Origin: a virus
Strand: one strand, 5' to 3'
DNA: 61,715 nt
IMG/VR virus record: IMGVR_UViG_3300029989_000022
Location: 1 to 61,715 of that record
Part shown: piece after piece, positions 1 through 61,715 of the stretch
Layout of the letters: each line of letters begins with the position of its first letter
How positions within the stretch are numbered: position 1 is the first letter of the stretch
Notes under the pieces: model-generated
The model's database searches: none
What the model was told of the DNA's origin: nothing
Seen by the model: the letters and a program-made list of their open reading frames with translations, nothing else
Program-made: the position numbers and the translations under genes

Positions 1-2
1 AA

Positions 3-341
3 TCTTTGCGGAAAAAAGCGAAAGCGTGTCGTGCTGCTCTTTTATCCGCCGGATTCTTGTTTCGGTCGAAGGTTATTCAGACACGAAATGTGGTGGATAT
101 TACAAACATCAACAGTGCGGCAATCACGGCTGCATCTGACCCATACTATACGGCACATTGGATCGTGGCGGACAACTCATTTCTGGATTTAGATTCCACT
201 GGTGTTATCGCCATGCAGAAGACCATGACTGACCGTTCGACCGCAATCTATGCGGCATATACGACTCTCACCACACAGATTGATGCTGCCATCACACCTG
301 AACAACTCTCGGCAATCAACCCACAATTCTCCGTAGCTTAA
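3..341 (+). CDS. Probable tail-tip protein, 3' part only
   Basis: The reading frame is open to the left edge and ends at 341, so only the C-terminal part is present. The portion from about residue 24 looks like real protein, rich in Ala and Thr and ending SAINPQFSVA. The first residues are basic and less convincing. It precedes the lysis genes, and the last frame of the window (61524 onward) is a short tail-tip ORF open to the right, so the two could be parts of one gene if the genome is circular. A direct join would put them in different frames (see the rejected list). No family recognised. Confidence 0.45.
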   Translation, partial: SLRKKAKACRAALLSAGFLFRSKVIQTRNVVDITNINSAAITAASDPYYTAHWIVADNSFLDLDSTGVIAMQKTMTDRSTAIYAAYTTLTTQIDAAITPEQLSAINPQFSVA

Positions 342-363
342 CTTCTCACCAGAATCTTAAAAA

Positions 364-705
364 ATGGCCCCGCACACGGATGAACTACGCGAGCAAGTGA
401 TGAAGCATGAACAGGACATCGCGACTTTGAATGAACGGACAAAGACCTTGCCGAGTATCAACGAGACGCTGGTCCAGTTGCAGATCACGATGGCTACCGT
501 CGATGCCACAATGAAGCTGATTGCAGCAAACCAGTGCAAGGCGCCGGGGCTCTGCCTGAAACTTCAGGGGCAGGTGTTCCGGCTTCGCCTATGGCAGGCG
601 GGCGTTATCGCCATCTTCATGCTGCTTGGTTTTTTCGTGAAAGAGGTCGGTCTCCAGTGGATGAAGGAGGTCAGCGAGCATATCCATCCCATCGCCAAAA
701 AATAG
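364..705 (+). CDS. Small coiled-coil membrane protein of the lysis module
   Basis: 113 aa. Residues 1-60 are charged and helical, with heptad-like leucines and many Glu/Gln. One hydrophobic segment lies at about residues 76-95 (around GVIAIFMLLGFF), followed by a short amphipathic tail. A cytoplasmic coil anchored by one transmembrane helix, upstream of a spanin-like lipoprotein and an endolysin, suggests a holin-accessory or antiholin role. That is inferred from position only. No Shine-Dalgarno is evident. The frame-shifted overlapping ORFs here look like shadows. Confidence 0.7.
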   Translation: MAPHTDELREQVMKHEQDIATLNERTKTLPSINETLVQLQITMATVDATMKLIAANQCKAPGLCLKLQGQVFRLRLWQAGVIAIFMLLGFFVKEVGLQWMKEVSEHIHPIAKK

Positions 706-709
706 CATT

Positions 710-1345
710 ATGCAATCATCCTTACTCATTTTTCTCTCTGCTGCCCTGTTTTTGACAGGGTGCGCCCACCGGTTGCCAGTTACGCCAGCCACGGCCTTTA
801 TCGCCAAAAGCGGCGTTTATTCCGCCCAGGTGAAGGAGAACGTGGTCAAGGCGCAGGCGGCCGTCGAAAAGGTCAAGGCGGTCAACCAGGTGCTCACGGC
901 TCAGGCGTCGAAAGAGGAGACGCTGCCCGCGTCAGTTGTCAGGGATGCCGTAGCCCAGTCCGACAAGGCAATCGCCGAGGTCGCGGTCGAGCTTCAAATG
1001 GCGAAGGCAGCGCTTGCCGAGAATGACAAGGCGCTGAGCGAATCCAGACAGGCGGTGCAGCAGCTGCAGGAGTTCGCAGGCTCGGAGACCGGACGGGCGA
1101 ACCGCGCCGAAAGCCAAGTCTTCGACGAGAAGAAGAACACAGCGAAGGAAAAAGCGCGTGGGGACGCATACGAGGGATATTACCACCGGCTAAAATTCTG
1201 GCTCTGCTTCGCGGCAGCATTACTGGCGATGGCCTACGCGGAATCCTTCCTTTCCAGCTTCCAGATCATCCCGATGCAATACCATTGGCTGGGAGCCGCA
1301 GGAGCTGGCATCGCTACCTTCGCAACCTTATGGGCAATCCTATGA
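710..1345 (+). CDS. Putative unimolecular spanin-like lipoprotein
   Basis: 211 aa. Residues 1-18 form a lipoprotein signal with lipobox LTGC (lipidated Cys18). Residues about 30-150 are a long Ala/Glu/Lys-rich coiled coil. Two hydrophobic helices follow at about 163-180 and 193-211. An N-terminal lipid anchor for the outer membrane plus C-terminal inner-membrane helices is the topology of u-spanins such as T1 gp11, which fuse the two membranes in the last step of lysis. Here the C-terminus has two helices rather than one. It lies between membrane proteins and the endolysin. The function is inferred from topology and neighbours, with no sequence match recognised. Confidence 0.62.
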   Translation: MQSSLLIFLSAALFLTGCAHRLPVTPATAFIAKSGVYSAQVKENVVKAQAAVEKVKAVNQVLTAQASKEETLPASVVRDAVAQSDKAIAEVAVELQMAKAALAENDKALSESRQAVQQLQEFAGSETGRANRAESQVFDEKKNTAKEKARGDAYEGYYHRLKFWLCFAAALLAMAYAESFLSSFQIIPMQYHWLGAAGAGIATFATLWAIL

Positions 1346-1662
1346 AACAGCGCACACCCTGGCAGCGGCTCGCGTTGAGCATCTTCGGGATCGTCATCAT
1401 CACCGGAAAATGGTGGGCTGCTATAACGATGCTGACGGCGGTGAAAGTTGAGCATGTAGCAGCCTACACGACGATGACGACCAACTCCGATTATGTCACG
1501 GGGGCCATCGTCATTTTCATGGTCAGCGGCAAGCTCGTGTACGATTGGAGCATGCGGACCGGCTCCACGATCGCTGAGACCGGGGAGCAGAAAATCGAGC
1601 GCGTCATAGCGCCCAAGCATTTCGATCCCCTAGGCCGCCCGCAAGCAAACAATGACCTATGA
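1342..1662 (+). CDS. Two-helix membrane protein, holin candidate
   Basis: 106 aa. The start codon overlaps the upstream stop (ATGA). Two hydrophobic stretches at about residues 11-35 (LALSIFGIVIITGKWW) and 51-69 (YVTGAIVIFMVSGKLVYDW) are joined by a short polar loop, and the C-terminal tail is charged. Size, two-helix topology and position before the endolysin fit a class II-like holin, which would open the inner membrane at lysis. No specific family is recognised, and the 364-705 protein is the competing candidate. Confidence 0.65.
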   Translation: MKQRTPWQRLALSIFGIVIITGKWWAAITMLTAVKVEHVAAYTTMTTNSDYVTGAIVIFMVSGKLVYDWSMRTGSTIAETGEQKIERVIAPKHFDPLGRPQANNDL

Positions 1663-1670
1663 CACCGGCT

Positions 1671-1838
1671 ATGCTCAGAGGCGTGCTGGCACGGTTTTCC
1701 TTCGGGCAACTGATGGAACTGCATCGGATGGTATTGCAGTGCATTGCGAGTCTCTGTGAGCGCAACTGCGGGGCGTGTGCGCATTGCGGCCAGTGCCCGG
1801 CAAAACGCGGTGAAGAACCTGCGAAAAAGACCCCATGA
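1671..1838 (+). CDS. Cys-rich 55-aa protein in lysis operon
   Basis: ATG at 1671. Its stop overlaps the endolysin start (ATGA at 1835-1838), the same coupling seen elsewhere in this operon, which supports it as a gene. The N-terminal half is amphipathic. The C-terminal half carries a dense Cys cluster, CERNCGACAHCGQC, with CxxC pairs that could bind zinc or form disulfides. Function unknown. Similar tiny Cys-rich genes sit between holin and endolysin genes in many phages, but I cannot name a family. Confidence 0.6.
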   Translation: MLRGVLARFSFGQLMELHRMVLQCIASLCERNCGACAHCGQCPAKRGEEPAKKTP

Positions 1839-2371
1839 GCGACATCGACGAAAGCAAGCGGAGGTTCTCCGCCTTCATGCCGTTCATCCTCCAATGGGAA
1901 TGCGTTTACGCAAAGGGCCACTATGGCGACCTTCAGTTCGTGGTTTCCGAGAACAACGACAATGACCCAGGTGGCTTGACGAAATTCGGCATCGACGCGG
2001 CGAACCACAAGGGCGTGGACATCGCGCGATTGACGCTTGAAAGCGCCACGGCGATTTACTGGCACGAGTGGATTCAGACCCGCTCGGGCACGTTCCCTGC
2101 GCCGATGGGTGAGGTGTTTTTTAATGCGTGTGTGAACGCCGGAGGTCCCCGCGCGTGTGCCCTTCTGCATGATCCCGCCACCCACAACACCGCCTCCGCG
2201 TTTCTGGCTGCTCAAGATCGTTGGTATCGTGAGTTGGTGGTAAATCGGCGTGCATCCCGTGCGGCGCATGCCGGGGACAAGGCATGGCTCAAAAAGCATC
2301 CAGACCTCTCCGAATTTCTCAAAGGATGGCTCAACCGAACCGCAGCTTTGCGGCGGTTCTTGCGCATTTGA
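1835..2371 (+). CDS. Endolysin, GH108-type N-acetylmuramidase
   Basis: 178 aa, a usual length for glycoside hydrolase family 108 phage lysozymes, which cut the glycan strand of peptidoglycan. Visible marks are the N-terminal catalytic Glu region (FILQWE, Glu22), then NDNDPGGLTKFGID at about residues 41-54, the family's DPGG.T.xGI signature. A C-terminal part contains FFNACVNAGG and RWYRELV, as in the peptidoglycan-binding half. There is no signal peptide, so it needs a holin, which fits the two-helix protein upstream. Last gene of the lysis operon. Confidence 0.88.
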   Translation: MSDIDESKRRFSAFMPFILQWECVYAKGHYGDLQFVVSENNDNDPGGLTKFGIDAANHKGVDIARLTLESATAIYWHEWIQTRSGTFPAPMGEVFFNACVNAGGPRACALLHDPATHNTASAFLAAQDRWYRELVVNRRASRAAHAGDKAWLKKHPDLSEFLKGWLNRTAALRRFLRI

Positions 2372-2380
2372 TCCCGGGTG

Positions 2381-2545
2381 TTTAGCACAAAAAATTAGCA
2401 CATTCCTCTGTAATTCGCTATAGTGTAAAACTACCGCTCTCCTTCTGGTTGGGGTCTGTGTCTCTGTAAATATTGGGCTGTATGGGCTTGCATTGGGATG
2501 GTTTTTAGCACAGTTTGTGTGTGTTTAGCACATGAATTTAGCACA
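2381..2545 (+). repeat. Five direct TTTAGCACA repeats, candidate integrase arm sites
   Basis: TTTAGCACA occurs at 2381-2389, 2504-2512, 2524-2532 and 2537-2545, and ATTAGCACA at 2394-2402, all in the same orientation. They form two clusters about 100 bp apart, on both sides of a segment resembling a tRNA anticodon arm (2423-2440) and upstream of the integrase gene. Short same-sense repeats in two clusters around a core are the layout of arm-type binding sites in lambda-like attP. Function is inferred. Confidence 0.6.
2423..2440 (+). other. Candidate attP core: partial copy of tRNA-Val anticodon arm
   Basis: GTGTAAAAC at 2423-2431 and CCGCTCT at 2434-2440 match 2687-2695 and 2698-2704 inside the tRNA-Val gene, that is 16 of 18 positions with only the two middle bases different. 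The matching part of the tRNA is the anticodon loop, one anticodon-stem strand and part of the D arm, a usual crossover site for tyrosine integrases. It lies between the two clusters of TTTAGCACA repeats. Confidence 0.5.
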
Positions 2546-2596
2546 AAATCCGCTTGGTCTTCTTGAGCGTTTTCCGCTTTGCATTCCCGGCACGCC

Positions 2597-2616
2597 CATC
2601 CTTACGCGTAAGGATG
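2597..2616. repeat. Dispersed palindrome, copy 1 (CGCG centre)
   Basis: CATCCTTACGCGTAAGGATG is a perfect 20-bp palindrome with a centre two bases longer than the usual ATCCTTACGTAAGGAT form. It is intergenic, between the candidate att region and the tRNA-Val gene. Confidence 0.8.
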
Positions 2617-2648
2617 GAAAAGGCGTTGGTGAGTTGATGGGAAGGAAA

Positions 2649-2723
2649 TGGTGCGCGGTGCAGGGTTCGAACCTGCGGCCCGCTGTGTGTAAAACAGCCG
2701 CTCTACCACTGAGCTAACCGCGC
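2649..2723 (-). tRNA. tRNA-Val (anticodon UAC)
   Basis: Full cloverleaf read on the minus strand: acceptor GCGCGGT/ACCGCGC, D arm GCTC/GAGC, anticodon stem GCTGT/ACAGC with loop TTTACAC (anticodon TAC, reads GUA/GUN Val), T arm GCAGG/CCTGC with loop TTCGAAC, discriminator A and an encoded CCA (2649-2651). It lies 50 bp from the integrase start and is a probable integration target, or a copy that the phage carries. Confidence 0.93.
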
Positions 2724-2773
2724 GATGAGAGTCAAACTTTTTACGCTGATGAATGGGAGGAAGCCAGTCTTTT

Positions 2774-3808
2774 ATGTCTAAAATTAAGGGATTGTTTCGG
2801 CGAGGGAAGATTTGGTGGCTGCGCTATTCCGTAGATGGCGTGCAGCGACGAGAGTCTCTGGATACGGAATTGGAGCAGCTCGCGGCGGTGAAGGCGATAG
2901 CGATTCTCCATCGGGCTCCTATTGAGGCTTCCGGGGAATGGGAACGCGAGTTGGATGCGTATTTGCTGGACGCCCAGGCGCGGAGAAAGTTGAGCTGGCG
3001 GTTTGCGCGGCCCCGGCGATATGTGCTGATGCGGTTCGCCAGGGAGTATAATATTTCCAAGGTGGCGGACGTATCAGTTTCCGTCGTGGAGAAATGGCTT
3101 CGGGATTTGGGTGTGGCGAGCCCAGAACGGCGGGCGATCAAGCCGGGCACCATTGAGGGCTACCATTTCCATCTGCGCGCGTTTTGCACCTGGTTGGTGA
3201 AGAAAAATAAACTCCGGGAGAATGTGGCAGCCGCATATGATTTGGGTGAGGTGGAGCGGTCTGTGCGTAAGAACTTCCTTTCCAAGGATACGGTCGCGCG
3301 TTTGATTGCCAATGCGCCGAGTGAGGAGATGCGTTTCATCCTCTACTGCGGCTTGCACGCCGGGATGCGACGGTTGGAGGTGGTTGAGGCCCGGCCCGAA
3401 TGGTTCCGGCTCGGTGAGAACGGCCGTCGTGGATGTGTGGTGATCGGGCAGACCGAGACGTTTTCCCCAAAGGATCGCGATGAGCGAACCGTGCCGTTGT
3501 CTGCTGAATTTGAAGCGTTTCTGCGGCGCTACGGAATGCCTTCTCCCTTTATGATTCGACCGAAGAAAACGCAGGGAAAGGCGATTTACCGGTACGATTT
3601 CCGCAAGGCATGGGACGCTTACATGAAGGACCAGGAGGTAAGATGCACGTTTCATGACACCCGCCGGACATTCGTGAGCCTCAAGTTGATCGAGGATTCC
3701 TCGCTCATCTTCAAGCTCGCCAAGTGGACGGGGGACGACGTGAAGGTGTTGCAGACCCATTACGCTCACTTGCTGGCGGACGACGAGGATATTGAGGTGG
3801 GGCTGTGA
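2774..3808 (+). CDS. int: Tyrosine recombinase / phage integrase
   Basis: 344 aa from ATG 2774 (an in-frame start 21 bp upstream is also possible). The N-terminal residues 1-40 look like a compact arm-binding or AP2-like domain (GKIWWLRYSVDG), residues about 60-150 are a SAM-like core-binding domain, and the rest is catalytic. Visible catalytic residues are Arg199 (GLHAGMRRLE), His294 and Arg297 (FHDTRRTF) and nucleophile Tyr330 (THYAHL). It should catalyse site-specific integration and excision. It sits immediately beside tRNA-Val and the repeat-rich candidate attP, the usual arrangement of a temperate phage. Confidence 0.93.
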   Translation: MSKIKGLFRRGKIWWLRYSVDGVQRRESLDTELEQLAAVKAIAILHRAPIEASGEWERELDAYLLDAQARRKLSWRFARPRRYVLMRFAREYNISKVADVSVSVVEKWLRDLGVASPERRAIKPGTIEGYHFHLRAFCTWLVKKNKLRENVAAAYDLGEVERSVRKNFLSKDTVARLIANAPSEEMRFILYCGLHAGMRRLEVVEARPEWFRLGENGRRGCVVIGQTETFSPKDRDERTVPLSAEFEAFLRRYGMPSPFMIRPKKTQGKAIYRYDFRKAWDAYMKDQEVRCTFHDTRRTFVSLKLIEDSSLIFKLAKWTGDDVKVLQTHYAHLLADDEDIEVGL

Positions 3809-3838
3809 GCGGAAAGTTGACGCGGAGGGCGATGGGAT

Positions 3839-4144
3839 ATGAACCATCGTGTTTTGCTCGCCGGGTTGGAATGCCTGGAATCCTGTTTGGATGAGGCGAT
3901 TGAATTTGGGTCGGGCGGGATGATGCGCCAGTCGCGCAAGCTGGCGAGCTTGGCTCGACACAACAAGCCGGAGAATGCGGAAGCAGCGGCGGCGATTGGG
4001 GATAGGATTCAGGAGCGCCTGAGCCAGGCGGCGGGGCGCTGCTACGATGCCCCGGCTATTGAGGGTGCGGTGGAAAAGCTGCGCTTGACGAAGGCGAACC
4101 AGGTGAGGATTGGCCGGTATCAGGCACGGCTGGGGATGAAGTGA
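3839..4144 (+). CDS. Small helical protein downstream of integrase
   Basis: 101 aa, basic and predicted helical (MNHRVLLAGLECLESCLDEAIEFG..., ending YQARLGMK). TTGACG ends 16 nt before the ATG, one case of the start-associated box described in the findings. Its 3' end overlaps a convergent small ORF on the minus strand by about 90 bp. It could be an excisionase-like accessory by position, but no family is recognised. Confidence 0.5.
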   Translation: MNHRVLLAGLECLESCLDEAIEFGSGGMMRQSRKLASLARHNKPENAEAAAAIGDRIQERLSQAAGRCYDAPAIEGAVEKLRLTKANQVRIGRYQARLGMK

Positions 4145-4256
4145 AGCGGGCGATGACGGATTCGAGGACGCGATCGAGATAATCCGGCGGCTCCGGGTTT
4201 TGATCGAGCCACTCGAGCCATTCAGCCTTGGTGCGTTTGAGGCGTGGGGTATTCAT
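4056..4256 (-). CDS. Small hypothetical protein
   Basis: 66 aa from the ATG at 4256, preceded by GGGAG at a good Shine-Dalgarno distance and by TTGACT 12 nt upstream. The N-terminal part (MNTPRLKRTKAEWLEWLDQNP) looks like genuine coding sequence. The C-terminal part is Pro/Ser-rich where it overlaps the convergent 3839-4144 gene. Function unknown. Confidence 0.45.
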   Translation of the reverse strand: MNTPRLKRTKAEWLEWLDQNPEPPDYLDRVLESVIARFTSSPAVPDTGQSSPGSPSSSAAFPPHPQ

Positions 4257-4301
4257 TTTGCTCCCGAGAGTCAACGGTAAAGACATTGGGCTCTGCCTGA
4301 G

Positions 4302-5000
4302 TTAAATTGGGTTGTTAGCTGGAGCGGGTGCCACAGGTTCCATTGGGAGAAATTTCACGTCCAGCAGTTCTGCCACCAAAGAACTTGCGCCACTTTCAAA
4401 TCGGTTTTGCAAAATGACTACAATGCATGACGCGCGTAACCGCGATTTAGCCTGAATCAGTTTGTCTCGCACGTCCGCGCCTTTGGCTCGATCCATGTAC
4501 AGGTATGCTATGCATTGAGATGGATCGATCATCCTAAAAGAAAAATGCGTTCCCTGCGCGCGCTCATATCCCCAATGATAAGAGGAATCGACATCTAATT
4601 TTCCCGTCAGGATAAAAGGCTTTCCGATCAGGGAAAGCATGTCGCTCTTGGCCTCGCGGACGGTTTTGGTTTGGTCTTTGATCTTCTGGATAGCCTGATC
4701 GTGGGCCCGTTGGACTTTCATTTGCGCTTCCATCCGAATCCGGTCTGCGCGCTCTTTTTGAACCCGCGCGACTTTCTCAGGGTCGTATCCAAATTTGGTT
4801 TTGAGATCATCGGTTAAGTCCGCAAGTTGAATGCGCTCGGATCCCGAATCCGTCATGACGGTGATCGAATCCGGTTCGATGCGATAAATCGTGACGTTTT
4901 CAAGTTTTTGGCCGTTTGCCTTGGTCAGCGTGATCTTTTGGTCCGCGTAAATGGCTCCTGTAACGAGAAAAAGTGCCGCGCAGATCAGGATAGGTTTCAT
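4302..5000 (-). CDS. Secreted moron protein (probable lysogenic conversion gene)
   Basis: 232 aa. Residues 1-19 are a clear signal peptide ending at AIYA/DQ. Residues 20-75 resemble a small beta domain with the pattern G..Y.NV.I..IEPD.I.V....G...I.LADL...L..KFGYDPEKVA, which I associate with secreted proteins of Verrucomicrobiota. A coiled linker follows, then a C-terminal beta domain (about 125-232). It has no apparent phage function and sits beside the integrase and regulator, as moron genes do, so expression from the prophage is likely. It is the main hint to host phylum. Role in the envelope unknown. Confidence 0.65.
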   Translation of the reverse strand: MKPILICAALFLVTGAIYADQKITLTKANGQKLENVTIYRIEPDSITVMTDSGSERIQLADLTDDLKTKFGYDPEKVARVQKERADRIRMEAQMKVQRAHDQAIQKIKDQTKTVREAKSDMLSLIGKPFILTGKLDVDSSYHWGYERAQGTHFSFRMIDPSQCIAYLYMDRAKGADVRDKLIQAKSRLRASCIVVILQNRFESGASSLVAELLDVKFLPMEPVAPAPANNPI

Positions 5001-5183
5001 AATGAGTTTGCTTGCTTCTATGGAAAAGCATTCATGGAAATGGCTGAGTTTTTTACTTCGTTCAAGAGTAGAAAAAACTTTTTTGGCCGGACATTAGCAG
5101 CAATGCGGATTGTGAAACACGCGGTTTTCGGGTTAGTCTCTGGCATGGAAATACGCAGAAATACTCCACGCCCCCCTATTGTT

Positions 5184-5420
5184 TTATTCCGTTGTTTTGT
5201 CGCTGCTTTTGTCTGAGACAAATTCAAGGGGGTAGGCAAGCATTTCTCTGCGTCGCCGCTGGAGCACGTAACACCGAGCGCAGTCGAGAAAGAACGCGGT
5301 CATGTTTGGAATATCTCCAGATTCAGCCAATTCCTTCTGCAGCTCAGTTTTCAGCTTGGAAGGAATTCGGACCATAATGTTTGCATCGCTCACATCGCTA
5401 TTTTGAGACATTGAATCCAT
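5184..5420 (-). CDS. Ribbon-helix-helix-like regulator
   Basis: 78 aa from ATG 5420 (ATG 5411 also possible). After a polar lead, IMVRIPSKLKTELQKELAESG reads as a ribbon strand followed by the first helix of an RHH fold, then a second helix (TAFFLDCARCYVLQRRRREM) and an acidic tail. RHH proteins are small dimeric DNA-binding repressors. It is transcribed divergently from the early operon, next to a promoter with an inverted repeat, so it is a candidate lysogeny or early-gene regulator. No CI-like repressor is visible elsewhere in the phage backbone. Confidence 0.55.
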   Translation of the reverse strand: MDSMSQNSDVSDANIMVRIPSKLKTELQKELAESGDIPNMTAFFLDCARCYVLQRRRREMLAYPLEFVSDKSSDKTTE

Positions 5421-5440
5421 AGGAAAAGATAAATTGTGTA

Positions 5441-5468
5441 TTGACAGCAAACAATACCATTGTATTAT
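5441..5468 (+). promoter_or_regulatory. Candidate sigma70 promoter with overlapping operator
   Basis: TTGACA at 5441-5446, a 16-bp spacer, then TATTAT at 5463-5468. An inverted repeat AATAC-CATT-GTATT (5453-5466) runs through the spacer into the -10 box. It points rightward into the early operon and lies directly upstream of the divergent RHH gene, so that protein may act here. Function inferred. Confidence 0.6.
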
Positions 5469-5544
5469 TTACCGTGAGTTAATCGAAAGCAAGCCCGATT
5501 TTGGCTGTGCGTGAATTCTTCTCCCACCCCATGACCTAACCCCT

Positions 5545-5585
5545 AAAAAATTGAAGCCTCCGGTGCTGATAACACCGGAGGCTTC
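5545..5585 (-). terminator. Rho-independent terminator facing the regulator
   Basis: Perfect 13-bp stem GAAGCCTCCGGTG / CACCGGAGGCTTC (5553-5565 and 5573-5585) with a 7-nt loop. Read on the minus strand it is followed by AATTTTTT. It would stop leftward transcription before the RHH gene. On the plus strand the same hairpin lacks a U-tract and would sit in the early leader RNA. Confidence 0.7.
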
Positions 5586-5716
5586 GGAAATACATCTATG
5601 ACCCGTCCAAGGATCGTTGATGTCTGCCAATATATACATGGCGGGCATCAAAGCAATACTTTTTTGTCAAAAATTTCAATCGGGCTTTCCCCGGTTGCAG
5701 GGATCGGGGGTGCTCG

Positions 5717-6028
5717 GTGAGCATCCTCCCCATCCTCGAGCCATCCCTCGCGCTGCTGGTGCGCCAGACTGTGCTGACGCGCTTGGTAGAGGGTCGCCAC
5801 GGCGGAAGTTTGGTATCGCGTGGAGGAACCCTCGAACCCCACGCAAAAGCCGTGGCCAAATACGCCTTGGTCGAATTGCGTAACCTTAATCCTGCGGAGG
5901 AACTCTCCGATGCCGAAACGGCGCTTTTGCGTGGCATTTCGCTCGACACGCTCAAGACGGAAAAAGAGGAAAGAAAACTCACAGAAAACAACGCAAAAGA
6001 AAATAGGAGGAATTTCGGAGGAAAATAG
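5717..6028 (+). CDS. First gene of early operon, unknown
   Basis: 103 aa from a GTG at 5717. The sequence reads as real protein, with a helical N-terminal half and LNPAEELSDAETALLRGISLDTLKTEKEERK followed by a basic tail. It may be a small helical nucleic-acid-binding protein, but no family is recognised. It follows the candidate promoter at 5441 after a 250-nt leader containing the 5553-5585 hairpin. Confidence 0.5.
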   Translation: MSILPILEPSLALLVRQTVLTRLVEGRHGGSLVSRGGTLEPHAKAVAKYALVELRNLNPAEELSDAETALLRGISLDTLKTEKEERKLTENNAKENRRNFGGK

Positions 6029-6170
6029 GCGGCACCAAGGCGGGTGCGCAAAAATCCAAAAAAACTAGCCTCAATTCATCGCAAGCAAACGCGCCGGGGC
6101 CGCCACCCCACTTCACACAGCGCTCTGTCCGGTTAAGCGACCGGCAACTTGCGACCAACTTCCTTCCTTT

Positions 6171-6470
6171 ATGAAAAACCTATCCAGTTGTGCCCGTATT
6201 TTCTTTCAACCGTTCCGTCTTGTTGCCGCCAGAAATCTTGCGGGTGACAAAATCGAAGGTCAATTTTCAAGAGTTCCCAACTTCGTAGCTGGGCATATTT
6301 CAGAAGACTACTACGGGCGCAAATACATGGCCTCGGTAAGCGGCGCGCTGCGTCGCATTGGGATCGACGGAGTGACCGTGGGTCGAGACATCAGTCAACC
6401 ACGCCCCAATTGGCGGAAGCGGATGGAGAAAAAGGCTCAAAATCGCCCTACATCTCATGTTGCCGCCTAA
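6171..6470 (+). CDS. Hypothetical 99-aa protein
   Basis: ATG 6171, no clear Shine-Dalgarno. A basic N-terminus (MKNLSSCARIFFQPFRLVAARN) is followed by a middle that reads as folded protein (VAGHISEDYYGRKYMASVSGALRRIGIDGVTV) and a basic tail. No family recognised. The ORF is supported mainly by its place in a same-strand series. Confidence 0.4.
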   Translation: MKNLSSCARIFFQPFRLVAARNLAGDKIEGQFSRVPNFVAGHISEDYYGRKYMASVSGALRRIGIDGVTVGRDISQPRPNWRKRMEKKAQNRPTSHVAA

Positions 6471-6485
6471 CGCGGATTTTTCATC

Positions 6486-6932
6486 GTGATGAACTCCCTC
6501 CCTGAAAAACAGCCCGCTAGACCGGGCGTGTGGATTGAATCCGTGGAATCGGCGCTTGCAGAAACGGATGAAGTCCTTGCGGCGTGCATTCATACTGGCT
6601 CTGCCGATCCTCGAACGGCGTTGATGGCAATCATGATCCTGCAGGATGCGTTTTCCTACAATGCGCGGTGCGGAGCGCAATTGTCATGTTCGCAGACGGA
6701 GAAGGCATTGATCGGTCGCTGGCGCAAGCGGAGAGTCACCCGCTATTTGGTATTGGGAATTGTCGTCATGTTGTGGTGCCTGTGTGTGGCGGTCTATGGT
6801 GCGCTCCATCGCGAGTGGGTTTATGTGGTGCTGAATTTTGCGAGTTGCATATGGGTGGGTTTTAGCTGGGTTCGGCTTCTGAAACTCCGTCGTGACCTGG
6901 CATGGATTGCAGGAGGAACGGCACAGCCATGA
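6486..6932 (+). CDS. Two-helix membrane protein
   Basis: 148 aa. Residues 1-80 are soluble and helical. Two adjacent hydrophobic segments at about 87-108 (YLVLGIVVMLWCLCVAVYGAL) and 112-128 (VYVVLNFASCIWVGFSW) are followed by a basic tail. The stop overlaps the next gene's start (ATGA). An early phage inner-membrane protein can serve in superinfection exclusion, but nothing in the sequence proves that here. Confidence 0.6.
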   Translation: MMNSLPEKQPARPGVWIESVESALAETDEVLAACIHTGSADPRTALMAIMILQDAFSYNARCGAQLSCSQTEKALIGRWRKRRVTRYLVLGIVVMLWCLCVAVYGALHREWVYVVLNFASCIWVGFSWVRLLKLRRDLAWIAGGTAQP

Positions 6933-7177
6933 AACGAGCGAAAGGCACCGTGATGGGGAAGCTGGGTTATCGTCCCGACGAGGCGGCGGACGTGCTGGGG
7001 AGTTCCGAGCTGTTGGCGGAGTGCGAGGCGGCGGGATGGATCAAGCCCGCCGTGAGGCGGACGAAGCTGACCATCTATGACTATTCCGAACTGGTGAAGT
7101 GCTGGGTGCGGATTTGCCGGGGGGAACTTCCTCCCGCCCGTGCGCGCAAAAAAACATTGGAGACTACTGCCTCATGA
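6929..7177 (+). CDS. MerR/excisionase-like small DNA-binding protein
   Basis: 82 aa. Start chosen at ATG 6929 because AGGAGG lies at 6911-6916 and it overlaps the upstream stop. YRPDEAADVLGSSELLAECEAAGWIKPAVRRTKLTIYDY has the order of a winged-helix MerR/Xis domain: helix, turn, helix, then a wing strand and YSELVKCW. It is likely a DNA-binding accessory, and could be the excisionase or a transcriptional regulator. Confidence 0.6.
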   Translation: MKRAKGTVMGKLGYRPDEAADVLGSSELLAECEAAGWIKPAVRRTKLTIYDYSELVKCWVRICRGELPPARARKKTLETTAS

Positions 7178-7350
7178 GAAATACAAAGCCGGACTTACTG
7201 GAGAAGACTTTTGCGCTGATGCATGAAAAGGGACTCACCTATGGCGAGGCAAGGGCGGAACTGGGTCGGCGCGGAGCCGCGCGGCGTGCTGAAAATCGCC
7301 GCCGGATGAGCCTTGGCCGTTCGCTCATGGAAAGGATGGGGTTGGCATAA
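7174..7350 (+). CDS. Small basic protein
   Basis: 58 aa, ATG 7174 overlapping the upstream stop and itself overlapping the next start. LLEKTFALMHEKGLTYGEARAELGRRGAARR resembles a short helix-turn-helix segment followed by an Arg-rich tail. Likely a small nucleic-acid-binding protein. No family named. Confidence 0.6.
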   Translation: MRNTKPDLLEKTFALMHEKGLTYGEARAELGRRGAARRAENRRRMSLGRSLMERMGLA

Positions 7351-8108
7351 TGGGTGACTCCTCCGACTATGCGTTGCGGCAGAAAGAGCGGGATGCTGAG
7401 TATTCGGCGGCGTGCCGCGATTGGGTCAAGACTGCGGCACCCGAAGACCTGGAGGCGATGCGGGTTGCGGGCGTGGCGCGCGAAGTGCAGCACCGCAACG
7501 GGAAGCGGGAACTGGTCGCGGAGGATCGCGACGAGGTGGCGACAGGCCGGATGGATGGCGACCGGGTGTTTTTGGGTCGGGAAGACGACCTAATGGTGGC
7601 ACTGGAACGCTGGAATGAGGCAGGGATGTTTGTGGAGGTGGATTTTGCCGGGGGAGCCGACAAGCTGCCGGATTTGCTCCGGGAGCGGTTCGGCGTGACG
7701 CGCGAACAGGCCGATGGGATCGCGGCAATGGTGTCTGGCTTGATCCGTCGTGAAGTCTCGGCGGAGAGCGGACTGATGTTGCGCCGTGCGATCGGGTTCT
7801 TTTTGTTGCCGGGGAATTTATTGGTGCGTGCCCATGCGCTGGCCCACGCGGCGCGCATGGCGGCGGCAAGCGGTTTTCGGAGTCTGCGCCACTCGGCGCA
7901 GGAATGCGGCGTATCGGTCGAGGCGGTGCGCAAGGTGGCATGGACTTGGGTCAAAGTGCTGAATTTGCCTCCGCTGGAGGGGGCGAAGAGCGACGAGGCG
8001 CGGGCGCGCTATCGGGAAGACAAAAAAACAAATCATTGGAGAAATCAAAAATGCAAAAAGGGCAGCAAATTAACGGGGAAGTCGGCACCGACATCCCCAA
8101 AGAAATAG
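7350..8108 (+). CDS. Hypothetical protein with C-terminal HTH-like segment
   Basis: 252 aa. An acidic N-terminal half is followed by a helical region (LLRERFGVTREQADGIAAMVSGLIRREVS) and, at about residues 175-205, SLRHSAQECGVSVEAVRKVAWTWVKVLN, which fits a helix-turn-helix. The tail is very basic and runs 58 bp into the next gene, which starts at 8051 in another frame. A DNA-binding role is inferred, and the exact function is unknown. Confidence 0.6.
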   Translation: MGDSSDYALRQKERDAEYSAACRDWVKTAAPEDLEAMRVAGVAREVQHRNGKRELVAEDRDEVATGRMDGDRVFLGREDDLMVALERWNEAGMFVEVDFAGGADKLPDLLRERFGVTREQADGIAAMVSGLIRREVSAESGLMLRRAIGFFLLPGNLLVRAHALAHAARMAAASGFRSLRHSAQECGVSVEAVRKVAWTWVKVLNLPPLEGAKSDEARARYREDKKTNHWRNQKCKKGSKLTGKSAPTSPKK

Positions 8109-8788
8109 AATTGGCGGTGGTGGGCGGATTGTCGCCCGGCGCAAAATTGCGAGAGCCCCGGATGTTTCGTCTGGGCGCGTTGGGAGTGCAGTTTGCGGGC
8201 GAGATGTCATTCGAGCATTGGCAGGAAGGCATGGCCATGCTGGGGATGTGGAAGCACGCTTCGCAACTGTGGCTGACGGATTTCATCACGAAAGGGCGGT
8301 CGCTCTTTGGGGATGAAAAGGTGCAGGAGACATTGGCGCAGTTGCAATTTGACCTGCACGATACCACCCAGGCTCTTGCCATTGGCGAGTTGTCCCTGCT
8401 GGCGCGTCGGCCCGGTTTGACCAACGGCCATTATCTGGCGCTGGCGGATGCCCGGTTGAGCGCGGAGGTGCAGGAGCAATGGGCGGACCTTGCTCTCAAG
8501 CATAACATGACGGCGGCGCAGTTGGAGAAGTCCATTGCCGCGGGAGCGGTGCTGCCCGAGCGCGAATCGGCGAGCCGGTCTGCGGGCGGCGGGATTGCAA
8601 CCATCCACGGGTTTCGGCAGGTGTTCGACCTCTGGTTTCGCAAGGTGGATCAATCTGATGAGCCGATAGACCAGTGGTCCAGCGATCGCAAGCGGGAGCT
8701 TTGGGAGGAACTCAAGGGTCCGGTCAAGGTCGGATTGGATCTGGCGCGGAGCTTGGGAATTGACGTGGAGAAGGAGGTGCGCTCATGA
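8051..8788 (+). CDS. Hypothetical early protein
   Basis: 245 aa from ATG 8051, with GGAGAAATC just upstream. Mostly helical and soluble (FAGEMSFEHWQEGMAMLGMWKHASQLWLTDFITKGRSLFGDEKVQ..., LALKHNMTAAQLEKSIAAG). The TAAQLEKSI segment could be part of a small DNA-binding domain. It overlaps the next gene by ATGA. No family recognised. Confidence 0.65.
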   Translation: MQKGQQINGEVGTDIPKEIELAVVGGLSPGAKLREPRMFRLGALGVQFAGEMSFEHWQEGMAMLGMWKHASQLWLTDFITKGRSLFGDEKVQETLAQLQFDLHDTTQALAIGELSLLARRPGLTNGHYLALADARLSAEVQEQWADLALKHNMTAAQLEKSIAAGAVLPERESASRSAGGGIATIHGFRQVFDLWFRKVDQSDEPIDQWSSDRKRELWEELKGPVKVGLDLARSLGIDVEKEVRS

Positions 8789-9657
8789 CCGGCTTTAGCT
8801 ATGGACGCAGTTTTCTCTACGGAGTCCAGAAAGAGAAGGTGTGCATCCCGGGATTTAAGGTGATCGAGAACCCTGGGTGTTTTCTCTGTGTCGAGCGGAA
8901 GGGCGTGCAATACATCGTCGAGCGCTTGCCGGAACATTGGCGGCTCACTCCCTGGAATGCGACGCGCGAAAAATACCTTTGTGATCAAAGCATTCTCGTG
9001 GATCGTCCGCATCCCCTCATTGATTTGCTGCCGTTTTGCAGCAAGGATGAGACCCGCCAAGCGTTGATGCGTCCCTTCACGGAAGGCAGTTACACTTATG
9101 CAACCTGCGGGCGGGTGGCGATCCGCGTGGATGCCCGCAGTGAGTATGGTCCGCTTGATAACACCGTGAATGCGGGAGGCGTCGGGTGGCCCATCGAGAG
9201 ACTGACGCGGCTGTTGAGTCCGATCCTGCCAAAGGAAACGCCGCAGACCAAGTCCGCACCGTGCGGGAACTGCGAAGGAAAAGGGAAATTTGACAAGTGT
9301 CCAGATTGCGAGGGCAAAGGGAGCATGGAGTGCGACTTGGGTCATACGCACAATTGTTCCAAGTGCAGGGGGCGTGGATACACCAAGGGGCACAGCGAAA
9401 TATGCCAGGAATGCAAGGGGACTGGCATGGTAACGGGAGACTTATATGTGCGCATCGGCGCATCGTGTTTCAACTACGCAATCGTTCGGAAGGTTCTGGA
9501 GCTTCCGGGAATTCGGATCGCTCCTAGCGTAGAGTCTAAGCCGACCTATTTTGCCTTTGATGGCGGGGACGGATTGATGATGCCGGTGCAGATTACCTCC
9601 CCTTCGGAGAATCCTTCGTTCGAGATTCCGCTCGTGGAAATGGAGGTGGAAAAGTGA
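8785..9657 (+). CDS. Protein with DnaJ-type zinc-finger region
   Basis: 290 aa. The N-terminal about 150 residues match no family I recognise. At about 158-210 there is a run of Cys pairs: CGNCEGKGKF, CPDCEGKGSM, CSKCRGRGYT and CQECKGTGMV. This is the CxxCxGxG zinc-finger pattern of DnaJ/Hsp40. There is no J-domain (no HPD), so it is not a full co-chaperone. Such stand-alone cysteine-rich regions bind two zinc ions and can contact unfolded protein or nucleic acid. A good GGAGG lies upstream. It sits in an early operon next to the DUF3310 gene. Confidence 0.75.
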   Translation: MTGFSYGRSFLYGVQKEKVCIPGFKVIENPGCFLCVERKGVQYIVERLPEHWRLTPWNATREKYLCDQSILVDRPHPLIDLLPFCSKDETRQALMRPFTEGSYTYATCGRVAIRVDARSEYGPLDNTVNAGGVGWPIERLTRLLSPILPKETPQTKSAPCGNCEGKGKFDKCPDCEGKGSMECDLGHTHNCSKCRGRGYTKGHSEICQECKGTGMVTGDLYVRIGASCFNYAIVRKVLELPGIRIAPSVESKPTYFAFDGGDGLMMPVQITSPSENPSFEIPLVEMEVEK

Positions 9658-9947
9658 ATACCCCGCGTTATGAACATCCAACGCATGGCGCGGCGAGTTC
9701 AGGTCCGCGAGCCGATGCAGTGAATCACCCGGAGCATTACACAGCCGGAAATATTGAGTGCATCGCCGCTATCCGTGAAGCTCTTGGACTGGATGGGTTC
9801 CTGGCTTTCTGCCGTGGGAACGTGTTGAAGTATTCTTGGCGTGCCGACAAAAAGGGCAAGTGCTCGGAAGACATGGCGAAAGCGGCGTGGTATGCGACCA
9901 AGGCGAGCGAAGCGGCAAAGGAAATGGAGGTGCCTCGTGAGCGCTAA
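9654..9947 (+). CDS. DUF3310 (SaV-like) protein
   Basis: 97 aa, GTG start with GGAGG at the right distance. The core DAVNHPEHYTAGNIECIAAI and FCRGNVLKYSWRADKKG is the signature of DUF3310, a very common small phage protein of unknown function sometimes described as a nucleotide kinase-like SaV protein. The first 20 residues are variable. It overlaps the following gene by 11 bp. Confidence 0.85.
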   Translation: MNTPRYEHPTHGAASSGPRADAVNHPEHYTAGNIECIAAIREALGLDGFLAFCRGNVLKYSWRADKKGKCSEDMAKAAWYATKASEAAKEMEVPRER

Positions 9948-10947
9948 TACCCACATCGACTGGTGCGACATGACCTTTAACCCGTGGATCGGCTGCACCA
10001 AGGTATCTCCGGGGTGTGCGAACTGTTACGCAGAAAATGATACCTTTGCGCGGGTGCAGCGCTCGAAGGGCAGGGAGCTTTGGGGTAAGGGATGCGCCAG
10101 ACATCGCACCAGCGCGGCGAACTGGAGGCAACCGTTGCGGTGGAATAATGCTCCGGGATTTTGCAATACCTGCGGATGTTTTGTTGCTCCTAGTGTTTGC
10201 GCCCACGGAATAGAACATTTTGAAATTGGTAGGCGTCCCCGTGTCTTCTGTGGCTCTCTCTGCGACGTGTTTGATGACGAGGTGCCGATTGAGTGGCTCG
10301 CAGATTTGCTGTTGCTAATCTATGACACACCGAATCTGGATTGGCTTCTTTTAACCAAAAGGCCAGAAAATTGGGATCAGCGCATCGAGTCCGCGTATCG
10401 CCTTCAAAACAAAAAGAATTACGCTCTAATGGTGTGGTTGGAAGATTGGATTGAAGGCAAACATCCCACCAATATCTGGATAGGAACCACGGTGGAGAAT
10501 CAGGAGATGGCCGACAAGCGCATCCCTGAGCTGTGCAAGATTCATGCGGCGGTCCGCTTTCTGAGTTGCGAACCGCTATTGGGGACAGTGGACATTGAAC
10601 AATGGATTGATCCGATTGACCTTGGCTATGTTGGAAAATCATTCCTGGACTGGGTCATCTGTGGGGGTGAGAGCGGATCGAATGCACGACCAATGCACCC
10701 GGATTGGGCGCGAAGTCTGCGGGATCAGTGCCAAGAAGCTGGCGTGCCATTCTTCTTCAAGCAGTGGGGGGAGTGGGAGCCTTTCGGAACGTACGATGGA
10801 CGCCAGATTCTTCCCTGGGGCGAATACGAGGTTCCTACGGAATCCAGCGAGGGGTTTGGCTTCCTGAAAAAGGGAAAAAAGGCGGCGGGGCGTTTGCTGG
10901 ATGGAGTCATTCACAATGCGTTTCCAAAAATGGGAGGGGCACAATGA
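9937..10947 (+). CDS. Phage Gp37/Gp68 family protein (DUF5131)
   Basis: 336 aa. Start taken at GTG 9937, which has GGAGG at 9926-9930 and begins with the family's conserved TxIxWxDxTFNPWxGC (here ANTHIDWCDMTFNPWIGCTKVSPGCANCYAE). Other conserved family pieces are RVFCGSLCDVFD, DWLLLTKRPENW, WIGTTVENQEMADKRIPEL, RFLSCEPLLG, WVICGGESGSNARPMHPDW and FFFKQWGEW. The Cys pattern near the N-terminus (CxxxxxxxCxxC) could hold a metal or Fe-S cluster. The family is common in phages. Biochemical role not established to my knowledge. Confidence 0.9.
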   Translation: MSANTHIDWCDMTFNPWIGCTKVSPGCANCYAENDTFARVQRSKGRELWGKGCARHRTSAANWRQPLRWNNAPGFCNTCGCFVAPSVCAHGIEHFEIGRRPRVFCGSLCDVFDDEVPIEWLADLLLLIYDTPNLDWLLLTKRPENWDQRIESAYRLQNKKNYALMVWLEDWIEGKHPTNIWIGTTVENQEMADKRIPELCKIHAAVRFLSCEPLLGTVDIEQWIDPIDLGYVGKSFLDWVICGGESGSNARPMHPDWARSLRDQCQEAGVPFFFKQWGEWEPFGTYDGRQILPWGEYEVPTESSEGFGFLKKGKKAAGRLLDGVIHNAFPKMGGAQ

Positions 10948-11564
10948 GTAATCTGATCCGTCTTTTCCTGCCGGATGGAAAGCCTACACGGTTTGCATTG
11001 TGCAAGGAATGTGGAACACTAAAATCGGCTGATGACGTGAACTCAACAGCATTCGCGGAATATTGTTGTCACTGCGAAGAGTGTGAGGCGCTTATTCCAA
11101 CCGGAAAGGCAAAATGGTATGGGAGATGGTGCGATTCATGTTGGAGCATTCGCGCAGCAGAGAAAGAAAAGGAACGTTTTCAGAAGGCGGAAAAAATACA
11201 ATCCGACGGGTATCATGGGCCGGTTTGGTATCCCCATTGTGGATATAATGATGGGTTCTTCGACGATGTTGAATCCCTTCTCGACTATCTGCAAGACAAT
11301 CTCGATGAAGACGGACATAAGGAAGGACCGAGATACGCATTCGCCGTTAATGCCATATCGTTCGTGCAAATCGATTGCCGTGCGATACTTGAAAACTTCG
11401 ATGAGCCTGACGATTTCGATTACGAACTCGATGGCGTTCAGGATTTAGAATCCGCTGTGGAGGCTTTCGAGGCTAAGAACGCCGAGTTAAAGCGATGGGA
11501 CGTAGATTATTCACGGGCGATTATATTGCCCGAGATCGTTTTGGAAGGCGAGGTAGAGCAATGA
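10944..11564 (+). CDS. Zinc-finger-containing early protein
   Basis: 206 aa. The start overlaps the upstream stop, with GGGAGGGG in front. Two Cys clusters in the first 75 residues (CKECG, CCHCEEC, CDSC) suggest one or two zinc knuckles. The C-terminal half is very acidic (ENFDEPDDFDYELDGVQDLESAVEAFEAKN). No family recognised. Possibly a nucleic-acid or protein-binding adaptor. Confidence 0.65.
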   Translation: MSNLIRLFLPDGKPTRFALCKECGTLKSADDVNSTAFAEYCCHCEECEALIPTGKAKWYGRWCDSCWSIRAAEKEKERFQKAEKIQSDGYHGPVWYPHCGYNDGFFDDVESLLDYLQDNLDEDGHKEGPRYAFAVNAISFVQIDCRAILENFDEPDDFDYELDGVQDLESAVEAFEAKNAELKRWDVDYSRAIILPEIVLEGEVEQ

Positions 11565-11719
11565 AATCAATGGATTATTGGGAGATGCTGCCGATGGTCA
11601 TCATGTGTTGGTCTTTTGTGGTGGCATTGGTTCTCGTGCTCATCGCGGCGGCGATCGCTGTCTTCTCAGAGTTATTTTTGGCAATCCGCAAGGATTGGAA
11701 GAAAGGAGGGGAGCAATGA
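11561..11719 (+). CDS. Single-helix small membrane protein
   Basis: 52 aa. ATG 11561 overlaps the end of the preceding ORF, and the stop overlaps the next start. A long hydrophobic segment at about residues 10-36 (VIMCWSFVVALVLVLIAAAIAVF) is followed by a basic tail. Function unknown. Confidence 0.6.
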   Translation: MKSMDYWEMLPMVIMCWSFVVALVLVLIAAAIAVFSELFLAIRKDWKKGGEQ

Positions 11720-12450
11720 CATGCCCGATTCATCAGGTGCCGGATAGTCGATGCGCCTTGTGCGGATTCGAGGAGAATAACAACGCATCCGTAGCCCGCG
11801 CGACCCTTGACCTATTCAGCGAGCGGAATGCAGAGCTACAGGCCAGCCTACACGCTGCCGAGGCTGCGTGCGCGGAGATGCGTGCGGCATTAAATACTAT
11901 TGCACGGCTTGAGGATGATGCTGGCAATAGACTCTTTGAGGGTGGGTGCATGCAGATAGCTGCAAAAGCATGCGCTAATACCACCATCGGAACCGGATGG
12001 CACTCGCAGGAAGAGTGGGAGTCGGTTCAGAGCAGCTTGTCTATTTCCAAGCTAACTAACAAACTTCTTAACGATATGTTCAAGCAAGCAAATCACAAAG
12101 TCGAAGCTGGATTAAGGTTTTCCACAGGCATAAAGGAAGTATTGCCCTCGATTACGCTGCTTGAACAGCAACTTTCCAAAGCGTGCAAGGACTCGGAGCG
12201 GTTGGATTGGCTAGAAAATAGTGCATACATAGCCTATCGGGACCGCGACCCAGAAAACAAAACGCTATGCGACCATCACACGCTAGTCGATGAGGATGAT
12301 GGGAGGAAAAACGGAAGAAGAGGCATTGTGGAAAAAACAATCCGAGAAGCCATTGATGCGGCGATGGCACGCACGAGGAAAGACATGAATAATTCCCATC
12401 AGGAAGCATCCTTACATAAGGATGGAAAAATAGAAGGTGGTGTGCTTTGA
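11716..12450 (+). CDS. Hypothetical protein with Cys-rich N-terminus
   Basis: 244 aa from ATG 11716, preceded by GGAGGGGAG. The first 20 residues have CPIH...CALCGF, a possible zinc-binding knuckle. Residues 25-70 look coiled. DSERLDWLENSAYIAYRD (about residues 155-172) and VEKTIREAIDAAMAR resemble a domain often seen in small phage proteins. The frame runs through palindrome copy 2 (12407-12424), coding SLHKDG near its C-terminus, so the last residues may be a late addition. Confidence 0.55.
   Translation: MTCPIHQVPDSRCALCGFEENNNASVARATLDLFSERNAELQASLHAAEAACAEMRAALNTIARLEDDAGNRLFEGGCMQIAAKACANTTIGTGWHSQEEWESVQSSLSISKLTNKLLNDMFKQANHKVEAGLRFSTGIKEVLPSITLLEQQLSKACKDSERLDWLENSAYIAYRDRDPENKTLCDHHTLVDEDDGRKNGRRGIVEKTIREAIDAAMARTRKDMNNSHQEASLHKDGKIEGGVL
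12407..12424. repeat. Dispersed palindrome, copy 2
   Basis: CATCCTTACATAAGGATG, 18 bp, one central mismatch to a perfect palindrome. It is near the 3' end of the 11716 ORF and ends 22 bp before the start of the ASCH gene. Confidence 0.8.
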
Positions 12451-12872
12451 AACACAACTGGCCTTCGGTTACAGCGGCACTCTCCATCCGACAACCTTGG
12501 GCGTGGCTCATTGTCAATGGGTTCAAGGACATTGAAAATCGGTCTTGGCGGACAGAGTTTCGCGGACGGGTGCTGATCCACGCGGGGAAGAAGTATGGGA
12601 AGGAGGAACGGGCGATTGCGGAGGCGGCGCAGCGAGAGTTTGGGATAGACATTCCCGAGGCACTCGACCTGGGCGGGATTGTGGGCGGCGTGGAGATTGT
12701 GGATTGCGTCACGGAATCGGAGTCGAAGTGGTTTGAGGGCACCGAGCATCATCCCTATGGGTTTGTGCTGGAGACCCCGGTGGTGTTGCCATTTCGCCCG
12801 GTGACTGGGCGACTTGGGTTTTTCAATGTTTGCGGGGAGAAGTCATTTCTGGCGAGGGAGGTTGCCCGATGA
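12447..12872 (+). CDS. ASCH-domain protein
   Basis: 141 aa, TTG start overlapping the previous stop. ALSIRQPWAWLIVNGFKDIENRSW is the conserved ASCH opening (SIRxPWA..I..G.KxIE.R.W), then FRGRVLIHAGKK and a C-terminal GRLGFF. ASCH domains have a PUA-like fold and bind RNA or act on modified nucleosides; some are amidohydrolases for acylated cytidine. Adjacent to a cytosine methyltransferase, so a role in modified-nucleotide metabolism is possible but unproven. Confidence 0.85.
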   Translation: MKHNWPSVTAALSIRQPWAWLIVNGFKDIENRSWRTEFRGRVLIHAGKKYGKEERAIAEAAQREFGIDIPEALDLGGIVGGVEIVDCVTESESKWFEGTEHHPYGFVLETPVVLPFRPVTGRLGFFNVCGEKSFLAREVAR

Positions 12873-14791
12873 TTCGTCCCCAGCTCATCCTCGATCTTAA
12901 CGAGGAATTGATCGTCGATAACTTCGCGGGAGGCGGCGGCGCTTCCACGGGCATTGAACTCGCGCTGGGTCGCGCGGTGGACATCGCGATCAACCATAAC
13001 CAGGAAGCCTTGACGCTTCATAAGGCAAATCACCCGCAAACGCTGCACCTCTGCGAGGACGTGTTCGTGGTCGATCCGCGCGAAGTCACGAAGGGGCGTC
13101 CCGTTGGTCTTGCGTGGTTCTCGCCGGACTGCAAACACTTCTCAAAGGCAAAGGGAGGAAAGCCGAAGTCGAAACGGATTCGGGGTCTCGCGTGGGTGAT
13201 GGTCAAGTGGGCTGCGACCGTCCATCCGCGCGTGATGATTCTGGAGAATGTGGAGGAATTTCAGACGTGGGGCCCGTTGCTGGCCGACGGGAATGCGGAT
13301 CCTCGACGCAAGGGGAACACCTTTCGGAATTTCTGTGGGCGGCTACGCAATCTGGGTTACGAGTTGGAGTTTCGGGAGCTTAGAGCCTGTGATTATGGCG
13401 CTCCGACGATCCGCAAGCGCTTGTTCCTGATTGCCCGCCGCGATGGAAAACCGGTTGTCTGGCCGGAACCAACCCACGGGAAGCCGGGCAGCGAGGGGGT
13501 GAAATCCAAGCGTCTCAAGCCGTGGCGCACTGCCTCAGAGTGCATCGACTGGTCTTTACCTTGTCCGAGCATCTTTGATCGGGATCGTCCGCTGGTGGAG
13601 TCTTCGCATCGGCGCATCGCCCGGGGACTAAAGAAGTTTGTCATCGAGGCGGCGAAGCCGTTCATCGTAAAATACCATACCGCCAAGCGACATGGTGACG
13701 ACCGCGTGGGATCGCTTGACGATCCGCTTCCGACCCAGACCACGGAGAATCGCTTCGGACTGGTATCGGCGACCTTGGTCAACACCGCGAATAGCAAAAC
13801 TACTGGAAGAGGTCCCAACGCATGGCCGGTGGAAGAGCCCTTGCGCACGGTTACGGCAAGCAACGGTTTTGCGGTGATCGCCCCCTCGCTCATCCGCGCC
13901 GCGCATAGCGATGAATCACCTTCCGGCGTTAAGCGTTGGGGAAAGGGAATCCACTCCCTTGAAGAGCCGCTCGGAACGCAGCCCGCGAGCAATGAGTTCG
14001 CGCTTATTGCGCCGATTCTTACGGAGTGTGCGAATGCGTCCCATCAACGCAATTTCCAAGCCGATGAACCTATGCGAACGCAGTGCGCCCAGGTAAAAGG
14101 CGGACATTTTGCGCAGGTGACGGCGTTTTTAGCCAAACACTATACTGGGGTTGTGGGCAGTGAACTGAACGATCCGGTTCATACGGTGACTGCGACGGAT
14201 CATAACGCGATCGTGGCGGCAAACTTGGTGAGGCAGTTCGGTAAATCTACCGGAAGCGGAGCCGATGAACCCATCGGGACCGTCACGGCTGGCGGCTCGG
14301 GAAAGTCGGCGTTGGTGACCTCGCACCTCGCGAAGCTCTACACGACCAACACGGGGCAGCCTGTGAGTGAGCCGATGCACACGATCACGAGCGGAGGGAA
14401 TCACATCGCAGAGGTGCGCGCCTTCCTGGTCAAGTATTATGGAGAGGGCGGGCAAGATCAGGACATCAACGACCCAATGCACACGATTCCCACGAAAGAT
14501 CGGATTGGCTTGGTGACGGTCGAAGGTGTGGACTATGTCATCACCGATATTGGCATGCGGATGTTGCAGCCGCACGAGCTTTTTGCGGCACAGGGTTTCC
14601 CGATGGATTATGTCATCGCTCCCGAGGTGAACGGCAAGCGGCTCTCAAAAACGGCGCAGGTGCGCATGTGCGGAAACTCGGTATGTCCGCCGATGGCGGC
14701 GGCGTTGGTTCGCGCCAATGTCCCGGAGCTTTCCGTTTGGTTTCGAGGGGAGAAAGCCGCAAAATCGCAACAGAAAGAGGCAGTCGCATGA
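12869..14791 (+). CDS. C5 cytosine DNA methyltransferase with repeat-rich target region
   Basis: 640 aa, ATG overlapping the ASCH stop. Motif I is NFAGGGGASTGIE (about 16-28). The catalytic segment is WFSPDCKHFSKAKGG (Cys88), a phage variant of PCQ. ILENVEEF is motif VI and IRKRLFLIARRDG motif VIII. RMCGNSVCPPMAAALV near the C-terminus is the late conserved motif. Between about residues 283 and 545 there are about eight copies of a roughly 35-aa unit, [DE]EP(M/L/I)xTxT..G..A.V...L, far beyond a usual target-recognition domain. Methylation would protect phage DNA from host restriction or mark it. No partner restriction enzyme is present. Confidence 0.92.
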   Translation: MIRPQLILDLNEELIVDNFAGGGGASTGIELALGRAVDIAINHNQEALTLHKANHPQTLHLCEDVFVVDPREVTKGRPVGLAWFSPDCKHFSKAKGGKPKSKRIRGLAWVMVKWAATVHPRVMILENVEEFQTWGPLLADGNADPRRKGNTFRNFCGRLRNLGYELEFRELRACDYGAPTIRKRLFLIARRDGKPVVWPEPTHGKPGSEGVKSKRLKPWRTASECIDWSLPCPSIFDRDRPLVESSHRRIARGLKKFVIEAAKPFIVKYHTAKRHGDDRVGSLDDPLPTQTTENRFGLVSATLVNTANSKTTGRGPNAWPVEEPLRTVTASNGFAVIAPSLIRAAHSDESPSGVKRWGKGIHSLEEPLGTQPASNEFALIAPILTECANASHQRNFQADEPMRTQCAQVKGGHFAQVTAFLAKHYTGVVGSELNDPVHTVTATDHNAIVAANLVRQFGKSTGSGADEPIGTVTAGGSGKSALVTSHLAKLYTTNTGQPVSEPMHTITSGGNHIAEVRAFLVKYYGEGGQDQDINDPMHTIPTKDRIGLVTVEGVDYVITDIGMRMLQPHELFAAQGFPMDYVIAPEVNGKRLSKTAQVRMCGNSVCPPMAAALVRANVPELSVWFRGEKAAKSQQKEAVA

Positions 14792-15096
14792 ATGAGCATA
14801 TTGAAAAACTCAAGCTGATGCGGGCGCAGGCTGAAAGGAATGCGGTGCATCATGATACTTCCGTGTTAGCGGGAGGAACCTGGGTTGGTTGTGGAAATTC
14901 TTCGGCGCATGATGAGCTTGCTGCACTGGATGCGGCGATTAAAGGGATTGAGGCGCTTATAGGCTTAATGCCTTTTTCCGTGGAAGAGTATTACCCGACG
15001 TGTGCCACGCAGAAATACAAGATGGCGATGGAGCGAGCGATCGCTGCGAGTGGGTTTGATTACGAAGCTTTTGACCGAGCAAGGAGGGCGGAATGA
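14788..15096 (+). CDS. Small helical protein between two methyltransferases
   Basis: 102 aa. The start overlaps the upstream stop and the end overlaps the adenine methyltransferase start. The N-terminal coil (MNEHIEKLKLMRAQAERNAVHHDTSV) is followed by SSAHDELAALDAAIKGIEALIGL. No family recognised. Confidence 0.6.
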   Translation: MNEHIEKLKLMRAQAERNAVHHDTSVLAGGTWVGCGNSSAHDELAALDAAIKGIEALIGLMPFSVEEYYPTCATQKYKMAMERAIAASGFDYEAFDRARRAE

Positions 15097-16142
15097 ACGA
15101 GTTGCGAGCTCCTTTTCCTTGGTTTGGCGGGAAGTCGCGGGTGGCTGATTTGGTTTGGGAACGGTTTGGGCCGGTTCCGAATTATGTGGAGCCGTTCGCC
15201 GGTTCGTTGGCGGTGCTGCTGGCGCGGCCGCATGAACCGGGTGTGGAGACGGTGAACGATCTGGATTGTTACCTGGCGAATTTTTGGAGGGCGGTTACAG
15301 CGGAGCCGGATACGGTTGCACGCTGGGCGGATGAGCCGGTGAACGAGGCGGATATTCATGCGAGGCATTTGTGGTTGGTGTGTCAGGAAGGTTTTCGCCA
15401 ACGGATGATGACTGATCCCGATTACTATGACGCGAAGATTGCGGGTTGGTGGGTTTGGGGCATTTCGTGCTGGATCGGGAGCGGCTGGTGTGTGCTTCCG
15501 AATTGGAGTGGTCGGATCAGCGCCATCAACTCGGGGCGCGGCATCCATGCGGCAACGGTGCAGGATCGGAGTGTAGCTCGGAAGCGGCCACGGATCGCGC
15601 GTGGCGGTCGAGGCGTAACGCGGCAGGTCCCGGATATTTCCGGGGCCAATGGGGCGGCGGGACGTGGGATTCATGCGAGCGGGCTCGAGGCGAAGTCGAT
15701 TGCGGTGCTGGACTGGATGGAGGCGCTGCGGGATCGGCTTCGGAAGGTGCGGGTTTGCTGCGGGGATTGGAAGCGGGTTCTCGGTAAGTCGCCTACGGAG
15801 TGCATTGGGGTGACGGCTGTGTTTTTGGATCCTCCTTACGGTAAGGATGCCAAACGCCAGAAGGACATTTACCGGGAGGATTCGCTGGACGTTTCCGAGG
15901 CGGTTCGGGAATGGGCCTTGCAGTATGGCGACAATCCGCTCTTCCGCATTGCGCTCTGTGGGTATGAGGGGGAACACAAGATGCCTCCCGAGTGGCAGAT
16001 GGTCGCATGGAAGGCCAATGGCGGTCACGGGAATGCAGGAAACGGGCGCGGTCGTGAGAATGCCGAGCGGGAACGGGTCTGGTTTTCGCCGCATTGTCTG
16101 GAGCCGAGTCAGGCGGAGTTGTTTGAAGCGGTGCAAGGATAG
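15093..16142 (+). CDS. D12-class N6-adenine DNA methyltransferase
   Basis: 349 aa with GGAGGG upstream. The N-terminal PFPWFGGKSRVADLVW and YVEPFAGSLAVLLARP are the FxGxK and FxG SAM-binding motifs of D12 (Dam-type) enzymes. The catalytic DPPY is at residues 246-249. The middle (about 95-200) is the recognition domain, with an unusual Gly/Arg-rich stretch. It should transfer a methyl group to adenine N6 in a short DNA site. Together with the C5 enzyme it suggests a broad anti-restriction strategy. Confidence 0.92.
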   Translation: MNELRAPFPWFGGKSRVADLVWERFGPVPNYVEPFAGSLAVLLARPHEPGVETVNDLDCYLANFWRAVTAEPDTVARWADEPVNEADIHARHLWLVCQEGFRQRMMTDPDYYDAKIAGWWVWGISCWIGSGWCVLPNWSGRISAINSGRGIHAATVQDRSVARKRPRIARGGRGVTRQVPDISGANGAAGRGIHASGLEAKSIAVLDWMEALRDRLRKVRVCCGDWKRVLGKSPTECIGVTAVFLDPPYGKDAKRQKDIYREDSLDVSEAVREWALQYGDNPLFRIALCGYEGEHKMPPEWQMVAWKANGGHGNAGNGRGRENAERERVWFSPHCLEPSQAELFEAVQG

Positions 16143-16222
16143 AAGCGCCGGGGATATTTACCAATTTAGCAAAGAGCTAAGACACGGCCCGTGATAGGGC
16201 AAAAAACAAAACAAAAAATACA

Positions 16223-16507
16223 ATGCACTATAAGAACGGAAGACAAGCAAATGAAGGTGATCCCGTCCTGTTGAAGGACTACACTGGCAAAGTGATTACT
16301 GGAACGATGCACAGCCTTAATCCCGGCAGCGAATCGTGCAACGCAAGCGTTGCCGTGGTGGTTCCCGGTGGGGTCAACCAATTCACCTGTGTAACGGTGG
16401 GGCAGTGCTTCTACGCGGAGGACGCATTTAACGCTATTGAGGCGGATATCCTGCCGCCGCCTGTGGCTGATGCGCTTCCTGTTGCTGAGGAGCAATCCGC
16501 GCAGTAA
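16223..16507 (+). CDS. Small conserved-looking beta protein
   Basis: 94 aa, ATG after an A-rich leader without a Shine-Dalgarno. MHYKNGRQANEGDPVLLKDYTGKVITGTMHSLNPGSESCNASVAVVVPGG reads as a small beta-barrel, similar in layout to the short 'YKNGREAKxGD' proteins seen in many phages. The C-terminal tail is Pro/Ala-rich. Function unknown. Confidence 0.65.
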   Translation: MHYKNGRQANEGDPVLLKDYTGKVITGTMHSLNPGSESCNASVAVVVPGGVNQFTCVTVGQCFYAEDAFNAIEADILPPPVADALPVAEEQSAQ

Positions 16508-16615
16508 CCGAAGAACCCCGCTGACAGACCGGGCATAGTCTGTCGATTCCAGTGTAAACCTTCGTGCGAGGTGACACATCGCGCATTCATTCCACCCCTT
16601 TCCCTACCTTCCTGC

Positions 16616-17647
16616 ATGTCCGATTTCCCCATCGATTTACCGGCTCGTCGCCAGATTGCATTGTCGCTGCTTGGGCCGATTGACGAGAAGGGGTTTTGCA
16701 GGTGCCCAGGAGTGGCGTTGCATACGAACAAGTCGGCGGCGCGCAGGGTTCCGGAGCGTCCGGGGAGGGATTGCCGGGTGTTTTTGGAGCGACCAGCCCC
16801 GACGGTTTTCTGTGTGCATTCGTCATGCCAAGCTGCGGTTTCGGATATGAATCACAAGCTGCGGAGCGAGGTTGGAAAGCATGAGGCGGCAACGGCGAGA
16901 GATGGCGGATGCGCTCCGGTGCTACCCTCGCCAAAGAACAAGAGGCGCTCGAAGGAAGAGGTTGAGCAGGAGCGGGAGGATCTGCGCAAGCGGGCGCTGG
17001 CGACGCGGGCGCAGAACGCGCTTCCGCAGATCGTGCGGGATTGGGCATGGGACAGGGCGGGGATGTGGGAGGATTCGGAGGATATCCCGGAGTCGCCACT
17101 GGAGCAGGCACGGAAAGTGGTGAGGTTGTTCCCGGATGGGGATGTGGTGTGGTGCGGGGAGTTCAAGGATTCCATCGCGCGGGATTTGCTCGAAGAGGTG
17201 CATCCCGCCAGGCTGGAGCGCGTGGCGCGCTGTTTTCGGCCCGTTGAGGAATGGCTGAGTGAGAGGGGCGCGCCGGGTCCGCGCATCTGCCCGAGCGCTT
17301 TCAAGTCCGGGGCTGTTTCGCGCGGGACGGATGAGGTTTTGACGCGGCGGTTCCTAGTGGTAGAGCACGACAACATGGCGCTAGATGAGCAAGCGGCCGT
17401 GTTGCGCTGGCTTTGGAAGGGGGCTGGATTCGGTTTGCGTGCCGTGGTCTTTACGGGGGGGAAATCGTTGCATGGCTGGTTTGATTGTCCGACGGGCGCG
17501 CTTTTTACGCAGATGGAGACGGTGCTGGTCGCGCTTGGGTATGATCCCGCGAGCTTCCGCGCCGCGCAGCCGTACCGGTTGCCGGGTTGGAAGCATGATA
17601 AGACGGGCAACCTTGTGGAGCTTTGGTTCCTGGGAGGTCGGCCATGA
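16616..17647 (+). CDS. Putative DNA primase
   Basis: 343 aa from ATG 16616. Residues about 27-70 hold a zinc-binding region (FCRCPG..LH, then C..F, then FCVHSSC) like the CHC2 finger of primases. Residues 95-130 are a charged linker. The C-terminal third contains RFLVVEHD and AVVFTGGKSLHGWFDCP, the catalytic-core signature of AEP-like phage primases (acidic residue followed by sGGKS.HGWF). It overlaps the helicase gene by ATGA, so the two are likely made together and prime lagging-strand synthesis. Confidence 0.78.
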   Translation: MSDFPIDLPARRQIALSLLGPIDEKGFCRCPGVALHTNKSAARRVPERPGRDCRVFLERPAPTVFCVHSSCQAAVSDMNHKLRSEVGKHEAATARDGGCAPVLPSPKNKRRSKEEVEQEREDLRKRALATRAQNALPQIVRDWAWDRAGMWEDSEDIPESPLEQARKVVRLFPDGDVVWCGEFKDSIARDLLEEVHPARLERVARCFRPVEEWLSERGAPGPRICPSAFKSGAVSRGTDEVLTRRFLVVEHDNMALDEQAAVLRWLWKGAGFGLRAVVFTGGKSLHGWFDCPTGALFTQMETVLVALGYDPASFRAAQPYRLPGWKHDKTGNLVELWFLGGRP

Positions 17648-19005
17648 ATGGATTGGGCGATGCGCTGCCGAAGCCGGAGATTTATTACGATCCGTGGACG
17701 AGTGGAAAGTGTTATTTCGTAAAGAACGATCGCGGGAATTACATCCCGGTGACGGAGGGCTCGCTGTCTCGCATGTTGAAGGGTGCCGGGTTTGCGACGG
17801 ATGTGGGTAAGCGGGAGTTGTTGAGCGAACTGGACCGGTATTTGAATGAGATCCAGACAAGCCACGACGTGGATTATGCCGGGCCGCTGGCGGGGTATAA
17901 GGTTGGACATTCGGAGATGCAGAATCGGCGGATTCTGGTGACGGAATCGCCCCGGTTTGTCGAGACGCATGAGGGGCCTTGGCCGACGCTGGAAAGACTG
18001 TTTGCGAACCTGTTGGTTCCGCCGGATGAGTCGGATCCCGATAAGAAGATCGGCAGGACGCAGGTGGATCATTTATTTTCGTGGTTGAAGGTGAGCATCG
18101 CGGCTCTGCGGGCGGGTCGGCGCAGGCCGGGGCAGGTTTTGGTGATGGCGGGTCCGGGCGGTTGCGGCAAGTCGCTATTGCAAAACATGCTGACAAAGAT
18201 GCTCGGCGGCCGCAGCGCCAAACCTTACCAGTATTTGACGGGCGGAACGCAGTTCAACTCGGAGTTGTTTCACGCGGAGCATTTGATGATCGAGGACGAG
18301 ACGGCTTCGTTCGATTTGCGGGTGCGGCGGCAGCTTGGAGCGAGCTTGAAGGGCTTGGTGGTGAACGAGAGTCAGCGGTGCCATCAGAAGACCAAGCCGG
18401 CATTGACGCTATTGCCGTTCTGGCGGGTGTCGATCACGCTGAATGACGAGGCGGAGAATCTGATGGTGTTGCCGCCGATGGATGATTCGATGCAGGACAA
18501 GATGATGTTGCTGCGGGCTTACAAGCACGAGATGCCGATGCCGACCGAGACGCTGGAGCAATGGGCGGCTTTCTCCCAGGTGTTGGCGGCGGAGTTGCCG
18601 TGCTTCCTACACTTCATATTGCACGAATGGGCGATCCCGAAGGAGTTGCGATGCAACCGGTACGGCGTGACGCATTTTCATCACCCGGAATTGGTGCAGA
18701 TGATGTCGGTGCTCGCCCCGGAGACGAAGTTGCTGGAGTTGATCGATACGGAGTTGTTCGCCGATGGGCGGCAACACTGCTTGCGCGCCGATGGTATTGT
18801 CGGGTTTGAAGGGAAATCGAGCGACCTGGAGGCGAAGCTGTGCGCGGCGAGTTCGTCGGTAGCCCACGAGGCACGGAAGTTGATGCTGTATAATTCGGCG
18901 TGCGGGCAGTATCTTGGGCGCTTGCAGCGGCTCTACCCTGAGCGGATAGAGAGCCGGGTGCTCAAGGGTTACACGCTCTGGACGATTAAGCCTCCGAAGG
19001 ACTGA
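17644..19005 (+). CDS. SF3/D5-like replicative helicase
   Basis: 453 aa. Start ATG 17644 overlaps the primase stop. Walker A is GPGGCGKS (residues 170-177), a Walker B-like segment is LMIEDETASF (about 218), and FWRVSITLN.E.ENL is a sensor-like region typical of phage and virus D5/SF3 ATPases. The N-terminal part (to about 120) lacks a recognisable domain and could contact the primase. It unwinds DNA at the replication fork, supplied with primers by the adjacent primase. Confidence 0.85.
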   Translation: MNGLGDALPKPEIYYDPWTSGKCYFVKNDRGNYIPVTEGSLSRMLKGAGFATDVGKRELLSELDRYLNEIQTSHDVDYAGPLAGYKVGHSEMQNRRILVTESPRFVETHEGPWPTLERLFANLLVPPDESDPDKKIGRTQVDHLFSWLKVSIAALRAGRRRPGQVLVMAGPGGCGKSLLQNMLTKMLGGRSAKPYQYLTGGTQFNSELFHAEHLMIEDETASFDLRVRRQLGASLKGLVVNESQRCHQKTKPALTLLPFWRVSITLNDEAENLMVLPPMDDSMQDKMMLLRAYKHEMPMPTETLEQWAAFSQVLAAELPCFLHFILHEWAIPKELRCNRYGVTHFHHPELVQMMSVLAPETKLLELIDTELFADGRQHCLRADGIVGFEGKSSDLEAKLCAASSSVAHEARKLMLYNSACGQYLGRLQRLYPERIESRVLKGYTLWTIKPPKD

Positions 19006-19419
19006 GGCGCTGGCATGCGCCGGTTCGCCCTTCTTTCCCCTGTTCCCCCTATCTTGGGAACGGTCCCCACTCTTTTATCTGTACGTTTTTCTAATAAAAG
19101 GGTGAGGGGTGAGGACGTTTGGTAATTGTTCAGAAGAACAGCAGGAAAGGTGGAGTCGTTGGAATTGAGTAACTTACAACACGCTCACAACGGCAACTTG
19201 TTAACTGGCTGGGATACCTCCCCACCCCACACCGCGTAACTTTACGCCAGCAGAAAACTTACCACCACCGTGGTAAAGAAATCTACTTCCAAGGGGAACA
19301 ACAGGTATTCCCTATAGAGGGTGGGGAGTTTTTCTATGAGCAGGTTGACTGGAACTTAGTTGACATGGGGTGGGTTGGTTATCGGCTGACCATATTTTGT
19401 CATTGGCCGTAACCTGAAA
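19006..19419. other. Noncoding 414-bp region upstream of terminase: candidate cos or origin
   Basis: No convincing ORF on either strand. It contains a perfect inverted repeat TTACCAC-CACC-GTGGTAA (19259-19276), GTTC-AGAA-GAAC, recurring AACTTA/AACTTT words, Gly-tract-like GGGTGAGGGGTGAGG, and a weak hairpin just after the helicase gene. In lambda-like phages cos lies immediately before the small terminase gene, and origins often follow helicase-primase genes. Either role is plausible; nothing here decides. Confidence 0.4.
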
Positions 19420-20109
19420 ATGAGCGAGGGAAAGTTGAGACCGGCAGATATTGCGCGGCATTGGGAATGCTCCCGGGCTTATGTGTCGTCGCGTATCAAA
19501 CTCGGGTGCCCCACCGACAGCCTAGAGGCGGCGGATGCGTGGAGGCTAAAAAACTCGAAATATGGCGTCGGATACCGTTCCAAGGGCGCATCCTTACGTA
19601 AGGATACACCGGAGCAGGACGTTCTACCTCCGTCAAATTCCTCACCCAGCGAAGATGTGGCGGCGGCAGAGCTACCAGAAACAAAAGACCTCCAAGTATC
19701 GGACTCGGGCGATTTATCGCTCTTGGAATCTTCGCGCCAGGCGGCCATCCACGTCGAAGAAGAGGCATACCGCCTAGTCACTCAGGCACAAGCCCTCAAG
19801 GAGGACGATATTATTGCAGTGCGCATCGCGGCATTTTCAAAGGCGCAGTCCGGGAGAATGGCGTGTGAGACGGCCGTACTCGACTTGAAAGAGCGGGAAA
19901 AATCGCTGGTGCCTATGGAAGAGGCAAAGGATTTCTTCAAGCGCATCATGCAGCCACTCTTGACTCGGCTTCGCTCACTCCCGCGACGAGCCGCCCGGCT
20001 TGTGAGTCCATCGGACGCCGTCCACGCCGAGGAGGTATTGACGCGGGAGATTGAGGACGCGATCGCGGAGAATCAGGAGGGGCTTGAAAGCGTGGGTATT
20101 TGCAAATGA
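19420..20109 (+). CDS. terS: Terminase small subunit (Nu1-like)
   Basis: 229 aa. Residues 1-45 are a winged-HTH of the Nu1/MerR type (LRPADIARHWECSRAYVSSRIKLGCPTDSLEAADAWR). A polar, disordered-looking linker follows, then a helical C-terminal half rich in Glu/Arg. It should bind cos/pac and recruit the large subunit, whose ATG overlaps its stop. A full copy of the dispersed palindrome (19590-19605) lies in frame inside the linker and is translated as SLRKD, so the linker tolerates an inserted element. Confidence 0.75.
   Translation: MSEGKLRPADIARHWECSRAYVSSRIKLGCPTDSLEAADAWRLKNSKYGVGYRSKGASLRKDTPEQDVLPPSNSSPSEDVAAAELPETKDLQVSDSGDLSLLESSRQAAIHVEEEAYRLVTQAQALKEDDIIAVRIAAFSKAQSGRMACETAVLDLKEREKSLVPMEEAKDFFKRIMQPLLTRLRSLPRRAARLVSPSDAVHAEEVLTREIEDAIAENQEGLESVGICK
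19590..19605. repeat. Dispersed palindrome, copy 3 (inside terS)
   Basis: ATCCTTACGTAAGGAT, a perfect 16-bp palindrome inside the linker-coding part of the small terminase gene. The only copy well inside a recognised gene. Confidence 0.85.
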
Positions 20110-22031
20110 ATCCGAATTGGTTGGTGAAACTCCGGGAGTTCTTCACGGAGATCATGCGCCCCGTTCCTAAACTCCTTGTCTGGCAGTGGATGGAAGCCAA
20201 CATCTACCTATCGGAACGGGCTTCGGCGGTGCCTGGGAAGATGAGTTTCTCATTGATACCCTACGCCCGGGAACCTGTGCAGTGCTATGCCGACAAGTCG
20301 GTCACGGATATGACCTGCTGTTTCGGGACGCAGACAGCCAAAACAACGATTGTGATGGGGGGAACTGCTTATCGGATATGCAATGACCCCGTTCCAACGC
20401 TATGGGTGATGGCGACAAAGGATATGGCGCAGTCGTTTAGCAAGACGCGCTGGATTCCGATGGTTGACGATTGTCCCCCGCTGGCCGCGCAAAAACCGGA
20501 GAATCGGCACATGTTCGGGTTCACCGAGCAGCATTACGACAAGGTGACACTCAATTTTGTCGGGTCGAATTCCGCCTCGGAGTTGGCGAGTCGCCCCGCA
20601 GGGCTCCTGAACATGGACGAGACGGACAAGTTCAAGTTGGATACCGATCGAGAGGCGGGCGCGCTACAGAACGCCGAGGAGCGCACCAAGACCTTTCCAT
20701 TTCCATTCCGCGTCAAGACGAGTACGCCCACCACCGTTCATGGACAGATTTGGGGCGAATTCAAACTGGGAGACCAGCGTTATTGGAATATGCCGTGTCC
20801 CCACTGCTCAACGCCAGATGATAGCGTAGCGGGATTAAGCTACCACGAACTGTCTGAGGCGCAAAAAGCCAATGTGGCAACGTGGATCACCTTCAAATTT
20901 TCCACTCATTCCGAAGAGCACGGCGACTGCGGTGTGCGATGGTGGCGCGAAAAAGAGGATGAATCGAAGACCGATGGGGAGTGGGATATGTCGAAGGTCC
21001 GCCGCAACGCCTTTTACAAATGCCAGCGTTGCGGAGGGGAAATCCACGATGAACAGAAGCCGCCAATGCTGCGCGCTGGAGTGTGGATACCGACCAATTT
21101 CAACGCGGAACCGTGCCGCAGGAGCTACCATCTCAACTCTATCTATTCATTGCTTGGACCCGAATGCACGTTCTCTGCCATCGCGGTGAAATGGCTGCAA
21201 ACCAAGGGTTCGATCACCAAACGCCACGCCTTCATCAATTCCACCCTGGCCGAAACATGGGATGACGAGAAGGCGGTGGACGACAATCCGATTTTCAAGG
21301 AGGGCTATGGTCAGGAGGATTTGCCGACCGATCGCACCACGATCATGGCGGTGGACTTGCAGCACGATCACTTCTGGGTCGTGGTGCGCAGCTTTGCGCC
21401 GCCAGTCGCCTCGGGGACCGGCGAGAGCTGGCTTCTCTTTGCCGGTAAGGTCGAAGGCGGCGTGGAAGAACTCGCTGCGATTCAGAAGGAATATGGCGTA
21501 GAGTCAAAAAACGTGGTGCTCGACATCGCCCATTTCACCAATCAGGCATGCAAATGGATTGTGGCACACGACTGGCGCGGATTATGGGGCTCCAACAAAA
21601 ACGGCTTCTTCCATGTTTTGGAGACAGGTCAACGGGTGATCAAAGACTATTCGTCGGTACATTACCGGGATCCGCATCTCGGCACGGCCTTCGCGGCAGA
21701 TGGGACGCCTCGGGCGATGTTTGTCTATTGGTCGAACGAGAAGTTCTATGATTTGCTGGCGATCCTGCGCTACAGTGAGCCCACGGTATTCCACATCCAT
21801 TCCGATGTTCCTCCAGAGTATCAGCGCCACTTGAACTCGGCCATCAAGACCACGGAGAAGAGCTTCCGCACGGGCCGCGTGAAGTATGTATGGAAGCAAT
21901 TGCGCAAGGAGGACCATTTGCGCGACTGCGAATGCATGGCGCTAGTTCGCGCGATGCAACTCGGCCTGGTTCCTACCCCTGACATGACCCCGGTGGGACA
22001 GCAACGGAGTCTGGACTTGAATGAGGGCTAG
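20106..22031 (+). CDS. terL: Terminase large subunit (lambda gpA family)
   Basis: 641 aa, ATG overlapping the terS stop. The N-terminal ATPase has a gpA-type variant Walker A, FGTQTAKTT (residues 73-81), followed by LWVMATKDMAQSFSKTRW and a Walker B region, GLLNMDETDKF. A zinc-binding part shows CPHCS...CQRCGG. The C-terminal nuclease begins IMAVDLQHDHFWVVVRSF, with the first catalytic Asp. It translocates DNA into the prohead and cuts concatemers. Unusually, the rest of the head genes start 17 kb downstream, beyond the leftward block and a transposon. Confidence 0.93.
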   Translation: MNPNWLVKLREFFTEIMRPVPKLLVWQWMEANIYLSERASAVPGKMSFSLIPYAREPVQCYADKSVTDMTCCFGTQTAKTTIVMGGTAYRICNDPVPTLWVMATKDMAQSFSKTRWIPMVDDCPPLAAQKPENRHMFGFTEQHYDKVTLNFVGSNSASELASRPAGLLNMDETDKFKLDTDREAGALQNAEERTKTFPFPFRVKTSTPTTVHGQIWGEFKLGDQRYWNMPCPHCSTPDDSVAGLSYHELSEAQKANVATWITFKFSTHSEEHGDCGVRWWREKEDESKTDGEWDMSKVRRNAFYKCQRCGGEIHDEQKPPMLRAGVWIPTNFNAEPCRRSYHLNSIYSLLGPECTFSAIAVKWLQTKGSITKRHAFINSTLAETWDDEKAVDDNPIFKEGYGQEDLPTDRTTIMAVDLQHDHFWVVVRSFAPPVASGTGESWLLFAGKVEGGVEELAAIQKEYGVESKNVVLDIAHFTNQACKWIVAHDWRGLWGSNKNGFFHVLETGQRVIKDYSSVHYRDPHLGTAFAADGTPRAMFVYWSNEKFYDLLAILRYSEPTVFHIHSDVPPEYQRHLNSAIKTTEKSFRTGRVKYVWKQLRKEDHLRDCECMALVRAMQLGLVPTPDMTPVGQQRSLDLNEG

Positions 22032-22263
22032 TCTCCTTATGTAAGGATGCACCAGATTGGATTTCATTTTCAAGCCGTGGAGGTTGCCGTGAAATTCCAA
22101 AGGAAAAAGCTCCTAGATCAAGAAAGTCGCAGGAATCATCACTCAGTTTTTCGATTCTGACTCCGTGCGATCTGAGGAGATTATTGAGCTTTGCAATTAC
22201 ACCATCTGGAGACTTGCTCCAGTCGCGCCATTCCCTCCAATCAATCTGAACCGTGCTGATCAT
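21973..22263 (-). CDS. Small hypothetical protein, end of leftward block
   Basis: 96 aa. The N-terminal MISTVQIDWREWRDWSKSPDGVIAKLNNLLRSHGVRIEKLSDDSCDFLDLG looks like a folded small domain. The last part runs through palindrome copy 4 and overlaps the 3' end of the large terminase gene on the other strand, so the C-terminus may be a recent extension. Function unknown. Confidence 0.45.
   Translation of the reverse strand: MISTVQIDWREWRDWSKSPDGVIAKLNNLLRSHGVRIEKLSDDSCDFLDLGAFSFGISRQPPRLENEIQSGASLHKETSPHSSPDSVAVPPGSCQG
22034..22047. repeat. Dispersed palindrome, copy 4
   Basis: TCCTTATGTAAGGA, a 14-bp form with a TG centre, starting 3 bp after the large terminase stop, where rightward and leftward genes converge. 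Confidence 0.75.
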
Positions 22264-22271
22264 ATTATTCT

Positions 22272-22679
22272 TTAATGAGACCGTTGCTTGTTTGTGAACC
22301 GACTCATAGCCACGGTAATTCCCCGTGCTGTGGGTTCGTCAAGGGCGCTGAGCGCTCGGGCGACTTCTTCCGAAACTGGGTGGCGCGCATGGTCGAGATA
22401 GGCTTTCCCGTTGGGCCAAAGCGTCACGACATACTCTGATCCGATGCCGTAGTGGCGTTCAATCGCATATTCGATATTGTCGATTTCAAGCACGCTCAAG
22501 GTGCGGAAGTCGATGCCTTGAAGGTATCTTTCGATAGCAGATGGCAACACGACGGGTTGCCCAGCGTAGGCTCCCCAAAGGTCGTGCGCGATCTTGGTGA
22601 GATCAATCGGCGGTCGTGTATCTTCGGTCTCGGGTTCGATCTGAAAAGTGGTCAGGGCGTGGCGGATTCGGCGGTTCAT
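22272..22679 (-). CDS. Paralogue A of a small phage protein family
   Basis: 135 aa. Shares with the 35133-35441 protein the order PIDL.....D.W..Y.G.PV..P...E.YL.G....LS..EIDNIE.A..RHYG...E....LWPNG.AYLD. The two copies stand at opposite ends of the leftward block. This one has a 30-residue C-terminal extension. It overlaps the next gene start by 4 bp. Function unknown. Confidence 0.7.
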   Translation of the reverse strand: MNRRIRHALTTFQIEPETEDTRPPIDLTKIAHDLWGAYAGQPVVLPSAIERYLQGIDFRTLSVLEIDNIEYAIERHYGIGSEYVVTLWPNGKAYLDHARHPVSEEVARALSALDEPTARGITVAMSRFTNKQRSH

Positions 22680-22903
22680 AGACGTTTTTTGTTGCGCCGT
22701 GGTTTAGCGACGGGTTCGGTGATGGACGAGGCAAGTTCGATGAGCTGGATCGCTCTTGTGGCGGATGGCTCGAGGGTGCGGATGAACCCTGAGAGGAACA
22801 GGAGTCCGTTGGCAATGGGCACACGGTTGCGGACAATGAAGCGACCGGCGGCGTGAGTTGCTCGTCCGGCAGCCTCGGTTGCGAATTGGAGGCGATTTTT
22901 CAT
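22676..22903 (-). CDS. Small basic amphipathic protein
   Basis: 75 aa from ATG 22903, preceded by GATAATTCCCCT. FIVRNRVPIANGLLFLSGFIRTL is moderately hydrophobic and may be one membrane-associated helix. The tail is very basic (KPRRNKKRL). No family recognised. Confidence 0.5.
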   Translation of the reverse strand: MKNRLQFATEAAGRATHAAGRFIVRNRVPIANGLLFLSGFIRTLEPSATRAIQLIELASSITEPVAKPRRNKKRL

Positions 22904-22910
22904 AGGGGAA

Positions 22911-23159
22911 TTATCTTTTGGGTTTGGTTCGCAGTCTGAACTCGAAGTCGAAAGCCGCGCCATATCTGGCATGGAGGGAACGCCGTTGGCTTTCCTCATC
23001 TGGAGGCCATTCCGCTTGAGCTTCCAAGAGTGCCTCGACGGCGATGGATAGTCCTGGGAACGCGGAGAAATCAGACAACTTTGCAGAATGCTTATGGCAT
23101 TCGACCTCCGATTCCATGCGCTCAATCAGGTAGCGTGCGATTTCAAGCGAGCGTTTCAT
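22911..23159 (-). CDS. Small helical protein
   Basis: 82 aa from ATG 23159, which overlaps the upstream gene by 17 bp. MKRSLEIARYLIERMESEVECHKHSAKLSDFSAFPGLSIAVEALLEAQ is helical; the C-terminus has FDFEFRLRTKPKR. Reads as real coding sequence; function unknown. Confidence 0.55.
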   Translation of the reverse strand: MKRSLEIARYLIERMESEVECHKHSAKLSDFSAFPGLSIAVEALLEAQAEWPPDEESQRRSLHARYGAAFDFEFRLRTKPKR

Positions 23160-24105
23160 GAGATAGTAAATTCCAAATCGGTGAATCGCTTGGCGAAATG
23201 CCCTCCTGAGTGATTGCACCTAGATTGATTGCATCGATCACTGCGGGTTTTGCTGCGAGTTCGCGCGCTCCGTAATAGTCGTATTCACGACCTAGATGAT
23301 GTCGGGCGTAAGTGGGCAAATCACTGCAAGCGAACGCGCCGAGTCCATGTCCATTAGTGCGGAAGCGCGGTTCGGGATGAAGCGTCATCCAACTGGAGGC
23401 GCTCTTGTAGCCTGCGTAATAGACCTTCACTCCTTTGTGTTCGACAAACACCCATTCATGATAGGTTGGGAGCCCGTCAGGCAGATCATACAACTCCTTC
23501 AGATCATGCCAATCTCTGGCGTTGGCATAGCTGATGTGATGTCCTGCGGCGTCTTCATCGGTGGGATCGCACTCCAAATCCCGAAGCATGTCGGGATTCG
23601 CCAGGATAGTGGCTCGGGTGTGAGCGCGTTGAAGTTCCCAGCCCTTTTTATCCCATTCCCTCAGTTTTTTGAGCGAGCGGTGTCCGTAAACTTTTCGCTG
23701 GGTTTCAGCGTAAGGATGAGAGCATTTTTTACAGATATGCCCGCTGATTTCGTAGTGCTCGTCGAATTTTGGGAGTTTGTCGATAAATAGTATATCGTAA
23801 GAGCAGAGGTGTCCTCCTCCCAGCATGCCGCAGCTCATGAAGGGATAGTTAAGGACACGATAGATGCCCGGCGGACGGCTTGCCGTTCGACTGAACTCGG
23901 CTTTGATCAGGATGAATTCGCTTACGTCGGATGGCATGACATCCTCTTCTCCGCAGAGTTGGCATGTCTCGACGATTTCGCGGTAGCAGTCCTGACACAC
24001 GTCTTGCCAATTTCCTTTTTCGCCCACTTTGGCGCTGTAAGACTCTTCTAGGTCCACTTCGCAACCGCATTGGCCACACTCGATGGTTTCTGTGGTTTCG
24101 CTCAT
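23143..24105 (-). CDS. Zinc-ribbon-containing hypothetical protein
   Basis: 320 aa with AGGGAG before the ATG. Residues 9-60 contain CGQCGCEVDLEE, CQDCYREIVETCQLCGEE, two possible zinc knuckles, and HICKKCSHPYAET follows near 122. The C-terminal half has a beta-rich part (HEWVFVEHKGVKVYYAGYKSASSWMTL). No family recognised; the layout suggests a nucleic-acid or protein adaptor of the early phase. Confidence 0.65.
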   Translation of the reverse strand: MSETTETIECGQCGCEVDLEESYSAKVGEKGNWQDVCQDCYREIVETCQLCGEEDVMPSDVSEFILIKAEFSRTASRPPGIYRVLNYPFMSCGMLGGGHLCSYDILFIDKLPKFDEHYEISGHICKKCSHPYAETQRKVYGHRSLKKLREWDKKGWELQRAHTRATILANPDMLRDLECDPTDEDAAGHHISYANARDWHDLKELYDLPDGLPTYHEWVFVEHKGVKVYYAGYKSASSWMTLHPEPRFRTNGHGLGAFACSDLPTYARHHLGREYDYYGARELAAKPAVIDAINLGAITQEGISPSDSPIWNLLSHETLA

Positions 24106-24344
24106 TTGGAACTCCCTTCTGCCTTTGCGATGCGCCTACATTCAGCGCATTCTCCGCCTTGAATGCGCCAATCACGCGGTCGATCTCTTTCCGTGGAAGT
24201 GATCCACTTTTCAAACGGTAAAGTTTTTCCGCAAAGTGTAAGATCTCCGCGTTTGAGCGTTTTTGCTCGATGCCACCGCGACCAGCGAACAATGACACCG
24301 TTGTTCCGGGAACGAGTGCTCCACGCAATGTATTGGCTGCTCAT
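24102..24344 (-). CDS. Small Cys-containing protein
   Basis: 80 aa, ATG overlapping the stop of the 24344-24514 gene. GDLTLCGKTLPFEKWI and GGECAECRRIAKAEG resemble the short phage proteins with one C....C..C knuckle that recur in actinophage and other genomes. Function unknown. Confidence 0.6.
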   Translation of the reverse strand: MSSQYIAWSTRSRNNGVIVRWSRWHRAKTLKRGDLTLCGKTLPFEKWITSTERDRPRDWRIQGGECAECRRIAKAEGSSK

Positions 24345-24514
24345 TATTCTTCAAGGGGTTCATCTGCATCCTCGTCGGTGAGCCAATCTAGCATGTCTCT
24401 GAGTCCGTCCTCATAGGTCATTCCTGACCATTTGGTTCCAATGGAATTTTGGATGTGCATGATCTTGATTTCCAATGCGCTGATTTCTGATTCGGTTCTT
24501 ACAATTTCTTTCAT
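24344..24514 (-). CDS. Acidic 56-aa protein
   Basis: ATG at 24514 (complement of 24512-24514) and TAA at 24344-24346, overlapping the next start (TAATG). Reads MKEIVRTESEISALEIKIMHIQNS and ends with an acidic DWLTDEDADEPLEE. The amphipathic heptads suggest a short coiled coil. Its start codon overlaps the direct repeat at the edge of the MITE-like element. Confidence 0.5.
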   Translation of the reverse strand: MKEIVRTESEISALEIKIMHIQNSIGTKWSGMTYEDGLRDMLDWLTDEDADEPLEE

Positions 24515-24655
24515 AAACCTAAATCCGGCAGTTGAAATGGCCAGAATGTGTCAATTTACAGAGGAAAACGGCATCTGCGCCGCAGTTGAAATCCCTCACC
24601 CGCAGCGGTGGCGGTTTTCTCTGTAAAAAGCGCCAACTGCCGAATTTAGGATAAA
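24513..24655. mobile_element. MITE-like 133-bp inverted-repeat element
   Basis: Left end CCTAAATCCGGCAGTTG (24518-24534) and right end CAACTGCCGAATTTAGG (24634-24650) are 17-bp terminal inverted repeats with one mismatch. ATAAA flanks both sides (24513-24517 and 24651-24655), like a 5-bp target duplication. A second, inner inverted repeat starts TTTACAGAGGAAAACGGC and returns as GCGGTTTTCTCTGTAAA. No ORF inside. Fits a nonautonomous transposon or a structured RNA. Confidence 0.55.
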
Positions 24656-24679
24656 TGGTTTTCTACGGGTTCTTGGTTT

Positions 24680-24705
24680 CCCCTTTTGCTGTCTGAGATT
24701 CAGGG
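24680..24705. repeat. CCCCTTTT / GTCTGAGATTCAGGG repeat, copy a
   Basis: CCCCTTTTGCTGTCTGAGATTC (24680-24701) continues as CAGGG to 24705. GTCTGAGATTCAGGG recurs exactly at 34892-34906, and related copies lie at 34708-34729 and 34794-34815. Here it covers the stop codon of the 24700-25155 gene. Confidence 0.6.
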
Positions 24706-25155
24706 ACGCAGGGAATGGACGATGGCGCGGACTTTCTCGTCGGTGGCGATGCGCGGCCCGTAGCAGCGGAACATGCGCAGGAGGCGAAGCATGCGCCACG
24801 GGCATTTGCGTTTGATGGTGCAGTCGTGAATCAACCCCAGAAGATAGGTTGGATCTCCGGGCCACCGGCAGGTTTGCCAGTAACGCTTGATTCCCTCTGC
24901 AAGGCTTGGCCGAATGGCACGAAGGTTGGCCCTTGCCGAATGCCAGTTCTTGGCTCTGAGATCGCGAAATTCCTGCCACCATTGCGCCCCGTTGACTTCA
25001 ATGGCGATGAGCCGTTCCTCCGCGTTCTTGTGGGTGCAGAGTTCTGGAAAGAGTGAAAACTTATCGCGTTCGGTTTGGACCGCTCTTTTGGCAGCGGCAA
25101 CCCGTCGCGGTGTGTTCTCTCGCACGGTATGCCTGGGGAATCTGGAAAAGCGCAT
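24700..25155 (-). CDS. Basic hypothetical protein
   Basis: 151 aa, strongly basic (many Arg/Lys), with NAEERLIAIEVNGAQWWQEFRDLRAKNWHSARANLRAIRPSLAEGIKRYWQTCRWPGDPTYLLGLIHD. The aromatic and Arg spacing suggests a helical nucleic-acid-binding protein. Reads as real coding sequence; no family recognised. Confidence 0.55.
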   Translation of the reverse strand: MRFSRFPRHTVRENTPRRVAAAKRAVQTERDKFSLFPELCTHKNAEERLIAIEVNGAQWWQEFRDLRAKNWHSARANLRAIRPSLAEGIKRYWQTCRWPGDPTYLLGLIHDCTIKRKCPWRMLRLLRMFRCYGPRIATDEKVRAIVHSLRP

Positions 25156-25157
25156 GG

Positions 25158-25604
25158 CTAGGATTGGAAGGAAATGCGAAGCAGGGATGCCTCTCGGGCC
25201 CGTCGCCGCTTTAGCGCGATGATGGCATGTTTGAGGTGCGCATAAAAAACTTCTGAGGGCAGTAACTCGCCTGTGAGCAGGAAGTGAACTTTGGAAACCT
25301 TAAAGCATTTCGGACTCAAGATGGTTTGAGTGGGAAGATCGAATCCCACGCCGCGCAGTTGGCGCGTGAGATAGTCGAAATGGCCCGCGAGAAAATAGCG
25401 TTCGTTGCTAAAAAGTCCGTCGGTACCTGTTCTGTAGCGCATCCAAATCGGCGGAAGAAGCAGATGAAATGGATTTAGAAAATCGCATTTCTCTCGATCT
25501 TCATGATTTCGCCCTTTCACCTTATGTCCATCGAGGGACAGTGTCTTGCATGCAAGCTCCGCGTATCGGAGGAGCCAATCGGGATTCGGTATGATAGATT
25601 GCAT
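25158..25604 (-). CDS. Hypothetical protein, 148 aa
   Basis: ATG 25604 preceded by GAAGGG and overlapping the upstream stop. A mixed alpha/beta sequence with KCDFLNPFHLLLPPIWMRYRTGTDGLFSNERYFLAGHFDYLTRQLRGVGFDLPTQTI, then AHLKHAIIALKRRR. No family recognised. Confidence 0.5.
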   Translation of the reverse strand: MQSIIPNPDWLLRYAELACKTLSLDGHKVKGRNHEDREKCDFLNPFHLLLPPIWMRYRTGTDGLFSNERYFLAGHFDYLTRQLRGVGFDLPTQTILSPKCFKVSKVHFLLTGELLPSEVFYAHLKHAIIALKRRRAREASLLRISFQS

Positions 25605-25825
25605 TACCCTTCGGACCTGTCTCGCCGTTTTTCCGTGCGCGTTTCAGTGACGAGAAACGAGTGGGTCACGGAAGCCTCGATGCCGTGGCGTTCGTTCGCG
25701 TAATTATAGACTTGATCCACCATGACGCTGATGTTTCCGCTTGTGATGGTCAGATTGCCATGCCCATAGGGACCGAAGAGCGAGATGGCAGCGTGTTTTC
25801 CGACTTCGATGAGTTTTTCTTTCAT
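25604..25825 (-). CDS. Small hypothetical protein, 73 aa
   Basis: Start chosen at ATG 25825 (MKEKLIEVGKHAAISLFGPYGHGNLTITSGNISVMVDQVYNYANERHGIEASVTHSFLVTETRTE). A compact mixed fold is likely; the tail is charged. It is coupled to the next gene by a 1-bp overlap. Function unknown. Confidence 0.5.
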   Translation of the reverse strand: MKEKLIEVGKHAAISLFGPYGHGNLTITSGNISVMVDQVYNYANERHGIEASVTHSFLVTETRTEKRRDRSEG

Positions 25826-25862
25826 ACTGAAAATGCGCAGCATTTTTTCCGATTTTTTTCGG

Positions 25863-26252
25863 CTATTTTATTTGATCTGGTAATCCGTCGCCGTAGCCGT
25901 GGCCGTCGCCGTCGCCGTCGCCGTAGCCGTCGCCGTAGCCGTAGCCGTCGCCGTAGCCGTAGCCGTAGCCGTAGCCGTCGCCGTAGCCGTCGCCGTCGCC
26001 GTCGCCGTAGCCGTGGCCGTAGCCGTCGCCGTGGCCGTCGCCGTAGCCGTCGCCGTAGCCGTCGCCGTCGCCGTAGCCGTAGCCGTCGCCGTAGCCGTCG
26101 CCGTAGCCGTCGCCGTCGCCGCTTAACCTGCTGTAACAAGTCGCCAGCCATCGGTTGGATAGGGTGGCACATACGAGCGAAGCGAGATATGATCTCGTGG
26201 AGGATTCGAGCCGGGCAATGAATCCTCCAAGGGGGCGCGGGGGTTTAATCAT
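25863..26252 (-). CDS. Gly-Asp/Gly-Tyr repeat protein
   Basis: 129 aa from ATG 26252, which lies just inside the end of the DUF6948 gene (ATGATTAA), so translation is probably coupled. Residues 1-43 are ordinary, then from about 44 to 122 the protein is almost only GDGYGDG-type dipeptides with an occasional GH, ending LPDQIK. The repeat arises from an imperfect hexanucleotide array. Gly-Asp-rich stretches can bind calcium or stay disordered; no function is established. The opposite-strand AV-repeat ORF is a shadow. Confidence 0.5.
   Translation of the reverse strand: MIKPPRPLGGFIARLESSTRSYLASLVCATLSNRWLATCYSRLSGDGDGYGDGYGDGYGYGDGDGYGDGYGDGHGDGYGHGYGDGDGDGYGDGYGYGYGYGDGYGYGDGYGDGDGDGHGYGDGLPDQIK
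25885..26122. repeat. Hexanucleotide tandem repeat, about 39 units
   Basis: Unit CCGTCG/CCGTAG with rarer CCGTGG, uninterrupted for 238 bp and always in phase. The third-position changes alternate Asp, Tyr and His codons on the minus strand. Prone to slippage, so length is expected to vary between isolates. Confidence 0.9.
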
Positions 26253-26511
26253 TGAGTTGCCATTTTGCCGGAACACACGCAATCAGGTGGATCAATGCGC
26301 GCACTGGAACGAATATGTCCGGGCTCGGATTGAGCTTGGTGTTGGGAAGCGGTCCGTTGGATGCGAGTTCTCCCAATCCCCGCGTCGTGCCCCATTTGTG
26401 GACATTTTTGGCGTTTCGGATGATCAAGAAGTCTTCGGTCAACGTAATGTTTCCGACATAGACGAACCCGCGTTCGAGTACGGCGATGGCGAGGGATGGA
26501 ATTTCATTCAT
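26245..26511 (-). CDS. DUF6948-like protein
   Basis: 88 aa. IAVLERGFVYVGNITLTEDFLIIRNAKNVHKWGTTRGLGELASNGPLPNTKLNP matches the pattern I know for DUF6948-type phage and plasmid proteins (RGFVFVG...V.I..A.VIR.WGTT.GLGELA..GP...T.L). It is small and beta-rich, and the function is unknown. The tail IHLIACVPAKWQ also fits the family. Confidence 0.65.
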   Translation of the reverse strand: MNEIPSLAIAVLERGFVYVGNITLTEDFLIIRNAKNVHKWGTTRGLGELASNGPLPNTKLNPSPDIFVPVRALIHLIACVPAKWQLND

Positions 26512-26519
26512 AGTTCAAA

Positions 26520-27695
26520 TTATTTCACGGCGACGACTTCGCCGAAGGGATATTGATTGGGTTGGATGGTGGCCCATAGGACCGGGTATTCTGGTGCCTC
26601 GCATGGGAACGCGCCGTCTCCATCGGTAAGATAGATGAGGGCGACGGGAAGGTCTTCGGCGAGGGCGATATGCTCGAACACGGGACGGAAGTCGGTGCCC
26701 CCTCCCCCGAGATTGCGGAGCTTGACGGCATCGCCGGGCACGAAGGCATCGGTGCCATTGACCCGCGCGTCGCAGTAAATCACTTCGATTGCCTCGGGTT
26801 CACACTCATCTAGCGCGGACTGGACTTCGGAAGCGAATTCCGCGAGGTGGTGCTCAGTAATGGAGCAGGAAGTGTCGATGGCGATTGCGAGCCGCCCCAT
26901 GCGTTCGCTGTGCAAACCTGGAAGCACACAGCCGGTGTGCAAATAGCGGCGGTTGGGATGCGTCCAGTTATAGTCATCGCGGATTCGCACCCGGATGAAT
27001 TCGCGTAAGACTTCGCGCCACGGAACCTTGGGTTCCAGCAGTTCTCCCACCATCCGGGCGATGCTGGCGGGAAGGCTTCCGCGCATCTTGGCGACGGTAG
27101 CAGCCTGGGTGACGGCTATTTTCCAATCATCTTCAATGGCAGTTCCGTCGGGTGCCGTAGCCGGGGATTCAAACTCGCCACAACTCGGATCGCCCGAAGG
27201 GGATCCTCCTTGCCCGCCCTTGCCGACTTTGGGAGCGCCATCGGGAAGCAGATTGTAAATTTCCTCGGCGCAGAGCCCCGCGTATTGGTCGGAATGGAGT
27301 CCCCCCTTGGGTAAGGTCCACGGTTCCACGTAGCGAGCGGATGGGGCGGACTGGTTGAGCGCCTCGCGTTCCTCCTTCACGTAGGTTTCCAGCATCGCGT
27401 TAATCTGGTAATCCGTGGCGTGGTTCCACCGCTCCATATCTCGTTGTCCCACGCGCCAAAGATGCCCTTGGGCGCAGTGGCATACTTCGTGAACCAGTAC
27501 GCCGCGCAGATCGGAATCAGAGAGACTGGCTGCAAATGTCTCATTATAGCGGATGGTCGCTCCGTTCGTTCGGAACGTGGGGATGGATGGGTCCGCGATC
27601 ATCGGCAAGCGCATGAGCAGCGAGCCGAAGAAAGGAGCGCAGAGGATGATCCCCATGCGGGCCTTGGCGATGCGATCGGATTGAATGGCGCTCAT
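26520..27695 (-). CDS. VWA-like / DUF2201 putative metallopeptidase protein
   Basis: 391 aa. The N-terminal half holds HEVCH (residues 69-73) within VLVHEVCHCAQGHLWR, the zinc signature of DUF2201. The C-terminal half is a von Willebrand A-like domain (RLAIAIDTSCSITEHHLAEFASEVQSAL, then IEVIYCDARV, GGGGTDFRPVFEHI, ALIYLTDGDG), with a DxS.S-like metal site in IDTSCS. MoxR ATPases usually act with VWA proteins as metal-dependent remodelling chaperones, and the MoxR-type gene lies just upstream at 27876-28868. Exact substrate unknown. Confidence 0.85.
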   Translation of the reverse strand: MSAIQSDRIAKARMGIILCAPFFGSLLMRLPMIADPSIPTFRTNGATIRYNETFAASLSDSDLRGVLVHEVCHCAQGHLWRVGQRDMERWNHATDYQINAMLETYVKEEREALNQSAPSARYVEPWTLPKGGLHSDQYAGLCAEEIYNLLPDGAPKVGKGGQGGSPSGDPSCGEFESPATAPDGTAIEDDWKIAVTQAATVAKMRGSLPASIARMVGELLEPKVPWREVLREFIRVRIRDDYNWTHPNRRYLHTGCVLPGLHSERMGRLAIAIDTSCSITEHHLAEFASEVQSALDECEPEAIEVIYCDARVNGTDAFVPGDAVKLRNLGGGGTDFRPVFEHIALAEDLPVALIYLTDGDGAFPCEAPEYPVLWATIQPNQYPFGEVVAVK

Positions 27696-27865
27696 GATTT
27701 CGCGGGTGGGTTCGTGCAGAGGACAAGACGCCCGTTTTTGCGAACGAGATGGCCGGATTTGAGATCCTTGGCGATCTCCTGCTTCAAGCGATGGGGAAGC
27801 ACGATGAACCAGAAGAGTTCTCTTAGAACGGGTTTGTCCAAGAGGTGGTTTTTGAGAACCTTCAT
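27692..27865 (-). CDS. Small basic protein between MoxR and VWA genes
   Basis: 57 aa from ATG 27865, overlapping the VWA gene start. MKVLKNHLLDKPVLRELFWFIVLPHRLKQEIAKDLKSGHLVRKNGRLVLCTN is helical with a beta turn, perhaps a small HTH-like or adaptor protein. No family recognised. Confidence 0.5.
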   Translation of the reverse strand: MKVLKNHLLDKPVLRELFWFIVLPHRLKQEIAKDLKSGHLVRKNGRLVLCTNPPAKS

Positions 27866-27875
27866 GACTGGAAGG

Positions 27876-28868
27876 TTAGTTGAGCACGCCGCTATTCTTG
27901 ACGGCCCATTCGGTGAATTCACGGGTTTCTGCAACGGCGCTGTGGACGCGCAGGGCGTCCCGGACTAGGCACACCTCGAATTCCTTGGGAAGCCGTCCGG
28001 CGTAGGTGAAGACGCGAGGTGCATTGTCGCGCGTGAACTTGCGCACCAGTGCGGCGGTGATGGCGTAGAGCGCGGCGGGGTTGGTAGGCACGGGGGCTCC
28101 CATTGGATCCAAAAGGATTTGGTCGATGCTTGGGAGCGATTGCCAGATTTTCAGGAATCCGACGAATTCGGCGGCAAATGCCTGTCCTGCGGCACCTGCG
28201 AGGACTTCCATATTGGTGATGCCGTCGGAGACCCAACGCCCGACGGCGGCGATGGTGCGGGGGCTGGGCGAGTTGACGAGTTCGCGTGTGGGCTCGAACT
28301 TACACAATAATTCGGGACGGAACCGGACGAAGGCGATGATCTCTGCGGGCATGCCGTGGTCGAGCGCCCAAGTGGACCAGTCGTCCAGATGCGGAGCGAG
28401 TTCGACAATGGTATCCCAGCGGCTCTTGACCGGCTCAAGGATGGTGTGGACGCCAGCGCGGTGGCTTGTATCGTTGGTTGCGCCGATGAATGTGACGTGC
28501 TCGGAGATTTTGAATCCGTTCACGCGCCGTGCGAGGATGAGCTGCATGAGGGCGGCTTGCACGCCGTGGGGTGCCTGGCCGATGTCATCAAGAAAACAGA
28601 CGGTGGGTCGGTCGGCGTCGATGAGTCGCTTGAGGTCTCCGAACGGAAGGAAGTGAGCCTCGGTGCCTCCGTGTGTGACGGCTGGCATCCCCTTGTAATC
28701 GGTGGGATCGGATACGGCTGGATGCGAGATAAGCAGGTCGGCTTTGAGCTGGTGACAGGCTTGTTCGACGATGTCGGATTTTCCGCATCCGGGCGGACCC
28801 TTGATCAGGGTCTTGCGACCATGAGGGATGCTGGCGATGAGATGGGAAAGAAGTTGTTTGGGATACAT
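27876..28868 (-). CDS. MoxR-type AAA+ ATPase
   Basis: 330 aa from ATG 28868. Walker A is GPPGCGKS (residues 24-31), Walker B TVCFLDDIGQAP (Asp94-Asp95), followed by the sensor-like FIGATNDTSHRAGVHTI and LEPVKSRWDTIVEL. The fold and length fit the MoxR/CobS branch of AAA+ ATPases, which remodel protein complexes together with VWA partners such as the protein two genes downstream. Possible roles are assembly or activation of a phage enzyme. TCGACA, one base off TTGACA, ends 15 nt before the start. Confidence 0.88.
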   Translation of the reverse strand: MYPKQLLSHLIASIPHGRKTLIKGPPGCGKSDIVEQACHQLKADLLISHPAVSDPTDYKGMPAVTHGGTEAHFLPFGDLKRLIDADRPTVCFLDDIGQAPHGVQAALMQLILARRVNGFKISEHVTFIGATNDTSHRAGVHTILEPVKSRWDTIVELAPHLDDWSTWALDHGMPAEIIAFVRFRPELLCKFEPTRELVNSPSPRTIAAVGRWVSDGITNMEVLAGAAGQAFAAEFVGFLKIWQSLPSIDQILLDPMGAPVPTNPAALYAITAALVRKFTRDNAPRVFTYAGRLPKEFEVCLVRDALRVHSAVAETREFTEWAVKNSGVLN

Positions 28869-28890
28869 AGGGGCTTTGTTGGCTGTCGAA

Positions 28891-29265
28891 TTAAACCGTC
28901 GGAAGGGTGTGGGGATCGAATTGGTGGAGCATCGCGAGAAGCGCCTTAAATCTGGATTCGATGGCGTAATGATCGACAAGAAGCACGCAGTCGGTGTGGT
29001 TGTAGGGAAGCGTCATGCTGTCCCAGTCGATCACCATGTTTTTCTCAGTTTCAAACACGATCACACCGCTGGCCCAGGCATCCGGTTTGTAAACGATGGA
29101 CCCGGCGATGTTTCCCTGGCACATCTTGGCGCATTGCCGTTGCATCATCTTGCCGTGTTCGGGATTTTCGTAGAGGACATAGACCTTCTTTTTTTGTGCC
29201 GCTTGGGCGATGGCGTGGCTAAGGAGCCGGGTGGAACGGCCGGAGGCGCGCAGGGGATTGATCAT
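28891..29265 (-). CDS. Small P-loop-like protein
   Basis: 124 aa from ATG 29265. It begins MINPLRASGRSTRLLSHAI, where ASGRSTRL resembles a variant P-loop (GRTT/GRST) found in small phage ATPases. KKKVYVLYENPEH follows as a strand, and VLLVDHYAIESRF near the end could be a Walker B. It is too short for a full helicase, so it is a P-loop-like protein of unknown action. It overlaps the next gene by 4 bp. Confidence 0.55.
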   Translation of the reverse strand: MINPLRASGRSTRLLSHAIAQAAQKKKVYVLYENPEHGKMMQRQCAKMCQGNIAGSIVYKPDAWASGVIVFETEKNMVIDWDSMTLPYNHTDCVLLVDHYAIESRFKALLAMLHQFDPHTLPTV

Positions 29266-29426
29266 GAGGATTTGGATTTTGGGTGGGTGCCAGTGCGAGT
29301 CTTGAACCGGTAGTAGAAGACGCGCTGACGGCAGGCTCCAGAGCAATGCTTTGGGATGGGTCCGCGCCGTGCTTTTCGGACGAAGTAGGCTCTGCAAGCA
29401 ACGCAGCGCAGCGGTTTCTCAGGCAT
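29262..29426 (-). CDS. Small zinc-finger protein (CxxC...CSGACRQR)
   Basis: 54 aa from ATG 29426. MPEKPLRCVACRAYFVRKARRGPIPKHCSGACRQRVFYYRFK has the CxxC...(K)xCSxACRQR layout of small phage and plasmid zinc fingers. It probably binds one zinc ion and nucleic acid; exact role unknown. Confidence 0.65.
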   Translation of the reverse strand: MPEKPLRCVACRAYFVRKARRGPIPKHCSGACRQRVFYYRFKTRTGTHPKSKSS

Positions 29427-29439
29427 GGCCGTTGAAGAT

Positions 29440-30093
29440 TTATGCGCTGGGAATGAGTTGCAAACTCTTGAGGGTTTCCGGGTCTTTATGGAAGCGCTTG
29501 ATTCCGCTTTCAGCGAGTGCGGATGCCGGAACATTCGCGACGAATTCAGCGAAACTTCGCGGAACGCCCTGGCGCTGCAAAACCTGACCTTTCTTTGTGG
29601 ACCAGAATTCCTCCTGGATATTTGCTAGTGCGCGTGCGGCTTCGTCGGGCCCAATGTTCTCGCGCCGAGCCAGCGTCCAAACAAGATCGGGGTCTTCGGG
29701 GAGCGCGCATGGGAACGGGACGAACGGTGCTTCGACCGGCTCGTCTTCGGTGCCAGGTGCCACGACTTTGACGACGGTGTTGACGATATGATCAGGCAAC
29801 GCGATCTCTACGGCGACGGAAGCGCCGTCTTGGTTCGGTGTCACGACGACATTTCCTGCGCCGAAGTTCCCCTCAAGCTGGGTCTTGAATTCCTCGACCG
29901 TGGCAGGTTCGGCATCGGGCAGCGAACCTTTCTCGCAGAACTTCTCAAACGAATCCAGGCTCTTGAAGAGCCTCATTTCGTTGAGCACCTGTTCGTAGAT
30001 GGAGTTGGCGATGTGCGGGTCTGGGATGGATTTTGGCAGGATGCGCTGGAGAACAGCAAGAAAACGGGCTTCGTTGAGTTTATGGGGTTTCAT
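29440..30093 (-). CDS. Hypothetical early protein, 217 aa
   Basis: Soluble, alpha/beta, acidic. A helical N-terminus (ARFLAVLQRILPKSIPDPHIANSIYEQVLNEMRLF) precedes a beta-rich middle (NVVVTPNQDGASVAVEIALPDHIVNTVVKVV) and a C-terminal part containing RRENIGPDEAARALANIQEEFWSTKKG. TTGACA lies 25 nt upstream, behind palindrome copy 5. No family recognised. Confidence 0.6.
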   Translation of the reverse strand: MKPHKLNEARFLAVLQRILPKSIPDPHIANSIYEQVLNEMRLFKSLDSFEKFCEKGSLPDAEPATVEEFKTQLEGNFGAGNVVVTPNQDGASVAVEIALPDHIVNTVVKVVAPGTEDEPVEAPFVPFPCALPEDPDLVWTLARRENIGPDEAARALANIQEEFWSTKKGQVLQRQGVPRSFAEFVANVPASALAESGIKRFHKDPETLKSLQLIPSA

Positions 30094-30118
30094 GGGTTGG
30101 TATGACTGGTTGCGTATG

Positions 30119-30152
30119 TGTCAACTCGTTAGGAAAATCCTTACGTAAGGAT
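30119..30152. repeat. Dispersed palindrome copy 5 with extended repeat
   Basis: ATCCTTACGTAAGGAT at 30137-30152. The adjoining 30119-30136 (TGTCAACTCGTTAGGAAA) is identical to the bases beside copy 6. On the minus strand TTGACA follows the palindrome after 12 nt and points at the 30093 start. Confidence 0.8.
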
Positions 30153-30157
30153 GCGTC

Positions 30158-30418
30158 CTATCCGCGTCCGGTTGCCGCCCTGCGGATGTTTCGCATCACA
30201 AATTCCTTGTCGCCGTCGGTGGGCCACGGACCGGCCAGGCAGTGGATCATCCCGCAAATCCCTTCCACGGTGTCGCTGTCGAGCACCGCGAGATCGTCGC
30301 CGAGTTTGAAAAGCGCCTGCGCGACTTGATGGGCGGTTTTCTCTCCGCTGGATGCCCCCCGGTGCCGCCCGTGCTGAGCAATGGTCAGGAAGCGTTGGAT
30401 TTGATTGGGTGTGCTCAT
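30158..30418 (-). CDS. Hypothetical protein, 86 aa
   Basis: Start ATG 30418. TTGACA ends 18 nt upstream (30437-30442), itself behind palindrome copy 6. The sequence is soluble and helical (MSTPNQIQRFLTIAQHGRHRGASSGEKTAHQVAQALFKLGDDLAVLD...). No family recognised. Confidence 0.55.
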   Translation of the reverse strand: MSTPNQIQRFLTIAQHGRHRGASSGEKTAHQVAQALFKLGDDLAVLDSDTVEGICGMIHCLAGPWPTDGDKEFVMRNIRRAATGRG

Positions 30419-30436
30419 GGTGTGGTGTTCTTCGGC

Positions 30437-30470
30437 TGTCAACTCGTTAGGAAAATCCTTACGTAAGGGT
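30437..30470. repeat. Dispersed palindrome copy 6 with extended repeat
   Basis: ATCCTTACGTAAGGGT (30455-30470), one base off perfect. The preceding TGTCAACTCGTTAGGAAA equals that at copy 5, so about 32 bp is duplicated in front of two adjacent genes. Confidence 0.8.
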
Positions 30471-30472
30471 GA

Positions 30473-31327
30473 TCAACATCCGGCTTCCGCTGGAAAAAAA
30501 ATCGACATGGAGGTGAGGATGTCTTGGGCTTTCTTGGCGGTGGCACTGCGGATGGTTGGGTTTTCGCGCAAAAGTCCGGGGTCGGTGTGGTAGAGCGTTG
30601 CGTGGATGTGTTGGCGGGTGGCTTCAAGCGCCTTGTCTCCCGTGATGTTGAGCGTAGGGATGAGGTCGCAGATTTGGCGCAGGTTGGTGACGAGGCTATC
30701 CTTGAACTTGGAATCAGGATCCGAGAGCCGGTTGACCATCGCCGCCAGCGGTTCGGCGATGCGGCGAGCGACATCGGAACGGGCAGCGCGTTCGGCTTCC
30801 TCGATCCGTGCGGCGAGTTGGGCCCGGAGTGCCTCCATTTCCTCGTGCATCAGTGAGATGCGAAAGTCGCCCGCTTCGGGCACGGGTTTGTATTCCAGGC
30901 GGAATCCGAACCGGTTGCGGACGGCATCCGGCCCCGGATAGTCCTCCGCATTGAAGGCTCCGTTGAGTTGGCGGCGTGCTTCGTCGATGAAGATCGGGTA
31001 ATTCTGGAGGAAGCTGGCGACGGCGCGGTCCAGATCGGACCTGCGTGCGCGCATCCAGTCGGCGTATTCCATGTAATAGGAGGAGGCAAGCAGCCGCTCG
31101 TTTTCGCCCCACGGAACCGTGTGGTTGTAATGGTGTTCGCGGATCTCGCCGTGGAGTTTTTTGATGGGCTCCAGTGCTTCCTCGGGAAGCATCCGTTTGG
31201 CGACGCGTAGCGAGCCTTGCGCGGCGCTGTGCTCTCTCAAGACCCGGCGGGTGAGGCGTTTGTCAGTTTTGCTCCCGGAAAACATGGAGAGCGAGAGGGA
31301 AACTAGAAGGGCTTTATCTTGAAGCAT
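30473..31327 (-). CDS. DUF3150-like protein
   Basis: 284 aa. ALLVSLSLSMFSGSKTDKRLTRRVLREHSA, then LEPIKKLHGEIREHHYNHTVPW, ASSYYMEYADWM, FIDEARRQLNGAFNAEDYPGPDAVRNRFGFRLEYKPVPEAGDFRI follows closely the order of DUF3150 phage and mobile-element proteins. A long C-terminal helical section follows. DUF3150 genes commonly lie near MoxR/CobS-type ATPases and VWA proteins, as here, which suggests they form one machine. Confidence 0.75.
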   Translation of the reverse strand: MLQDKALLVSLSLSMFSGSKTDKRLTRRVLREHSAAQGSLRVAKRMLPEEALEPIKKLHGEIREHHYNHTVPWGENERLLASSYYMEYADWMRARRSDLDRAVASFLQNYPIFIDEARRQLNGAFNAEDYPGPDAVRNRFGFRLEYKPVPEAGDFRISLMHEEMEALRAQLAARIEEAERAARSDVARRIAEPLAAMVNRLSDPDSKFKDSLVTNLRQICDLIPTLNITGDKALEATRQHIHATLYHTDPGLLRENPTIRSATAKKAQDILTSMSIFFPAEAGC

Positions 31328-31335
31328 TGGGTGTG

Positions 31336-31351
31336 ATCCTTACGTAAGGAT
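31336..31351. repeat. Dispersed palindrome, copy 7
   Basis: Perfect ATCCTTACGTAAGGAT, ending 8 bp from the DUF3150 start codon on the minus strand. No TTGACA follows this copy. Confidence 0.85.
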
Positions 31352-31383
31352 TGAAATTCGGTGATTCTTGGCGCTGGAACGGA

Positions 31384-32586
31384 TTACGGTTTGGCCTCTA
31401 CAGGCTTCGTTTGGCTGCGCATGGGCATCAGGACAAATTGACGACCGGGAGCCGTGAAGACCGCCGGGTCGAGTGCGTCGTTGAGGTGCAATTCGCTAAA
31501 ACCCATGCGAAGCGCAAGGGCGATGAAATCGGGGTCGAAGGCGATGCGAAGACCGCCGGAGCAGCGCGAACCCTTTGCAGTGACAGAGTTTCGTGCGGAG
31601 TGGACTGTCAGTTCCTTTCCCTGCGCGAGTTCCAAGGTGACGGAGGGTTGGTGGCCCACGCGCGGAAGCCGGTCGATGGCATCCGCGAAGGATTTTTCGG
31701 TTCCGGACGCAAGAGTTACTCGCAAGGGGTGTTGCAATGGAATGACCTGCTTATAGTTGGGATAGTTCCCAGCGATGGCGACACCGACGAGGGTCCACGG
31801 ACCTGCGGTGAGCAGGAAGAGCGGTGGACGGTGGAGTTTGGGTTGATAGGGTTCCCCCGGTTTTTGCTCGATCCCAGGCTGGAATCCGAGATTCCACGGT
31901 AGGACGGAAAGTGGTCGGGAGCGGAGAAGTGGAATCGCCGGAAGGATGAAAGAGTGATTTAGCGCCGGAAAGTGCATGGAGTTGGTTCGCACCAGCATTC
32001 GCCCGTTGGTGCCTACGATGACATGATTGGCGGTGTGTGCTGGATCATCGGCGGGTTCGCGCCCGATAAACGCACCTTGAAGGACGAGCCGTGTCGGGTC
32101 TTCGCTGGCACAGGCGAAGGCGTTCGCAATGGCTTGCTGTGCGCGTGCATCCATGACTTGCTGGATACAGGTTATGGACGGTGCGTCCGGGAATTCCTTT
32201 GTGCGCGGTGCCTCGAAGCTGCCGCCGATGGGCGATTCCTGGACAAAAAAGCGGATTTTGTCCGGGGCGAGTTCCACCGCGCTATCATGATCTGCGGATC
32301 GGGCGGCTTCGATCAGTCCCGGGATCGGCACCAGAAAGGAGCAGGTTTCTCCAGCGTTGCGCATGGCGGCCAGTTTGCGGGCCAACAGTGTGATCGGTTC
32401 GGGTTCGCTTCGATGCGTATAGGTCAAGTGACAGTCCAAATCCGTGACGGAAAGGGTAATGGCTCCCTGTGCGCGGCGTACTAAGGCATGGCGCATTGCG
32501 GCAACCTTGGATTGCTTCCAAGGAATTTTATTGAACCCGGTCAAGATGGTTTTGAGGACGGAGACGGGAAGAAGAAGAGGAGTCAT
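31384..32586 (-). CDS. dnaN-like: Sliding clamp-like protein (DnaN family)
   Basis: 400 aa from ATG 32586 (upstream in-frame codons look noncoding). The C-terminal end FVLMPMRSQ resembles the (V/L)MPMR(L) end of bacterial beta clamps, and the three-part length suits the three domains of a DnaN subunit. Visible parts are the N-terminal VLKTILTGFNKIPWKQSKV, LTYTHRSEP and a middle with NHVIVGTNGRMLVRT. Such a ring would tether a polymerase to DNA. No phage polymerase is present, so it probably works with a host polymerase. Sequence conservation to the family is weak, so the call is moderate. Confidence 0.65.
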   Translation of the reverse strand: MTPLLLPVSVLKTILTGFNKIPWKQSKVAAMRHALVRRAQGAITLSVTDLDCHLTYTHRSEPEPITLLARKLAAMRNAGETCSFLVPIPGLIEAARSADHDSAVELAPDKIRFFVQESPIGGSFEAPRTKEFPDAPSITCIQQVMDARAQQAIANAFACASEDPTRLVLQGAFIGREPADDPAHTANHVIVGTNGRMLVRTNSMHFPALNHSFILPAIPLLRSRPLSVLPWNLGFQPGIEQKPGEPYQPKLHRPPLFLLTAGPWTLVGVAIAGNYPNYKQVIPLQHPLRVTLASGTEKSFADAIDRLPRVGHQPSVTLELAQGKELTVHSARNSVTAKGSRCSGGLRIAFDPDFIALALRMGFSELHLNDALDPAVFTAPGRQFVLMPMRSQTKPVEAKP

Positions 32587-32717
32587 TGGTAAGTTTTGGA
32601 ACGGGAAAACGGGAGAGAATCTGGCGAAGCCATCGGGAACATATGCGACGGCGGTTGCGCCCCGGCGTGAGTTGGCGAAATTCGGAGGGGAAGGCCATAG
32701 GAGCGAATAAGTGATAA

Positions 32718-32745
32718 GGGACCGTCCACTTGCGCAGACGGTCCC
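32718..32745 (-). terminator. Candidate terminator after leftward gene
   Basis: GGGACCGTC (32718-32726) pairs with GACGGTCCC (32737-32745) over a 10-nt loop. It lies just past the stop of the 32757-33665 gene on the minus strand. The following bases (TTATCACTTATT) are only moderately T-rich, so termination strength is uncertain. Confidence 0.45.
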
Positions 32746-32756
32746 CAATGATGGAG

Positions 32757-33665
32757 CTAGGCGGCGATTTCGGCTTCCGCATTCAGGGAATCGGCAAGGG
32801 CTCCCTGGCATTCGTTGATTTTCTCGAATACGGTCCGGCGGGCATCGTGGCTCATGGCAAGGACTGCATTGAGCAGCTCATCCACTACGGAGAGGAGTTC
32901 CGGCAACGCGGCGTCCGGGTCGGATTCGGCGGTTGCTTGCGGCAAAGGGATGATGTTCGCGGAGGGCGCTGGATTTTGAGGGGCGACGGGCGCAACGGGT
33001 GTTTCAACCCCGGTCATGGGATGAGATTCCGGTGCGGGTTCCGAAACCGGAGGATTCGCGCTTTCCGCGACCGGTGCGGGTTCTGCCTCTTGTTCGCGTG
33101 CTTGCTGCTCTGCCAGCGCAATGCGATCGGCTTCCGCTTTGTCCTCGGCGGCTTTCTGAGCGGCCTCGGCGTCGGCTTGGGCCTTGGCTTGCGCTTCCAC
33201 CTCGCCGACGGTCATTCCGGTTTCGTAAACGGAACGGAGTTCATCATCGAAGGTTTCTGGAACTTCGGAAACCAGCACGGCAATTTCCTCTGGATCGAGG
33301 CGCTTCTTCGACTGGCTCCCCATTACCCGGCAGATCGCCAGGCAGTCCTGAAAGGTGAAGCCGTCGAACTGGACTTCGGTAAGATGTCCGGCGGCGATGA
33401 GTTCGCCCCAGACGCGGGATGCGTAGCTGGCATTGCTGATGGTGGAGTCTTTGACTCCGAGCTTGCGCAGTTCCCCGTAGATCGTCTGGTTCTTTTTCAG
33501 GCTTCCGGTGATGGCGTGATGGAGCTTGCCCATTTCGATGAAGGCGCGGGCGGATGCGGTCGCGCGTTCTGCGAACCGCTTAAACCGGTCGGCCTGACTC
33601 AGCTTGGCGATTTCGTTCATGGACGCCACAGGTGCGGCGGATGGAATGATGATGGTTTTTTTCAT
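32757..33665 (-). CDS. Coiled-coil hypothetical protein
   Basis: 302 aa from ATG 33665. The N-terminal 150 residues read as a folded helical domain with ITGSLKKNQTIYGELRKLGVKDSTISNASYASRVW (possible HTH) and LTEVQFDGFTFQDCLAICRVM. Residues about 165-225 are a long Ala/Glu/Lys/Gln coil, then a Pro-rich linker and an acidic C-terminus. No family recognised. Large, well-expressed-looking gene of the early block. Confidence 0.6.
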   Translation of the reverse strand: MKKTIIIPSAAPVASMNEIAKLSQADRFKRFAERATASARAFIEMGKLHHAITGSLKKNQTIYGELRKLGVKDSTISNASYASRVWGELIAAGHLTEVQFDGFTFQDCLAICRVMGSQSKKRLDPEEIAVLVSEVPETFDDELRSVYETGMTVGEVEAQAKAQADAEAAQKAAEDKAEADRIALAEQQAREQEAEPAPVAESANPPVSEPAPESHPMTGVETPVAPVAPQNPAPSANIIPLPQATAESDPDAALPELLSVVDELLNAVLAMSHDARRTVFEKINECQGALADSLNAEAEIAA

Positions 33666-33710
33666 GGGATGATTGGATATTTGGATGTTGCGGATGGTGG
33701 TTTTGATTGA

Positions 33711-33744
33711 AAAAAAGCGCGTGTCCTTACGTAAGGACACGCGC
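33711..33744 (-). terminator. Terminator built on dispersed palindrome (copy 8)
   Basis: 33717-33744 is a perfect 28-bp palindrome: the TCCTTACGTAAGGA core is extended outwards as GCGCGTG...CACGCGC. Read on the minus strand it is followed by TTTTTTT (33711-33716 region), giving a strong rho-independent terminator between the 33778-34629 gene and the next. Confidence 0.75.
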
Positions 33745-33777
33745 TGCTTGCGTGTTGGTTGAAAATCTTGAGAGGCG

Positions 33778-34629
33778 TTAGGCCGATACGGCTTCCATGA
33801 GGCGGACGGTTTCTGCTTCCTTCCATGCCGAAAATTCGGCTTCGGTTTCCCGATCTAGCTGGGTTTCCCCCTCGGCAACGTAGGCGTTGAACCGGGAATA
33901 ATCGTAATAGGCGTTTTGTCGGCTTGTCTCGTGGGAATGTCCTTGTCCCCTCATGGCACGAATGGCCCGGCGGAGATACTCAAAGGCAATGCGTTTTTTG
34001 TGGTCGCGCTTTCTGGAACCGTCCGCACGATGCGCGGCGCGAACACAGGCGAGCAGATAGCGCGCTTGTTTGGCGAGCACGCGCGTTTCAAAATCAGCGG
34101 TTTCCCGGTCTTCGCGCGCTTCGCGTTCCCGGGTTTCCTGCATGGAACGGGGTTCGGAGATTTCGCTCCAAAAATTCGTGCTTTGCAATTCTTCGATGGA
34201 GTCGATCAGGTTTTCGCGTTCCAACTTGCGTTTCATCCGCAAAACTTGGCGCGATGCGCGGAAAATAGCTTTCCATGTTGCAAAGTCGATTTTCTCCGCC
34301 GGGTTGCGTTCGGCAAGAATGAGGGAGATTTCCCCCCGGATTTCCTCAAAATCATGGGGAGAAAGGGGGCGGATTAAGGCAGCCCCTTTGATGGGATGTT
34401 CCAAGCGATGTTTTACCGCTGCAGCTATCCCGGAAAAGGGATGATCCGGCATGCCGAGTCCGGGTGAGCAGGGCGCTTTTTTTTGGAAGCGGGTTACTGG
34501 TTGCGCACTCGGTTCGCTTGTGTTGCGAAACCATCCCCGCGCATTTTCCGGGTGGGTTCCCTTTGGAAAAAAGAGGACGCGACCATTGAAGAAAACGGTG
34601 GAGGAAGTGAGGCGATAGATGGTTTTCAT
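33778..34629 (-). CDS. Hypothetical helical protein, 283 aa
   Basis: Rich in Arg/Glu, with IDFATWKAIFRASRQVLRMKRKLERENL and a long helical part (MQETREREAREDRETADFETRV, AKQARYLLACVRAAHRADGSRKRDHKKRIAFEYLRRAIRAMRGQ). No conserved family recognised. Upstream, TTAGCA-TATT-TGCTAA (about 34644-34659) is an inverted repeat that could be an operator; a terminator follows the stop. Confidence 0.55.
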   Translation of the reverse strand: MKTIYRLTSSTVFFNGRVLFFPKGTHPENARGWFRNTSEPSAQPVTRFQKKAPCSPGLGMPDHPFSGIAAAVKHRLEHPIKGAALIRPLSPHDFEEIRGEISLILAERNPAEKIDFATWKAIFRASRQVLRMKRKLERENLIDSIEELQSTNFWSEISEPRSMQETREREAREDRETADFETRVLAKQARYLLACVRAAHRADGSRKRDHKKRIAFEYLRRAIRAMRGQGHSHETSRQNAYYDYSRFNAYVAEGETQLDRETEAEFSAWKEAETVRLMEAVSA

Positions 34630-34875
34630 AACGCTTAAAAGTTAGCATATTTGCTAAGAAACACAAGCGGAAAATGCACTTTCATGCACCATTCTCTCTG
34701 ATTATCTCCCCTTTTCGTGTCTAAGATTCGCGAGGCGTTTTCATCAGGAAGAAGCGGCGCGTTTTGTTCGCGTTCGCTTCCCTCTATTATTCTCCCCTTT
34801 GGGTGTCTGAGATTCGCGCGCTTCGCGTCCTTGCGTAAGGATAACTCCTAGTATTACTTATGAATAAGTATGTTT
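34630..34875. other. Noncoding 246-bp region with repeats and palindromes
   Basis: Holds TTAGCA-TATT-TGCTAA, two tandem roughly 40-bp imperfect direct repeats (CCCCTTTT...GTCTAAGATTC at 34708-34729 and CCCCTTTGGGTGTCTGAGATTC at 34794-34815, 86 bp apart), palindrome copy 9, and an inverted repeat TACTTAT-GA-ATAAGTA (34855-34870) with a T-run after it. It is a likely regulatory stretch within the leftward block. Confidence 0.5.
34827..34842. repeat. Dispersed palindrome, copy 9
   Basis: GTCCTTGCGTAAGGAT, imperfect form of ATCCTTACGTAAGGAT, in the noncoding stretch 34630-34875. Confidence 0.7.
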
Positions 34876-35136
34876 TTACACTCGCGGGCCCGTCTGAGAT
34901 TCAGGGTGTCGTCCGGACAGGGGATTGGAGTCCAGCCAGGCGTTGATGGCGAGGAGGACTTCTCCGTTGGGTGCGAGTCGGCGTTTTAGGATACGGGTCA
35001 GGGTGACTTGCCATGCGCGCTCGCATCCGCCGTATTGCGCCGCGAGATGGCGTGCGAGTTGGACCTTGGCACCTCTGGGGGCGAGTTGGCGAATGACACC
35101 CTCCGTCCATTCATCGAGTTGTGGGGTGGCGATCAT
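34876..35136 (-). CDS. Small helical DNA-binding-like protein
   Basis: 86 aa. TEGVIRQLAPRGAKVQLARHLAAQYGGCERAWQVTLTRILKRRLAPNGEVLLAINAWLDSN resembles a lambda-repressor-type HTH domain (helix, turn, then a conserved-looking last helix). ATG overlaps the next gene's stop. First or second gene of the leftward operon, so possibly a regulator. The last residues overlap repeat copy d (34892-34906). Confidence 0.55.
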   Translation of the reverse strand: MIATPQLDEWTEGVIRQLAPRGAKVQLARHLAAQYGGCERAWQVTLTRILKRRLAPNGEVLLAINAWLDSNPLSGRHPESQTGPRV

Positions 35137-35441
35137 GCGTCGGTTTTCGTAAGATCGAGATAGGCCGTGCCGTTGGGCCAGAGGGAAATGGAGAATTCGG
35201 GGGCTGTGCCGTAGTGGCGGTCCATCGCGATTTCGATATTGTCGATTTCGGAGAGCGAGAGTCGGTTGCGTTCGGTTCCCGCAAGGTAGGCTTCCACATC
35301 GGGAGGGAACGCGACGGGATGTCCGATGTAGTCAACCCACCGATCACGGGGGATGATGCGGAGATCAATCGGAGCGCGGGATTCGTCTGCGTTTGGATTG
35401 ATTCCCATGTCGCGCAGGGCGTCGCTGGATTTGGCGTTCAT
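35133..35441 (-). CDS. Paralogue B of a small phage protein family
   Basis: 102 aa, first gene of the leftward block. Shares PIDLR...D.W..Y.G.PV.FP...EAYLAG....LS.SEIDNIE.A..RHYG...E....LWPNG.AYLD with the 22272-22679 protein at the other end of the block. GTTAGC occurs in its promoter region (about 35453) and again near 35521 in opposite sense. Function unknown. Confidence 0.7.
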   Translation of the reverse strand: MNAKSSDALRDMGINPNADESRAPIDLRIIPRDRWVDYIGHPVAFPPDVEAYLAGTERNRLSLSEIDNIEIAMDRHYGTAPEFSISLWPNGTAYLDLTKTDA

Positions 35442-35535
35442 CGGTCTGATACGTTAGCTGATATGATAAGAGAACGCAAGCGGTTTCCATCCTTACGTAA
35501 GGGTGAAAGTTGACTTGGAAAGCTAACAGACAAGC
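35442..35535. promoter_or_regulatory. Divergent control region, ligase / leftward operon
   Basis: 94 bp between divergent starts. Contains GTTAGC on one side and its complement GCTAAC on the other, palindrome copy 10, and TTGACT that ends 20 nt before the ligase ATG. This is the only divergent promoter-sized gap for the 13-kb leftward block, so its main early promoter probably lies here. Confidence 0.5.
35489..35504. repeat. Dispersed palindrome, copy 10
   Basis: ATCCTTACGTAAGGGT followed after 5 nt by TTGACT (35510-35515), in front of the ligase gene. Confidence 0.8.
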
Positions 35536-36168
35536 ATGAAGACATACCCTGAAGTTGAACCCGTCCCCTCCGGCAGCATCGTCTCTCCGAAGCTGGATGG
35601 CATCTATGCGCGGGCGACGAAAGACGGGCTGTTTACGAAATCCGATGCGCCGATTGCAACGCAACCGCACCTGCAGCGCCGTCTGAAACTGCATTTCTTG
35701 CTCCATCCGAAAAATGAACTGCGAGGTGAACTTTACCGGCATGGACAGCCGTTCGATCAAACGCTGTCCGACTTCAAGACCGGCAGGGGCAAACTGCAAT
35801 ATCATTTGTTCCCCGGTGGTGGTCCTAAACCAATGCCCGTGCTTGGGATTCGGCACGTCAAAGGCACGCGCATCCGTTCCGCCGCTGAGGCAGATGCGCA
35901 CTATCGGGAATCTGTGAAGTCAGGATACGAAGGCCAAATTATTGAGACTCCAGGAGGTGAGGTGTCGAAGCGCAAGCCGCTGCACGATGAAGAATACAAA
36001 GTGACGGGAGCGGCACAGGGAAAGAAACATGGAATTTTGACGGTGCGCGACAAGGCGGGGATTCCGTTTCGCGTGCAGGTTCCGGCGCATATTTCTGATC
36101 AGCAGCCGATAGGGAAACTCGTTACGGTCGGCTATGTAAGAAAGTCAAGGAGCGGCGTACCCCGGTAG
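35536..36168 (+). pseudogene. ATP-dependent DNA ligase, 3' end cut by transposon
   Basis: 210 aa remain. Motif I is SPKLDG with the adenylated Lys19. RGEL at about 63-66 is motif III, YEGQII at about 131 motif IV, EEYKV with Lys155 motif V, and an OB-fold begins at VTVGYV. The frame ends GVPR because the transposon's left end supplies CGG TAG. Dropping the transposon and one target copy continues the frame as GVPHAPVFKSVRDY..., close to the ...GVPRxPVFxxxRxD end of small phage ligases (about 242 aa in all). The enzyme seals nicks during replication; the cut product keeps all catalytic motifs but lacks about 33 C-terminal residues, so activity is uncertain. Confidence 0.85.
36156..36163. repeat. 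8-bp target duplication, left copy
   Basis: CGTACCCC directly before the transposon, repeated at 39100-39107 directly after it. IS1-family elements make 8- to 9-bp duplications. Confidence 0.95.
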
Positions 36169-36172
36169 TGGC

Positions 36173-37042
36173 TCAGTTTGAATCCAACAAAGAAATAATC
36201 TCGCCCAACTCCCAAACGTGATCGGCAATCCCGGCCTCTATTGCTGGTGTCACCCGGAGCGACTGATGGATGCGCCCGAAATTGTAATATATATAGTGGA
36301 GTGCCAGCATGTGCTCGTGGTTCTCCACCTTCTTTGAAAACCCGTTCGTGAGCCGGGTAAACCGACGCATTGACATCCGCATAGTAAGGTTTTGGCGTTC
36401 TACAAAGCTCGTGGAAACGTGTTTCATGTCGGGCTTGCCCGAGACGGTCTTGATTTCGATTCCTGTGCATTGCGGAGGGCTGTAGCGGATTTGCGCACCC
36501 TCCGGCGCGTCCCCGTAGAGCTTAATGAGTCGCGCGTAGTCGATGTCACATCCAAAGGCATCTTCAACGGCGCTCAGATAAGCCTTGTGACCGTCCGTGG
36601 TGAGTTGAACCCGATTGGCGAGCCGGTCCGCTAGATCGTGCATGAAATGGTAAGCGCATCCAGCGTCCCGGTTTCCGACGAACCAAGACGGCACGAGCTT
36701 CGTATCGGCGTCAATCGCAACCCACGTCCAAATATCTCCCCATCCTTCTGCCTTTTTCTCTGCCTTGGTGTTTTTCTCTTTGGCTCCCACAAACGACCAA
36801 ATTTCGTCGCACTGGATGCGCTTACAGGGAAGATTCTGGAAAACCTTGTCTTGATACTCAGAGCAAGCGGCGCCGAGATCGCAGAGCAGTTTGTTGATCG
36901 TGTTGCGGGCAACGCCCGTCATGCGGCTGACGGCTCGCATTGAATTTCCTTCAACAAGGGCAGCAACGATTCGCGCTCTATTTTCGGGGCTCAACTGGTT
37001 CATGCGCGAAAAATGAAGCATTTCGCCTTTTCGGTCAAGCAT
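36173..37042 (-). CDS. IS1-family transposase (single ORF)
   Basis: 289 aa. The N-terminal part contains an HTH of the InsA kind (MRAVSRMTGVARNTINKLLCDLG, about 35-57). The catalytic part has DEIWSF with Asp79, TTDGHKAY with Asp150 and FVERQNL with Glu215, the likely DDE triad; DExWSFV is typical of InsB. There is one continuous frame with no -1 frameshift, as in single-ORF IS1 subgroups. The stop TGA lies inside the left inverted repeat (CAAACTGAGCC), so the gene reaches the element's edge. Later starts at 37021 or 37003 are possible. Confidence 0.92.
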   Translation of the reverse strand: MLDRKGEMLHFSRMNQLSPENRARIVAALVEGNSMRAVSRMTGVARNTINKLLCDLGAACSEYQDKVFQNLPCKRIQCDEIWSFVGAKEKNTKAEKKAEGWGDIWTWVAIDADTKLVPSWFVGNRDAGCAYHFMHDLADRLANRVQLTTDGHKAYLSAVEDAFGCDIDYARLIKLYGDAPEGAQIRYSPPQCTGIEIKTVSGKPDMKHVSTSFVERQNLTMRMSMRRFTRLTNGFSKKVENHEHMLALHYIYYNFGRIHQSLRVTPAIEAGIADHVWELGEIISLLDSN

Positions 37043-37117
37043 TATTGTTCAGTTTGGCAAAAAGAGAAAGTTTCCGGTTGACGCGGTTGGGTGTTCTGTG
37101 CTCTACTTTCGGCTCCT

Positions 37118-38260
37118 ATGAGCCTCCCTACCCAATACAAAACTCCCGGCCAGTATATCCACGACCTGATTGAAAAAAGGGAATGGACGCAGCGCATCCT
37201 CGCGACAGTTATCGGATTGGATGAAAGCACGATGAATAAAATAATCGCCGGGAAACGCCCGGTTGATGCGGAAATGGCCCTCACTCTGTCTGAAGTGTTT
37301 GATGTCCCAGCAGAAGATTTCATGGATTTACAAAAAACTTACGAACTCGCACAGGCGCGAATCGTAGCGAGGCCGGACCCAGGGCGTACGAATAGAGCGC
37401 ATCTGTTTGGCGCACTCCCGATTTCGGATATGATTAAACGTGGCTGGCTAGATGCTTCCGATGCTCGAAATGTTCCAGAAGTAGAGAAGGCATTAATGAT
37501 ATTTTTTGGAGCCGCCACAACGGAGGAAATCGAGATTTTGCCCCATGCTGCAAAGAAAACCAATGTCGCCAGTGAATCCACCCCTGTTCAACTTGCTTGG
37601 CTCTACCGGGCTAAACAGATTGCTGGCGAGTTGCTTGTTTCCAAGTATTCCCCGAAAGCAGTGGAAGAAGCTGTTTCCAAATTGAGCGCCTTGCGTGGAT
37701 CTCCGGAAGATATAAAAAAGGTTCCAAGGATACTTCAAGATTGCGGAATCCGATTCGTGCTCATAGAGGCACTTCCCGGCTCAAAAATTGATGGGGTTTG
37801 TTTTTGGATAAACGATAAATCCCCCGTGATCGCAATGTCCATAAGGTATGATCGTATCGACAACTTCTGGTTTGTGCTTCGCCATGAAATTGAACACGTT
37901 CTTCGGCTAGATGGGCGTACAGCAATGATGCTCGATGCAGACCTAGAGGGCGAGCGCGCGGGAACCGGTTCTAATATTCCCGAGGAAGAGCGTGCCGCAA
38001 ATTCGGCGGCTGCTGAGTTCTGCGTTAGTCAGGCCTCAATGAAGCAATTTGTAGATCGAAAAGCGCCGTTCTTTGCGGAACGAGACATTATTGGTTTTGC
38101 AAGAACTCTCAAAATTCACCCCGGCCTTGTTGCTGGTCAATTACAGCATCGCATAAACCGATACGACAGATTCCGCCAGCATCTTGTAAAGGTTCGTTCC
38201 TTTATTACTCCATACGCATGTAAGGATGGTTGGGGGGATGTTTACCCATTGGGAATTTAG
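37118..38260 (+). CDS. HigA-like HTH fused to ImmA/IrrE metallopeptidase
   Basis: 380 aa from ATG 37118. Residues about 8-70 are a Cro/CI-type HTH as in HigA antitoxins (TPGQYIHDLIEKREWTQRILATVIGLDESTMNKIIAGKRP). The C-terminal half is an ImmA/IrrE peptidase, with HEIEH at residues 256-260 in RHEIEHVLRLDG and a later Glu in the EER-AANSAAAEFC region. ImmA-type peptidases cleave repressors, and HigA-ImmA fusions act as self-regulated switches or stress modules. TTGACG at 37078 may be its -35. Only passenger of recognisable function in the transposon. Confidence 0.85.
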   Translation: MSLPTQYKTPGQYIHDLIEKREWTQRILATVIGLDESTMNKIIAGKRPVDAEMALTLSEVFDVPAEDFMDLQKTYELAQARIVARPDPGRTNRAHLFGALPISDMIKRGWLDASDARNVPEVEKALMIFFGAATTEEIEILPHAAKKTNVASESTPVQLAWLYRAKQIAGELLVSKYSPKAVEEAVSKLSALRGSPEDIKKVPRILQDCGIRFVLIEALPGSKIDGVCFWINDKSPVIAMSIRYDRIDNFWFVLRHEIEHVLRLDGRTAMMLDADLEGERAGTGSNIPEEERAANSAAAEFCVSQASMKQFVDRKAPFFAERDIIGFARTLKIHPGLVAGQLQHRINRYDRFRQHLVKVRSFITPYACKDGWGDVYPLGI

Positions 38261-38293
38261 TAGAAACCAAACCAAACACAGAAACCAAAACAG

Positions 38294-38773
38294 ATGAGAA
38301 AAAATCAGGAAGCGCAGAGACTTTTTAAGGTCTATAAACAACAAAGCGGCATCACGGAAGTTGACCCGCTTGAGTTTGCAAAATGGATGAGGGATAGGGG
38401 ATGGAAGGTGCCCGTTCCCCCAGACCCGATGGACTTACTGGCCAAACAGTTGAAGGATGCAATTTGCGAAGAGGTTAGGCGTGATGCAAAAACCGGGCAG
38501 CCATACAAGGCAAATCTATCGTTTTCCACAGAGGGAACCAGTCAGCAGGGAACATTCTGGAAGCTAGTCGATGTTGACGAAGCGCCTAGGAAGATTGTGC
38601 ATAAATGCCTTGTCCAGAGGCGGGAACAATCAGTTAACGATATTTATCAAATGGAGCTGATTCAAGATCACTGGAATAATATTCATCCCGATGAGGAGCC
38701 GATTAAAATGGAGCTCGACTACGGACCTGATATGCAATGGAAAAAGAATGGCCCAAGCCAAAACGCAGCCTAG
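38294..38773 (+). CDS. Unknown passenger protein of the transposon
   Basis: 159 aa, 33 bp after the HigA-ImmA gene and probably cotranscribed. MRKNQEAQRLFKVYKQQSGITEVDPLEFAKWMRDRGWKVPVPPDPMDLLAKQLKDAICEEVRRDAKTG has a helical N-terminal domain; the C-terminal part has FSTEGTSQQGTFWKLVDVDEAPRKIVHKCLVQRREQSVNDIYQMELIQDHWNNIHPDEEPI. No family recognised. By pairing with an ImmA-type regulator it could be the protein that regulator controls (toxin or effector), but nothing proves it. Confidence 0.65.
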   Translation: MRKNQEAQRLFKVYKQQSGITEVDPLEFAKWMRDRGWKVPVPPDPMDLLAKQLKDAICEEVRRDAKTGQPYKANLSFSTEGTSQQGTFWKLVDVDEAPRKIVHKCLVQRREQSVNDIYQMELIQDHWNNIHPDEEPIKMELDYGPDMQWKKNGPSQNAA

Positions 38774-39039
38774 CTCTTCTTCCAGCGAGCAGATGCGGCG
38801 ATTCGCGCAATTTCAGAAAGTTTCTTTTTGGAGAGCTTTTTTGCGCGAGCAGCACCGCCTTTTAGTCCACCAAGCCTTCCAAGAGCGACGGCAGCCGGGT
38901 TCTTTTCCGGCTGCGGCTCGTGGGTGGTCTCTGTTTTGGAACCCTCCAATAGCTTGGGTGGTTCCTCTCCCGTAGAAAGCGCTACAATACGAGCAGCAAG
39001 GGAATTTGCATCGCGTGGGAGCTTTTTGGGTTTCTGCAT
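38770..39039 (-). CDS. Small basic protein with AKKLS repeat motif
   Basis: 89 aa, convergent with the preceding gene and overlapping its stop by 4 bp. The C-terminal half NPAAVALGRLGGLKGGAARAKKLSKKKLSEIARIAASARWKKS is the recurring small basic domain (ALGRLGGxKGGxARAxxLSxxxxxEIAxxAAxARW) widespread near mobile genes and toxin-antitoxin loci. It probably binds nucleic acid; its role is unsettled. Confidence 0.75.
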   Translation of the reverse strand: MQKPKKLPRDANSLAARIVALSTGEEPPKLLEGSKTETTHEPQPEKNPAAVALGRLGGLKGGAARAKKLSKKKLSEIARIAASARWKKS

Positions 39040-39099
39040 ACCTCAATATGCTTGACCGCTCACCATTTCGCTAGAGAAAATTCAAACTGAGCCACTACC

Positions 39100-39107
39100 C
39101 GTACCCC
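39100..39107. repeat. 8-bp target duplication, right copy
   Basis: CGTACCCC, identical to 36156-36163, immediately after the right inverted repeat. Confidence 0.95.
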
Positions 39108-39208
39108 ATGCTCCTGTGTTCAAATCCGTGCGGGATTATGATATGTCTGCGCTCTGGACACGCCTCCATGAGTTGAATGCGCGTTTGGACGCTTTCCTGC
39201 ATCTGTGA
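39108..39208 (+). pseudogene. Detached C-terminal end of DNA ligase
   Basis: After joining 36163 to 39108 the frame reads H-APVFKSVRDYDMSALWTRL and on to a TGA at 39206-39208, about 33 residues. The PVFKSVRD stretch fits the C-terminal OB-fold end of small phage ligases. Now lacks a start, so it is not expressed on its own. Confidence 0.85.
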
Positions 39209-39242
39209 TTCGCGCGGATTAGTTGACAGTTTTTGAGGCTGC

Positions 39243-39656
39243 ATGGCTGATAAAGTTACCATTGCAGCAAATGTGAAATGCGGCGCTCTCGCCGTGTGGA
39301 CTCCAAACGGGATGGCCGGTGCGGCAATTTCCGCTGGGGATAACCTGTGTAAGAACGCCGACGGCACGATGGGTCTCCTTGACGCAAACGCCGTGGATCC
39401 CGCCAACAAGTTTGTCGGGGTGGCCTTGAATTCGGCGGCGCTGGGCCAGCCGGTGGCATACGCCACGAGCGACACGCAGTTCACGCCGGGGTATCCCGTC
39501 GCAGTGGGCGAGGTCGTGATCGTTTCGGGCACGCCGGGCAAAAGCTGTCCTGCGGCGGATGCCGTGTCGGGCTGGTTTGTGACGGTGCTGGGGGTCGGTA
39601 TTGGCGGGAATAAAATCAATCTTTTGCCGGTCGCTGCGGGTTCGGCAAACGGGTAA
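39243..39656 (+). CDS. Putative capsid decoration-like protein
   Basis: 137 aa. TTGACA ends 14 nt before the ATG (39223-39228). The sequence is beta-rich and Gly/Ala-heavy (KFVGVALNSAALGQPVAYATSDTQFTPGYPVAVGEVVIVSGTPG), similar in layout to DUF2190-type capsid cement proteins. It starts the rightward head operon, just before a tRNA-Met and the gpW-like gene. A second protein of similar style lies at 45998. Call is from composition, not a clear match. Confidence 0.45.
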   Translation: MADKVTIAANVKCGALAVWTPNGMAGAAISAGDNLCKNADGTMGLLDANAVDPANKFVGVALNSAALGQPVAYATSDTQFTPGYPVAVGEVVIVSGTPGKSCPAADAVSGWFVTVLGVGIGGNKINLLPVAAGSANG

Positions 39657-39668
39657 TGCAGTTTTTAG

Positions 39669-39743
39669 GTCGGCGTGGAGCAGTGGCAGCTCGCCTGGCT
39701 CATAACCAGGAGGTCGCGGGTTCGAGTCCCGCCGCCGCAACCA
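39669..39743 (+). tRNA. tRNA-Met (CAU), initiator-like
   Basis: D arm GAGC/GCTC, anticodon stem CCTGG/CCAGG with loop CTCATAA (anticodon CAT), T arm GCGGG/CCCGC with loop TTCGAGT, encoded CCA at 39741-39743. Acceptor pairs 3-7 are good (CGGCG with CGCCG), but pairs 1-72 (G with A) and 2-71 (U with C) do not match. A 1-72 mismatch and A11-U24 are initiator features. The anticodon stem has only two of the three G-C pairs expected. It lies between two head genes. Confidence 0.85.
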
Positions 39744-39766
39744 TCCTTTTCCCCTGAACACATCCA

Positions 39767-40009
39767 ATGGCATCACCCGAATGGCTGGAGATTTACCGCA
39801 GTTACACGCCAGAGGAATTGGCTGCTGAAGTGGCATTGCTCAAGAAGCAATCGACGATCATTGCACAGCAGAGCACGGCGGGAAAGAGCTTCACGCGCGA
39901 CCTGCAGGTGCTCTCTGGCAAGCTCTCTGCGGCGGTGCGCATCCAGAATGAGCGGCGTTTCGGTCCGGGAAACCCCTCGGTTATCTTGACAGATTTTCGC
40001 GGAGTATGA
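39767..40009 (+). CDS. gpW-like head-tail joining protein
   Basis: 80 aa. Small, helical plus a short beta hairpin (MASPEWLEIYRSYTPEELAAEVALLKKQSTIIAQQSTAGKSFTRDLQVLSGKLSAAVRIQNER). It lies directly upstream of, and overlapping, the portal gene, like lambda W between A and B. A gpW role (completing the head before tail joining) is likely from position, size and layout. Sequence similarity to W itself is weak. Confidence 0.65.
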   Translation: MASPEWLEIYRSYTPEELAAEVALLKKQSTIIAQQSTAGKSFTRDLQVLSGKLSAAVRIQNERRFGPGNPSVILTDFRGV

Positions 40010-41778
40010 GCAAAGACAGAAAAACTCCGGGCCAGCGGATGAACATGATGGACCGCCTGGTGTCGATGGTGAACCCGCAAGCGGGCGTGCAGCGGATGAT
40101 GGCGCGCGAGGTGTTGCACAGGTTCGGCTACAACGATCATCCCGAGCGTCGCGGAGACTCGGGAGGGATGGCCAAGAACCGTGGATCGGAGACCGCCGAG
40201 AAAGGACGGGACCGCATCAAGGCGATGTGGGACGCGCGAAACCTGGCAGGGTATGACTGGATCGGCGGTGTGCTCCGGCGCATCGCACTTTATACCTGCG
40301 GTGATTTGCGACTGAAATCGAACACCGGGGACACCGAGATCGATGCGCGTTATGACCAGTATTTTTCGCGCTGGGCAGGTGACGAGGTGGATGATGTCGA
40401 GGATGACGGCACGTTTCTCTGCGATTTGACCGGACGGCATCCCTTTTCCAAACTTGTAGCCATGTCGCTCGTGGCGATGCTCATTGATGGCGACCACGGC
40501 ACGGTGATCCGCCGCAAGCCGAGGGAGGGCGAAAAGATTGACGAGGCTACCGGCATGGTGTGCTTGCAGGAAATCGAGGCGGACCGGATTGGCAATCCGA
40601 TGGATGCGCGCTTTGATGAGAATTACATTGGGGGATTGACCCTCGATGAGGATACAGGAGCCGTTAAAGCGTATCGGGTATTCAGGCGCACCCGCATGGG
40701 GGCGTATGTCGATGGGGTCGATGTCGAGCCCCAAAATTTCATCCATCTGTGGGATCCGGAGCGGGGAGATCAATACCGGGGTGTGACCTACCTCATCAAA
40801 ATGCTCACGCGCCAGAGGGACATCAAAGAGTTGCTCGATTCGGAGATATTCGCCTCCAAGGTGCAGTCCCAGTTTGCCGGGCTGATTACCAGCAAAGACC
40901 CGTATAGCAAAACGGGGGCCGGTCAATGGGAAGGCCAGACCGCAAAGGGTACCCCGACGCAACTGGCGGAGTTCGGAAAACTGCTTAAAATGGCAGAGGG
41001 GGAAAACGTGAACCTCCTGAGCGGTCCGACCCGCCCTGGCGGTGCATTTATCCAGGGCGTCCAAACCATCATTCGCTTTATTGCGGTGTGTCTGGATTTG
41101 CCCTACGGTTTTGTGTGGGATATGGCGATGCTGGGAGGCGTCACCGCGCGCATTGAAGTACAGCAGGCCCAGCGTCGGATTCAATATTGGCAACGTCTGC
41201 TCGTCTTGCGCAAGATTCGCCGCATTCGCAAGCTGGTTTTGGCCGATGGAATCGCAAACCAAGAGCTTCCGGCACATCCGAAATGGTTGCACTTCGAGGC
41301 GCATTTCGGCGCGTGGATCGTCACGGATGCCGGGTATGAAACCCAAAATGATTTAGCGTTGGTTCAGGCCGGATTGATGCCTGCCGCAGACGTTGCGGCC
41401 AAGCAAAATCGCGATTTGGGCAGCGTGTTCCGCCGGAACGCCAGCGCGGTGAAGATGGCGCAGGAAATTGCGGCAGAGACGCGCGTGCCAATCGAGTTGT
41501 TTGCGGGCGGACTCCTGAAGGATGCCACGGCCCAGCTTGCTGCGATGAATACGCCGCCCAGCGATCCGCCGGACCCTGCGCCGGGCAGCATCGAAGCGGT
41601 CGGCGACAATGGTGCGAAGCAAATTCTTGAGATATTGACCCATGTGACGCAAGGCGTTTTGGATCGGTCGAGTGCGGTCAACACGCTGGTCACGGTCTAT
41701 GGAATGCCCCCGGAACAGGCCGAGATGATCGTTCCGCTGGAACGGGCGGTCTTGGGAGTTGACGATGGTGTCTCTTAG
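40006..41778 (+). CDS. Portal protein (lambda gpB-like)
   Basis: 590 aa. TTGACA ends 14 nt upstream, inside the preceding gene. Conserved portal features are MWDARNLAGYDWIGGVLRRIALYTCG near the N-terminus, a central WDPERGDQYRGVTYL wing and VCLDLPYGFVWDMAMLGGVTARIEVQQAQRRIQYWQRLL. The order W-portal-protease-decoration-capsid matches lambda. It forms the twelve-subunit ring through which DNA enters the head. The C-terminal 100 residues are Pro/Asn-rich. Confidence 0.88.
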   Translation: MSKDRKTPGQRMNMMDRLVSMVNPQAGVQRMMAREVLHRFGYNDHPERRGDSGGMAKNRGSETAEKGRDRIKAMWDARNLAGYDWIGGVLRRIALYTCGDLRLKSNTGDTEIDARYDQYFSRWAGDEVDDVEDDGTFLCDLTGRHPFSKLVAMSLVAMLIDGDHGTVIRRKPREGEKIDEATGMVCLQEIEADRIGNPMDARFDENYIGGLTLDEDTGAVKAYRVFRRTRMGAYVDGVDVEPQNFIHLWDPERGDQYRGVTYLIKMLTRQRDIKELLDSEIFASKVQSQFAGLITSKDPYSKTGAGQWEGQTAKGTPTQLAEFGKLLKMAEGENVNLLSGPTRPGGAFIQGVQTIIRFIAVCLDLPYGFVWDMAMLGGVTARIEVQQAQRRIQYWQRLLVLRKIRRIRKLVLADGIANQELPAHPKWLHFEAHFGAWIVTDAGYETQNDLALVQAGLMPAADVAAKQNRDLGSVFRRNASAVKMAQEIAAETRVPIELFAGGLLKDATAQLAAMNTPPSDPPDPAPGSIEAVGDNGAKQILEILTHVTQGVLDRSSAVNTLVTVYGMPPEQAEMIVPLERAVLGVDDGVS

Positions 41779-41780
41779 TT

Positions 41781-43466
41781 ATGAAAGCCAACACAATCCG
41801 TTTGCAGTCCCCTCAAAATACCGCGTCGTATTCTCCAAAGCGAAGCGGGGTGCATTCGGCCTTGCGCACGGGAGCCACGGTTGCCGGGGGCGTTGGGCTC
41901 GCCTATGGCGGGCTCAAACTGGGTCGCGCTGCGGGAGAGATTCGCGGCGTGGTGGCGCGTCTCGCTCCTGCCCTGGAGCGGACGGCGGGGAATGCGGTTG
42001 CTGTTTCGGAGACGGTGCGATCCCCCTTGAAGGCATTGCGGCAGAAGCTCGGGTTCTCGGTCGGTCGGTCCAAAAGCGGCGCTCGCAAGCAATCCCTGGA
42101 GTTTGCTCACGGAGCGACAGTGGCGGCAGACCGCTACCGCAAGCAGATTTACGAGCAGGAGCAGGATCGGGCGACTTCCAACTACACCAAGAGCGCCCTG
42201 GCCGGAGCGGCGGCGGGCGCATTGTTGCGTCGCGGAAAGCTGACGCGCGGATCGGCAGCGGCAGCGGGAGGATTGGTTGGAGTGGCCGCTCAGGCGGGGA
42301 TTCGGAGTGCGACCGCTGGCACGAAGGACGCTTTTGGCGACCGCTCGCACGGGGCGAAAAAGGCGGAGAAACTCCCCTGGAAGGTCGGCGGATTGGTTGC
42401 CGCAGGACTGGCGTATCGCAAGCTGGGTGGCAAAGTCGGCTTTAGTTCCTTGGGAAAAAGAGTCCGCGAATTTGCAGTGGCAGAGAACATGTCCGCAGGG
42501 GCGATGGACAAGGTTCGGAAAGTGTTGAGTAGTCCGAAGGCGAAGCTGGCGTTCCTGCATGGCGCGGCGTTGACGGGCGGCATCGGCATCGCCGACGCAG
42601 TGACGAGTGGCGCTACCGCAAAGCCGGGCGATGCTGTTGCGGCAACCGGGGAGGGACTCGGGCGCGGGTTGTTGTATGGCGGCGTATTGGCGGCGGCAGA
42701 ACCGGCGCTTGTGGGTGCCGGAAAAAAACTCTTGCGGCGGGCGTTTTCAGCGCGGTTACGGGCAATTGAATTTGGGGGAATCCAGCAAGGGCGCACCGAA
42801 CAGGGACGCTTTATCCAGCCGTTGTCGGTGGAATCCGGCCTTCCAGCAGTGCATGGGCAGACAATCCGTGCGGCGTTGAATAAGGGTCGGGACATTCAGC
42901 GTGCCGGGGCTCGGGCGGGCTCACTCGTAAAGGACGCAAGCGATGCGTTGACCGGTCGCGAGAAACTCGACGTGCGCGGACGACCCCGGAAGCGCGAGTG
43001 GGAGAAATCGTGGTTCAAGAACACCATGCAAACTGCGGCGGTCGGCGCGGGATTGTTGGCCCACGCGCATGTCATGCGGACGAATCCTGCATACCGTGCG
43101 TCCGTGGCCAAGCTGGTGAGAAAGAGCAAGGGCACGGCCAACTCCCTTGTGCCGGACTTGTTTCCTATGTCCGCCAAGCGCCGGGAAGTCCGTTTTGATT
43201 CGGCGGCGGAAGATGCCGGATGGGATGTGAGAGATCCGCGCGGGAAATCGGCGCGGGTATTTGCTCCCGGCAGCGCGGTGCGGCAGCGGAGGGAGAAGTA
43301 TTGGCACGAAAAGGTCGATAATATCCGGCGCATTGCAGTCGGCGGCGCGTTGGTGGCAACGGCGGTCGGCGCGGGAGCCGGATACAAGATCGGGCGTCGG
43401 ACTCTCACAGCGAGTCGTCTCGTGACGAAACCCTCCAACATTATTCCGATGGTGAAGGCGGGTTGA
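41781..43466 (+). CDS. Gly/Ala-rich membrane-active structural candidate
   Basis: 561 aa, basic, with about eight short glycine-rich hydrophobic stretches (such as ATVAGGVGLAYGGLKLG, SALAGAAAGALL, VGGLVAAGLAYRKLGG, GLLYGGVLAAAEPALVGAG, VGAGLLAHAHVM, GGALVATAVGAGAGYKIG) separated by Arg-rich linkers. Lambda has no counterpart at this site. Position right after the portal and glycine-zipper character suggest a virion protein that crosses the host membrane on DNA entry, but this is inference. TTGACG ends 16 nt before the ATG. Confidence 0.55.
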   Translation: MKANTIRLQSPQNTASYSPKRSGVHSALRTGATVAGGVGLAYGGLKLGRAAGEIRGVVARLAPALERTAGNAVAVSETVRSPLKALRQKLGFSVGRSKSGARKQSLEFAHGATVAADRYRKQIYEQEQDRATSNYTKSALAGAAAGALLRRGKLTRGSAAAAGGLVGVAAQAGIRSATAGTKDAFGDRSHGAKKAEKLPWKVGGLVAAGLAYRKLGGKVGFSSLGKRVREFAVAENMSAGAMDKVRKVLSSPKAKLAFLHGAALTGGIGIADAVTSGATAKPGDAVAATGEGLGRGLLYGGVLAAAEPALVGAGKKLLRRAFSARLRAIEFGGIQQGRTEQGRFIQPLSVESGLPAVHGQTIRAALNKGRDIQRAGARAGSLVKDASDALTGREKLDVRGRPRKREWEKSWFKNTMQTAAVGAGLLAHAHVMRTNPAYRASVAKLVRKSKGTANSLVPDLFPMSAKRREVRFDSAAEDAGWDVRDPRGKSARVFAPGSAVRQRREKYWHEKVDNIRRIAVGGALVATAVGAGAGYKIGRRTLTASRLVTKPSNIIPMVKAG

Positions 43467-43513
43467 CAAAACCTCTGATTCTCGGAACACAGCAATTTTT
43501 CAAGAAACCATTT

Positions 43514-43936
43514 ATGAACAAAAATCGGATCATTCAGTTCTGCGCCAATGTCGAAACCACACTCGACGAACATCTTTTTGCCAAGACGCCCGAGGAAGAG
43601 CAATCCGACTCTGCCGGAGTTCCAAAAACCGTGGCCGGTGCGGTGGCGACCGGAGCCGCCGTCACGGGTGCGGCAGCCGGGCATTCCGCCATCATGCGCA
43701 ACTACGGAGGCAATGCAAGTGGGAGCGTCGGCCAGGCATACCGGAATGCCGGACGCAACGCGGTGCAATCGGTGAAGGCTCCTGTCACCGCCGCCATCGC
43801 TCGGGGGAGCAAGGGCTACACGGCGGCACGGGAGATTTCGGGATTAAATCCAATTGCAGCGGGTGCGCGTGGATTGAAGAAAGCGGCGAACCCGCTGCTT
43901 GCCAAGCTGCGCGGAATTGCATCCAAAATGGCCTAA
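43514..43936 (+). CDS. Second Gly/Ala-rich head-region protein
   Basis: 140 aa from ATG 43514. A TTG at 43463, overlapping the upstream stop, would add 17 residues. An acidic N-terminus (NVETTLDEHLFAKTPEEEQS) is followed by a glycine-zipper stretch (VAGAVATGAAVTGAAAGHSAIM) and a basic tail with AAREISGLNPIAAGARGLKKAANPLL. Companion of the neighbouring Gly/Ala-rich genes; function unknown. Confidence 0.5.
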   Translation: MNKNRIIQFCANVETTLDEHLFAKTPEEEQSDSAGVPKTVAGAVATGAAVTGAAAGHSAIMRNYGGNASGSVGQAYRNAGRNAVQSVKAPVTAAIARGSKGYTAAREISGLNPIAAGARGLKKAANPLLAKLRGIASKMA

Positions 43937-43940
43937 GACG

Positions 43941-44510
43941 ATGCAGATTCTTTCTTCACTGCCACTCCTTCGTCCGGGGATGATTTTCTTCGCAAAGCTG
44001 GACTTGGGCAGAAGCTATGAGAGCTGCTGTGGACCGTCATTGTGCAGTCCCTCCATGAAAAGCAAGAGTTACCCGACGATATGGGTGGACGGTTCGCCAA
44101 AGCCGGTGGAATTGCCGAAGCGGGGAAAGGCCGTGGTGGATTACGAAATCGTAAGCAAGACCACGAGGGAGCGCGATGGAAAGACAACGCATGACGCTTC
44201 CATTGAGATTCATACTATCGAGCCCGTGGAGGACGGCAAAAAAAAGAAGGGTATCGCATCGCCCGTGAAGCTCTCGGCGTTGCGACCTGGGATGATTGCG
44301 TTTGCGCGGGCCCGGAACACGGACGGGGAATTTGCGCCCCAGGCTGCGGGCGCGGCGGATCCAAAGGCGATGGCGGCGGCTTACGGGCCGGGAGCGATTG
44401 CGGGTGGATTCACCAAGGGCGCGATCGAGGGATCCGGTGCGGTTGCCGGGGGCGGAGGCACTGCGCTTTTGGCGCGGTTAGCGAGCCGTCGATTCCGTCG
44501 CAAAGCGTAA
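43941..44510 (+). CDS. Third Gly/Ala-rich head-region protein with LRPGMI repeats
   Basis: 189 aa. LSSLPLLRPGMIFFAKLD at the N-terminus is echoed by SPVKLSALRPGMIAFARARN at about residue 105, so it contains an internal duplication of about 16 residues. A central beta part (VVDYEIVSKTT...IEIHTIEP) and a C-terminal glycine-zipper (GPGAIAGGFTKGAIEGSGAVAGGGGTALLARLA) complete it. Function unknown; third of a set between portal and protease. Confidence 0.5.
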   Translation: MQILSSLPLLRPGMIFFAKLDLGRSYESCCGPSLCSPSMKSKSYPTIWVDGSPKPVELPKRGKAVVDYEIVSKTTRERDGKTTHDASIEIHTIEPVEDGKKKKGIASPVKLSALRPGMIAFARARNTDGEFAPQAAGAADPKAMAAAYGPGAIAGGFTKGAIEGSGAVAGGGGTALLARLASRRFRRKA

Positions 44511-44639
44511 GCATTGTCGAGTCTGAAAGGGCGCGGCAGACAATAATCCGTGAGAGTTGCAGCCAGGCCTCGGATGGGCCGTCATGGGGGCGCATCCGAC
44601 CGCCCTGGTATCCACGGAAGTCGGAAAAGCATTATTTTC

Positions 44640-44683
44640 CCGCAAAGGCGCAAAGAGCCGGTGTGCTCTTTGCGCCTTTGCGG
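44640..44683. repeat. REP-like perfect hairpin, 19-bp arms
   Basis: Left arm 44640-44658 and right arm 44665-44683 are perfectly complementary (CCGCAAAGGCGCAAAGAGC and its complement) around a 6-nt loop CGGTGT. No T-tract follows, so it is not a simple terminator. The words GCGCAAAG and CTTTGCG are typical of interspersed repeats in many bacterial chromosomes. It lies directly before palindrome copy 11 in the gap before the protease gene. Confidence 0.75.
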
Positions 44684-44695
44684 CTTTGCGTGATC

Positions 44696-44713
44696 CATCC
44701 TTACATAAGGATG
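44696..44713. repeat. Dispersed palindrome, copy 11
   Basis: CATCCTTACATAAGGATG; TTGACA (44717-44722) follows 4 nt after the GGAT and ends 15 nt before the protease start. Confidence 0.85.
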
Positions 44714-44737
44714 GCGTTGACAGAGGGCGGAGTTGGC

Positions 44738-45970
44738 ATGTCTAAAGATGCTTTAACCGATTTTTGTTTTCATGTTCCGTTTTCGTTTACAGGGACGGTC
44801 GATCGGGAGAATGCGATTGTCCGTGGCGTGGCGCTGATCACCGGGGGCGTCACCGCCGAAGGCCACGATCTGGAGGTCGATGACACGACGATTCAGCAGA
44901 TTTTCAACTGCGCGGTCAAGGCGGTCAAGGTGCCGGTGAAGCTCAATCACGGCGCGGGAGTGGAGATGCTTAACGGCTATCTTTCCAATTTCCATCTGGA
45001 CGGCAACAAGCCGCGCGGAGATTGGCATCTGCTCAAATCCCACGAGGAGACGCCCAGCATGCTCGAGCGCGCTGAGGTGATGCCGGAATGCTTCGGTATG
45101 AGCGTGGCGTTCAAGGGGGCTGGCGAAAAAATCAAGGGGGGAAAGATGGCCGCCCGCTGCACAAAACTGCTTGCCGTGGATTGCGTCACGCAACCGGCGG
45201 CGAACCCGGAAGGTTTGTTCTCGGTTGACAGCGCCCGAAAGGGCATGGCCGAAGAACCTACAAAAAAAACGGGCGCGGAGCCGACGCTGGCGGATGTCAT
45301 GGCTGAACTACAGTCCATGCGCGCTGAACTCGACGCGCAGAAACAATTCAACGAACAACTGCTCGCGTCGATGGAAGAGCCGACGCTGGAGGATCTCGCC
45401 GCCATGAGCGACGAGCAACTCACCGCCTTGGGGTTGACCCGCGAAGAGGTGGAAGCCGCATTGGCAGAGGATCAGGGCGCCGCGCGTGCTCCTGCAGCCA
45501 GTGCCGCTCCAGGCGGTGCCGGATCGGAACTCGCCACGCTGCAAAAGCAGGTGATTTCCCTGCAGTCGAAATTCAAGTCGATGGAAATGGCGGCGGAACA
45601 GGAGGAAGTGGACAATGCTTTCGCCGTAATCGCCACGAAGGCGGAAGCCCTTGGCGCGAAGAATGCGGAACTCGTCGAGCTTGCCGCCCAGAAGGATACC
45701 GAAATCGCCGCCCTGCGGCTTTCCTTGAAGACCGGAGCTCGGGGTGTGGCTCCCAGCCAAGAGGGCAAAACCCTCTTCGGCGCGAAGGACGCTCCTGCGG
45801 GGAGTTTTGCCGCCCTGCTCACCGCGAAAGTCGAGGAACTCAAGACTGGCGGAAAGCTCACAGAGCTTCAAGCGCGTTCCCAGGCAGTGCAGTTCTGCGT
45901 CAAGAACCATCCGAACGAGTACGCTGAGCACCGTGCAAACGGCGGGACAATCGAGTTCGGAACCAAGTAA
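44738..45970 (+). CDS. Prohead protease with scaffold extension
   Basis: 410 aa from ATG 44738 (TTGACA ends 15 nt upstream). The N-terminal 170 residues have FSFTGTVDRENAIVRGVALI, KVPVKLNHGAGVEMLNGYL (a candidate catalytic His), MPECFGMSVAFKG (a candidate Ser) and AVDCVTQPAANPEGLF, as in phage capsid maturation proteases. Residues about 190-340 are Glu/Ala-rich helices and coils, a probable internal scaffold. The C-terminus ends FCVKNHPNEYAEHRANGG. It assembles the prohead around the capsid protein and then cleaves itself away. Confidence 0.72.
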   Translation: MSKDALTDFCFHVPFSFTGTVDRENAIVRGVALITGGVTAEGHDLEVDDTTIQQIFNCAVKAVKVPVKLNHGAGVEMLNGYLSNFHLDGNKPRGDWHLLKSHEETPSMLERAEVMPECFGMSVAFKGAGEKIKGGKMAARCTKLLAVDCVTQPAANPEGLFSVDSARKGMAEEPTKKTGAEPTLADVMAELQSMRAELDAQKQFNEQLLASMEEPTLEDLAAMSDEQLTALGLTREEVEAALAEDQGAARAPAASAAPGGAGSELATLQKQVISLQSKFKSMEMAAEQEEVDNAFAVIATKAEALGAKNAELVELAAQKDTEIAALRLSLKTGARGVAPSQEGKTLFGAKDAPAGSFAALLTAKVEELKTGGKLTELQARSQAVQFCVKNHPNEYAEHRANGGTIEFGTK

Positions 45971-45997
45971 GCAACCAGAAGGGACAAAGCGAAAGCC

Positions 45998-46357
45998 ATG
46001 AATCAGACGAACGGATCGATTTTAACGAGTTTCGTTGCCGACGAAACCATTCCTGCCGGAGCGCGGGTCAAATACATCGGCGCATGCAGAGTCGCGCTGG
46101 CCGGACTGGCGGATGTCGAGATTGGCAATGCCATTCTTGATACCGGCAAATCCAGCTACGCCGCAGGCGGGGCAGTGGGGGTAATTTTGAAACACCCGCT
46201 CCAATACGCCATCGCGGGCGGCGTCATCGCCGACGGAGCCGCCGTTAAACGGGCGGCAGCGGGCAAAGTGCTTGCCGATGGCGAGGGAGCGGCTTGCGCC
46301 ATCGCATTTGAGGCTGCCGCTGCCGATGGCGACGTGATTGTCGTGATGCCGCTGTAA
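45998..46357 (+). CDS. Capsid decoration-like protein
   Basis: 119 aa. Small, beta-rich and Gly/Ala-heavy (VGVILKHPLQYAIAGGVIADGAAVKRAAAGKVLADGEGAACAIAFEAAAADGDVIVVMPL), like DUF2190/gpD-like capsid cement. It lies directly before the major capsid gene, as lambda D precedes E. It probably stabilises the expanded head. Confidence 0.7.
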   Translation: MNQTNGSILTSFVADETIPAGARVKYIGACRVALAGLADVEIGNAILDTGKSSYAAGGAVGVILKHPLQYAIAGGVIADGAAVKRAAAGKVLADGEGAACAIAFEAAAADGDVIVVMPL

Positions 46358-46389
46358 CCCTGAACCCAACACCAAAAGAGACTTAGATT

Positions 46390-47355
46390 ATGTATCAGAA
46401 TACAGCAGCGGAATCCCGGCCCGAACTTCTTGTCGTTGTGCAAGAGGCGATGGCCATCGACAAGAAGTTCATCGCGGACCTTATTTTCCCGTCGTATCCG
46501 GTAAAAACCCGGACCGGAGACTATATGCGCCTCAAAAAGGGGAGCGGCGGCTTGCTTGCCACCGAAGGCAGCGATGCATTGCTCCGTGCTCCCGGCACGC
46601 CGTATCGGGCGATTGGCCGCACCTCGGAACTCGATGGGTGGAACTGCAAGGATCGCGGTTTGACCGAACCCATCGACGACACGATCGCTCAAAACCAGAG
46701 CCGATTCTTCGATGTCGAAAGTTCGTCCTCGACTTTCCTCGCTCGCAATGTGCGCATCTCCCGCGAACAGCGGGTGGCTGCCATCTTGTTCGGGACGATA
46801 TGGGGGGCGAAGCAATCCGGGGTAAAATACCTCAAGGCGAATCTCGCCACGATGGATGTTCCCGAAGACCTCAAAGAGGCCATTCAGGTTGTGGACAAGC
46901 GCCAGGAGGAAGCCAACACGCTCGTATTGAGCCGCCCGGTTTGGGATTTGATTTCCATCAGCGACAAAATGCGCATGTTCATCTTCGGCCAGTTGCAGGG
47001 CTCCTCGATGATTACCCCTGCGCTTGTGGCGGAGAAATTCGGACTCAAGCAAGTCCTGATCGGTTCGGCCAGTTTCAGCACCGCAAAGCGCGGGAAGGAA
47101 GTGACCGATGCTGACCTTGCCTGGTGCTGGCCCGAGAACAAGATATGGATCGGCAACGTGCAGACAGGCGCACCGGAAGCGGGCGGCGCAGGACGCACGT
47201 TCGTCCTGGAGGACACCACTTCCGGCGGGGAACTGCTTGTGGTGGAAACCTACAGGGATGAGAACCTTCGTTCCGACATCGTGCGGGTGCGCGAAGACAC
47301 CGACGAGAAGATCGTGAACGAGAATGCGGGAACGATCCTCACGGTGAACTGGTAG
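46390..47355 (+). CDS. Major capsid protein
   Basis: 321 aa, the typical length of a gpE-type head protein. The N-terminus MYQNTAAESRPELLVVVQEAMAIDKKFIADLIFPSYPVKTRTGDYMRL has the layout of phage coat proteins, and the C-terminal half contains NTLVLSRPVWDLISIS and FGLKQVLIGSASFSTAKRG. It is flanked by a decoration-like gene and followed by a terminator. Forms the head shell. Confidence 0.82.
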   Translation: MYQNTAAESRPELLVVVQEAMAIDKKFIADLIFPSYPVKTRTGDYMRLKKGSGGLLATEGSDALLRAPGTPYRAIGRTSELDGWNCKDRGLTEPIDDTIAQNQSRFFDVESSSSTFLARNVRISREQRVAAILFGTIWGAKQSGVKYLKANLATMDVPEDLKEAIQVVDKRQEEANTLVLSRPVWDLISISDKMRMFIFGQLQGSSMITPALVAEKFGLKQVLIGSASFSTAKRGKEVTDADLAWCWPENKIWIGNVQTGAPEAGGAGRTFVLEDTTSGGELLVVETYRDENLRSDIVRVREDTDEKIVNENAGTILTVNW

Positions 47356-47390
47356 GCTTACCAGCAGGATAAATTTTCCAGCAGCCCAGC

Positions 47391-47436
47391 GCGGCGGACG
47401 GGTCACTCCAATGGGCTCGTCCGTCGCTTTATTTTG
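47391..47436 (+). terminator. Rho-independent terminator after major capsid gene
   Basis: 12-bp stem GCGGCGGACGGG / CTCGTCCGTCGC (two G-U pairs) with a 13-nt loop, followed by TTTATTTT. It would limit transcription past the capsid gene. Confidence 0.75.
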
Positions 47437-47454
47437 CAACCCACATTAGGTAAT

Positions 47455-47757
47455 ATGAAAACGCGAAACGCAATCATTTCCGAGGCCCGGCGCATTCGTG
47501 CTGAAATTGAGCAAATATTCACTGACTGCGCACACTGGAATGACAGCGTGCGAAAACCGGAAGAGCCAGAAATTGACACCGACCCCGACGGGACAATGAT
47601 GAGGGTGGGATTGTCCATAGATTCCATGTTGGTGAGCGAGGGGAAAAAAGTTGATGTCACCTGTCCCGCCTGTGGATCGCAGAATATTCAAAAAATCAAC
47701 GGACGCTATACCGGTTGCCTTGAATGCTCGCGATATCCGAAATCAACCAAGCCCTGA
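47455..47757 (+). CDS. Zinc-ribbon small protein
   Basis: 100 aa from ATG 47455. The helical N-terminus MKTRNAIISEARRIRAEIEQIFTDCAHWNDSVRKPEEPEID is followed by CPACGSQNIQKINGRYTGCLEC, a clear zinc ribbon. Its position inside the head-tail cluster is unusual for a nucleic-acid-binding protein. Function unknown. Confidence 0.65.
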   Translation: MKTRNAIISEARRIRAEIEQIFTDCAHWNDSVRKPEEPEIDTDPDGTMMRVGLSIDSMLVSEGKKVDVTCPACGSQNIQKINGRYTGCLECSRYPKSTKP

Positions 47758-47760
47758 TCC

Positions 47761-48090
47761 ATGAATGCATTTGAAGCGGGGTTTGAAGCGGCGGATATGG
47801 AGATGGAGAAGTTCGCCGGTGAGCCGTGGACTCATGAGGATCGGGAATGGATGGCGGTTTCTGTCGATGCCCTCGACACGGCGGTCAACCCGATGCCGGG
47901 CGGCAAGTTCCGGGATGGCTCGGTGAGCCTCGTGGTGCGCAATGAGGTATTCCAGGATAGCGCGGTTAAATATGGGGATGTGCTGATTGTGCGCGGGGAA
48001 AAGATGCGCGTGGATCATATCAGCAACGAAGGCGCTGGCACGCGCACCCTGATTTGCGGACCGGCGGCGATCAAGACCCCGAAATTCTGA
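47761..48090 (+). CDS. Putative head-tail connector
   Basis: 109 aa, FEAGFEAADMEMEKFAGEPW...NEVFQDSAVKYGDVLIVRGEKMRVDHISNEGAGTRTLICGP. The size, beta content and place between capsid and tail terminator suit a head-completion/neck protein. No clear family match. Confidence 0.55.
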   Translation: MNAFEAGFEAADMEMEKFAGEPWTHEDREWMAVSVDALDTAVNPMPGGKFRDGSVSLVVRNEVFQDSAVKYGDVLIVRGEKMRVDHISNEGAGTRTLICGPAAIKTPKF

Positions 48091-48095
48091 TTCTT

Positions 48096-48530
48096 ATGTC
48101 ACACGAAAGCGATATTGCGAGGAAGTTGGAACTGGCGTTGTGCGAGCGGTTGCGGGTGCTTGTGCCAGCCCAGCGGTTTGTTCCAGCCAAAGGCGGCAGT
48201 GACGCGGAGGATGCGGAAGAACTGCTGGCCCCATTCACAGTCGTCGAAGCGGGGCGGGATGGGGACAAGCCATTTTCGGATGAGGAGACCTATTTGATGG
48301 AGGTTTCCGTATGCCTGGTGACGCAACCCGATGAAATGCCCCCTTCGGCACACGGGTCCATTCTTGGGAACATCCAGCGTGCGCTAAGCCAGATTCCGCG
48401 CGGCTTTGTGGCATCGCAACAGTTGATGATTCATGGGTGTGATGTGCAGGGCCCTCCCCGTCCCATTGAGCCGGAGGATGCAAAGGGGCATTACGACGTG
48501 TTTTTCCTGAGCGTCGGGTGCAGCGGATAG
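48096..48530 (+). CDS. Putative tail terminator protein
   Basis: 144 aa. LELALCERLRVLV, then EETYLMEVSVCLVTQPDEMPPSAHGSILGNIQRALSQ and DAKGHYDVFFLSVGCSG give a small alpha/beta fold in the position of lambda gpU or HK97 gp10. It would cap the tail tube and set its length end. Call from position and fold layout. Confidence 0.55.
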   Translation: MSHESDIARKLELALCERLRVLVPAQRFVPAKGGSDAEDAEELLAPFTVVEAGRDGDKPFSDEETYLMEVSVCLVTQPDEMPPSAHGSILGNIQRALSQIPRGFVASQQLMIHGCDVQGPPRPIEPEDAKGHYDVFFLSVGCSG

Positions 48531-48547
48531 GCTTCGGAATCCTGTCT

Positions 48548-48565
48548 CATCCTTACGTAAGGATG
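48548..48565. repeat. Dispersed palindrome, copy 12
   Basis: CATCCTTACGTAAGGATG with TTGACA 5 nt behind it (48570-48575), which ends 15 nt before the 48591 start codon. Confidence 0.88.
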
Positions 48566-48590
48566 AGAGTTGACAGGCGTTCGATTCAGT

Positions 48591-48965
48591 ATGGGTAATC
48601 TCATTAAAAACAATCAGTTTGGCCAAACCTACGAATTCGGATTAAACGATGCCGACGCTCCGGTAATTCCGGGACTGAAGGTGCGCACCCTTGATCTTAC
48701 CTATGAGCCCGAGGTGAACGAAACGGCACAGGATGGCGAGGGAGCCGTGGAATCGGTGACGACCACAAAGCCCGACAAGCGCTCCATCAAGGCGACCGCC
48801 ACGGGATATATTTCAAACCTCTCTCAATACCGCACGCAGACGGCGTCATTCACATTCGACGGACGGTTCTTCATCATCGGTCCGGTGAAGGAGCCTCGTC
48901 AAAAGGGTAAATACGTGGAAGGCTCCGTCGAGGCCGTCAGTTACTTTGGCGTCACGGGAGCATAA
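48591..48965 (+). CDS. Putative tail tube protein
   Basis: 124 aa from ATG 48591. FGLNDADAPVIPGLKVRTLDLTYEPEVNETAQDGEGAVESVTTTKPDKRSIKATATGYISNLSQYRTQTASFTFDGRFFIIG is beta-rich and repetitive in strand pattern, like siphophage or contractile tube subunits; it precedes the chaperone and tape measure genes. A terminator follows immediately, as for other highly expressed tube genes. TTGACA is 15 nt upstream. Confidence 0.6.
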   Translation: MGNLIKNNQFGQTYEFGLNDADAPVIPGLKVRTLDLTYEPEVNETAQDGEGAVESVTTTKPDKRSIKATATGYISNLSQYRTQTASFTFDGRFFIIGPVKEPRQKGKYVEGSVEAVSYFGVTGA

Positions 48966-48992
48966 ACAATTTCCGAGGGGAAGGAAAACGGG

Positions 48993-49031
48993 CCGCGGCG
49001 GAGGTTTAGGGGACTTCCGTCGCGGTTTTTT
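48993..49031 (+). terminator. Rho-independent terminator after tail-tube gene
   Basis: 13-bp stem CCGCGGCGGAGGT / ACTTCCGTCGCGG (two G-U pairs), 7-nt loop, then TTTTTT. Matches the strategy at the capsid gene. Confidence 0.78.
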
Positions 49032-49042
49032 ATGAAAAAATC

Positions 49043-49702
49043 ATGAGAGACGAAGCGTTAGTGGAAGCCTTTGTGCATGACGAACAAATCGTTCGTGGGG
49101 AACGATTTTACCGCCTTGCGATAGCCGGAGTGCGGTTGAGGCCGTATTCGCTCTGGCATCAATTGTTGTTGGAGGCGATGGAGTCCCCGTTGGTGACGCC
49201 TGGAGCTACCGTGGCTCCCGCAGATATGCAACGGGCATTGGCGGTATGCCAATGCCGTTATCCCGTTTCCTGCTTCACGCTGCCTGTGACCATTCGGCGT
49301 GTCTGGAGCATGCTCGGGGGCGGGTTCTCCCGGCATCTGGAACGCTTTGAAGCGTACCGAAAAGATTACATTTCCTTCCCGGATTATTCGATCTGGACGC
49401 CGCCACTGTCTTCCGGGGAAGCGCGCACCCCGGAACCGGACTTGGGCCCGCCGCCAGGAATCCTGGCTCTCTTTGGCGATGTGGCGCAGTTCTTGCGCTC
49501 TTCCGATCCCGGGTCGGTGTGGAACATGGCGCTGGGAGAAGCCTACTGGTATCGCGCAATGGGCCAGCGTGCGCAGGGCAAGTCGTTGGATTTTATGACG
49601 GCGGAGAATCGCAGGGAACAGGCGACGTTTGAAACGACCCACCCCGAGTTGCATGCCGAGCTGTTGGCGGTTTCAGAACAATTACAACAGGAGGGAATCT
49701 AA
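49043..49702 (+). CDS. Putative tail assembly chaperone
   Basis: 219 aa. It sits between the tube and tape-measure genes, the normal place of tail assembly chaperones, and its stop overlaps the tape measure start. The sequence has a long helical middle (VTPADMQRALAVCQCRYPVS-like) and an acidic coiled C-terminus (FETTHPELHAELLAVSEQLQQEGI). No slippery-site fusion is evident. Function is inferred from position. Confidence 0.5.
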   Translation: MRDEALVEAFVHDEQIVRGERFYRLAIAGVRLRPYSLWHQLLLEAMESPLVTPGATVAPADMQRALAVCQCRYPVSCFTLPVTIRRVWSMLGGGFSRHLERFEAYRKDYISFPDYSIWTPPLSSGEARTPEPDLGPPPGILALFGDVAQFLRSSDPGSVWNMALGEAYWYRAMGQRAQGKSLDFMTAENRREQATFETTHPELHAELLAVSEQLQQEGI

Positions 49703-52557
49703 TGGCTACGGGCATCGGAAACGGGCTGGGTAGGATCAACGATTCGCTCAAGGGAACCCGTGGCGATCTTGCGATGACGGTCCTCGCCGCCGCCACTGCA
49801 GAGAATAAATTCAAGGCGATCGGACAAGCGGTCAAAGATATTGCGATCTGGCGGCTGATCGGCCCGCTGGGGATCGTCCTCGGGGTGACAACGGGAATCG
49901 TGGCGGGCTTCCGCACGCTTGTCCGTGAGACCGGCTCGCTGGATGCGGCATTGCGGCGGCTGTCGAGCTTGCAGGGGTTGAAGGACCAGTTTACGGGTTT
50001 GCTGGGTGGGTTGACCCAGGCACGGATGCGGGTTGCCGAGTTGGTGCAGTTTACTGATCGGTTCAACCAGAGCATTGAGGATGTAGGCCGGGGTGGTCGC
50101 GCGCTCGAGGTGCTCACGCGCGGCACGTTCGCCACGGGTCGCGCGCTGGAGATGGTGGGAAATAGAGCCGCCGACACCGGGAACAAGTTTGACTCTACAG
50201 CGGAGGCGGTGGGCGGATTTAATCAGGCGTTGCGCAGTGGAGACTCGGTGGCTGGAGCGACGGCACAGTTGCGGGAGATGGGGATCATCAGCGGAAGCGC
50301 AGCGGACCAGATTCATGCGCTGGAGGCAAGCGGCGGCTCGATGTCATCCATCTGGAGCGTGGTGGTGGCGGAACTGGAAAAGAGCGAGGGGGCGATGAAG
50401 CGGCATGACGCATCCGTTGCGGGTGTGACATCGCGATACGCCCGGGCGAAGGAAGTGATGGCCGAGAAATTTGGGTCGCCGTTCACCCAAGCCGAACTCG
50501 ATACGCTCAAAAACAGCACGGCGATTTTGGATCGCCTCTCGCCTGCGGCTGGGCGGCTCGCCTCTTCAATGGCTGCAGTGTCCAATCCTGTCAGCGACTT
50601 GAAGACCCGCTTTGGCGCTTGGCTGACGGGATTGCAGGGTGCTCCCGCTGCAATCGAGACGACAGTGCGCAGTCTGCTGGCGTTGACGGGGGGCTTGCTG
50701 GTATGGGGGGCGGTTGCGGGGGGTGCAAAGGTTTTCGGACTGGTGCAGGGTTTTTGGGCAATGGCGACCAATATCGGCACTGCTGCAGTCAGCAGCCAGC
50801 GCCTCGGTAACGCGATGGTCGCATTGCAGACCGGGGTGGCACAATTGCGGGCTGGCCAGACTTCCGCCGGATTGCTCAACCTGCGGCTTGCGGCCACGGA
50901 AGGGGCGGCTGGTGGCGCAGGCAAGGGCGTCGCTGCGTTGGCAGGAGGATTAAGGATGATGGGGGCGACGATTGTGCGCTTTGCGGCAACGCTCGGGATC
51001 ATCGCACTGGTCTCAGCGGCCGTTGGCTACCTCTGGCAGAAATACGAGGAAGGCAAACAGGCGGCGGCGGAACTCGCCAAGCTCAAGGAGACGCATTCCG
51101 GGGTGCTGGGTGAAATTCAAAAGCAGATCGACGCGATGCGGACGCTGGACGATCAAATTGCGGTCGTGGCAAAGACGGCGGCGGAATACGCGGCGGCAAT
51201 GAAAGCGGCGAAGGAAGCCAAGGACAAGGGGAACTGGCGTGAGGTGGATGAAAATCTCAAACATGCGGAGGAGGTTCGCGCAAAGGGAGCGAAGGCCAAG
51301 GATGCCCAGGTGGGTCCGGGCAGGGCGCAGACGGAATTGATGGAGACCAATGCGCGGATGGCCAATGAGCAGCGCGAGGCAGCGTGGGAACGCAGCTACG
51401 CCCAAGCTTCTCCAGAAGAACGCCAGCGGATGCGCAGCGAAAAACTCGCCGAGGAGGAAGATAAGCTCGCCGCCGGAAAAGCGCGGGTTCAAAACCGTGT
51501 GGACACGGATTCGTCTTTGGCATCGTTGGATCCCATCATAGCGAAACTGGAAGAAACCGTGGGCCGGAATTTCAATCCGGAAAAAAACCAGGCAAAAAAG
51601 GCGCAATCATGGGGAGTTATCAACGCATGGCAGGGCGGCGACAGCCGTGTCAGCGATCAGGATTACAAGAAGGCGCTGGCGGATATTGGGATTCGACAGG
51701 AAAAACAATCTGCCTTTGAAGCCCTGCAGCGGGCTCGCTCGGAAAAGGCTAGGGTATTGTCTGTGCGTCCCGGCGATGTTCAGGAGTTGGATGTACTCAA
51801 TAGTAAGGGGAAACTGACACCGTCCGAGGCAGCCCGCCGCGCGGAGTTGATCGCCCGCAAGGAGGATTTGGAAGGGGGGTATCAATCCCGCTTGGGACGC
51901 ATTAACGCACTCAAGGGTCAGCAGACGAGCGAGCAGCTTCAACGCCTTTCGGAACGTCGGCAGATGGATGAGGAATCTCAGATGGCCAGCGTGCCGGGCT
52001 CGGTGCGTGGCTTTGAGCGTTCCCGTGAGGAATACCGAATCCGCAAAAAGGGATTGGAAACCCGATACGTTGACGAGCTGGGTCGTGGCAGCAATGCCGA
52101 TCCCTTAAAGCTGCAGGCGCTGGTGAACCAACGCGCGGAATTGACTCGTGGCTTTCTCGAAAGCACCCGGCAGACGGCCGTGAGCCGGTTGGGGTTCATG
52201 CGGGAAGTGGATTTGGGGACCGCCCGCGCCGGACGACGCGGCGAAGAAGTCCGGGATTTGGAGAACTTGGACAAGTTCAGCCAGCGTTTCGAGGAATTGC
52301 GGCAGCAGATGCCGGAAAAGGATGCACAACGCCTGGCAGGACAGTTGACGAATCTCGACATCTCCGAATCCCATAGGGAAAATGCTTCGGAGGTTTCCAC
52401 GAACCTCCAAAAGATCGGCGGAGGCGGCTACGTGGGCAGTGGAAGCGACGCTGTTGCGATCGCGCGTGAACAAAAGGAACTGGCGGAGCGCTCCGCCAAA
52501 TGGCTCGAGGACATCAAGGGCGCGATTGACAAGCTGGGGATGATGTATGGCGAGTGA
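49702..52557 (+). CDS. Tail tape measure protein
   Basis: 951 aa, the longest gene in the window. Hydrophobic segments lie at about 50-70 (IWRLIGPLGIVLGVTTGIVAG), 327-358 (LALTGGLLVWGAVAGGAKVFGLVQGFW) and 425-446 (IVRFAATLGIIALVSAAVGYLW). The C-terminal half is coiled coil with Glu/Lys/Arg-rich heptads. This is the normal build of tape measures, which fix tail length and are pushed out at infection. Overlaps the next gene start by 11 bp. Confidence 0.88.
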   Translation: MATGIGNGLGRINDSLKGTRGDLAMTVLAAATAENKFKAIGQAVKDIAIWRLIGPLGIVLGVTTGIVAGFRTLVRETGSLDAALRRLSSLQGLKDQFTGLLGGLTQARMRVAELVQFTDRFNQSIEDVGRGGRALEVLTRGTFATGRALEMVGNRAADTGNKFDSTAEAVGGFNQALRSGDSVAGATAQLREMGIISGSAADQIHALEASGGSMSSIWSVVVAELEKSEGAMKRHDASVAGVTSRYARAKEVMAEKFGSPFTQAELDTLKNSTAILDRLSPAAGRLASSMAAVSNPVSDLKTRFGAWLTGLQGAPAAIETTVRSLLALTGGLLVWGAVAGGAKVFGLVQGFWAMATNIGTAAVSSQRLGNAMVALQTGVAQLRAGQTSAGLLNLRLAATEGAAGGAGKGVAALAGGLRMMGATIVRFAATLGIIALVSAAVGYLWQKYEEGKQAAAELAKLKETHSGVLGEIQKQIDAMRTLDDQIAVVAKTAAEYAAAMKAAKEAKDKGNWREVDENLKHAEEVRAKGAKAKDAQVGPGRAQTELMETNARMANEQREAAWERSYAQASPEERQRMRSEKLAEEEDKLAAGKARVQNRVDTDSSLASLDPIIAKLEETVGRNFNPEKNQAKKAQSWGVINAWQGGDSRVSDQDYKKALADIGIRQEKQSAFEALQRARSEKARVLSVRPGDVQELDVLNSKGKLTPSEAARRAELIARKEDLEGGYQSRLGRINALKGQQTSEQLQRLSERRQMDEESQMASVPGSVRGFERSREEYRIRKKGLETRYVDELGRGSNADPLKLQALVNQRAELTRGFLESTRQTAVSRLGFMREVDLGTARAGRRGEEVRDLENLDKFSQRFEELRQQMPEKDAQRLAGQLTNLDISESHRENASEVSTNLQKIGGGGYVGSGSDAVAIAREQKELAERSAKWLEDIKGAIDKLGMMYGE

Positions 52558-53287
52558 AAATTTGAATGTATGGGGTCGTCCGGGAAGTCTGATCCCGGAG
52601 GATTTCTCATGCGATAAATATGGGGTGTTCTCAGGGATCATCAAGCGCAAGCGCAGTGAGCCGCCTTTGCCGGAAAAATACGACTGGTTAGTGACGGCTT
52701 CCGCTCCCGCGTGGATGGCTCCCTGCGTGCGGGTGGTGCGCGGCTACAGCCGTGGATATGCCACCTATGCGTACCAATACGAGGGAGTGCCTCCGAATTG
52801 GGATCCGATTGATGATCCGACCTTCCGCTTTATCGGCTCGATGGAACAGGCAACTGTCCGCTCTTCCCCGAATTTCAAGCGTCTCAAGGAAAAATATGGG
52901 TGGGATACGGCCAGAAAGGAGTTTCCTGAATTCATGCCGAAACAAGCGGGGAATGGGGGATTTACTCCAGATGCCTCAACAGATCCCGTGCAGAGCGAGT
53001 TGCATGGCACGGAATCGTGGATGTCTGCCGGGGCGATCTACCGTCGGAGTTATGTGAGAAAAAATGTGCCGCAGGCTGCTTTTGATCATATCGGAGAAAT
53101 CGTGGTTCCATCCGGAGCGGGACTGGTTTTTCCTTTGCCGCGTTTGGGGGCCCGCAATTTCCTGAAAATGACCCCTGAGCTGACTCTGAGGGGGAATTGC
53201 GTGCAAATCGACGAGGATTACATGCTGTCGGGCCCGCGCGGATGGAACCGCGACATGTACAATTTCAGCCAGCTCACTGGGTCGTAA
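52547..53287 (+). CDS. Distal tail protein
   Basis: 246 aa, beta-rich, following the tape measure. TTGACA ends 15 nt before the ATG, within the tape measure gene. Pro/Trp-rich N-terminus (LNVWGRPGSLIPEDFSCDKYG), RVVRGYSRGYATYAYQYEG and GNCVQIDEDYMLSGPRGWNRDMYNFSQ. Its position fits a tail tip or distal tail component. No specific family recognised. Confidence 0.55.
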   Translation: MASENLNVWGRPGSLIPEDFSCDKYGVFSGIIKRKRSEPPLPEKYDWLVTASAPAWMAPCVRVVRGYSRGYATYAYQYEGVPPNWDPIDDPTFRFIGSMEQATVRSSPNFKRLKEKYGWDTARKEFPEFMPKQAGNGGFTPDASTDPVQSELHGTESWMSAGAIYRRSYVRKNVPQAAFDHIGEIVVPSGAGLVFPLPRLGARNFLKMTPELTLRGNCVQIDEDYMLSGPRGWNRDMYNFSQLTGS

Positions 53288-53294
53288 TTCCCCA

Positions 53295-53933
53295 ATGGAT
53301 AACCTCGAAGTCACCACGGGCGAAGGATGGAGCCGCACGAAACACAATGGCCTGTTGCGATTGTGTCGGTCGAACCGAATTTTCCCCGGACCCGGTATCA
53401 AACTTCATACCGTCGAGAAAGGGGTGATCATCAGCGCGGATTTTCCGCCCGCAGTATGGGAGCATTGCTGGCAAGTATCGCTAGTGGACGGGATGGCGAC
53501 GATTATCCCTGGGTTTGTTAATGGCCGGATTCCCACCATCTCCGGTGTGCCGCTGGGAGGTGATGAGGAAACCAAAAAGCCGGATCCAAAATTGAGGATC
53601 ATCGACCGTCTTTTCAACGCCCATCGCATGTCATGGATTTGCATCGAAGTAACCTGCACGGAGGACTGGAGCGCATTGGAAAAAGCGGAGATGGTGCAGG
53701 TGGCTGACATTTCCACGGATGACGGATCGGACGGAGGCGGCTCTGCAAAAACCGATCTTGGGTCGATGCAATATCCCTCCCTCTCGAAGCGCAGGAGCCG
53801 CTATCCCGTGGCACTGCTCCGCAAGTCGAAGGTGGGCGATGTGCGCGTGATCGACATTGCGCACTTTGCTGTGCGGCATGTGGCGAAAAAAATCAGCGAC
53901 ACCGAGGCGCGCCACTTTTTCCAGCTCGCATGA
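53295..53933 (+). CDS. Tail protein A of a tandem pair
   Basis: 212 aa. Contains VWEHCWQVSLVDGMATIIPGFVNGR, where PGFVNGR is shared with the next protein at a similar place, plus a C-terminal SRYPVALLRKSKVGDVRVIDIAHFAVRHVA. Probably a tail tip or hub component; the shared motif suggests an old duplication with later divergence. Confidence 0.55.
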   Translation: MDNLEVTTGEGWSRTKHNGLLRLCRSNRIFPGPGIKLHTVEKGVIISADFPPAVWEHCWQVSLVDGMATIIPGFVNGRIPTISGVPLGGDEETKKPDPKLRIIDRLFNAHRMSWICIEVTCTEDWSALEKAEMVQVADISTDDGSDGGGSAKTDLGSMQYPSLSKRRSRYPVALLRKSKVGDVRVIDIAHFAVRHVAKKISDTEARHFFQLA

Positions 53934-55009
53934 AACTCAGCGCCCGGAATTGGAACGAATCGGTGTCGCTGGCCCGCCGAGGACAGATTTTCGCCGGCCG
54001 TAATGTGCGGATGCAACGCACTCACATGGGACAGTGTGTTTCGGCTTCTGGGCCTTCCGAGTTCAAGCATCCCTGGCAGTTGCAGCCATTTTGGAATGCT
54101 GAATTGAATGTCTGGTGCTGCCGGGTGGTTCCGGGATTTGTGAATGGCCGCGATGTGGTGATGGCAATGGATGGAAAGGATGGCAGTGAGGACGTGCCTC
54201 TCACGGCAACGACAATGGATGAGAACCAGGTGGAGGATGCGCCCACATTCGAGGATGCCGATGGACCCTATTTGCAGATGGGAAGCTGGGATTATCCCCT
54301 TGCAGCAAGGAGCCCTGGCCGTGCGGCATTGACCGGCTCGCTCTGGTCGTTTTTCAAAGCGTTGGGTGTGAGGGAGCCGGAAGCAATGACCTCGCCGATG
54401 GATGAAACCGGCTCGACAAAAACCATTGTTCATTACACCCCTGAAAGCGCGAATCCAGGCACCAAAGAACTGCTTTCGGCGGATGTTGTCCTTACGGGGG
54501 ACCATGTGGGACGCAGAATGGAAACGATTATCTCCGATCCTTTGTCCACCGGACAAACCGTTGCGAACTACGTAGCTATCATTCCTCAGATTTCCCGCTA
54601 TCCGTTTCGTCTCAATGCAATGCCGAGGTTCATACAGCAATCCGCCGCCCCTGATTTGCTGGATGGAGTCTTGGGTTCTGTGGTGGAATCTAATTGCGAG
54701 AGTTTGCTGATTGGCCGCCTGTGGCTTTTGTCCCCCGATCATCCTGACGAAATGTATGGAGATGAGGGACCGTCGCCGGACGAGACATGGCAACCTCTGG
54801 TGCAGAACTTCGTATTTTGGAACCTTTCGTTTGGTGCGCAGGATAATATCCAACGCTTGGATTACGCCCCATTGACACTGCAAACCGGACTGGCAGGAGG
54901 GATTGCCGACAGCATCTTTGCGAGCATGCTCGCGCCTATCAATGACGCCAATCAACTCTCCCTGCAAATCCTGAACCGGAGTCAGTTCAAGGCTTTTTTT
55001 TGGTCTTAG
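53930..55009 (+). CDS. Tail protein B of a tandem pair
   Basis: 359 aa, overlapping A by 4 bp. HPWQLQPFWNAELNVWCCRVVPGFVNGRDVVM shares the PGFVNGR element with protein A; the rest is beta-rich with LLIGRLWLLSPDHPDE and NFVFWNLSFGAQDNIQRLDYAPL. A tail tip or hub component is likely. No family recognised. Confidence 0.55.
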   Translation: MKLSARNWNESVSLARRGQIFAGRNVRMQRTHMGQCVSASGPSEFKHPWQLQPFWNAELNVWCCRVVPGFVNGRDVVMAMDGKDGSEDVPLTATTMDENQVEDAPTFEDADGPYLQMGSWDYPLAARSPGRAALTGSLWSFFKALGVREPEAMTSPMDETGSTKTIVHYTPESANPGTKELLSADVVLTGDHVGRRMETIISDPLSTGQTVANYVAIIPQISRYPFRLNAMPRFIQQSAAPDLLDGVLGSVVESNCESLLIGRLWLLSPDHPDEMYGDEGPSPDETWQPLVQNFVFWNLSFGAQDNIQRLDYAPLTLQTGLAGGIADSIFASMLAPINDANQLSLQILNRSQFKAFFWS

Positions 55010-55018
55010 AGGGGATTT

Positions 55019-55213
55019 ATGGGCTTTGATCCACAGCAACAATTACAGCAAAGACAACAGGCGGCCCGCCGCAAGGCCGATGCAGAGCAAAAAGCGGAGT
55101 CCCTCGAACCCGCATGGCCCTATGTCGTCATTCCATTTCCGATGGATGCATTCGGCATCGGGGACGCTCCACAGCTTCCCGGTGACGTTGACACGGGCGG
55201 TAACAAGCGATGA
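55019..55213 (+). CDS. Short Gln-rich linker protein
   Basis: 64 aa with AGAGGGG upstream. MGFDPQQQLQQRQQAARRKADAEQKAESLEPAWPYVVIPFPMDAFGIGDAPQLPG is coiled then Pro-rich; the stop overlaps the next start. Function unknown. Confidence 0.55.
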   Translation: MGFDPQQQLQQRQQAARRKADAEQKAESLEPAWPYVVIPFPMDAFGIGDAPQLPGDVDTGGNKR

Positions 55214-57600
55214 CCCGTTTTCTTGTTTATGGCGAATTGGCAAGCCGCCGTCTCACCAATGCTTCCGGCTCGCCACTGACCCTGCCTGATCTTGTTCAGG
55301 GGGACTCGGTCACGCTTGCCTTGCGCACGCTGGATGCGGAGAGCGGAACCCCCAAGGAGGTTAATTTGCCGGTGCGATCGATGAAAGCATCCGTCGGCGT
55401 GGTTTCCGCGCCAGCGTCCGGTGGAAATTTCAAACTGGCAATTGGCATCGCCGGAACTCCGACAGGAATGCTTACTCATGACCGTGATGCGGCTCTCTTG
55501 GCACAAGCCATTGGAGCCTTGCCAGAGGCGGCGGCTTATGGCGGGATGCCAACGGTGCGCCAAGCAGCGGATGGATGCTGGTTGATCTGGTTTGCGCATG
55601 ACGGCGAGGTGCCCTTGCAGGTCGTGGATAATCAACTTGATCCGGTTTGCTTCGTGCGGATTCGCGCCTTTCAGCAACTCGGAAAATGGGTGCATGAAGT
55701 GCGAACGGTTCAGGCACCCGTGGCCGCCTCAAGCACCCACGAGCGCGTGTTGGCAGCGCCTCCTTCGATTCGTCGCATTCGTGCCGGTCAGACTTATACC
55801 GAGGGATTTGATACGTACGTGGTGAACGAAGTTCAGGCTTTGACGCTGCCGTCTGGATTCCGGGGCACCTACGCCTTGCAGTTTTCCGGTCGGCAAACCC
55901 GCATGATGGGCTATCTCGAAGATGCGGTGGCGTTGGCTGAGGCGCTCAATCGCCTTTCCAAAGCCGCCAGTGCTTCCGATCCTTCGTTCTTGGTGACCGT
56001 TCCAACGCAGGATGCGGCCTATATCGAGTTCAATGGAGCGCTCGGAGGCCAGGCGCAGGAATTACTCGGGATTGTGGTTGGTAATGTCGATCCCGGAGAT
56101 TTGACGGTGACGCTCAATTTGGACACGGCAGAGGTTGCAGCGGCGCTGCGCACTTTGGATCAATACGAGGCATTTCTGGAGATTGAACTCGAACTCGGTG
56201 CGGATGGAGAAGACCCAGCGCATCCGGACGCCGGAGTTCCGGGCACTTTCCTGACATTCCGCGAACCGGTGAAAGTGGTGCGCGAAATGCAATGGAGCGG
56301 CATGAGCGCTTCGGCTCCGCAGGATTGGCTGCGCCCACCCCAGCCGGTGAGCTATGTCCCGTTTTCGCGGAATCAGATTGGCAGCGGCTCCCTCCATTTT
56401 TCGAGTGAATTCGGGGACGGTTTGCGCCACGTATATACCTTTGATCACAATCTCGCCACGGAAGAGTTGCTCGTGGCGGTGCGTGAGAATACAACCCCGG
56501 GCCGGATGCTGGTGGTGGGCGTGGATTATCAAATCCGATTCGACTCCGCTAACAGCATCACGGCGACGATTTTGGGAAATGCCCCCCAGGTCAACGCCCT
56601 GCTGATCATGGTGCAGACCATCGCCTCGCGATTTGTATTTTTGGCTCACACCCATCTGATGGAAGATATTGAGGGACTCATTGCGTTGAAAAATTCCATC
56701 AACAATCGGCTCGAAGCCCTCGAGGAAAAGTTCCCGCAGATCGATCCGAGTCTTCCATCGCCGTCGGCAATCGGTGACTCGATTCTCATCGAAATCCCAG
56801 CCAAGTCGGAGATGTTCCCGTGTCGCTTGAATGCTTCGTTTGACATCAATTCTGTGGTGAAGAGCGGCACGGGATTGCCACGCCCGCGCGCTTTGCTTCC
56901 GGCGTGCCACGTTGCAAATCCCACGGCGGTGGATTTTTCCGCGCTGCCAGTATGCACGGAATTCGGAAATGTATGGCATCAGTCTTCCGATGCCAGTCCA
57001 TTGCAAATCCCAGGCTGGGGCGGTCGAAAGTCCGCCTCATTGCTTCCGGGAGGTTATCTTGGCCACGACGGTCGCGGTTGGTATGGTCTCGCTCGCTCGG
57101 GTGCCACGAATTCTTACTACCCGGCGGATTTTGAACGGGAATTGTTCATGCTCGCAGTCAACGAACAGATGTTGCGCAGCGGCACCGCGTTTTCGCTGAG
57201 CTTCAAACTTGCCCTGCAGCTTTTCAACGCGAACTCCCGCGCGCAATATCTGTTGCGCATCGACGTTGGAACCGCTCCAAGCCAGAGCGCGCCATCCCCC
57301 GTGGACATCAATTTGGAGGATGTGCAATGGGTCACAACGCCGCTGCTCTTGCAGCGTGTGATACTCTCGGGCACCCGTTCGACCGGCCTGTTCGGATGTT
57401 CCATCCAGCGCAATACGCTTGGGGAACTCCATTCGGACGTGATGGCCTATGGAGCCTGGCGTGCCGCAGCCCAGCAACCCACTGATGCTAATTTCGTGTT
57501 GCGGACGCGACTACTAGAGTTCGACACCGAAAACTCGGTTCCGAACGCAATCGGCACCGTATATTACTCGCTCACGGACGCGAAAGCCGAAATTATTTGA
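55210..57600 (+). CDS. Large tail/baseplate protein
   Basis: 796 aa, beta-rich. TTGACA ends 16 nt before the ATG. Segments such as LRTLDAESGTPKEVNLPVRSMKASVGVV near the start, an insertion at about 470-500 (VFLAHTHLMEDIEGLIALKNSINNRLEALEEKF, a coil) and a C-terminal beta part. The single coil could be the trimer stalk of a tail fibre. No family recognised; placed among tail-tip genes. Confidence 0.6.
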   Translation: MTRFLVYGELASRRLTNASGSPLTLPDLVQGDSVTLALRTLDAESGTPKEVNLPVRSMKASVGVVSAPASGGNFKLAIGIAGTPTGMLTHDRDAALLAQAIGALPEAAAYGGMPTVRQAADGCWLIWFAHDGEVPLQVVDNQLDPVCFVRIRAFQQLGKWVHEVRTVQAPVAASSTHERVLAAPPSIRRIRAGQTYTEGFDTYVVNEVQALTLPSGFRGTYALQFSGRQTRMMGYLEDAVALAEALNRLSKAASASDPSFLVTVPTQDAAYIEFNGALGGQAQELLGIVVGNVDPGDLTVTLNLDTAEVAAALRTLDQYEAFLEIELELGADGEDPAHPDAGVPGTFLTFREPVKVVREMQWSGMSASAPQDWLRPPQPVSYVPFSRNQIGSGSLHFSSEFGDGLRHVYTFDHNLATEELLVAVRENTTPGRMLVVGVDYQIRFDSANSITATILGNAPQVNALLIMVQTIASRFVFLAHTHLMEDIEGLIALKNSINNRLEALEEKFPQIDPSLPSPSAIGDSILIEIPAKSEMFPCRLNASFDINSVVKSGTGLPRPRALLPACHVANPTAVDFSALPVCTEFGNVWHQSSDASPLQIPGWGGRKSASLLPGGYLGHDGRGWYGLARSGATNSYYPADFERELFMLAVNEQMLRSGTAFSLSFKLALQLFNANSRAQYLLRIDVGTAPSQSAPSPVDINLEDVQWVTTPLLLQRVILSGTRSTGLFGCSIQRNTLGELHSDVMAYGAWRAAAQQPTDANFVLRTRLLEFDTENSVPNAIGTVYYSLTDAKAEII

Positions 57601-57604
57601 TATT

Positions 57605-58375
57605 ATGGCAGTCCCCATCATTAACCCTAATACAAGTGTATTGGGATTCACGACAGGCCAATATGTGGCGTATCAGTGCTCAACCACCGACGGACAGGAT
57701 GGGACATGGACCTGTTCACATCTACCTGCGGGTTTGAGCATCGCCGCTGCCTCTGGGTTAATCTCTGGAATGCCTACCACGCCTGGTATTTACAATTGCG
57801 TGATTAAAATCCATAACTCGGCGGGCGATGCCTCATTGCCTGTCACGTTTGGGATCAATGATGCGGGATATGTGACGGATGTGGGCATCGAGGTCGATAT
57901 TGACTTGATTTCTGGTGCGGTGAGTTTTCCGACGGCTCCCGATGGAAAACTGCACGGGAAAAGCGGAGATAACCTTCCTTTCTTGATCGGCCTTAAAAAG
58001 GGCGATGAACTCTTGGATTTGCCCGTGACGGGCATTGCATTCGGACTCAAGGAATTCGAGTCCGAAGCGCGTCTCATCCTGAGTTCCGGCGCATTCACCA
58101 AGATTGGAGCCTATGAGCGTACCCGCTGGCGCATGCTCGTCTATCTCGACCCGGAAAAACTTAAGGGTGCGCTCAATGATTACGAGGAATCGGCGGAGAT
58201 TGGGGGTGCCGCGCCGACCCCGGCGACAGATGCTTCCAAACTGATCACATTGCTGCTGGCTCCATGTGAAATTCAGATCGAGGTACAGCAAATGGATGGG
58301 AACCTTACGCCATCCATCATCCGGCGCAGTTCGCAAATTTTCGGAATGTTGGTGGAACGGGCTCTAAACGCATGA
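57605..58375 (+). CDS. Tail protein with Ig-like domain
   Basis: 256 aa. Residues about 15-85 look like a putative-Ig (He_PIG) fold: GTWTCSHLPAGLSIAAASGLISGMPTTPGIYNCVIKIHNSAGDASLPVTF. The rest is a mixed beta domain ending with IQIEVQQMDGNLTPSIIRRSSQIFGMLVERALNA. Ig-like domains are common on phage tails and help weak binding to host surfaces. Confidence 0.62.
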   Translation: MAVPIINPNTSVLGFTTGQYVAYQCSTTDGQDGTWTCSHLPAGLSIAAASGLISGMPTTPGIYNCVIKIHNSAGDASLPVTFGINDAGYVTDVGIEVDIDLISGAVSFPTAPDGKLHGKSGDNLPFLIGLKKGDELLDLPVTGIAFGLKEFESEARLILSSGAFTKIGAYERTRWRMLVYLDPEKLKGALNDYEESAEIGGAAPTPATDASKLITLLLAPCEIQIEVQQMDGNLTPSIIRRSSQIFGMLVERALNA

Positions 58376-59481
58376 GCATTTCGCAACTTTTTGATTGGCC
58401 TACCGCAAAAGCCGCCCTGAACTCAAGATGGCGCGTGCGGCGTGCTGGTTGGACAGACCGCTGGCTGGAACGCTGGACGGGCGGGTTGATTTGGCTAATC
58501 CTCACCGACGGCTCTAAACGGGTGGTCAAAAACACCGATTTTGGAGCGGAGGAATTCACGGCGCTGGATTGGACGAATCTTCCGCTGGAATGTGTGACCG
58601 AGGGAACAACGGCGGGCTCGGGTACCAACGGATGCCCTTTGCCTTTCACTCCTTCTACCGGGGGAACGCAAGGAAAGAGCTCTGGGGGCAACGATCCCGA
58701 AAAACCACTTCCGCTCCCGCCGGATCAGCCCCCTGTAGGTGGCGGCGGCGCAGGGCAGACGGGATCCGGTGGCGGCGGAAACTTACCTCCTCGCCCCGAT
58801 CAGTCACAGAAAGAATGGCCCGCGTTGAGCTTGTCTATGTCAGACAACCAAAATCTTTGCTACCAATCCATCAATGGCCAGCAGTTCGTGTATCCCAACA
58901 TGACGGGGACTGTCAGTCTTTCCGGTGGAGATCCGGGTCTGTTTGCCGTGAGTGTCATGAATGGCTCGAATACGGTCTTCACGGTGGATATGTCGGCGGG
59001 CAATAGCGTGGATTTTACGTGGGATGACCCGTCTCCTGTCATCCCCGGAAATTCATTGGGCTTTTCCGCGCGGGCATGGGCCCAGGGTGCTCCAGATATT
59101 CAGACATCTGCCAGTGCATCAATCAAGCCTTGGTGTAATTCCCTGACGATCACAGTGGACGGAACATGGGATGATTTTTGGGTGGTCAAGATCGACGGAG
59201 CGATTCGTTTTCAATCCGCCATATCCGGAGGCTACCAGCAACAATCCAGCGTCACGATCCCTGATGTCCCGCCCGGATCGTTGGTGGAGCTATATGTGCA
59301 TAACCGCATGACACTGGATACGGAAGAGGATCGCCGACAGAATCCTTGGAATGGCACCGGTTGGAGTTATCGCTGGAACGCAGAATCGGGCACGGCAGGA
59401 GGCAGCATTTCTGGAGCAACGGAATATCCCGGAGACACCTGGCACGCGAACGGGTCGGTTACGCTTCCGTCTGCTTCCTAA
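58372..59481 (+). CDS. Tail protein with N-terminal Tad2/DUF2829-like domain
   Basis: 369 aa. Residues 1-66: ISQLFDWPTAKAALNSRWRVRRAGWTDRWLERWTGGLIWLILTDGSKRVVKNTDFGAEEFTALDWTNL. This follows the order of the DUF2829 family that includes Tad2, an anti-Thoeris protein: an (r)VRRAGW turn, short strands, then F...EF.A.DW. It then has a Gly/Pro-rich linker (about 85-140) and a beta domain (about 150-369) of unknown type. In this tail position the domain may be structural rather than an anti-defence one. Similarity is judged by eye. Confidence 0.5.
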   Translation: MSISQLFDWPTAKAALNSRWRVRRAGWTDRWLERWTGGLIWLILTDGSKRVVKNTDFGAEEFTALDWTNLPLECVTEGTTAGSGTNGCPLPFTPSTGGTQGKSSGGNDPEKPLPLPPDQPPVGGGGAGQTGSGGGGNLPPRPDQSQKEWPALSLSMSDNQNLCYQSINGQQFVYPNMTGTVSLSGGDPGLFAVSVMNGSNTVFTVDMSAGNSVDFTWDDPSPVIPGNSLGFSARAWAQGAPDIQTSASASIKPWCNSLTITVDGTWDDFWVVKIDGAIRFQSAISGGYQQQSSVTIPDVPPGSLVELYVHNRMTLDTEEDRRQNPWNGTGWSYRWNAESGTAGGSISGATEYPGDTWHANGSVTLPSAS

Positions 59482-59526
59482 TGTTGACATTGGAGAAACT
59501 TGTAACGCCTCTCTCAATTTTTTCCA

Positions 59527-61518
59527 ATGAATCGACTTACGATTAGTCTTGCGTCGGACCTGCTGATTTCGGGTCTCGCCAATCCTGCCCTGATCACTCA
59601 ACTTGCTGCAAAACGGGCGGGTGCGACTGCGTATGAAGTTCAGTTTTCCCATGAAGGGGTTGGTGTAGAACTCCCCGAGGGCACCCAGTTTCGGTTTGGC
59701 GTAAAGGCCAAGGGAAAACTCGGCGCAGACTACTTGGTGTTTTCTGCGTCCTTCAGCAAGAGCGGGACCGGTAGCAGCACTTTATACAGGGTAGAACCTG
59801 ATTGGCGCACCGAAGAAATTTCCGCAGCGTTTTCCGCATCCAACGAACCGGATATTCTCCCTTGCACCCTCGAGGTTCAGTGGACGACTCCCGACGGCCA
59901 AGAGCATGGGACGCAATTGGTTCCCCTGAATCTTGAAAACTGTCTGAATCGTGGCAATGAGGGAGTTCCCGCGTCGGCGACTCCGGCGTATCCCTTGCCT
60001 GACCGGCTCGCGCTGAAAAGCGATATTTATCAACCCCGCGTTGCATATGTCCTCGCCGATGGAAACGCCGCTCAAACATCGGTGGGATGTGGGGCATTTG
60101 CCAGCGCGCAAGCGGCTTACGAGGCGGTAGTCGGCATCACAGACATTCCAGCTAGAATAATGATTGCTCACCCTATTACTGGATCGGGCGGCTATTTTCA
60201 ATTCTCGGTTGACGGGTTATCTTATGCCGTAAGGAATGTTGCTCATGCCGTTGTGAGCGGTTGTACGAACATCCCCATCACGCCACCATACCCATCGCTC
60301 ACTCACATGCTCGATACGGTCGTCGCGTTTTTTGGGACACACCCGGTCTCCGGGGTTGTTGTATCTCATGATGCCGAAGGGTTGATTTTTACACGACAAG
60401 GCGTTATCAGCCAACAATGCAATCCGGTGCGCCTCACCTTGGGGGGGGTATATTCGGGCAACCTTGGGGAATACATTGAAGCCCGTCCGATTTATCGCAT
60501 CCATCTTGGAGTTGGGGATTGGTCCTTGGATGTGTCAGCGTTGGGCGACGTGCTGCCCAACATCCAATTCAGTGGAGAAGGTAAGGATTTCAGCCAATTG
60601 AGGATTCGAGGGCAAGGGATTAGTGGCGTCGATGGTGCAAGCGCCGTGCGAATAGATGAATACGCCGATTACGATCAAAATGGCGTGGGCATTGGTGAAC
60701 CTGTCGGTTATCACGCGGATCCAAATGCTACGGCCGGAACTGATGCTACTCAGTCCGGGCGGAATGTTCATGTGATTGACGCTATCGGCCATTCTTTCTT
60801 CCTCCTTATCGAGCCTGGTGCCTTGGACGGTGGAAATGGCGGTGCTGGAGGCATTGGACTGGATGGTGAGGCAAGCGATGCCGGAGGAGGTTCCGGTTCC
60901 AACGGGGGTAGTTTATTTGCCGAAAATTGTGCCGGTGAATTTCGTTCAGGCAACGGTGGGAGTGGAGGCAACAGCGGATACTCGCCGGGTAACGGCAGGG
61001 ATGCTGGCTCCATCACGCTCATCAACTGCATAGGGAATGCTTACGCTGGCGGAGGTGGAAATGCGGCTTACGCGTCTTATTCTTGTGGTGCCCCTGGGTC
61101 CGCTGGTGATATTTCCATGACCGACTGTGTAGGTAATGCCAATGGGGCTGCCTGCGGTAATTTTATCGACGCTATGCAATCAGGGTCCGCTGCAACCACA
61201 GTCACTATGGTTCGCTGCAGGGGAAATGGAATTGCTGGTCCAAGATTATATATGTCTGCCGGTGGAAATACGTTTCTGACTGATTGCGTGGGCGATGCTT
61301 ATGGTGGAGGAGATGCAGGAAATGGTGTAGGCGGAGACGCAACGGTAATCAACTGTAGAGGAGGAGTGTTCGGAGTCCTGATCACCATGACCAACTCCGT
61401 AATTTCCGCTTATGCGTCCAGCTACATCAATGATATGGCGATAGATAATACTCCTTGTGAATATGGAACACGGTTCGCGGCATCCGGTGCTCCTTCATCT
61501 AATGTGATGCCCTTATAG
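59527..61518 (+). CDS. Tail fibre/receptor-binding protein, beta-helical
   Basis: 663 aa. Residues 1-170 are a beta domain with YEVQFSHEGVGVELPEGTQFRFGVKAKG, similar in style to baseplate/fibre N-termini. The C-terminal 240 residues are Gly/Asn/Asp-rich with repeated short strands (GGNGGAGGIGLDG, GGSGGNSGYSPGNGRDAGSITLINCIGNAYAGGGGNAAYASYSCGAPGSAGDISMTDCVGNA), a layout of parallel beta-helices used by fibres and depolymerases. TTGACA is 37 nt upstream. It would bind the cell surface. Confidence 0.68.
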   Translation: MNRLTISLASDLLISGLANPALITQLAAKRAGATAYEVQFSHEGVGVELPEGTQFRFGVKAKGKLGADYLVFSASFSKSGTGSSTLYRVEPDWRTEEISAAFSASNEPDILPCTLEVQWTTPDGQEHGTQLVPLNLENCLNRGNEGVPASATPAYPLPDRLALKSDIYQPRVAYVLADGNAAQTSVGCGAFASAQAAYEAVVGITDIPARIMIAHPITGSGGYFQFSVDGLSYAVRNVAHAVVSGCTNIPITPPYPSLTHMLDTVVAFFGTHPVSGVVVSHDAEGLIFTRQGVISQQCNPVRLTLGGVYSGNLGEYIEARPIYRIHLGVGDWSLDVSALGDVLPNIQFSGEGKDFSQLRIRGQGISGVDGASAVRIDEYADYDQNGVGIGEPVGYHADPNATAGTDATQSGRNVHVIDAIGHSFFLLIEPGALDGGNGGAGGIGLDGEASDAGGGSGSNGGSLFAENCAGEFRSGNGGSGGNSGYSPGNGRDAGSITLINCIGNAYAGGGGNAAYASYSCGAPGSAGDISMTDCVGNANGAACGNFIDAMQSGSAATTVTMVRCRGNGIAGPRLYMSAGGNTFLTDCVGDAYGGGDAGNGVGGDATVINCRGGVFGVLITMTNSVISAYASSYINDMAIDNTPCEYGTRFAASGAPSSNVMPL

Positions 61519-61523
61519 TGACC

Positions 61524-61715
61524 ATGAAACGATTCCTTATCACGCGCGATCAAGAGGGTGATTGTACCTTCCGAGAAATACCAGCAATCGCAAAGGTTCG
61601 GCAGCAAGGAGCGGATGGGAAGCCTGAAATGGTGGAATCTCCCATTTCAGCGCCGCGTCATGTTGGTGGTCTCGCTCGCATCTACGAGGGAGAAACAGAG
61701 CCCACCCCGGCACAG
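61524..61715 (+). CDS. Protein after tail fibre, right edge truncated
   Basis: 64 aa present, open to the right edge. MKRFLITRDQEGDCTFREIPAIAKVRQQGADGKPEMVESPISAPRHVGGLARIYEGETEP reads as coding. Position and small size resemble a tail fibre chaperone or tip protein. May connect to the ORF at the left edge if the genome is circular. Confidence 0.5.
   Translation, partial: MKRFLITRDQEGDCTFREIPAIAKVRQQGADGKPEMVESPISAPRHVGGLARIYEGETEPTPAQ

Follow-up and report, generated by a model that had tools for sequence, protein, structure and literature searches.

To clarify why an attachment-site-like region beside a phage integrase gene should hold both a partial and a complete copy of the same tRNA, we analyzed the 61,715-base window that makes up the whole of IMG/VR virus record IMGVR_UViG_3300029989_000022 (positions 1 to 61,715), in which no terminal repeat was found. 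From left to right, the region comprises lysis genes with an endolysin, two arm sites, a core, three arm sites, a tRNA-Val(TAC) gene, and an integrase gene. The endolysin (glycosyl hydrolase 108; 1835 to 2371, plus strand; Pfam PF05838, E = 6.2e-8) directly adjoins the arm sites, indicating that the DNA to their left is of phage rather than host origin. The left arm-site cluster, or P arm, occupies positions 2381 to 2402 (plus strand), with TTTAGCACA at 2381 and ATTAGCACA at 2394, and the right cluster, or P' arm, occupies positions 2504 to 2545 (plus strand), with TTTAGCACA at 2504, 2524, and 2537. Between them lies the core (2423 to 2447, minus strand), which corresponds to part of the anticodon arm and the 3' side of the D arm of tRNA-Val(TAC). 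Beyond the P' arm are a complete tRNA-Val(TAC) gene with an encoded CCA (2649 to 2723, minus strand; detected by ARAGORN), which we propose to be a replacement tRNA, and a tyrosine integrase gene (2774 to 3808, plus strand; open reading frame open from 2753). Elsewhere, the window contains a strong DUF5131 match at 9841 to 10947 (E = 4.6e-89).

The repeat statistics and the core sequence both mark this region as a phage attachment site. The window has exactly five copies of the motif TTAGCACA (2382, 2395, 2505, 2525, and 2538), always on the plus strand and within a span of 164 bp, against 0.75 copies expected, and five copies were reached in none of 100 shuffles. These copies form two clusters, one on each side of the core, and are absent elsewhere in the record. 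The initial annotation had described five repeats in two flanking clusters, which holds with a minor correction: the full TTTAGCACA is present in four of the five copies (2381, 2504, 2524, and 2537), while the fifth, at 2394 to 2402, reads ATTAGCACA. The same annotation had noted a partial anticodon-arm copy, and direct comparison agreed, with 16 of 18 bases identical between 2423 to 2440 and the tRNA anticodon arm at 2687 to 2704, and 20 of 25 when the comparison was extended to 2447; when the inter-arm segment was shuffled 2,000 times with dinucleotides preserved, an equal match to tRNA-Val appeared once. Uninterrupted identity extends over at most 9 bp, GTTTTACAC (2423 to 2431, read on the minus strand). 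Thus, positions 2381 to 2545 constitute an intact temperate-phage attP, located near the gene of a lambda-type tyrosine integrase. Two further elements were observed here. A perfect 22-bp palindrome without a T run, CCATCCTTACGCGTAAGGATGG, lies between the P' arm and the tRNA (2596 to 2617) and is possibly an operator or excisionase site. In addition, a sigma-70-like promoter match (TTAGCA, 18 nt, TATAGT) at 2395 to 2424 is composed of an arm site and the core edge; it could be remodelled by integration or could reflect chance.

The initial annotation had also placed an integrase beside the repeats, and this gene proved to be genuine: it matches the PHROG integrase family (E = 5.7e-29), an alignment of the window integrase with eleven relatives shows no variation at the active-site R, K, HxxR, or Y, and the best PDB match of its AlphaFold model (mean pLDDT, 83) is 1z1b, the full-length lambda Int. 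At its N terminus, the model has three strands and one helix arranged as in an arm-binding domain; the protein is accordingly predicted to be a lambda-like three-domain enzyme with N-terminal arm-binding, core-binding, and catalytic domains. An Asp (TGD) stands at the active-site His/Trp position, as it does in close relatives with LGD. A search by protein pattern returned no close integrase relatives in IMG/VR or GTDB contigs, and no match to the window integrase was found in the phage relatives identified by major capsid protein (L358 to L360; 39% identity).

Relatives of the system were recovered through its arm sites. Virus and bacterial contigs were scanned for TTTAGCACA pairs, using no protein information, and homologous integrases were found beside the pairs. 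As a control, close pairs of the reversed motif ACACGATT were scanned, and in 15 of 41 virus contigs (L361 to L401) these lay near integrases that are unrelated, so that pairing alone is not specific to TTAGCACA, and close direct repeats commonly seem to serve one integrase or another as arm sites. A search for such repeats may offer a general route to arm sites. Given this enrichment, our claim was narrowed to the shared N-terminal domain. A 46-residue N-terminal profile matched 27 of the 43 integrases beside TTAGCACA pairs, several of which are truncated and which include seeds or near-seeds of the profile (L202, L163, and L111 and the near-copies L004 and L125), versus 0 of 15 beside the control motif. 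The predicted N-terminal arm-binding domain thus sets the TTAGCACA integrases apart, and the window integrase shares it. A second integrase group beside TTAGCACA pairs (L005, L006, L316, L324, L330, and L347) was observed to have a different N-terminus (SPYWIARMRVW...RSTKLPHKTTPKRAA), and its arm sites lie upstream of the gene or overlap its start. A literature search by arm motif gave unrelated work only, among the matches listed, and TAGCACA arm repeats were not found in the stretches read of the annotated phages D3, AP3, and Aaphi23, which have distant integrases.

The closest integrases (37 to 40% identity) belong to Verrucomicrobiota prophages of Prosthecobacter, Luteolibacter, Akkermansiaceae, and others, and these have the same TTTAGCACA pairs with a whole tRNA-Pro adjoining, while relatives at about 33% identity are adjoined by tRNA-Val(GAC) or tRNA-Val(CAC). 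Among the Verrucomicrobiota relatives, the pair normally lies directly before the integrase gene, with a complete Pro(GGG), Val(GAC), or Val(CAC) tRNA just beyond. Where no motif copy could be recognised, integrases of the group adjoin Pro, Thr, Ala, or His tRNA genes. Among Nitrospira, several elements with TTTAGCACA pairs were observed (L137, L152, L156, L162, L164, L168, L234, L236, and L244); there the pairs overlap the integrase 3' end, and a Lys, Arg, Thr, or Glu tRNA gene lies alongside. The motif is thus present in many relatives, and its absence from their att regions, which had been named beforehand as evidence against the proposal, was not what we observed.

Displaced tRNA fragments in the prophages locate the crossover. 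Nucleotides 32 to 77 of tRNA-Pro are displaced in G005, G006, and G124, with 98 to 100% identity; G005 and G006 carry TTTAGCACA arms, and the TAGCACA motif was not found in the stretch of G124 that was read. Moreover, in G282, an intact tRNA-Thr(CGT) is separated by 36.4 kb, including the integrase gene, from displaced nucleotides 1 to 42 of the same tRNA, in the orientation expected for the window, with the tRNA 5' half toward the integrase; this integrase is without the TAGCACA motif. Since the tRNA-Pro and tRNA-Thr fragments both end at the anticodon loop, the crossover is placed there. The initial annotation had suggested recombination at an anticodon loop, and these fragments lend the suggestion support by analogy; related prophages at an unrelated locus would have spoken against it, and the prophages lie in tRNA genes. 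One contig (L276; G045:C46, about 21,860 to 22,150) was seen to have the 5' half of tRNA-Val(CAC) fused to phage DNA beside an integrase of the group, with no 3' half; it is a possible tRNA-replacing lysogen, in a gapped record whose far end is missing.

How the split tRNA fares differs within the group. In most relatives, a tRNA half in attP allows the host gene to be rebuilt. In five viruses (L111, L315, L018, L343, and L268), about half a tRNA lies between the arm clusters, and in none of them was a complete tRNA detected beside attP. Two other viruses, L097 and L344, resemble the window in having an anticodon-arm-like core between the arm clusters and a complete tRNA-Thr(CGT) next to attP. 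The exact cores measure 9 bp in the window, 13 bp in L097, and 7 bp in L344, the last being all that this core has in common with its own tRNA, and each short core is adjoined by a complete tRNA of the same anticodon, namely, Val(TAC) in the window and Thr(CGT) in L097 and L344. A complete tRNA beside attP was accordingly present in 3 of 3 short-core viruses versus 0 of 5 half-tRNA viruses (exact p of about 0.02, where L097 had drawn attention through its tRNA), a split that is suggestive of a link between a short core and an adjoining complete tRNA. In addition, the distance from the last arm site to the integrase start codon is -1 to 100 bp in 11 relatives versus 228 bp in the window, where the gap is occupied by tRNA-Val(TAC).

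On the basis of integrase similarity, which is the sole ground for the assignment, the host phylum is probably Verrucomicrobiota; placement by tRNA-Val alone gave mostly matches to tRNA-Val(CAC) and tRNA-Val(GAC). Because neither a lysogen nor a close relative of the window phage was found in the contigs searched, attB was inferred. The same 9-bp core, GTTTTACAC, is present in tRNA-Val(TAC) of eight Verrucomicrobiota genomes, a length within the range of about 8 to 17 bp known from mycobacteriophages; exact-core identity is 9 bp in Akkermansia-like genomes and 7 bp in Verrucomicrobiaceae (three Prosthecobacter-like). The anticodon-arm pattern of tRNA-Val(TAC) matched once in each of 11 candidate-host genomes, many of which are MAGs, with a pattern that would miss diverged copies. 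When integration of the window attP into the host tRNA-Val(TAC) was simulated with two genes and three cut points each, no tRNA was obtained at either junction, while the same procedure applied to the attP of L315 and tRNA-Pro, as a positive control, rebuilt tRNA-Pro.

Taken together, these results make tRNA-dependent lysogeny with tRNA-Val(TAC) the likely explanation of the locus, and we regard the window phage as a candidate system of this kind. The N-terminal domain of the integrase would bind the TTTAGCACA arm sites, and the core of about 9 bp would recombine with the host's tRNA-Val(TAC) gene at its anticodon loop. Integration would split this gene, and since the tRNA fragment in attP has decayed, neither side would regain a complete copy. 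GTA codons depend on a TAC anticodon, and a host deprived of its sole tRNA-Val(TAC) gene should therefore die if the phage brought no substitute. The phage tRNA-Val(TAC) encoded at 2649 to 2723, in the spacer that separates the P' arm from the integrase gene, would then replace the lost host tRNA, and the infected cell would survive thanks to this spare. We infer tRNA-Val(TAC) as the target, the expression of the phage tRNA, and its requirement; a search for a sigma-70-type promoter for the phage gene found none. A phage-borne replacement tRNA was one of the readings offered initially, and it fits the uninterrupted attP, the simulated junctions without a tRNA, and the similar arrangement in two other viruses.

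Other readings were weighed against this one. The phage might integrate at an anticodon loop and carry tRNA-Val merely as a passenger that serves lytic translation or counters host anticodon nucleases and is unneeded for lysogeny. Such roles are frequent for phage tRNAs (PMC10865867), and the window has a second tRNA gene, tRNA-Met(CAT), far from attP (39669 to 39743). However, the anticodon of the phage tRNA-Val(TAC) is exactly that of the attP core, the gene is placed in the spacer between att and int, and the pairing is repeated in two other viruses with another isotype. In the phage, GTA is also the least used Val codon (9.3% of its Val codons), an indication that this tRNA does not chiefly serve codon supply, and we consider the passenger reading unlikely.

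The initial annotation had also raised a tandem or remnant integration, with the full tRNA and the partial copy representing an attL next to attP or a decayed attR. Although the two tRNA-like copies, the core and the full gene, lie 264 bp apart in the same direction, a single core is flanked without interruption by both arm clusters, phage lysis genes lie to the left, all five motifs fall within attP with no second cluster at the full tRNA, and other viruses have cores flanked by this motif in attPs that look unintegrated. Because attP is intact and uninterrupted, we rejected this reading, which now seems barely credible. Finally, the likeness of the core to tRNA-Val might be accidental, or merely the core preferred by the integrase, with attB elsewhere; the exact stretch is indeed just 9 bp, and no junction of the window phage was found. 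Against this stand the rarity of an equal match among the shuffles and the use of tRNA anticodon loops by integrases of the same group, together with the cognate tRNA adjoining the core, so that such a coincidence is quite improbable.

To our knowledge, tRNA-replacing integration has so far been demonstrated experimentally in actinobacterial viruses only. Lysogeny dependent on a phage tRNA is known from actinobacteriophages, among them mycobacteriophage Fionnbharth (Guerrero-Bustamante and Hatfull 2024, PMC10865867). In these systems, the sequence common to attP and attB spans about 10 bp, integration leaves no rebuilt tRNA, and lysogens need the phage tRNA. For mycobacteriophages, whose cores measure 8 to 17 bp, the mechanism is established, and the same work names Lj965 of Lactobacillus johnsonii as a possible nonactinobacterial case and urges a search elsewhere (PMC10865867); prophages of Sinorhizobium meliloti bring an isoacceptor tRNA, and a similar replacement has been discussed for them (PMC11476347). 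Compared with Fionnbharth-type systems, the window differs in its Val(TAC) isotype, its distant integrase, its arm motif TTTAGCACA, its probable Verrucomicrobiota host, and a tRNA that separates attP from int and is encoded on the other strand, and it is known here from sequence alone. The Verrucomicrobiota prophages (for example, L202, L163, and L270) share with it the arm motif, a homologous integrase, and the crossover at the anticodon loop, but in them the attP tRNA half rebuilds the gene, there is no separate tRNA, and the arm sites lie about 0 to 100 bp from int. Like the window, the S. meliloti prophages and Lj965 are found outside Actinobacteria and bring a tRNA that may replace an interrupted one, but with other integrases and other isotypes. 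Lambda likewise has a three-domain integrase and arm sites flanking the core, whereas its attB is not a tRNA gene and it carries no tRNA. Thus, the window is probably a further case of tRNA-dependent lysogeny, outside Actinobacteria.

A broader reading, to which we give slightly less than even chances, is that one integrase group, defined by TTTAGCACA arm sites and its N-terminal domain, repeatedly switches between rebuilding and replacing the tRNA that it splits. The group considered here spans Verrucomicrobiota, Nitrospirota, and unassigned viruses, and the two states are represented by half a tRNA in attP versus a whole tRNA beside it. The replacing state may have arisen when a cognate tRNA was gained beside attP, after which the tRNA half in attP was free to decay. 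The window phage, L097, and L344 are sequence candidates for tRNA-dependent lysogeny beyond the actinobacteriophages, and as a single arm-site motif led to all three, further cases can be searched for in this way. In addition, they provide a specific explanation for why a phage would have a solitary tRNA. If the switching reading is true, tRNA-dependent lysogeny would be a recurring state of a widespread integration system and not a peculiarity of actinobacteriophages.
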